Origin: a virus
IMG/VR virus record: IMGVR_UViG_3300035698_006131
Coordinates: 1-25,015 of that record
DNA: 25,015 nt
Reading direction: 5' to 3' (one strand)
Position 1 is the first letter of the stretch, and the number at the start of each line of letters is the position of its first letter. The notes below the pieces were generated by a model that saw nothing but the letters and a program-made list of their open reading frames with translations, was not told the origin of the DNA and searched no databases. Below, piece after piece: positions 1 through 25,015 of this stretch. Both the position numbers and the translations under genes were made by a program.

Positions 1-123
1 AGTCATAGTTACCTCTAATGGTTTAGTAGAGTTGTTATTTACACTACATGAACATGCTTGGAATAATAGAACCATTAAACCTAATAGTATCAATAGATTT
101 CTTATACCTTTAATTGTTTCCAT
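1..123 (-). CDS. Lipoprotein, N-terminal 41 codons (duplicate of the gene ending at 24334)
   Basis: This is the start of the lipoprotein gene that is complete at 24334-25011, seen again because of the 127-base overlap. Its ATG is at 123-121. The ribosome binding site GGTGG lies just upstream at about 131-135 and is present only at this end of the window, so the start is best judged here. In the circular genome it is one gene, not two. The upstream small membrane protein gene (110-259) overlaps its first 14 bases, suggesting translational coupling. Confidence 0.9.
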   Translation of the reverse strand, partial: METIKGIRNLLILLGLMVLLFQACSCSVNNNSTKPLEVTMT

Positions 124-127
124 TATA
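1..127. repeat. Terminal direct repeat, left copy (assembly circularisation overlap)
   Basis: These 127 bases are identical to positions 24889-25015. An exact overlap of 127 bases equals a common maximum k-mer of short-read assemblers, so the simplest reading is a circular assembly graph path rather than a biological terminal repeat. The true unique length would be 24,888 bases. Confidence 0.95.
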
Positions 128-259
128 AATCCACCATGTTATGATTGTTATTGGTGACGTAAGAATAAGATAAATTAAAACACGTCTGGAGGTGATAAAA
201 TTAAGAACATTATTACACACCTCATTTATTTTATATTCAATGTCTGTTATATGATTCAT
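110..259 (-). CDS. Small single-pass membrane protein (49 aa)
   Basis: A 49-residue frame with ATG at 259 and TAA at 112-110. A good AGGAG site lies about nine bases upstream, and the ATG overlaps the preceding TAA (TAATG). The first 24 residues are polar and mixed, then RR precedes a hydrophobic segment (VLIYLILTSPITIITWWI, about residues 27-44), so the predicted topology is N-terminus inside and a very short C-terminal tail outside. Its 3' end overlaps the lipoprotein start by 14 bases. A small membrane protein overlapping a lipoprotein resembles lysis or spanin gene pairs in layout, and a pinholin-like role is conceivable, but nothing in the sequence proves it. Confidence 0.6.
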   Translation of the reverse strand: MNHITDIEYKINEVCNNVLNFITSRRVLIYLILTSPITIITWWIYNGNN

Positions 260-327
260 TACTTCTTACTCCTATTTGATGCATACTTCATGTATGCAAT
301 GGTTTCATCATCTATTTCGTCTACAAG
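259..327 (-). other. In-frame open extension beyond the TAA of the 328-534 gene
   Basis: The codons after the TAA at 330-328 stay open in the same frame for 22 more codons and end at TAA 261-259. The translation contains DEIDDETIAYMKYASN followed by a basic tail, which looks protein-like. There is no start codon near the beginning of this stretch. It may be the original C-terminus cut off by a nonsense change, or a readthrough extension; see findings. Confidence 0.45.
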
Positions 328-534
328 TTAAACAGTTCCAACAATTGGATATTCCTTGTTATATCTCAAGTATGTAACACTATGAATACCTAATCTAGGT
401 ACACTACCATCATCACATGGATAATGATTGCGTCTTTTGTCTAGTAAGTTTGCTGCCTCATCTAATGCAAACCTGACATTCTCAATATTATTGAATGGTT
501 CATTACTTAGGTCCAGTTCTACTATAAGTTTCAT
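328..534 (-). CDS. Small conserved-looking phage protein of unknown function (68 aa)
   Basis: The best start is ATG at 534 (protein begins MKLIVELDLSNEP), because GAGGAG lies seven to eight bases upstream; a longer frame from 576 has no ribosome binding site and would overlap the previous gene. The segment FNNIENVRFALDEAANLL is a likely amphipathic helix. The gene follows the 61-residue gene at 539-724 by four bases, so the two are probably co-translated. I do not recognise a family. The frame stays open after the stop codon for 22 codons, so the annotated end may not be the ancestral one. Confidence 0.7.
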   Translation of the reverse strand: MKLIVELDLSNEPFNNIENVRFALDEAANLLDKRRNHYPCDDGSVPRLGIHSVTYLRYNKEYPIVGTV

Positions 535-538
535 TAAA

Positions 539-724
539 CTACTCCTCTTCATCTTCAGTGTAATCAGCCTCATCAAACATTTCTAGCTTGACCCATTCCA
601 ATATTCCAACTATGTCAATGTATGAAAGGTTTTCAGTATTAGTCTCAAATTGAATGATTCCACGTATCTTATCTTTGAGTGCTGTTATTTCTGCACGGTG
701 TTTGATTCTTTGGGTTGAGTTCAT
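539..724 (-). CDS. Small acidic-tailed helical protein, unknown function (61 aa)
   Basis: ATG at 724 is preceded by a strong GGAGG site (731-736), which itself follows directly after the T-tract of the terminator at 739-775. The protein is basic in its first half (TQRIKHRAEITALKDK) and ends in a very acidic run (EADYTEDEEE). The region between is probably helical. Small proteins of this kind are common in phage early or accessory operons. No family recognised. Expression probably depends on readthrough of the terminator or on a promoter inside the upstream gene. Confidence 0.7.
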   Translation of the reverse strand: MNSTQRIKHRAEITALKDKIRGIIQFETNTENLSYIDIVGILEWVKLEMFDEADYTEDEEE

Positions 725-738
725 GACTATACCTCCAC

Positions 739-775
739 AAAAAAGAAAAGCCCCACACCGTTATTGGTGCAGGGC
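739..775 (-). terminator. Rho-independent terminator
   Basis: On the minus strand GCCCTGCACC and GGTGTGGGGC form a 10-bp stem (two G-T wobbles) around a six-base loop, followed by TTTTCTTTTTT. It lies after the 790-1200 gene and ends directly beside the ribosome binding site of the 539-724 gene, so it probably lowers rather than abolishes downstream transcription. Confidence 0.85.
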
Positions 776-789
776 GTTTGATTGATAAT

Positions 790-1200
790 CTACCAACTAT
801 TTGTAGCTTCGATAATGTTGAACATACCAGATATTGATACTTCTCTGACATCCAGAAAACAGAAGTTATTATCCAAGTCAAAAATAACTAGACTGAATTC
901 CAATGTGTTATCATCTTTCTGATATACCCACACTTTCACAGTACATATAATCATTTGTAGGTGTTCTTCAAATCTCTCTTTACATTGTTTCAAACAAGTA
1001 AGGGAAACATCAAAAGGTTCACAGTCAAGGAATCTAACAAAATCCAAATATGTCAGAAGTTGAGTGTCTGGTGTATTTAGCTTTTTCTTATCTGTAAACA
1101 TCTCGTAAATAGACTCTGATGTCAATTGACTTCGATTGATTGGTATTGGGGTAGTATCCCAAAGATTGCTGATATAATTACGTATTCTTTCATTTTGCAT
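790..1200 (-). CDS. Hypothetical protein (136 aa)
   Basis: I prefer ATG at 1200 (MQNERIRNYISNLWD) because GGAG lies about ten bases upstream. An upstream ATG at 1269 would add 23 residues; it has no clear ribosome binding site but sits just after the TAG of the previous gene, so coupling is possible. The protein is mixed alpha/beta, with several cysteines (DCEPFDVSLTCLKQCKERF) and a C-terminal beta-rich part (TLEFSLVIFDLDNNFCFLDV). No family recognised. A terminator follows at 739-775. The 70-base gap before the start contains the palindrome ATATACGTATAT, a possible operator. Confidence 0.65.
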   Translation of the reverse strand: MQNERIRNYISNLWDTTPIPINRSQLTSESIYEMFTDKKKLNTPDTQLLTYLDFVRFLDCEPFDVSLTCLKQCKERFEEHLQMIICTVKVWVYQKDDNTLEFSLVIFDLDNNFCFLDVREVSISGMFNIIEATNSW

Positions 1201-1273
1201 TTCACTATTCTCCGTTGGTTTAACTTCCGAAACATATATACGTATATGTCCAGCGAACAAAATTTGCATTCTG

Positions 1274-1438
1274 CTAGCCGAAAATTATTCTATTTGCCAT
1301 TTCACTTCTCTTGTCTTCTTGCTGCGTTTCCTCTACTTGCTTATCTCGTATGGGTTTTGTTATCAATGATAAATGCTGATTCAATGTTGCTATCTCTTCT
1401 ACAAGTTCTCTCAATACTAATATAAGATTATCTTCCAT
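1274..1438 (-). CDS. Small coiled-coil-like protein (54 aa)
   Basis: A short frame starting at ATG 1438 (MEDNLILVLRELVEEIATLN...) and ending at TAG 1276-1274. An AGGA site lies in the tail of the preceding gene, whose TAA is at 1445-1443, so the genes are separated by only four bases. The first 30 residues show a leucine/isoleucine heptad-like pattern, then a charged stretch (DKQVEETQQEDKRSE). No family recognised. Position, ribosome binding site and composition support it as a real gene. Confidence 0.6.
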   Translation of the reverse strand: MEDNLILVLRELVEEIATLNQHLSLITKPIRDKQVEETQQEDKRSEMANRIIFG

Positions 1439-1442
1439 ATCA

Positions 1443-1787
1443 TTAATCCTTTATGTCAATGCTCATAAAACCTTTAGGTAGATGTTCATCACACAATCCA
1501 CCACCAAAATGCATTGGTCCACATCTCCTAACATAATGATCACATCTATTATCATTCTCATCTACATGTACACAACGACAATCATCTTCATAATAAAATT
1601 TGTACCACACATCATACTTACAGTTAGATGTACCAAATTTTTGATGATAATATTCTCTTGGGTTATTAACATAGAGATACAATTCAAATGCACTTTCTAC
1701 AAAAGATGGTTCTCCGAGTTTAACTCCATATTTATCAAGCACTCGATATGCCATTTCTATTTCTTGTTGTTTAATTTGTTCATTCAT
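1443..1787 (-). CDS. Cys/His-rich putative zinc-binding protein (114 aa)
   Basis: ATG at 1787 (MNEQIKQQEIEMAY) has AGGAG eight bases upstream; a longer frame to 1865 has no such site. The N-terminal third is helical (YRVLDKYGVKLGEPSFVESAFELYLYV). The C-terminal third holds a Cys/His cluster: CRCVHVDENDNRCDH, then C-G-P-M-H and C-D-E-H, matching a small metal-binding fold of the kind found in many uncharacterised phage proteins. It is the first gene after the origin-like region and probably heads the accessory operon that runs to the lipoprotein. Function unknown. Confidence 0.7.
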   Translation of the reverse strand: MNEQIKQQEIEMAYRVLDKYGVKLGEPSFVESAFELYLYVNNPREYYHQKFGTSNCKYDVWYKFYYEDDCRCVHVDENDNRCDHYVRRCGPMHFGGGLCDEHLPKGFMSIDIKD

Positions 1788-1849
1788 TACAAGTCTCCTG
1801 TATTGCCCTGTAGGACGTTTGCGGGTAAAAATAGCATAATGTATGCTGG

Positions 1850-1960
1850 GCGGAACAAAAGTCACACTCAGTTGAAGCTACATGCATTCCGTGCGGAACT
1901 AAAGTGTTCAAGTTGAGTAACAATACATGAAGCGGAACTTTATTTGCATAGCTTGAGAAA
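1850..1960. repeat. Three GCGGAAC-containing direct repeats
   Basis: GCGGAAC occurs at 1850-1856, 1893-1899 and 1932-1938, spaced 43 and 39 bases (about four helical turns). Each copy is followed about 15-20 bases later by a TTGA/TTGAG element and preceded by a CATG- or ATG-containing element. The regular spacing suggests binding sites for one protein on one face of the helix, either a repressor for the 1787 gene or the replication protein. Confidence 0.5.
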
Positions 1961-2152
1961 TGAACCTTCCTAATGGGTTGATAATTCTTCTCTTCATAGT
2001 AAAGAGCTTTCCTTCCCAGGAACTCTTTGCGTAAACTTGTATTTTAAAAAATCCAATCCAATTAATAATTTGAGAAATTAACATAGTACCAGAACCAAGT
2101 TGCTATCATATTGCAATTGGATTATTGCAAATCTTGTCTTATTCCTCTAAAG

Positions 2153-2189
2153 GGCTTGGGAACACTACCCTAGTAGGGTTCCATAAGCC
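2153..2189. other. Long hairpin in the origin-like region
   Basis: GGCTT/AAGCC, GGAAC/GTTCC and CTAC/GTAG stack into about 14 base pairs over 37 bases with small interruptions. There is no T-tract on either side, so it is not a simple terminator. Flanking copies of CCTCTAA occur on both sides. It may be a structural part of an origin. Confidence 0.5.
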
Positions 2190-2210
2190 TCTATCCTCTA
2201 AGAGAAGATG

Positions 2211-2278
2211 TGTATGAAAAAAATACTAGTCGCATGTATGAAAAAAATACTAGTCGCATGTATGAAAAAAATACTAGT
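2211..2278. repeat. Three tandem 24-base repeats (iteron-like)
   Basis: The unit begins TGTATG, has a run of seven A, then TACTAGT and CGCA. Copies lie at 2211-2234, 2235-2258 and 2259-2278 (the last is four bases short). They are essentially identical and lie tail-to-head without spacers, overlapping the stop codon of the 2274-3161 gene. Iterons of about 17-24 bases next to their Rep gene are typical of theta-replicating plasmids and some phages. Confidence 0.75.
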
Positions 2279-3161
2279 CATTCCCTTGTAATGTTTTTAA
2301 ACGGTCATTACTTTTAGTCAATTCTTTCTTCTTTGTATCATCATAATTTACCAAACGTTTCATCTCATTTTCAGTAGGAGTATATGTTCTCCACTTATCG
2401 GATTTGGTAATTCTCATTGGTGTACGATATTTTGGTTTCCAAGTATGATGAGTCTTAAAGAAGCCATGATCTATCAATTCAGTGCGAGCCTTTTTGAAGG
2501 TAGATATTGCTATCATCTCATCACAATTTCTGAATGAATATTCCATCCCTTTGTTTGCGATTGATATTGGATAGTTTTGAGAATCGTTGACCCACTTTTC
2601 CCATGCATCCCAATACATCAATCTGGCAGATTTGGTCAGCGTCTTATATGCGAGACATCTCTTGGCATCTCTATGCATTTTAACCCATTTGAATTGTTCA
2701 GCTTCCGTATTACCAAACTCTCCATCATCTAATTCTGTTGGGTCTGTTCTCTTCTTTTGTTTAGGTACTACTCCATATATAGCATCAAGTAAGTCTGGGC
2801 GTTTTTCTCTAAGCTGCGTCTTTATTTTAGTCGGTAATATAACTTCAAACTTATCCTTTGGGTCAAACGTCATTATATCTGGAGCCACATATTGTAAAAA
2901 CATAAGAGAAGATATTCTATCACAATTTATATCAATTTGTGTGGCTGATGATACAGCTTCTTTCTTTAATGCGTGTAAGTATTGGACTTCTTTATGAATC
3001 ATTTGTGGGGTGATAGATGTAAGAGTCATTCTTTTGTTAACCAGTGTTACAGGTTTTTCAACTTGTGGTAATGATTCTTCTCTTGTAAATGGACATGGCA
3101 CATTGAATGCTTTATAAATGTCTTCTACTGACTTTTCAGGTGGGTCTAATATTGCGTTCAT
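2274..3161 (-). CDS. Putative winged-helix replication initiation protein (295 aa)
   Basis: ATG at 3161 has AGGAG about eight bases upstream. The central part (about residues 165-245) reads as a helix-rich winged-helix region: TLTKSARLMYWDAWEKW, then YSFRNCDEMIAISTFKKARTELIDHGFF is cut across a helix-turn-helix, close to the pattern of phage replisome-organiser and Rep-type proteins in which a helix-turn-helix ends in ELxxxGFF. The N-terminal 60 residues look disordered and the C-terminus is basic. It is flanked by a structured leader (3162-3444) and by iteron-like repeats at its 3' end, which supports a replication role. It could instead be a transcription regulator. The family is inferred from pattern only. 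Confidence 0.6.
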   Translation of the reverse strand: MNAILDPPEKSVEDIYKAFNVPCPFTREESLPQVEKPVTLVNKRMTLTSITPQMIHKEVQYLHALKKEAVSSATQIDINCDRISSLMFLQYVAPDIMTFDPKDKFEVILPTKIKTQLREKRPDLLDAIYGVVPKQKKRTDPTELDDGEFGNTEAEQFKWVKMHRDAKRCLAYKTLTKSARLMYWDAWEKWVNDSQNYPISIANKGMEYSFRNCDEMIAISTFKKARTELIDHGFFKTHHTWKPKYRTPMRITKSDKWRTYTPTENEMKRLVNYDDTKKKELTKSNDRLKTLQGND

Positions 3162-3176
3162 GAGATTTCTCCTAAC

Positions 3177-3253
3177 AATTGGTGTATTATCTCTTCAAGG
3201 TGTTTAAAAAAGGTGGTGAGGAGCTTGCAAACTCCCCACCTGAAACACCAATT
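3177..3253 (-). promoter_or_regulatory. Possible attenuator with alternative pairing
   Basis: In the minus-strand RNA, the segment AATTGGTGTTT (3253-3243) can pair either with AAACACC (3205-3199), extending the base of the terminator, or with ACACCAATT (3185-3177), which lies just before the AGGAG of the rep-like gene. The two pairings compete for the same bases, as in transcription attenuators. Confidence 0.4.
3199..3249 (-). terminator. Rho-independent terminator in the rep leader
   Basis: On the minus strand AGGTGG/CCACCT and GGAG/CTCC form an interrupted stem with a three-base bulge and an eight-base loop, followed by TTTTTT. The outer bases GGTGTTT and AAACACC can extend the stem beyond the T-tract. 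It lies 38 bases upstream of the rep-like start. Confidence 0.75.
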
Positions 3254-3293
3254 CGGAGATTGCCTATCAGGACGATAGGGCTTGGGTAACTTT

Positions 3294-3304
3294 ACTTTGT
3301 CCAC
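3294..3304 (-). promoter_or_regulatory. Recurrent GTGGACAAAGT motif, copy 1
   Basis: ACTTTGTCCAC on the plus strand (GTGGACAAAGT on the minus strand), identical to 3416-3426 and nearly identical to 4309-4319. It lies in the rep leader. A candidate operator or activator site. Confidence 0.4.
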
Positions 3305-3349
3305 ATGTGTTTGCGGCAATTTTATATACATTACAAAGTCGTGAAAAAT

Positions 3350-3432
3350 GCGTCACCGGCTATGTCAGACCGATGACGCTGGGTATATGAGAACCCATAA
3401 GGAGCAATGAAGTATACTTTGTCCACTGCTCC
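3350..3432. other. Three consecutive hairpins
   Basis: Hairpin one pairs GCGTCA (3350-3355) and CGG (3357-3359) with CCG (3370-3372) and TGACGC (3374-3379). Hairpin two pairs GGGT (3381-3384) with ACCC (3393-3396). Hairpin three pairs GGAGCA (3401-3406) with TGCTCC (3427-3432), and its loop carries motif copy 2. A small structured RNA or an origin element is possible. Confidence 0.5.
3416..3426 (-). promoter_or_regulatory. Recurrent GTGGACAAAGT motif, copy 2
   Basis: Identical to copy 1, 122 bases away, within the loop of a predicted hairpin downstream of the 32-residue membrane peptide gene. Confidence 0.4.
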
Positions 3433-3444
3433 ATGCGACAACAA

Positions 3445-3543
3445 TTACAAAAGAATTACAGCAATGATCTCCAGTCCAAATGTTCCAAGCACAATCCCAC
3501 CATAAATAAGTTTCTCTCTAAGTGACCATTTCAATACATTCAT
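3445..3543 (-). CDS. Small membrane peptide (32 aa)
   Basis: ATG at 3543 overlaps the TAA of the HNH gene (TAATG), and the frame ends at TAA 3447-3445. The protein starts MNVLKWSLREKL and continues with one hydrophobic segment (IYGGIVLGTFGLEIIAVILL), so it is a single-pass membrane peptide. The overlap and clean composition support translation by coupling. No family can be assigned at this length. Confidence 0.5.
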   Translation of the reverse strand: MNVLKWSLREKLIYGGIVLGTFGLEIIAVILL

Positions 3544-3956
3544 TAGTTGATACCTCTCCTTTGATTACCAAAGATGCCTAACACTTCACGCGCATGTGCG
3601 ATATTTTCACCACAAGTCATCCACTCTAAGTTTGACAAGTTATTGTTGGTCTTGTCCCCATCTTTATGATTACATTGGTTGCGTTCTGGGTCTGCATCTT
3701 CACCTATAAAGGCTAACAATACCATGCGGGAAATACTGACACCCTTTACTAATCCATCTGTATTGATACGAAGACGAAAATAGGTATGAGTGTTTGATAA
3801 TTTCAAGTATTGCCCAACTTTATAGCGTGATGCACAAGTTTTCGTACCAGGGGCATACCTCATTATTCTACCCCAACTACTAACAGCATATTCCTTTCCA
3901 AAAGGGGAGTAAGGACAAGGCTTCCATTCTTCTTGATTCAGTTTGACATTTGACAT
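3543..3956 (-). CDS. HNH homing-type endonuclease with NUMOD4 domain (137 aa)
   Basis: The N-terminal part EEWKPCPYSPFGKEYAVSSW followed by GRIMR is a NUMOD4-type DNA-binding module (WKxI...YxVSxxGR). The C-terminal part NQCNHKDGDKTNNNLSNLEW is an HNH core (CNHKDGDKxNNxxxNLEW) followed by ENIAHAR. I prefer ATG at 3956 because AAGGAG is then eight bases upstream; ATG at 3962 has only two bases of spacing. Such free-standing enzymes cut specific DNA sites and spread by homing into phage genomes; small phage HNH proteins can also assist packaging, but those lie beside terminase and this one does not. It sits between the ribbon-helix-helix regulator and a membrane peptide. Confidence 0.9.
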   Translation of the reverse strand: MSNVKLNQEEWKPCPYSPFGKEYAVSSWGRIMRYAPGTKTCASRYKVGQYLKLSNTHTYFRLRINTDGLVKGVSISRMVLLAFIGEDADPERNQCNHKDGDKTNNNLSNLEWMTCGENIAHAREVLGIFGNQRRGIN

Positions 3957-3980
3957 TTTCATAACTCCTTATGATTCCAA

Positions 3981-4268
3981 TTAGACTAATTCTTCGCCAG
4001 TACAAATACTGGTACGAATTGCGGACAATTTACGATCTACTACTCCATTCATTTCATCTTTTCTACCTATCTCATATGAACACTTGACTATCTCTTCCAG
4101 TGTGTAAGTAGTGCGCGATACTCGTTCAAAAATGAGGCTGTCTACAGCACATCTAATCAGCTCACTCATAGTGGCATTTTCAGTGGGTGCAATCTCATGC
4201 AGTTTCTCAAGTTGGTCTTTATCTAAGTAAAGGGAAAACATCTTTCTATTTTTGTTGGGTCTAGGCAT
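3981..4268 (-). CDS. Ribbon-helix-helix (CopG/Arc-type) regulator (95 aa)
   Basis: ATG at 4268 has AGGAG eight bases upstream; the longer open frame to 4484 runs through a terminator and is not used. The protein begins MPRPNKNRK, then KMFSLYLDKDQLEKLHEIA and TMSELIRCAVDSLI give the beta strand and two helices of a ribbon-helix-helix fold. The C-terminal half is helical and charged. Such proteins are transcription repressors, antitoxins or plasmid copy/partition regulators. It is the first gene after the late terminator, its leader carries motif copy 3, and it heads the control region, so autoregulation or early/late control is likely. Confidence 0.8.
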   Translation of the reverse strand: MPRPNKNRKMFSLYLDKDQLEKLHEIAPTENATMSELIRCAVDSLIFERVSRTTYTLEEIVKCSYEIGRKDEMNGVVDRKLSAIRTSICTGEELV

Positions 4269-4308
4269 TATAAAACTCCTGTTAATATTGCTGCGGTGTA
4301 TATACGTA

Positions 4309-4319
4309 ACTTTGTCCGC
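4309..4319 (-). promoter_or_regulatory. Recurrent GCGGACAAAGT motif, copy 3
   Basis: ACTTTGTCCGC on the plus strand, one base different from copies 1 and 2. It lies 41 bases upstream of the ribbon-helix-helix start, next to a TATATACGTA sequence similar to the palindrome near 1235. Confidence 0.4.
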
Positions 4320-4401
4320 ACCTGGGAGGATGGATTTGATATACTCTGTAATACATTGTAAACGACGATCAGATACAAGCATTAAGTAATACATGGACGT
4401 G

Positions 4402-4422
4402 AAAAAAAGCCCGTGAGGGCTT
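4402..4422 (-). terminator. Rho-independent terminator ending the late operon
   Basis: On the minus strand AAGCCC-TCAC-GGGCTT forms a perfect six-pair stem with a tetraloop, followed by TTTTT. It lies 30 bases after the last structural gene (4453) and before the regulator gene. Confidence 0.9.
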
Positions 4423-4452
4423 GTGTGGGCGCATTGTCGGACGCAGCATGTG

Positions 4453-5526
4453 CTACAAGTCAGTGATAACTGAGGCTTGGTCAAACCAGATAATTATAGA
4501 CCCCGGTGGTATGATATATGCACCACCTTGATTTCTCTCTTCATATGGTTGATAGTCTGCTGGGGTCTGACATGGATTAGACGAAGTATCCCAGTTGTCT
4601 GCTGTAAATGTTAACGTCTTATCAGATGTGGATACCCACTCAGTATAATCTTCTTCAACAAGAGTTTCTGTCGTATCTCCAGTTACAGAATAGCTGTTAC
4701 CATCACTTGATGCAACAGTCAAATCACAATAAAATGATCGCTTCGTAATGTAACTCATAGCCTTTGTGATATTTCCATTTACACTTGTATCAATTTTTGA
4801 AAACTCAAATATTCTGGATGTTGATTGAGACTCATATGTTTTGACAGCATAATGATCAGGCGGTGGTGGGATCTCGACATGAGAATAAAATACACCATTA
4901 TTAAATCCTCCAACATATGATGGTTTTGTCGTGCTGTCTATTCCATGATTATAATGTTGCCACCATGCTAAGTCTCCTGAATAATCAAAATCAGGGGGAG
5001 TGGGAGGTTCATCATATCCATTATAACCTTCCCTAATAGTAAAATAGTCGTAGCTGGATGCAGCAAATGAATATCTAAAATATCTCATCAATTTTAATGT
5101 GTCTCTAGCACGACACCAATATCGGTGATCTTGCCAGGATTCAGGCGGGTCTGAACTGAAAGCTCCCCACGCAGTAGTTACACTTGAGTAGTCTACTCCA
5201 GTTGTAGAATCAGTACCATCAACATAGAATCCCTTAGCCTCATCAATAACTTCATTGAGTGTCACCAAATTATGCAATAGCCAAGGGGAAATGGAAGTTG
5301 TATAATCAAATAATGGTAATCCTTCAAAGCTAGTAGCATCGGGAAAGGAATCTTTATCTCCGCCAGTGTTATCAAACCACCATTCAGTATAAGTTGGAGT
5401 AGTAGATGAATCTACATGTCTAGCATCTTCTCTTTCATTTACAGCCGTACAAAGTGCTACAAGAATTTCAGGCAGTTCGTCTACCCTGAGTTCTCCCCAG
5501 TCTCCACTATGAGGCCAGGTACTCAT
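4453..5526 (-). CDS. Tail-tip or receptor-interaction protein, last gene of late operon (357 aa)
   Basis: ATG at 5526 overlaps the TAA of the tail hub gene (TAATG). The N-terminus (WGELRVDELPEILVALCTAVNEREDA) resembles a short helical anchoring segment seen at the start of many phage tail-end proteins. The rest is rich in aromatic residues, Ser/Thr/Asp and prolines (PPTPPDFDY, EIPPPPDHY), as in beta-rich structural proteins. There is no signal peptide and no catalytic motif I recognise. Its place after the hub and fibre genes suggests part of the tail tip. It is also the place where some phages keep a lysin, but no muralytic signature is visible. Confidence 0.6.
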   Translation of the reverse strand: MSTWPHSGDWGELRVDELPEILVALCTAVNEREDARHVDSSTTPTYTEWWFDNTGGDKDSFPDATSFEGLPLFDYTTSISPWLLHNLVTLNEVIDEAKGFYVDGTDSTTGVDYSSVTTAWGAFSSDPPESWQDHRYWCRARDTLKLMRYFRYSFAASSYDYFTIREGYNGYDEPPTPPDFDYSGDLAWWQHYNHGIDSTTKPSYVGGFNNGVFYSHVEIPPPPDHYAVKTYESQSTSRIFEFSKIDTSVNGNITKAMSYITKRSFYCDLTVASSDGNSYSVTGDTTETLVEEDYTEWVSTSDKTLTFTADNWDTSSNPCQTPADYQPYEERNQGGAYIIPPGSIIIWFDQASVITDL

Positions 5527-7424
5527 TACTCAAAGTCATCCCAGTGTGTAAAGCAAACCCAAGCACCATCCATTCTCATGAAGCCCTTATGGTTGAAATC
5601 ATCATATCCAATTACACCATCTTCGCAGTTTGGCATTGATGTAGAATCTTCCCATACTACCCAGGGCATTCCCTGATGTACGTGATTTTCTGGACTATAT
5701 GCTGTGGAATCTCCAGCAACACCAATTGTTTCAACAATGTAGTGTGGAATTTCAGTTCCAGCAGTTGCTCCCCCACCCGCCTCTGTAACTGCTTCAACAG
5801 CATCGTCATCCATCCTTTGTTTCAGTGCTTCCGCTTCGATATTGGAGCTATCAAGCATGTCGCTGAATAGTGTGGGTAAGTTGCCTATGTTTGTGTCAAC
5901 ATCCCAGTAGGAAACGCTCTCATCCAAAGCATGTGCGTGGTCCGCTTTTGCAAGCGCAGTAGAGTCACCAATATCACCTGTTGTGTCTGGTGCTACGTCA
6001 ATTGGAGTAAGATTGGAATATACACTTGCAGCCAAGTTATGGCCGTGATCAGCGCGTGAGAACTTCTTAGAAATTCCTTGTGTACTACCGCCTCCAGTTG
6101 GTTGAATATCCTCTGTGTCTGCTACTTCCTCATACATGTCTTCCAGTGCATGTTGATGGTCAACCTTAGCAGCAAATTGTGAAGTACCATCAGTGGCCGT
6201 TGACTCCGGCGTAATACTTTCCGGTTCATCTTCACCGAGTCCAACTGTATCGGATGTCTCTTCGTCTTGTATCCTATCTATTAACTTTTGGATGGGCTCT
6301 TCTAGCGTTGGGCGCAAGTTGCCGAGCACTACTTTTTGACGTATTGAGTTAGACAAACTGTCTTCAAGTTTGACAACAATATCCGATGTCTCAATGCCCA
6401 AGTCTTCATTGTATATTTTGACTCTGGAGCCTAGTTGTAACTCATCGAACCAATATAACTCAGGGTCATAGTTGGATAAGTTCACACAGTCAACGTCATA
6501 TGTCATTTGAGGATAAGCATAGATGTCCAAGTAGTTATCCGCATACGTTTGGAGCATCGTTAAGTCACCGCATTGTTTCAATTCTTTAGCTGCGGGAATG
6601 ATGCCATATAATGCTTGTGATATAGTATCATTTTGAACGCCCAAGCTGATACGCTGTTTAGTCTCTTGGTCCTGTCCATATACGTAAACTTGATTGACAA
6701 TATTAGTCGGGTCAGATGTCACTGTTACGCCTGTCATGTTTTTGCCCAAGCGTATTTGCTGTCCGTATGTGGGCGACTGTTTATTCATCCAGTAGAATCG
6801 TTTGTAACTGTCTACCCAATAGTAGCCGATGTTGACTGCGCCAGATATTGCTTCAACTATTTGCAGCATGTTTTGATTTTTTATGTCAAACTCCATTTCC
6901 TTATTGCGAATGGCGGAGTCTACATAACCAAGCGAAAACTGATTGCTGCCAGTTTGATATTGGAATAGTGTTTGTAGCAATGTTCCAATTTTTACTGCCT
7001 CTGAAGTAGTAAAGCTAGGAACATGTGTTCGAGTCATCTCATATATGATTGAAGCGCACTCTACGGAGTGTGTATACACCACTCCTGACATGATTTGTTT
7101 GGTAGGCAGTATTACATACTTCTCAATCAAAGTTAGTCTCTGATCGCGTATCCATACTTGGTTTGGAAAGGTAAGATGTTCACATCTAGCGTCAAGCCCT
7201 GGATAGTCAAATGTAAGTGAACCTACGTCATTTACTACGCGAGTCATTGAACCATTTTGAACGTCGGGTAATACTGCAAGAAGCACTTCATCCTTATCAT
7301 GCACCTCAAAGGAATACTTGTAAATATCATCAGCAGTTCCAGTAGGTGCAACTGGGTCAATTGATGTGGCTGTCCCGTTGAATGGCCTAGTGTTGAATTG
7401 TGAATTATTATAAGTTGCAGACAT
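5526..7424 (-). CDS. Tail hub/tail-associated protein with four DHxH repeats (632 aa)
   Basis: Residues 1-390 read like the siphophage tail hub (Tal, prophage endopeptidase-tail type): VLPDVQNGSMTRVVNDVGSL near the start, VNQVYVYGQD near 243-252, then DELQLGSRVKI and a final strand repeat IRQKVVLGNLRPTLEEP. After it come four spaced repeats of a G-D/S-S-A-DHxH type: DHQH (422-425), DHGH (459-462), DHAH (495-498) and NHVH (580-583), each after a GxSxxAxx-like lead. HxH repeats in phage tail proteins commonly bind a metal ion in a trimeric stalk. So this is probably a hub fused to a metal-stabilised trimeric extension. No clear catalytic endopeptidase residues are seen. Confidence 0.75.
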   Translation of the reverse strand: MSATYNNSQFNTRPFNGTATSIDPVAPTGTADDIYKYSFEVHDKDEVLLAVLPDVQNGSMTRVVNDVGSLTFDYPGLDARCEHLTFPNQVWIRDQRLTLIEKYVILPTKQIMSGVVYTHSVECASIIYEMTRTHVPSFTTSEAVKIGTLLQTLFQYQTGSNQFSLGYVDSAIRNKEMEFDIKNQNMLQIVEAISGAVNIGYYWVDSYKRFYWMNKQSPTYGQQIRLGKNMTGVTVTSDPTNIVNQVYVYGQDQETKQRISLGVQNDTISQALYGIIPAAKELKQCGDLTMLQTYADNYLDIYAYPQMTYDVDCVNLSNYDPELYWFDELQLGSRVKIYNEDLGIETSDIVVKLEDSLSNSIRQKVVLGNLRPTLEEPIQKLIDRIQDEETSDTVGLGEDEPESITPESTATDGTSQFAAKVDHQHALEDMYEEVADTEDIQPTGGGSTQGISKKFSRADHGHNLAASVYSNLTPIDVAPDTTGDIGDSTALAKADHAHALDESVSYWDVDTNIGNLPTLFSDMLDSSNIEAEALKQRMDDDAVEAVTEAGGGATAGTEIPHYIVETIGVAGDSTAYSPENHVHQGMPWVVWEDSTSMPNCEDGVIGYDDFNHKGFMRMDGAWVCFTHWDDFE

Positions 7425-7435
7425 CTCTCTAATTC

Positions 7436-8434
7436 CTATGTCTGCTTCAGAATGAAGAGAGCACTACCATCACTAATCAGTTGTGTATAATAGGCCGAAT
7501 TTATCATCACATCAGCACCATCGTCTGTATAGATATTTCCTGTTCCATGCTTTATTGTGATTGTGTGTCCACCTACAGCACGTAAGAAAACTATATCACC
7601 CGCTGAAGTTCCAGAGATGGTATCTAAATCATCCGTAGTGCCAGTTTCAGCTTGAAGTCTACAAAAGGTCTGATTGACTGTGGCAACACCACTTGCAAGT
7701 GCAAAAGTTGTAATGGTTCCAACATTCAGAAAACCTGAAACACCAACATCACCCGCAACACTCAAGTCTCCAGCCATTGCAATAGCATTAGTGGCACGAG
7801 TAATTATTAAAGGAAAACCTACCGGTGCACCAGCATCATCAAAACTGATAAGAGCACAATCACTTCCTGCATTAGCACCAGTTTCCGCAGTGTCATTTAT
7901 AACCCATGCAAATCTAGCAAGTAATCCTGTGGTGAGTTTGACTCCTCTTATACTACCAGCAGCACCATTAATATAAAGTGATCCATCTCCAACACCATCA
8001 CCGCAAGTGATATCACCTGTAGTTGTCACTGTTGTTAGTGTTGTTGAACCATCTTCAATATTGTCAATGTCACTTTGTGCGGTAGTCATTTCCGTTTGTA
8101 ATATGTCAATGTCATCTTCTGCATCATTGACAGCATCTTGTAGTTCTTCCATGTGTTCGGAAGTGTCATATAGTTCTACTGCATCTCCTGAGTCATGCCC
8201 ACCTGCAAGTGTATTTTGTGCACCTCTTTCTGATATAGTAAATGTATCATCACTACGATCTTCTATTTCAATGATCTCGTTATTTATAGTCACCCAAAAT
8301 GGAGCAGACGTAGCATCTGTTTCTGGAAAGTTATCTCCCTCTCCATCCAAATCAAACGTCATTGAAGTTGAATCTAAGGCCGCATCCAATACGCCATTTG
8401 AGTTGTTAGCAGTCAGATGAAAAAGGGTTGTCAT
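7436..8434 (-). CDS. Trimeric fibre-like tail protein (332 aa)
   Basis: ATG at 8434 overlaps the TAA of the distal tail protein gene and has GGGAG upstream. Residues about 1-90 form an N-terminal beta domain (WVTINNEIIEIEDRSDDTFT, then ERGAQNTLAGGHDSGDAVEL), typical of fibre proteins that dock on the tail. Residues about 92-128 are a short coiled coil (MEELQDAVNDAEDDIDILQT). The rest is a repetitive beta region rich in G, T, A and D, ending in a compact domain (GDIVFLRAVGGHTITIKHGTGNI) often found at fibre C-termini. Likely role: tail tip fibre or side fibre. Confidence 0.7.
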   Translation of the reverse strand: MTTLFHLTANNSNGVLDAALDSTSMTFDLDGEGDNFPETDATSAPFWVTINNEIIEIEDRSDDTFTISERGAQNTLAGGHDSGDAVELYDTSEHMEELQDAVNDAEDDIDILQTEMTTAQSDIDNIEDGSTTLTTVTTTGDITCGDGVGDGSLYINGAAGSIRGVKLTTGLLARFAWVINDTAETGANAGSDCALISFDDAGAPVGFPLIITRATNAIAMAGDLSVAGDVGVSGFLNVGTITTFALASGVATVNQTFCRLQAETGTTDDLDTISGTSAGDIVFLRAVGGHTITIKHGTGNIYTDDGADVMINSAYYTQLISDGSALFILKQT

Positions 8435-9228
8435 TATAAATATCTCCCGTAGTAAGTCATAGCGATTTGTCCAGTGAAATTAGTCACTGTCATAATATTT
8501 GTTCGCCCACAAAGTAAACGGGGGAAGGTACCTGAAACATTTGCCATACTGACAGTATATGAAGCTCCAGAGTCTATTGATGTAACTACACCCCATGCGG
8601 TACCACTAATGATCAACCAGACCCCAAGGTGTAGTGTACTTGCCCAAGTGAATGAGGTAGAAAGTGTTTCATTTACAATTGTGATATTAGAACTCTGTGC
8701 TGTAGGAATGAGTATCCAAGTAGGCAAGGAATATGTGTTTCCATCTAAGATATTGCTAGTTGAATCAACGTCAAATGAAGTAGGTGAAGCTGGTATTGAA
8801 AATAGGTCCGGTTCATTAAATGTAGTTGAGAAGGCTACAGGGTCCGCTGCTACGAATTGAAGAGTCACTTGTGCTTTGTAACTGCCCAAAAGTGTAACAG
8901 CTTCTAAGCCTCCTGTATAACGAGCAGTCCACCATCTAGCAGGATACCAGTCATCAAAACGTAACGACTTGTCTGTCTGCGCATGGAAGAGAAGAGTCAA
9001 GTTATCTAAGCATGTAGTCAAGTGTGTAGCTGACGTTGAATCAATCAAACACTCCACGCTAAATGCTTTTGGGTTTGTGCCCATGTATTGTGCGACTCCT
9101 GACGTAAACGGAATCGCTTGTACATCGACATTTACAGTGCTATATGCACCAATGTGTTGTTTAAGTATGGTAAGTGAGTAGGCTGTCGTAGAGAGGTCAG
9201 TCCCATCATAGTGTAGTGAATTAGCCAT
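8434..9228 (-). CDS. Distal tail protein (Dit) (264 aa)
   Basis: The start (MANSLHYDGTDLSTTAYSLTILK) is typical of Dit proteins. The internal pattern RFDDWYPARWWTARYTGG, then LLGSYKAQVTLQFVAADPVA, is the conserved end of the N-terminal ring-forming domain. The C-terminal half is a beta domain (galectin-like in known Dit proteins). Dit joins the tail tube to the tip complex. The gene lies directly after the tape measure gene with a TAATG overlap and before the fibre and hub genes, the classic order. Confidence 0.8.
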   Translation of the reverse strand: MANSLHYDGTDLSTTAYSLTILKQHIGAYSTVNVDVQAIPFTSGVAQYMGTNPKAFSVECLIDSTSATHLTTCLDNLTLLFHAQTDKSLRFDDWYPARWWTARYTGGLEAVTLLGSYKAQVTLQFVAADPVAFSTTFNEPDLFSIPASPTSFDVDSTSNILDGNTYSLPTWILIPTAQSSNITIVNETLSTSFTWASTLHLGVWLIISGTAWGVVTSIDSGASYTVSMANVSGTFPRLLCGRTNIMTVTNFTGQIAMTYYGRYL

Positions 9229-11123
9229 TATACAGTAGCTCCTCTCATTCTCAATTTGAAGTTAAGCAGTTCTCCAATTTCGTTTGATATTTGTTGTGCT
9301 GATTTATCAACACCATTAACAACTACATTGAAGGTTTGGGTAACTGATCCTCTATCTGCTCTAAGCATATCCATAGTATCATTATTATCAAACACTTTAC
9401 TACCAGTTGGCATTGATACAAGTTCTGGACCTTCTTCACCAACTAATGACATTCCACCTTTCCACCAGTTAGTACCTCTGGCATTTCCTGGAGGATCATC
9501 TTCACTATCACCACCCCAAAGCCAATCTTTAAATTTATTGAGATCAGTAACTCCATTCCTCATATCCTGTATCCATTGAAGTAACCGCTTTATAGGGCTG
9601 ATTATTGCCTCAATAGTTGCACTAAAACTTTTCTTTATTCCTACCCAAATTTCAAGGAATGCTTCTTTCCAGCTTTTTGTATTATCCGTTATATTAGTAT
9701 AAATATCTTTAATTGTCCAGGCTATAAATTTATATGGTGCTAATATAATTGCAGCTATTGTGAAAAATGGTACACTAAATGCGGCAATTACCGTCGCAAC
9801 ACCAGTAGAAAATCCTACAATGCTAACTAATATATGTTTGAATATCGCACTGATACCATTTCCTAATCTAACAATGAAAGTTACAAACCTCACTAATTCT
9901 TCAATTGATAAACTAGTTCCATCTGCAAATGATTCCTGTATGTCTGTCCACTTTTCTCTAATATTTTGGACCCATTCGTCAAACTTTTCTCTTATTTTCC
10001 CTGTGAACTCTCTTACTCTCTCTGAGAAGTCTTTAAGTGTTTCACCAGCAGATTTACTTTCTTCTCCTGATTTACCATTTAAATCATTCCAGGATTTTAA
10101 CATTCCATCAACCATACCTACAAAAGCTGCTGATATAAAATAGAATACAATTCTTAATGCATCCCATAATATCCAAAATATATTTGATAATACTTCACCT
10201 GCATTTTTTGTTATAGCTACAATAATTCCCCAATTCTCCGCCCACCACTCACGCCACCCATTAATTGTTTCTTTATTAGGCATCCAATTTGCAAGGACGT
10301 TACCAAGCCAAGTCATGACTTTACCTACTATTTCAGCTATCCAAGTAATTCCAGCAACTATTACTTCTCTATTTTCAACAATAAAATTGGTGATTTTTTC
10401 TAATGCCCAAATTATACCTGGAGCTAATTGTTCAGCAACGGCATACATAATACCATTGAATGATTCTTTCATGTTAGCATATGATTGTGATAAATCATCA
10501 GCTAGTTTGGCACGGGCTGCGGTAAATGTAGTTCCAAACTCATCTGTCTTATTCATGAGTTTTTGCATACCTTCTGCACCTAAATTAAAGAAGGGTAGAA
10601 GTTCAACACCAACGTCACCAAAGATTTTAAGGGATGCACCTGCTTTGGTAAATCCATCTGGAAGTTTAGATAATCCATCACCAACCTTCAAAAATAGATC
10701 ACCAGGAGCTAATGTTTTTAAGTCATTAATTGAAACACCTAATGAATGAAACGTTGCAATTAGAGCTTCATCTCCAGCAATTGCTGAAGCTACATTTGGA
10801 GCAAGTCCATTATATGCACCATATAAAGATTCAATTGATGAACCACTAGCTTCAGCAGCATATCTTAATTTAGATAATGTTTCAGCAGCTATTCCTGTTT
10901 GTTGGGACATCTTCGAAATTTTATCACCAGCTTCAGTAAATTTAAATAATGCTGCCGCAGAGAATGCGTATATTGCTGCTGTCATTGTAGCAATGGCTGC
11001 TGCTGCGATTTTCGCAGCGGTCCCAATCCCAGTTTTTATAGATGATGCTACCTTCCTTAAACCTGACGTGAGTTTATTAGAATTCACACCTAAATTCAAT
11101 ACGGCATCTCCAAGCGAAATCAT
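9228..11123 (-). CDS. Tail tape measure protein (631 aa)
   Basis: The N-terminal part has the tape measure pattern FKTGIGTAAKIAAAAIATMT-like hydrophobic helix, then GDKISKMSQQTGIAAETLSK and LRYAAEASGSSIESL, widely seen in these proteins. Hydrophobic segments occur near residues 36-61, 315-335 and 440-500. The C-terminus has the conserved W-x2-G-x3-VGEEGPELV motif. At about 0.15 nm per residue the 631 residues imply a tail of roughly 95 nm. The start overlaps the end of the -1 frame of the tail chaperone (TAATG), the usual arrangement. No peptidase or transglycosylase domain is visible. Confidence 0.9.
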   Translation of the reverse strand: MISLGDAVLNLGVNSNKLTSGLRKVASSIKTGIGTAAKIAAAAIATMTAAIYAFSAAALFKFTEAGDKISKMSQQTGIAAETLSKLRYAAEASGSSIESLYGAYNGLAPNVASAIAGDEALIATFHSLGVSINDLKTLAPGDLFLKVGDGLSKLPDGFTKAGASLKIFGDVGVELLPFFNLGAEGMQKLMNKTDEFGTTFTAARAKLADDLSQSYANMKESFNGIMYAVAEQLAPGIIWALEKITNFIVENREVIVAGITWIAEIVGKVMTWLGNVLANWMPNKETINGWREWWAENWGIIVAITKNAGEVLSNIFWILWDALRIVFYFISAAFVGMVDGMLKSWNDLNGKSGEESKSAGETLKDFSERVREFTGKIREKFDEWVQNIREKWTDIQESFADGTSLSIEELVRFVTFIVRLGNGISAIFKHILVSIVGFSTGVATVIAAFSVPFFTIAAIILAPYKFIAWTIKDIYTNITDNTKSWKEAFLEIWVGIKKSFSATIEAIISPIKRLLQWIQDMRNGVTDLNKFKDWLWGGDSEDDPPGNARGTNWWKGGMSLVGEEGPELVSMPTGSKVFDNNDTMDMLRADRGSVTQTFNVVVNGVDKSAQQISNEIGELLNFKLRMRGATV

Positions 11124-11760
11124 TATGCTCTCGCAGAACGTCTATTACCCGTATACTTCACTCCAGTTGCTTTAGCGTGTTTAACATCAGCAACAGTTGA
11201 TAAGTTTTTCGGGTCGGACGTTGAAGGAGTACCACCGTTTTGTATACGAATGCGCTCATTTAATTGAGTTATATACATTATGAATATCTCCGGTGTTAAA
11301 GTGTTTATGTAGTCATAGCTCCAGCCGTATTCAGCAGAACATCTTTCAATGAAAGAGAACTCAGATTGAGGCCCATAGTCTTTAAAAAAGGGAGCGACAT
11401 GGATAATACCTCTTTAAAGGCTTCTAACATTTCCATCTCGTCAGCAGTTGATAAAATCTCGTCTTTAGGTAAGGTTTCATCCCAATCAAACACTAGATCA
11501 ATAATATCATCCATATCAGCAAAGAGAAATGTTTTCACCTTCACAAATATTTCAGCCATATCTATTGTCTCAGTCTCTGAAGAAGCCACACCCATCACTT
11601 CTATTACATCTTGAATTTTATTGATGATTGGTAAGGCTTTTTGCTTCCATTTACGTAATTCTAAAAGGTTCTTTGGGTGGAGCTTATAATCCGTTCCACC
11701 CAAAGAAACTATAACTGGCTCACGATTCATTTTTGAAACATTGCTTCTTTCTTCGGTCAT
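11123..11760 (-). CDS. Tail assembly chaperone long form, gpGT-like, made by -1 frameshift (212 aa)
   Basis: Ribosomes that slip back one base at 11383-11389 leave the 151-residue frame after codon 126 and enter a frame that is open down to TAA 11125-11123, giving 126 + 86 = 212 residues. I translated this frame through the region and found no stop. The new C-terminus contains FSFIERCSAEYGWSYDYINT and LTPEIFIMYITQLNERI, strongly like the T domain of tail assembly chaperones (GWxxDxI...LT). The T part binds the tape measure during tail assembly in lambda. The ATG at 11278 with GGAG upstream could also start a 51-residue T-only product. Confidence 0.85.
11305..11760 (-). CDS. Tail assembly chaperone short form, gpG-like (151 aa)
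   Basis: ATG at 11760 has AAGGA eight bases upstream. The protein contains IVSLGGTDYKLHPKNLLELR followed by KWKQKALPIIN, typical of the N-terminal part of tail assembly chaperones that lie between the major tail protein and the tape measure. Helices rich in acidic residues follow (VKTFLFADMDDIIDLVFDWD). It ends at TAA 11307-11305, 75 bases past the slip site. It should be the major product, the long form the minor one. Confidence 0.85.
   Translation of the reverse strand: MTEERSNVSKMNREPVIVSLGGTDYKLHPKNLLELRKWKQKALPIINKIQDVIEVMGVASSETETIDMAEIFVKVKTFLFADMDDIIDLVFDWDETLPKDEILSTADEMEMLEAFKEVLSMSLPFLKTMGLNLSSLSLKDVLLNTAGAMTT
11383..11389 (-). promoter_or_regulatory. Programmed -1 frameshift site (T TTT TTA)
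   Basis: In the zero frame the codons are CCT TTT TTA AAG, so the heptamer T TTT TTA is in register for simultaneous -1 slippage of P- and A-site tRNAs. Downstream small stems are possible (CTCA/TGAG and CTTTCA/TGAAAG) and could stimulate the slip. The -1 frame is open from here to the T-domain end. Confidence 0.85.
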
Positions 11761-11771
11761 ATCAATTTTCC

Positions 11772-12356
11772 TTATGCTGGGTCAGCAGTTAAGTCATAAA
11801 TAGTCATAAGTCTTGCGCCTGCGGCGGAAGTACAATCATTTAGTACTTCAAATTCTACAGGAACGGCTGTATGCTCTACTTGAGTTTCATTAGCAAATGA
11901 ACCACTTGCTACTGCAACAGGAATAACAATAACTCGGTCATTGCCTTCAGGATTGGTTCCAACTAATGCAAGCTGCTTCTCAACGATTGGTCCATCACCA
12001 ACTGTTAATACATCTTGTCCACATTGTGATGCACCCGGAGATACTGCGGTAAGCGTTGAAGCTGAAATGCAATAGTTAAACATTCTCAAATCTTCCTCTG
12101 CTACTGCAAAAGATACCTTGGCGGTTTCACCAGTAAGAATCTTCTTAATATCAGAAAGGAAGCCATTAATTCTAATGCCTTGCATCTCACCTTCGTATTC
12201 AAGCTTAACTGGACCTTCAGTATAACACTGGACCCAGTCCACCCCGAATTCTACTGATCCACCAGTGCAGTCGTCTACCTCAGGTGCAGTAGTAGTCGTA
12301 TCTGCTATATAAACAGTATACGCCTCGCTTAAAATGTTTGCCTTTGTGATTGCCAT
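11772..12356 (-). CDS. Major tail tube protein (194 aa)
   Basis: ATG at 12356 has AGGAG about ten bases upstream. The protein is beta-rich, with the opening AITKANILSEAYTVYIADT, the stretch VQCYTEGPVKLEYEGEMQGI and the ending FEVLNDCTSAAGARLMTIYD. Length, position (after tail terminator, before chaperone and tape measure) and beta composition match a siphophage major tail protein. Assignment rests mostly on gene order. A dyad in the upstream spacer (12378-12395) might affect mRNA stability or expression. Confidence 0.75.
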   Translation of the reverse strand: MAITKANILSEAYTVYIADTTTTAPEVDDCTGGSVEFGVDWVQCYTEGPVKLEYEGEMQGIRINGFLSDIKKILTGETAKVSFAVAEEDLRMFNYCISASTLTAVSPGASQCGQDVLTVGDGPIVEKQLALVGTNPEGNDRVIVIPVAVASGSFANETQVEHTAVPVEFEVLNDCTSAAGARLMTIYDLTADPA

Positions 12357-12377
12357 GTGTCTATTCTCCTATGAATG

Positions 12378-12395
12378 GTATACTTTCCAGTATAC
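12378..12395. other. GTATAC-TTTCCA-GTATAC dyad
   Basis: Two GTATAC hexamers (12378-12383 and 12390-12395) flank a six-base spacer in the 60-base gap before the major tail protein gene. It could be an mRNA hairpin or an operator. No function is proven. Confidence 0.4.
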
Positions 12396-12416
12396 TGTTT
12401 ACTTTTATTGAGAAAA

Positions 12417-12824
12417 TTAAGTTATTGCCCTTATCTGAAATTGATAAGTTGTAAAAACTTGTATAAATTCCGCGTCTGGATCTATAATTGTTTGTCCAAC
12501 GACAGTTTCAACAGCAGCCATGATATAGCCACTATCTACTGTATAGTTTTGGAGAGAATGTAATACGTCATATAATGCTCTGTATATTGCTTTAGAATCT
12601 TCTGGAGTTGAAGTTCCACCAAAGCAGAAGAAATCTACAACTGGATTATAAATTGGTATATATTCATCAGAGGTTCCACCTTTTACACGAAACATTATAC
12701 CCTTTTCAGTAGCGCCGTTGAAATCTTCAACTCTATCTACAAATATATTATCACCAACTAGATCTTTAAAGTCAGTTCCAGTTGAATCTAGATAATCATA
12801 TATTACTTGTTCTATATCAACCAT
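12417..12824 (-). CDS. Tail terminator-like protein (135 aa)
   Basis: Starts MVDIEQVIYDYLDST, followed by LVGDNIFVDRV, a central NPVVDFFCFGG, a helix (STPEDSKAIYRALYDVLHSL) and a final strand (QVFTTYQFQIRAIT). This order of helix, strands, helix and C-terminal strand is typical of tail terminators (gpU-like), which stop tube growth and join the tail to the head. It overlaps the end of the gp10-like gene by one base (TAATG) and lies just before the major tail protein, as expected. Confidence 0.7.
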   Translation of the reverse strand: MVDIEQVIYDYLDSTGTDFKDLVGDNIFVDRVEDFNGATEKGIMFRVKGGTSDEYIPIYNPVVDFFCFGGTSTPEDSKAIYRALYDVLHSLQNYTVDSGYIMAAVETVVGQTIIDPDAEFIQVFTTYQFQIRAIT

Positions 12825-13126
12825 TATACTTCTCCTATATATTTATCTAGATGTCGTCTTGCTTTTTCCATTGCTGGATAGAGATAAGGCATTTTCAACT
12901 CAACATAACCTCCGTATCCACTAGTGGTGAATACTTCAAATTCCTCTTCATCCCCTTTTCCAGTAATGGATTTTTCATTTACACCTGTTTGATTTTTAAA
13001 CGTGTGATCTCGTTTAGCATTATTCACTATAGCTTGAACAAAATTAGACATACCTTTATTAACAACACCATCAACTTCTTTTATTACTTCAGGTATTTTT
13101 AAATTAAGCGTTACATTTGCACTCAT
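12824..13126 (-). CDS. HK97 gp10-like head-tail junction protein (100 aa)
   Basis: I prefer ATG at 13126 (MSANVTLNLKIPEV), with AGGA ten bases upstream, over GTG at 13135. The pattern IVNNAKRDHTFKNQTGVNEK, then FTTSGYGGYVELKMPYLYPA, matches the HK97 gp10-like family: TGxxxxSI, then a YGxYVE motif and a final helix. This family contributes to the neck or the tail completion complex. Short for the family (often 120-150 residues) but all core elements are visible. Confidence 0.75.
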   Translation of the reverse strand: MSANVTLNLKIPEVIKEVDGVVNKGMSNFVQAIVNNAKRDHTFKNQTGVNEKSITGKGDEEEFEVFTTSGYGGYVELKMPYLYPAMEKARRHLDKYIGEV

Positions 13127-13128
13127 TT

Positions 13129-13332
13129 TTACCACTTCCTGTCATGATGGGCTTCACAAAAGCCTTGCATCTTTGACATACTGTCTGATATTTCATGCAC
13201 TTTATGAGACAGTCCATTTGTCACAATCTTCTTGACTTGATTAATCTCACGGTATAAGAAAAGGCCACCAACAATTACAATAATATTGATTGGTACTGCG
13301 GCCATTGTCATTTTGAAAATTTCAGAAGCCAT
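13129..13332 (-). CDS. Small membrane protein with C-terminal helix (67 aa)
   Basis: ATG at 13332, with GGAG in the tail of the previous gene, is one base after its stop. A hydrophobic segment near residues 12-27 (AVPINIIVIVGGLFLY) is followed by a heptad-like helix (REINQVKKIVTNGLSHKVHE) and a His-containing tail (CEAHHDRKW). Similar small proteins with one membrane helix and a coiled coil occur in phages as XhlA- or holin-like accessories. Its place in the middle of the neck genes is unusual for a lysis gene. Function uncertain; it is one of the few holin candidates here. Confidence 0.6.
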   Translation of the reverse strand: MASEIFKMTMAAVPINIIVIVGGLFLYREINQVKKIVTNGLSHKVHEISDSMSKMQGFCEAHHDRKW

Positions 13333-13333
13333 A

Positions 13334-13765
13334 CTACTTCTCCACTAATGTTAATTCAGCTTCCACGTGATGTGTACTATTTCCTGGATTATGATTTACA
13401 AATTGAACAGTATAGTTTTGACTATTTATTACTACTTGATCGTCTTCTTCTATATCTGTTCCATATTGAAGATATAATATTAGCTTTGAGATTGTTACCC
13501 ATTTTAAATTGATAAATTCTTTACCTGACTTTGGCACAAGTCTACATCTTACATCAGTATTTTCATCAATGTAATCAGTAAATGTCTTTTGGTTCTTGCT
13601 ATTAACTGTTGAAGTACGTCTTTGAATATCACATGTGTTATTTAATGCGAGTGCAGTTCCTATATAACCTATTCCAAGTGCAGGTCGTACCAATTCTTCA
13701 GCAGTTCCAGCTTGTGATGTTAAACCACCTGATAAATATGATAGTGAATCAAATTCTGTAGCCAT
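13334..13765 (-). CDS. Head closure (stopper) protein (143 aa)
   Basis: The C-terminal two thirds match head-closure or head-tail adaptor proteins: CDIQRRTSTVNSKNQKTF, then DVRCRLVPKSG, ISKLILYLQYGTDIEEDDQV and YTVQFVNHNPG with a final beta strand (HHVEAELTLVE). These proteins sit under the connector and close the head. The first 45 residues are an extension with no recognised domain. ATG at 13765 overlaps the TAA of the upstream gene. Position between connector and gp10-like gene supports the call. Confidence 0.75.
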   Translation of the reverse strand: MATEFDSLSYLSGGLTSQAGTAEELVRPALGIGYIGTALALNNTCDIQRRTSTVNSKNQKTFTDYIDENTDVRCRLVPKSGKEFINLKWVTISKLILYLQYGTDIEEDDQVVINSQNYTVQFVNHNPGNSTHHVEAELTLVEK

Positions 13766-15666
13766 TATGATAGCTCCCTGGATGAACCATTTGATGTAAT
13801 AATGTGTTCTACCACAGTTGATACACCAGATGAATCCTTGAAGGTATAAGTGTTTGAACTAACACCAGTCTCAATATCAACAGAGTTTACTATGCATGCC
13901 ATAATTCTATTCAATGCTTCTTGTACATCAACAGATCCTTCTACAACTCCAGCTAGAACCCCAGTAACTATAGCATCTATTGTTATGTTTTCAGTAAGTG
14001 TATCAAGATCAGTTTGTGCTTTAGTCTGTTGGCTAATAACATCACCTTCTACACTAAATTCTCCTTGCCATCCACCCACTACATTATCTACAACCACCCA
14101 CGCCCCGTGAGCGTCGAGCGTGTCGCCTGCCGTTGCTGCGTCACAATTGGCATTAAATGTGCCATGTCCTACGCCACTGACGAGAGCAGAATGAGTGTGT
14201 GTTGCGTTGCCGAAATGCTCAAACTCTATATCGCCCTGCCAATTTGAAATAGACAGCATTTTGTCTTCGCCTGCTGCCTCGAAATCAATTGTCGGTGCAG
14301 ATGTGCCCGCCGTCATGGCAAAGCACCCATCCATCAAGTATGTACCAGCAGCGGAAAGAGTGATCCCCATACTGCCAATACCACAATCCTGCATCCCCCC
14401 CGCTTGCAGACTGATGGCCCCGGTTGCTGCGATCTTGGACGAAATGAAACGATAAGCCGTACCCGTTCCGGTGCCATAGATATTCGCGTAAGCTACAAAC
14501 ATTGAAGCGATAGATTGCCCATTCAAGTCGAGATTCCAATTGTGCCCCTGGAAAGAATAGTGATCCGAGTTCCCGGTCAGTTGGATCGTGCTTCCGTTTG
14601 AAATATGGAAGTTATCAGTTCCTTGCGCAGCCGCGAGCGTAAGCGCATCAGCCCATGTGAGTACCGGATTGTTCGGTATTCCGTTAACGCCTTTCTCTGT
14701 TCCCGCTACGCCAGCTAATGTATCAACCCAAATAGCGCCATCGCCAGAATTTTGTACAATGGCAAGGTTACAAAGTACACGATCGGTTGCAAATAAAGTA
14801 CCATCTATTGAATAAGGTCTGAAACGTACTAGTCCGAGATTTGCACCAGTGCCGGTGTGTGCAATTGATAATGAGAGTGTTACACTTTTAACTTTAATAT
14901 TATTTTCAGGCTTGACTGATCCTAATTGTTTCCATGAAGAATCAATCCAATCATATACAAATAATCCCCAGTTATCATTCCAACTTTGTGCATAGCCCAC
15001 CCATTCAATAGAACCACCAACACCATTACCACCTACATTGAATTCATAGTAAGCATCCGATGTTCCACCATTATCCTCGAAAGTGTGGTAGACTTCATTA
15101 GCTTCATCAGTTACAGCATAAGTATTGACTTCATTGGAACCTGTAGTAAGTGTAAATGCACTTGCATTTTTACCAATAGATGAAGAACCAGTTGAAAGAA
15201 GTCCTATTTGTGATTGTGTTGCTGGGAATGGTCCGCCATCTAATCCTGTTGATCCATCATATTGTAATTCTAAGTTATCAGCGGGAGTAGTCGCGCCTGA
15301 AATGGCAACTGCATCTACTTCTAATGAATCTCCACCACCAACCAATGAGTCATAAACATTTGCTGCTAATACTGAAAATTCTTCCCTAATTGGATAACAT
15401 GCAGTGTCATCTCTAATATAAACGATGACTCTACCTAAAGTATCTGTATCAACAGTAGATAATGTTAAGGTGTATAGTCCTCCTGCGCGATGTGTCAATG
15501 TTGAAGTACCACTTATATCAACTAAAGTTGTACCATCATGTTTATACACACCAATTTCATCAACTGTGCCAATAGCTAAATCAGTTACTGGTGTAACACT
15601 GTCAGCTATTGCAACAGCAGGACCAACCATTATAGTTGCTAAGGTACTTTGTTTTAGGTATTGCAT
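13765..15666 (-). CDS. Chimeric decoration/fibre protein with beta-helix-like insert (633 aa)
   Basis: ATG at 15666 with AAGGAT upstream. Residues 1-100 resemble a BppU-like N-terminal domain (VTDLAIGTVDEIGVYKHDGT, TLTHRAGGLYTLTLSTVDTD). Residues about 300-525 form a repetitive glycine/alanine-rich part starting WVDTLAGVAGTEKGVNG and continuing HISNGSTIQLTGNSDHYSFQ, the start of a right-handed beta-helix-type module known from phage fibres. The C-terminus (VDVQEALNRIMACIVNSVDI) is an alpha/beta cap. DNA coding for residues about 300-525 is clearly richer in G+C than either flank. The place among the neck genes suggests a head fibre, collar or decoration protein rather than a tail fibre. Confidence 0.65.
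   Translation of the reverse strand: MQYLKQSTLATIMVGPAVAIADSVTPVTDLAIGTVDEIGVYKHDGTTLVDISGTSTLTHRAGGLYTLTLSTVDTDTLGRVIVYIRDDTACYPIREEFSVLAANVYDSLVGGGDSLEVDAVAISGATTPADNLELQYDGSTGLDGGPFPATQSQIGLLSTGSSSIGKNASAFTLTTGSNEVNTYAVTDEANEVYHTFEDNGGTSDAYYEFNVGGNGVGGSIEWVGYAQSWNDNWGLFVYDWIDSSWKQLGSVKPENNIKVKSVTLSLSIAHTGTGANLGLVRFRPYSIDGTLFATDRVLCNLAIVQNSGDGAIWVDTLAGVAGTEKGVNGIPNNPVLTWADALTLAAAQGTDNFHISNGSTIQLTGNSDHYSFQGHNWNLDLNGQSIASMFVAYANIYGTGTGTAYRFISSKIAATGAISLQAGGMQDCGIGSMGITLSAAGTYLMDGCFAMTAGTSAPTIDFEAAGEDKMLSISNWQGDIEFEHFGNATHTHSALVSGVGHGTFNANCDAATAGDTLDAHGAWVVVDNVVGGWQGEFSVEGDVISQQTKAQTDLDTLTENITIDAIVTGVLAGVVEGSVDVQEALNRIMACIVNSVDIETGVSSNTYTFKDSSGVSTVVEHIITSNGSSRELS
14090..14760 (-). other. GC-rich segment inside the 633-residue gene
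   Basis: By eye these roughly 670 bases contain about half G+C, with many CGCC, GCGT and GCC words, while the flanks on both sides are A/T-rich like the rest of the genome. The borders coincide with the beta-helix-like module. This is the only large compositional island in the window and suggests domain acquisition. Confidence 0.75.
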
Positions 15667-15723
15667 TTATAATATCCTTATTGAGCTTGAATCATATCAG
15701 TTTACTAGTAATTTATCCTAGTA

Positions 15724-16392
15724 CTAGAAGAGTCTTCTGTTGGCTAGGAGCAAGCTTAATAGTGTTGGATCTATATTATGAGAAGTGAAACTAACTCCTG
15801 ATGGAACTGATCCCTGCTTAACACCTTCAAGTCCAAGTTGTCTATATTTCATCTCAACCAGCATAACAGTGGCATCTTGTAATGATTCATTATCCACATT
15901 ACCTTGCACTTCAGTTGCACCATAAGATGTATTAAGTTTTAAGTTCTGACAGACATGTTTAGTGTCATTGTAGTAACCGACCCTAACCTTAGATATAAGA
16001 CCATATCTGCCAGAAGTAATGGTATATTGTATATTGTCTGAATCATAAGTAACTGTGACTTCATCAAATCCATAGCTATCACTTGCAGCCCTAATCTTAG
16101 TTTGTAGTTCAGTTGCAATGTTATCACCTGTATCACATGCTGATAAATCAATATCTACAGACACTGGTGCGCTATCATTAACTGTTACATATAAGTTGTT
16201 ACTACCAATTGCAGTTATGTCAATAGAGGCGCTTACAGCTGACTTAGCATAGCCTTGTGATAGTTCAGGGTAAGAAGGGTATTTACAAAATAGTGTAACA
16301 AACGCTTTTGCTCTAACTATCAATTCCTCTACGAAGGTTTCATTATATGTACCAATTTCTGGATTAGTTTGAACTCTAGTTAAAATGCTCAT
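15724..16392 (-). CDS. Head-tail connector (gp6-like) with inserted beta domain (222 aa)
   Basis: I prefer ATG at 16392 (MSILTRVQTNPEIG), overlapping the TAA of the previous gene, with AGGGA upstream. Helices at the N-terminus (TFVEELIVRAKAFVTLFCKY) and C-terminus (DATVMLVEMKYRQLGLEG, then GVKQGSVPSGVSFTSH and DPTLLSLLLANRRLF) match gp6-type adaptors that bind under the portal. Between them, residues about 50-160 form a beta domain (NNLYVTVNDSAPVSVDIDLS, then IATELQTKIRA and VTYDSDNIQYTITSGRYGL) with the rhythm of flagellin hook-IN-like repeats. Such connectors are normally about 100-110 residues. Confidence 0.7.
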   Translation of the reverse strand: MSILTRVQTNPEIGTYNETFVEELIVRAKAFVTLFCKYPSYPELSQGYAKSAVSASIDITAIGSNNLYVTVNDSAPVSVDIDLSACDTGDNIATELQTKIRAASDSYGFDEVTVTYDSDNIQYTITSGRYGLISKVRVGYYNDTKHVCQNLKLNTSYGATEVQGNVDNESLQDATVMLVEMKYRQLGLEGVKQGSVPSGVSFTSHNIDPTLLSLLLANRRLF

Positions 16393-17321
16393 TATAGTTT
16401 TCCCTGTGACCTCTTCAATCCAAATGTACTTGAACATTTACGGGAACAGAAGCGGCCACTTCCCATTGTTCCATCATGTTCGCCTCCACATGTTTCACAA
16501 ATGTGGGCTGTGCTTATTTGTTCTTCTTCTTCGATGTTCGGTTTTGGAGTTGAAACTATAATAGGTTCTGCTTTACCTTTACATATATCTAGTTTATCAA
16601 GTCCTGCATTATTTAAATCTACAAGATTTTTATCTATTCGTTGTTGTATGGAATCATTAATCAAAGCCACCTGTTTATCTTGCTCTTTACGCTCTTCTGA
16701 TGCAACATAAGCAAGCTTCTCATTAACGAGAATGTCATCTTCAAATATTTCTTGCCCTGCTACTTCACCAGCATCAGTTCGTCTTTGATATTCAGCATTA
16801 ACATCTTCATCATAATCATCTTCTCTCTGCGCCGTCATCTCCTTATCAACTGCATCAGCAGCATCTTCAACTCCTTGTCTTATTTCAATGACGCGTTCAG
16901 CTTGTTCTAAAATCCACTCATCATATAAATCCCAAATGCTGGCTTCATACTCATCTTTCAACTCATCATAATCCAACGGATTATCTTTTTTAAGTTGTAC
17001 AAGAACCGCAGAAGTATATTCGTCATATTCAATTTGAGATGATACTTCCGCAAAAGATCTAAACTTGCCTTCAATTTTACGTTCATCATATTCCTCTTGA
17101 ACTACTATTTCCCATTCCCCATTGCCGTAATCCTCACGCAAGTATTCAAGTTCAATACGAAGGTCTTTCATTAGATTTGCGTTCAATACTTCGACAGGGA
17201 TTTCAGTTGGACGTTCCTCCAGATAACCCTTCTTGAGGTAGTAAGGGATTGATGCCTTATTGTGTAATACAAATGGCTCGCCAGGGGTTGAACAGTCGAT
17301 GGGATGGTAAATGGTAATCAC
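16392..17321 (-). CDS. Acidic coiled protein with C-terminal zinc finger (309 aa)
   Basis: GTG at 17321 is the start: GGAGG lies seven bases upstream. The N-terminus (YHPIDCSTPGEPFVLHNKAS, then IPYYLKKGYLEERP) resembles short domains found beside capsid genes in other phages. Residues about 70-260 are very acidic and helical with long coiled-coil potential (DELKDEYEASIWDLYDEWIL). The C-terminus holds a zinc finger: CETCGGEHDGTMGSGRFCSR followed by KC, a C-x2-C...C-x3-C pattern with the GSGRFCS signature. It lies just after the capsid gene terminator. Function unknown; a capsid-associated or DNA-binding internal protein is possible. Confidence 0.6.
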   Translation of the reverse strand: MITIYHPIDCSTPGEPFVLHNKASIPYYLKKGYLEERPTEIPVEVLNANLMKDLRIELEYLREDYGNGEWEIVVQEEYDERKIEGKFRSFAEVSSQIEYDEYTSAVLVQLKKDNPLDYDELKDEYEASIWDLYDEWILEQAERVIEIRQGVEDAADAVDKEMTAQREDDYDEDVNAEYQRRTDAGEVAGQEIFEDDILVNEKLAYVASEERKEQDKQVALINDSIQQRIDKNLVDLNNAGLDKLDICKGKAEPIIVSTPKPNIEEEEQISTAHICETCGGEHDGTMGSGRFCSRKCSSTFGLKRSQGKL

Positions 17322-17344
17322 AGTGTTTCCTCCATGTGAAAGTT

Positions 17345-17380
17345 AAAAAGAAAAGGGGCCAACTCATATGAGTCAGCCCC
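17345..17380 (-). terminator. Rho-independent terminator after the major capsid gene
   Basis: On the minus strand GGGGCTGACTC and GAGTTGGCCCC form an 11-pair stem (two wobbles) with an ATAT loop, followed by TTTTCTTTTT. It lies 17 bases after the capsid stop and inside the late operon, so it should lower expression of the genes downstream relative to the capsid. Confidence 0.9.
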
Positions 17381-17396
17381 TCAGAATTAGAAACGG

Positions 17397-18245
17397 TTAG
17401 TCTTTGTTATCACAAAGCACTTCGATGCCATAAGCATCATAAAGCTCTGCGGCACCAAACATAGTGGAACCCACTAATTCAGTACCAACCATGCTGATGT
17501 CTCTTGCAGCTTCAATAGAAAATGGAACCGCAGTATTGATACCCAGGGCACCTCTACTGAAGAGTCCACACTTTGCATCAGCTCCATCTTTCTGTCCAGC
17601 ACTGGAACCAGCTGCCAAATCGTTTACGATTATTACATCACAACCAACTACCTTTTGAATGACACCTTTTGAATAGATATCATTTGAGTAGATTGCTGAA
17701 AGGTTGACTGCGGTACTATCAGAGATAGCACCAATCAAATCTTCATGCACATGGGGCGTAATGGCAAGGAAATAGGGTTCAGGAGCACCAGCTTTCTCAA
17801 GTAATGCACGGGCTTCTTGTATAATTGCAAGAGTGATGTCTGTATCAGACGCTCCAACGGCTCCAGTGAAGCCATCGAAAAGTGCCCAAATTATTTGGTT
17901 AAGTTTTGCAGAGATAGCCTTACCAAACGCCTGACCATAAAGAGCGCCAAGTGCTTCTGGGGATTCCATTACAACGTCATCAGAGATATAATCTCTAACA
18001 GCATATCTGGCACCAGTAATGGTTGCTTTGGAAGTAGCCAAATCTGACGTTCCAGTCAAATCAGTTCCTTCGGTTACGTCAATAACTGTAGCGGAACCCA
18101 TAATAGGTACATCAACAGTCTTGTGTGGGATTGAATAATTGGTTACATAGTTTTGTAGAACAGCATTCTGTTCTACGTAGAACTTGGTCTCTGCGATTGC
18201 AGCTTGGACCAAGTCATTAAGAGTTGTGGTAGTCATTCCGGCCAT
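17397..18245 (-). CDS. Major capsid protein (282 aa)
   Basis: ATG at 18245 has AGGAG upstream. The protein has features of an HK97-fold coat protein without a long N-terminal delta domain: VDVPIMGSATVIDVTEGTDL (N-arm and E-loop region), then a spine-helix-like run (ALGALYGQAFGKAISAKLNQ), and an A-domain-like part (TPHVHEDLIGAISDSTA, GVIQKVVGCDVIIVNDLA). It lies between the scaffold gene and the terminator, followed by neck genes. The separate scaffold explains the missing delta domain. Confidence 0.85.
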   Translation of the reverse strand: MAGMTTTTLNDLVQAAIAETKFYVEQNAVLQNYVTNYSIPHKTVDVPIMGSATVIDVTEGTDLTGTSDLATSKATITGARYAVRDYISDDVVMESPEALGALYGQAFGKAISAKLNQIIWALFDGFTGAVGASDTDITLAIIQEARALLEKAGAPEPYFLAITPHVHEDLIGAISDSTAVNLSAIYSNDIYSKGVIQKVVGCDVIIVNDLAAGSSAGQKDGADAKCGLFSRGALGINTAVPFSIEAARDISMVGTELVGSTMFGAAELYDAYGIEVLCDNKD

Positions 18246-18300
18246 AGTATTTCTCCTAGCTAGATTTGCGAGGAGGCTTGTTCAATGGCCCATTTGAAAA

Positions 18301-18858
18301 CTAACGGATGTTCAATTCCTTTCTGCGTACTGCCCATTCTTCGCTTGTCAGTTCTGACGATGGCTTAGTTACAAACGAGGCGGTTGAAGATGCAGGTGAC
18401 TTGTTTTCAAGTCTTGCATTTACTCTCGCCTCTACTTGTGCATCAATTACGGAATTCAGTTTATCTACTGCAAGGTTGAGTGTCTTTTCATTTGGCAATT
18501 CACTTAGAACATCTACAATGTCTGTCAGTCCACTATCACTAGCGGCTTTCATAACTTGTGCATCAAAAATTGCTTTGGATTCTTTAGCTCTTACAGCATC
18601 AAGTTCCGCTTGCAGTTGTTCCGCGAGTTCTTTGTGTTTACCTTCTTTCTCAAGAAGCACTTTGTCTTGCTTTTTGCGTTCATTTTCAAGGGCTTTGAAA
18701 ACTGCCTCCCCTACTTTTTTGTCAATTTCGGGTTGGGTTAACGTTACTGCGCTTTCTGACTCAGTTTTCTTTCCCTCGTCCTGACCTTCTGTTGACTCAG
18801 ATCCACTCTGTCCATCAGTTGATTCAGTTGCTTGGGGTTCTTCCTGTTCTTTCGGCAT
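18301..18858 (-). CDS. Capsid scaffolding protein (185 aa)
   Basis: ATG at 18858 with AGGAG upstream. The first 40 residues are polar and disordered (TESTDGQSGSESTEGQ). The middle is a long charged coiled coil (ALENERKKQDKVLLEKEGKH, then KELAEQLQAELDAVRAKESK). The C-terminus is short and basic (SSELTSEEWAVRRKELNIR), as in scaffolds of the GP20/DUF4355 type, where it binds the coat protein. Position between portal and capsid is the standard one. No protease is encoded nearby, so the scaffold may leave the head intact or be cut by host enzymes. Confidence 0.85.
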   Translation of the reverse strand: MPKEQEEPQATESTDGQSGSESTEGQDEGKKTESESAVTLTQPEIDKKVGEAVFKALENERKKQDKVLLEKEGKHKELAEQLQAELDAVRAKESKAIFDAQVMKAASDSGLTDIVDVLSELPNEKTLNLAVDKLNSVIDAQVEARVNARLENKSPASSTASFVTKPSSELTSEEWAVRRKELNIR

Positions 18859-18910
18859 ACATTTCTCCTGTTAAATAAGGGTTGAAAATAAGGTTACGAT
18901 ACATTTGTCC

Positions 18911-18939
18911 AAAGGTAGGAAGGTTAAGTGCCTACCTTT
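18911..18939 (-). other. Perfect 9-bp hairpin enclosing the portal stop codon
   Basis: AAAGGTAGG (18911-18919) and CCTACCTTT (18931-18939) form a nine-pair stem whose 11-base loop contains the portal TAA. There is no T-tract, so it is probably not a terminator. It may mark an mRNA processing or stability site between portal and scaffold. Confidence 0.5.
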
Positions 18940-20282
18940 GAATCTGTAGCTATATTTGCTACTTGAGTGATAGCTTCTTTAGCTTCTTCCTTTTGTTTAT
19001 TGTATTCTGTCTCAAGTCGTTTAAGTTCTGTTTGTGGATCATCAATATCAGGTGAGATTTCCATTAATGTCTTCTGACTGTATATGTCTTTGACAACACC
19101 TAATGATGTACGCTCTGCAAGAATGTCGATTGGAGTACTGAAATTAAATATCGTTTTGAAATTCACTAACGATGCCTTTCCTTGGATATTCCATATAGTG
19201 TTAAACAATTGGATGCGTGAACGAATACCTTTACTAATATATTTCCAAAAGAAGTTTGCATGTGACTCCATTGGTGCGAATCTAAACTTAATTGCCAATC
19301 CACTGACGTTACCAATGGCTGATACTATATCTCTAATATCGGGGACCTTTGCCTGAGAAAGTAATGCTTCTCGTGCATCGGATAGTGCGGAGGAATACTT
19401 GCTTTCTTCACTTCCTTTTGTCATAAAGCTAATATCAGAGTTAATATCTGGTAATATGAATACACCTTGGTTCTTCATGGCTTGTAATTTAGCAATGTCT
19501 TCTGATTTAGTAGGATCAAATTCAAAACCGCGCATTTTAAGGCCACTATCTACATTATAAGTGAGTTCATCAATTCTCGCATTACTTATTACATTATATA
19601 CGTCATTCTGTCCCATAATATTGTCACTTAGGAATGGAGTTCTTTCTTCTGATGTACTTACTATTACTATAGGGACCTTTCCATATGGATGAGGAGTCAT
19701 TAACATCTCAGCTAGAGCCCCAGCTTCTGTCTTAAGGAATGTACCAATATTTTCTGAATCATACACTGTAAAGATAGTTGTAGCCTTAGTTATGAGTACA
19801 TTGTGAAAATAAGTGTTAGGTTGAAGGATCGCTTGGTGTATTGCTTGATGAATCTCTTTGTTTTCATCAAATAATATTACCCATTCCCTTGGATCATACT
19901 GAGTAACTACTATTTTGTCTTCAATGAAGGAATGTACCTCAATACTATAGCCCATTACGAGAGAAGTTCTAAAGTGTTCAGCTTCCATTGTTGTAATGTC
20001 ATTATCATCGGTAACAATTGATAACTCATCTAATGGTTCAGTAGGTGCATCGTCATCCCTAAGTGTTATTTGATATGGATTCTTAGTGGACGCGCTAACA
20101 TGTGCATCTACAACGTAATCGCACCAATTTACAGTCTTTGCAGACTTCTTTGTACCATCACCATTGACATCTTTCTCTAAAAAGTTGTGTTTTCCATTAT
20201 AATAGTCTTGATTTAGTGTTTGTACATCACGTACACACTGGTTAGAGGCCCATATCTTCATAATGTCTGTTGAATTTATCAT
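18924..20282 (-). CDS. Portal protein (452 aa)
   Basis: ATG at 20282, two bases after the terL stop. The N-terminal part (NQDYYNGKHNFLEKDVNGDG) matches the YY-x-G-x-H/Q start common in SPP1-type portals (Phage_prot_Gp6). Then follow DDDAPTEPLDELSIV, a wing region (VTQYDPREWVILFDENKEIH), PHPYGKVPIVIVSTS and a crown/stem part with GNVSGLAIKFRFAPM. It forms the dodecameric channel at one head vertex for DNA entry and exit. Length fits the family (about 430-500 residues). Confidence 0.9.
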   Translation of the reverse strand: MINSTDIMKIWASNQCVRDVQTLNQDYYNGKHNFLEKDVNGDGTKKSAKTVNWCDYVVDAHVSASTKNPYQITLRDDDAPTEPLDELSIVTDDNDITTMEAEHFRTSLVMGYSIEVHSFIEDKIVVTQYDPREWVILFDENKEIHQAIHQAILQPNTYFHNVLITKATTIFTVYDSENIGTFLKTEAGALAEMLMTPHPYGKVPIVIVSTSEERTPFLSDNIMGQNDVYNVISNARIDELTYNVDSGLKMRGFEFDPTKSEDIAKLQAMKNQGVFILPDINSDISFMTKGSEESKYSSALSDAREALLSQAKVPDIRDIVSAIGNVSGLAIKFRFAPMESHANFFWKYISKGIRSRIQLFNTIWNIQGKASLVNFKTIFNFSTPIDILAERTSLGVVKDIYSQKTLMEISPDIDDPQTELKRLETEYNKQKEEAKEAITQVANIATDSKVGT

Positions 20283-20284
20283 TT

Positions 20285-21577
20285 TTAAATTCCTATTAGC
20301 TGTCGGATGTTTATATTATCCGGGATTTGAGAAAGTTGAGGCTTAATCATATGTCTATGTAAACTGTTGACACCAAGTGCTAATGACATAACACAATCAT
20401 CATGCATGGAGGCTGGCGCCCCATATGTAATATTTCCACTCTTGGTTTCGTTGGATTCATAATGTTCCAGTTCGGTTATTACTTGTTCATTATTATATAT
20501 AGTCAACATTCCAGACTCTAAGGCCCATATAAGAGACTTAATGATGTGATTTTTGTTTGCACCAGTCACACATATAGTTTCAACTGGATATCCTTGTGCT
20601 TGTAGCTCTTGTGCTACTGGTAAACCCATGGCATTCTCTTCTGCAATGATAACTGATGGTTTGAATAGTTGGTACATAGCTTGGAGCTTCACAATTTGTA
20701 CTGGATATGGAATATGTCTAAATCTTTGTATATTTACGAGTTCAACTCTATCTGGATTGGTAACATCGAGTACACTAATAACAGTATAGTCATTCTTTGT
20801 GCCCCAATCGCATGAAAAGATGTATTCCTTTCCTTTTGAAGCTTTCTCTTGATGTTTAGCTACTATATGTAAGTTTTGATCTAATGTAAATACTGATTGA
20901 CGGTTCGTATCAAGGAATTCAGCCATATAGTTCTCACGATAGAAGCGATCACTTACATTTTGTTTAGCAGTGGCTAATTTAACAGGGCCCATGTTGGGAC
21001 TTACACTTGATGGTAATCGCCATGACTGCCATTTCTCAAAGGTTTCATCTTGACCTTTCAAATATAGGTCCTTATAGAACCAATTCTTCTTACCATGTGG
21101 TGAAGATATGAATAATGCTCGTCCATCTTCTGAAGTAACTGCAGGTTCTACTGATTCTTCCCAAGCTTTCTGTGGAATCCTTGCACATTCATCAAATACT
21201 GCGAGTTGGAGGCCAATTCCAACAAGTTTATCTGGATCATGAGCTGATTTACACTCTACATAACCTCCCCCAGCAAAGTCTATCCTAAAGTCGGATGCTC
21301 TTATGCCAGCTATGATCTGTCCACCTTGTCTTTTACTCTCAGTGTTTAACATTTGAGCAAACTTCTTCAATTCGGTCCATCCAGCTGATTTACCAATTGT
21401 ATGTGAAGGTGATATCCACCAAACATTACCATTATCATGATAAGCTGTAAATAATGCATCCATACAAGCTAAATAAGTCTTACCTGCACGTCTACCCACA
21501 GCTACTACTTTATATGGAGCATTAGAGTTCCACACTTCTTGTTGCCAAGGTAGTAAATGAACCGGCATTGGCCTCAT
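20285..21577 (-). CDS. terL: Terminase large subunit (430 aa)
   Basis: N-terminal ATPase: Walker A GRRAGKT at residues 28-34, Walker B LQLAVFDE at 123-130, and coupling motif LFISSPHG near 155-162. C-terminal RNase H-like nuclease: SCDWGTKNDYT with Asp257, IIAEENAMG with Glu313/314, and HDDCVMSLALG with Asp393/394. All key residues are present, so both translocation and cutting should work. The enzyme cuts and pumps DNA into the head. It overlaps terS by one base (TAATG). Whether packaging is cos or headful cannot be read from the window. Confidence 0.97.
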   Translation of the reverse strand: MRPMPVHLLPWQQEVWNSNAPYKVVAVGRRAGKTYLACMDALFTAYHDNGNVWWISPSHTIGKSAGWTELKKFAQMLNTESKRQGGQIIAGIRASDFRIDFAGGGYVECKSAHDPDKLVGIGLQLAVFDECARIPQKAWEESVEPAVTSEDGRALFISSPHGKKNWFYKDLYLKGQDETFEKWQSWRLPSSVSPNMGPVKLATAKQNVSDRFYRENYMAEFLDTNRQSVFTLDQNLHIVAKHQEKASKGKEYIFSCDWGTKNDYTVISVLDVTNPDRVELVNIQRFRHIPYPVQIVKLQAMYQLFKPSVIIAEENAMGLPVAQELQAQGYPVETICVTGANKNHIIKSLIWALESGMLTIYNNEQVITELEHYESNETKSGNITYGAPASMHDDCVMSLALGVNSLHRHMIKPQLSQIPDNINIRQLIGI

Positions 21578-22218
21578 TATTTCTTTTCCTCTTCGATTAT
21601 GACTTCTTTCGGAATTGATACATTATATGAGTCTTCATCTTCGACTACTGGTAACGGTTTCATGAATGCATCCGCAAATAAGTTGATAGATGGTATGTTT
21701 ACATTAGCCACTAATTGCTTATCTGGTGAGTTAAGACCATTTAATTGACAAAATTGAGCCAATAATAGAGCCTTCTGCTTAATAGCACTTATATCCCCAT
21801 CATATGATCTCCTATTTAATGCCATTCCCATCATTTCCAACTCAGCTGATACAATTTCCCTCTGCTTTAACAATGCAGCTTGTGATCTTCGTTGAATATA
21901 AGCTTTCACTTTAGGTATAATGGATGCAGCTTGTTCATATCCACATTCTTTGGCAATATTATTCCAAGTCATTCCATCATTACATAATTCTATAGCTTTT
22001 ATCATTATACTATTATACATAACATTACATCTGGATGTTTCTGGTTCATTTTCCTTATATACTAGTCTCCAATGTCTACCCTTTTCATTTCTAGTAGGCT
22101 TTGGCTTATCTAGTTCCGTATCTTTGTTTGTCACGGGAGGAGAAGACTTGGATACGGAGGAAACCTTTTGAGTCTTGCTTGTCTTTGATTGGTGGACCTG
22201 TTTTTTATTATCAGCCAT
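21577..22218 (-). CDS. terS: Terminase small subunit (213 aa)
   Basis: ATG at 22218 has GGAG eight bases upstream. The first 60 residues are basic and disordered (KKQVHQSKTSKTQKVSSVSK). Residues about 65-110 hold a helix-turn-helix (IMIKAIELCNDGMTWNNIA, then ECGYEQAASIIPKVKAYIQ), the DNA-recognition part of small terminases, followed by long helices for oligomerisation (EIVSAELEMMGMALNRRSYD) and an acidic C-terminus that would contact TerL. It is the first gene of the late operon, downstream of the long non-coding region, which probably contains the packaging start site and the late promoter. Confidence 0.85.
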   Translation of the reverse strand: MADNKKQVHQSKTSKTQKVSSVSKSSPPVTNKDTELDKPKPTRNEKGRHWRLVYKENEPETSRCNVMYNSIMIKAIELCNDGMTWNNIAKECGYEQAASIIPKVKAYIQRRSQAALLKQREIVSAELEMMGMALNRRSYDGDISAIKQKALLLAQFCQLNGLNSPDKQLVANVNIPSINLFADAFMKPLPVVEDEDSYNVSIPKEVIIEEEKK

Positions 22219-22291
22219 TTATTTCTCCGTGTGATGTTGATAAGTTGCTCCTCCTCCCGTTTAGAAGGAAACATCGTTTCAATGATGTACT

Positions 22292-22301
22292 GTTTGTCCA
22301 C
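22292..22301 (-). promoter_or_regulatory. GTGGACAAAC motif, copy 4 (imperfect)
   Basis: GTTTGTCCAC on the plus strand shares GTGGACAAA with copies 1 and 2. It lies about 75 bases upstream of terS, so all four copies sit in the leaders of the regulator, rep and late genes. Just downstream are CATC/GATG and a GGGAGGAGGAG purine run. Confidence 0.35.
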
Positions 22302-22661
22302 GACATATATTAGAAGATAGATTTTTAGGTTATGGATAGAGTTATGAGTCATTTGTGGTTGATATGATAGAACCAGATATGATATTATGGGTGGAGTGAT
22401 GTGAAAATGGTGATAGATGAAAGGAATGGAGAGATGCTTAGGCTCGTGGATGATGTAGGAATGGGGTGATTAATGGTATGTGGATGAGCTGGGAATGAGC
22501 CAATGGAATGGTGAGATGGATGGTAAACGTATGAGCCATTATGACTGGATTTTGAAATTGAATTTTTTATGAAAGCCATATAACTTTTCCGCGAATATTT
22601 TTGGATTTGGTATATCACCCCAATTCCAACCTCCAATTCCTCATCTAAGTTTCATTCAAAG

Positions 22662-22700
22662 TTACATCCACAAATTCATCCACAAAATTCATCCACAATT
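22662..22700. repeat. Three tandem 13-base repeats with DnaA-box-like core
   Basis: Units lie at 22662-22674, 22675-22687 and 22688-22700. Two carry TCATCCACA and the first ACATCCACA, one or two mismatches from the DnaA box TTATCCACA. They are followed by an almost pure A/T stretch, as in bacterial-type origins. Confidence 0.5.
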
Positions 22701-22704
22701 TTAT

Positions 22705-22822
22705 TTGCCATTCTAAAATTAAAAAATAATCATTTCCAAAAAAAAAATAAAAAAAATAATTTTTCATTTTATTTTTTCATTCCAATTTTATTTCAATCAA
22801 TCATTCATTAATTAATCATTCA
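22705..22822. other. Very A/T-rich tract
   Basis: Long runs of A and T with few other bases, including nearly uninterrupted A/T at about 22735-22780. It could be an easily melted element or a bend. It sits directly beside the 13-base repeats. Confidence 0.6.
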
Positions 22823-22856
22823 TTGACTCATTAGGGAGCGAGGTATCATTTGGAAT

Positions 22857-22878
22857 CCATCCATGGCCTGGTGGATGG
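22857..22878. repeat. Hairpin repeat ATCCATGRCCTRGTGGAT, copy 1
   Basis: CCATCCA and TGGATGG form a perfect seven-pair stem around TGGCCTGG. The 18-base core (22859-22876) recurs at 23018-23035 with two changes. Near it are TGACTCATTAG (22824-22834) and GATAGTGAATAGGT (22940-22953), which are also both found again near copy 2. Confidence 0.5.
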
Positions 22879-23017
22879 TCATCTCACTGATGCCATCCTA
22901 ATGAACCATCCTACAAAAAATGGGTTGATAAATTATGGTGATAGTGAATAGGTGTTCATATGATAATCATCTACAACCTCATCCACAACCTCATCCACCT
23001 CATCATCCATCCATATC

Positions 23018-23035
23018 ATCCATGACCTAGTGGAT
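23018..23035. repeat. Hairpin repeat ATCCATGRCCTRGTGGAT, copy 2
   Basis: ATCCA/TGGAT stem with loop TGACCTAG. TGACTCATTAG (23062-23072) and GATAGTGAATAGGT (23076-23089) follow, so three elements are shared by two blocks but in a different order. Confidence 0.5.
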
Positions 23036-23331
23036 CACACCGGCGGGGGGTGGGTATTGAATGACTCATTAGATGGATAGTGAATAGGTATTAATATTCA
23101 ATCATGTTTAACATCATCCATAACATTCAACTTAAATATTATCATCACTGGGTACCCAGTCATACTTTATCCCTTCATATTACCATTCATATTACCATTC
23201 ATATAATCAACCAAATGTCAACGGTGTGTCGATATTTACTAGTAGAATAGTCATGAACTGCTGGATGGACTGTTGGATGGAAGAGGATGGTTGATAATAT
23301 ATTGTGGATGGACTGCTGGAAGGATTGGTAA

Positions 23332-23544
23332 GTGTATAGTAGCAATGAAGATAAGTATGAACTGTGGATGAATAAGAGGATGGAATACAAATGGGCAATT
23401 ACTGCTCCATACCTAACTTATTGTGAATTCAGCCAAATCACCAAGCTGAATGTTTGCAGTGCGATCAATGACTATTTCAGTGTAGGAATTAGAATTAAAT
23501 TGCTGGATGATGTTGTACATGAATATGGGCCTTATGTTGCTTGA
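23332..23544 (+). CDS. Possible small plus-strand gene (70 aa)
   Basis: GTG at 23332 has AAGGA about eight bases upstream. The protein (MYSSNEDKYELWMNKRMEYK at the start, later EFSQITKLNVCSAINDYFSV) has a normal residue mix, unlike the low-complexity frames around it. It would be the only plus-strand gene in the genome. It is flanked on both sides by ACTGCTGGATGG-type repeats (near 23256, 23311 and 23554), which look like remains of an inserted unit. No family recognised; coding status uncertain. Confidence 0.35.
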   Translation: MYSSNEDKYELWMNKRMEYKWAITAPYLTYCEFSQITKLNVCSAINDYFSVGIRIKLLDDVVHEYGPYVA

Positions 23545-23640
23545 TATCATACAATGAACTGCTGGATGGCTGATAACAGTTAGATACTTTGTGAGAAATG
23601 ACTCTTGCGGCCATGAACAGATGTCATACCAAATATTAAG

Positions 23641-23691
23641 TGTTGCATAATTGCAACATCATCCCTAATCATATGTTGCATAATTGCAACA
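23641..23691. promoter_or_regulatory. Two identical 18-base dyads (operator-like)
   Basis: TGTTGCA-TAAT-TGCAACA occurs at 23641-23658 and again at 23674-23691. The copies are identical and start 33 bases apart, about three helical turns, as for a repressor binding cooperatively. Confidence 0.6.
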
Positions 23692-23743
23692 TACCCATAC
23701 TTCACATCAACATCTATTCACTCCTAACATCATTCCCTACCCT

Positions 23744-23779
23744 CCCGCATTCATTCCCGCATTCATTCCCGCATTCATA
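23744..23779. repeat. Three 12-base tandem repeats (CCCGCATTCATT)
   Basis: Copies at 23744-23755, 23756-23767 and 23768-23779 (last base differs), within a strongly G-poor block. Probably a slippage repeat; possibly a binding array. Confidence 0.6.
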
Positions 23780-24130
23780 TCTAACCCATACATCTTATCA
23801 TCTTCTCACCATCATCAACATCTATCTAATTCATATCTAACCTTATACATCACATCAACTTAGATATTGTTCACAACCCATACTCTCCTCATACCCAAAC
23901 CATACACCTCCTTATTATTCCACTACCAACCCATACCCAACACTAATCATAACCTTATCCCTTCCTATATGCTGCTGTCTACTCCTGTACGCTGATAACC
24001 TTATGCATGTGTAACTATGTGTACCTACAACCATTAAACACTGTGTGTACCTTGTAGAGACTTAAACTGATATATTGTTATGTACTGTGTAATAGTTTGA
24101 TATAAATGTTTTTATAGTGTACTGGAAGTA

Positions 24131-24259
24131 TATGATTGGATTTCTTTTTAATTGTTGTAGTGTTGTCTAGTATCATATATGATTGGATGTCTTTTGTTGT
24201 AATAGTAGCTGGAGTTCATTTGGTGTGTTTTATAATTCTAGTACCAGATATGATTGGAT
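24131..24259. repeat. Three TATGATTGGAT repeats
   Basis: TATGATTGGAT occurs at 24131-24141, 24178-24188 and 24249-24259, each followed by a TCTTT-type tract and preceded, in two cases, by TAGTAYCA. Spacing is 47 and 71 bases. They lie just downstream (minus strand) of the lipoprotein gene. Confidence 0.55.
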
Positions 24260-24333
24260 GGTCTCTTTCAATATTAGTACTGGAATAAGTTAGAGGTCAT
24301 TTGTTTTGTGATGTTTTATCAATTGTTATAAGT

Positions 24334-25011
24334 CTATCTAAAGGATCTAGTTATCTTATAATAGTCTCTTGACCCTTCTTGTGGTGTCCACTTAAGGTTA
24401 TAAGTACTCCAACCTTGTGTACAATATAATCTACCCCAACGGATTACCTTATCATTGTCAAGGTAAGTATACAGATGAACATAAACTCCTATTTCTTTTC
24501 CATCTTTGTTCTTACATCTTAAACCATTAGCCCAGTTCCTTGCATCTGCTTCTAAGAATGCTAATGTAGGTGGAATGAAATGTAAATCAATGGTTACTGA
24601 TATACTGTTAGCTCCTATATTTACATCCTTTAGATTGTATACTCGTCCTGTTGTTTGTCTAATGTTTCTTATATGATTGTTGATGAGTGTAGTTACGTGT
24701 TGTGCTGTTACTGACATATGTGGATTGTTGCTGGATGTATTTATTTTGCTTACTGTTGGAAATCCTTTGGGCATCTTTCTTTTAACTACTACTGGAGGTT
24801 TTGATTGGATGGGTTTAACTTCTTTAACTACTGGAACTTTGATTGATTTCTTTTCTTTCAATTGTGTTATGGTAGGTTTAGTTGGTTGAGTCATAGTTAC
24901 CTCTAATGGTTTAGTAGAGTTGTTATTTACACTACATGAACATGCTTGGAATAATAGAACCATTAAACCTAATAGTATCAATAGATTTCTTATACCTTTA
25001 ATTGTTTCCAT
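24334..25011 (-). CDS. Predicted lipoprotein with Pro/Lys-rich linker (225 aa)
   Basis: The N-terminus has a short basic part (METIKGIRN), a hydrophobic core (LLILLGLMVLLF) and Cys24 in F-Q-A-C, a slightly atypical lipobox, with CSCS following. Residues about 30-80 are rich in Pro, Lys, Val and Thr (KPTITQLKEKKSIKVPVVKE), an extended linker that could cross the periplasm. The C-terminal 125 residues look folded (ISVTIDLHFIPPTLAFLEAD, RCKNKDGKEIGVYVHLYTY) but I recognise no family. The start is in the 127-base overlap and overlaps the 49-residue membrane protein gene. Possible roles are an outer-membrane spanin-like or superinfection-exclusion lipoprotein; both are speculative. Confidence 0.75.
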   Translation of the reverse strand: METIKGIRNLLILLGLMVLLFQACSCSVNNNSTKPLEVTMTQPTKPTITQLKEKKSIKVPVVKEVKPIQSKPPVVVKRKMPKGFPTVSKINTSSNNPHMSVTAQHVTTLINNHIRNIRQTTGRVYNLKDVNIGANSISVTIDLHFIPPTLAFLEADARNWANGLRCKNKDGKEIGVYVHLYTYLDNDKVIRWGRLYCTQGWSTYNLKWTPQEGSRDYYKITRSFR

Positions 25012-25015
25012 TATA
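24889..25015. repeat. Terminal direct repeat, right copy
   Basis: Identical to 1-127. See the left copy. Confidence 0.95.

Follow-up and report, generated by a model that had tools for sequence, protein, structure and literature searches.

A probable lambda-type G/GT tail assembly chaperone in a siphophage-like virus record

The locus considered here raises the question of whether a short gene, with a tail-tube-like gene on one side and a tape measure gene on the other, yields two products, the longer of them by -1 ribosomal slippage. The G/GT mechanism is textbook knowledge, known since lambda, and is ordinary for tailed phages. In the 25,015-nucleotide stretch of virus record IMGVR_UViG_3300035698_006131 that was analysed (the window), the sequence indicates that the locus is very probably a lambda-type G/GT tail assembly chaperone of a siphophage-like phage. 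That ribosomes slip, how often they do so and what G and T do are inferred; the frames, the register of the slip site, codon use, gene order and the recurrence of the arrangement in distant relatives were read directly.

Gene order and overlapping frames

The late genes of the 25 kb record lie on the minus strand and comprise terminase, portal, capsid, connectors, tail terminator, tail-tube-like, G, T, tape measure, Dit and tail spike-like genes. The zero-frame G ORF (11305..11760, minus; 151 aa) starts at ATG 11760 with the Shine-Dalgarno sequence AAGGA, stops at 11307-11305 and is tail-assembly-chaperone-like by its place in the ORF list between tail-tube-like and tape measure genes. Directly upstream of it is the gene of a probable tail tube or major tail protein with an Ig-like domain (11772..12356, minus; phrog_2175, E 5e-9; weakly phrog_885, major tail protein, E 0.03). 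The 631 aa tape measure protein (9228..11123, minus) was recognised by PHROG tape measure families with E values down to 2e-27 and by tblastn to phage tape measure genes, and its gene is directly followed by that of the distal tail protein Dit (8434..9228, minus; phrog_202, E 4e-11; TIGR01633 above cut-off). The position of G between a major-tail-protein-like gene and a recognised tape measure gene is that required of a lambda-type G/GT locus.

As G/GT also requires, a second ORF in the -1 frame overlaps the 3' end of G and finishes at the tape measure start, and the overlap contains an in-register X XXY YYZ heptamer. This heptamer, T TTT TTA (11383..11389, minus), is read directly within CCT TTT TTA AAG (11391-11380, codons 124-127 of G), with TTT codon 125 in the P-site and TTA codon 126 in the A-site, and two further heptamers overlap it. 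The putative T domain (11126..11383, minus), supported by its open frame, by local pLDDT and by its alignment at the same offset with the T of Acetobacter phage phiAP1, has 86 codons counted from the re-read heptamer base 11383, and its stop TAA (11125-11123) has one base in common with the tape measure ATG (11123-11121). The preliminary description had reported the exact zero-frame register, the 86 open codons beyond the heptamer and the one-base overlap, all of which were reproduced from the minus-strand coordinates, with the -1 frame open from 11383 to 11126. Past the slip site the zero frame continues for 25 codons and a stop (11305..11382, minus), a tail limited to the unshifted product with the unique peptides TMGLNLSSLSLK.

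By this reading, the majority of ribosomes would complete G (151 aa), and a minority would slip back one base on the U-rich CUC CCU UUU UUA AAG and produce the 212 aa GT, whose first 126 residues are those of G and whose remaining 86 form the T domain. On the lambda model, the tape measure protein would be coated by G and by the G portion of GT, the tail tube protein would be recruited by T, and both G and GT would leave the finished tail. In lambda the tape measure protein is bound by G and the G part of GT and the tube protein by T, and the mechanism is widely conserved despite low sequence similarity (PMC5009743).

To what extent chance could produce this arrangement was estimated for the 36-codon G/T overlap. 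Random codons drawn at the usage of this phage placed T TTT TTA in the overlap in 0.7% of trials; an in-register NNNWWWN of any kind arose in 13%, and at least two of them in 1.4%. When the protein was kept and its codons resampled, the corresponding values were 6%, 58% (any in-register heptamer) and 27%, and the heptamer alone is therefore not decisive. The -1 frame opens about 10 codons ahead of the slip site and is unbroken to the next gene, and 85 open codons have a chance probability of about 0.002. Scored by the phage's own codon usage, the T frame beyond the G stop reaches +0.20 bits per codon, against +0.24 for G, and the two other frames there carry 5-6 stops in 59 codons. No ATG, GTG or TTG lies in the T frame ahead of ATG 11278, and a start at that codon would remove the first 35 T residues. 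Taken alone the heptamer is modest evidence; its combination with the open -1 frame, the codon use and the missing full-length start is stronger.

An in-register heptamer followed by a -1 frame open for at least 40 codons was found in two of the 18 window genes tested, G and the gene at 16392-17321. The latter has G GGA AAA in register at 16398-16404 (minus), one codon ahead of its stop, and its -1 frame continues for 224 codons, through the next gene. This heptamer is likely just the Shine-Dalgarno sequence of the next gene (AGGGAAAACTATAATG; it overlaps the SD-like AGGGA) rather than the site of a fusion.

Several other features of the window were recorded. A strong terminator-like hairpin with a T-rich tail lies just downstream of the major capsid gene (17353-17382, minus), and a perfect tandem repeat of 24 bp x 2.9 (TGTATGAAAAAAATACTAGTCGCA; 2211-2279) adjoins the stop of the gene at 2274-3161. 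Short tandem repeats of 12-19 bp and A-runs cluster at 22665-23778, a region with few genes that precedes those for terminase and is a possible packaging or origin region.

The slip site and its surroundings

T TTT TTA forms part of a composite run of 13 bases, CCCTTTTTTAAAG (11380..11392, minus), in which C CCT TTT, T TTT TTA and T TTA AAG overlap, all in register. Slippage at either of the neighbouring heptamers, or at a mix of all three instead of solely at T TTT TTA, would be a refinement of G/GT, and we consider it possible but on balance doubtful. The overlap of the three sites and the shift-prone behaviour of A_AAG in E. coli (PMC5009743) speak for it; against it, the best re-pairing in both the P- and A-sites belongs to T TTT TTA, and a slip at T TTA AAG would leave the P-site tRNA-Leu mismatched on UUU. 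Whether the slip falls at T TTT TTA or T TTA AAG, the junction is PFLKDY, and since the protein is the same, sequence alone cannot decide between the two. A slip at C CCT TTT, or Phe entering at the HIV-type site T TTT TTA, would instead give PFFKDY, and the predicted GT junction peptide is PFLKDYGPQSEFSFIER (or PFFKDY...). At the HIV site U_UUU_UUA, 70-80% Leu and 20-30% Phe are incorporated (PMC5009743).

U_UUU_UUA shifts less readily in E. coli than A_AAA_AAG does (PMC5009743). A low rate is all that GT requires, and such weaker slipping would fit a low share of it. No paper describing T TTT TTA in a phage tail chaperone was found in a literature search that did not extend to the survey of Xu, Hendrix and Duda (Mol Cell, 2004; cited in PMC5009743), and no first use is claimed.

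No stable stimulatory RNA structure was found downstream of the site, where folding was no better than in shuffled sequences (z -0.3 and -0.1). Two upstream candidates were rejected as stimulators. The SD-like AGAGG is separated from the heptamer by about 19 nt, more than the dnaX spacing allows, and an RNA hairpin within G sits about 280 nt upstream, at too great a distance to affect the site. The hairpin itself (codons 17-32; 11666-11710, minus) has 16-nt arms that are 94% complementary, a 13-nt loop, a folding energy of -21.5 kcal/mol and z -3.9, and might reduce translation, or transcription, beyond the tube gene.

A more speculative extension, which we regard as unlikely, is that CCCTTTTTTAAAG acts as a composite slippery site giving a mixed junction (PFLKDY and PFFKDY) and that translation of the tape measure gene is partly coupled to slipped ribosomes. 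Coupling is proposed on the ground that the T stop overlaps the tape measure start, whose own Shine-Dalgarno sequence is weak; if it occurs, the amount of tape measure protein would be tied to that of GT.

The G and T proteins and distant relatives

Neither G nor T matched Pfam, PHROGs, NCBIfam or PDB sequences. The chaperone class is known for low sequence similarity (PMC5009743), and for this reason a family match is supporting rather than defining for G/GT. The T sequence had been called a typical T domain beforehand, a label for which databases gave no support, the sole match being a weak similarity to the -1 product of phiAP1. This match is ungapped and covers residues 14-42 at the same distance from the slip; 7 of 300 shuffles reach the best score over the set. 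G resembled the chaperone-position protein of locus L271 weakly around GGTDYxL (6 of 200 shuffles). A profile comparison of GT with other G/T clusters gave no homology and confirmed neither the phiAP1 nor the L271 match.

A single-sequence model of T predicted helices at residues 8-19, 23-28 and 31-48. Block means of pLDDT were about 70-78 across residues 11-50, the tail was of low confidence, and Foldseek with this model returned no match below E 0.4. The corresponding model of G, a beta-hairpin plus helices, had a mean pLDDT of 45 and was too poor to use. G and T are very probably a divergent chaperone pair of a known kind whose proteins are new in sequence. Family models missed the pair entirely, and it was found only by gene order, frame and slip site.

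No close relatives were found when G, T, tape measure and capsid proteins were used as single queries against viral contigs, and tblastn of G and T against phage records returned chance matches only. Three other routes were discarded: the terminase query led to 80 loci, none sharing a tail gene; a wide tape measure alignment was too diverse to serve as a query; and Clostridium contig L333, with the longest tape measure match, is cut just upstream and its visible frame is unlike the window T. As no close relative was available, the comparison turned to distant phages with a related tape measure or capsid protein, and a narrower tape measure alignment served as the query in viral and bacterial contigs.

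Eleven annotated distant phages were examined, six found by tape measure and five by capsid similarity. In all 11, an in-register heptamer lies near the 3' end of the gene preceding the tape measure gene, and the -1 frame reaches the tape measure start or nearly so (11/11). Most of the sites are A AAA AAC/G, others are G GGA AAA/C, and that of phiAP1 is T TTT TTT. A rough survey of 171 tape-measure loci, the window being one of them, drew on phage records as well as on viral and bacterial contigs. An upstream -1 pair was present in 101 of them and about 70 were without a simple -1 pair; A AAA AAC was the commonest single site among the 101 pairs (29), 28 had no listed heptamer, and some pairs were plainly unrelated genes and not G/T. 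As a control, genes that end just ahead of the tape measure gene were compared with other genes of the same loci: 42 of 139 in the first group and 25 of 1053 in the second have a long -1 frame with a heptamer in the overlap, counts in which related sequences recur and to which no p-value is attached. The preliminary proposal of a tail chaperone made by -1 frameshift is supported by gene order, the in-register heptamer close to where the overlap begins, the gene-like -1 frame, the lack of a full-length T start and the distant tape-measure neighbours. Counting against it are the negative searches with family models and for close relatives, the folding result downstream of the site, the lower shift-proneness of U_UUU_UUA in E. 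coli and the surveyed loci that showed no simple -1 pair or no listed heptamer.

T-like -1 frames that carry no annotation, about 55-60 aa long and preceded by A AAA AAC/G in register, were seen between the chaperone and tape measure genes of Pelagibacter phages (L083, L085, L086 and L087) and of phage DSL-LC06 (L084). These five deposited Pelagibacter-type genomes carry the T part without a joined annotation, although site and frame are present.

Very unlikely is the alternative that T is a separate small gene starting at the internal ATG 11278 and encoding a 51-residue protein, with the heptamer incidental. That codon does have a fair Shine-Dalgarno sequence (GGAGAT, CCGGAGATATTCATA) upstream, and the window, being AT-rich, has many runs rich in U or in A. 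Against this reading, the 35 codons between the slip and ATG 11278 are stop-free in the -1 frame, and the stretch before that ATG (KDYGPQSEFSFIER, CSAEYGW) includes the GWS...L part resembling the phiAP1 T; an internal start would also fall inside the third predicted T helix, and the distant relatives display the junction arrangement instead. Least probable of all is that the T frame is an accident, either a chance opening (about 0.002, as above) or a sequencing or assembly indel in the T-run that split one G-T gene, since, frequent as indels are in homopolymer runs and metagenomic contig as this record is, the zero frame stays open and gene-like for 25 codons beyond the site and such phages normally have a two-frame layout with a -1 step ahead of the tape measure gene.

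Comparison with known systems

The closest capsid relatives of the predicted G/GT phage, at about 30% identity, are Pelagibacter phages HTVC112P, HTVC111P, HTVC026P and HTVC202P and phage DSL-LC06. Like the window, all five have an in-register heptamer (A AAA AAN) followed by a -1 frame that extends as far as the tape measure gene or almost so, but they belong to another tail lineage, with an A-rich site and a shorter G. In Acetobacter phage phiAP1 (LC644972) the chaperone gene likewise precedes that of the tape measure protein, the T-run site (T TTT TTT) is in register, and the T domain aligns with the window T at an equal offset from the slip; the phage differs in carrying a tail sheath gene, its G portion is unlike and the T similarity is weak.

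The gpG/gpT of Lactococcus phage TP901-1 is likewise the G/T pair of a siphophage; it precedes the tape measure gene, and mutation has shown its -1 slippage to be necessary (PMC4493119). The TP901-1 slippery site is GGGAAAG (PMC4493119), and the likeness is one of arrangement.

For lambda gpG/gpGT no sequence similarity to the window is claimed, and the window differs in its U-rich site and in a slip 25 codons before the G stop; the lambda slippery site is G GGA AAG. The order tube, G, T, tape measure is common to both, and in both T lies in the -1 frame of G with the heptamer near the 3' end of G and the end of T overlaps the start of the tape measure gene (for lambda, in part from PMC5009743).
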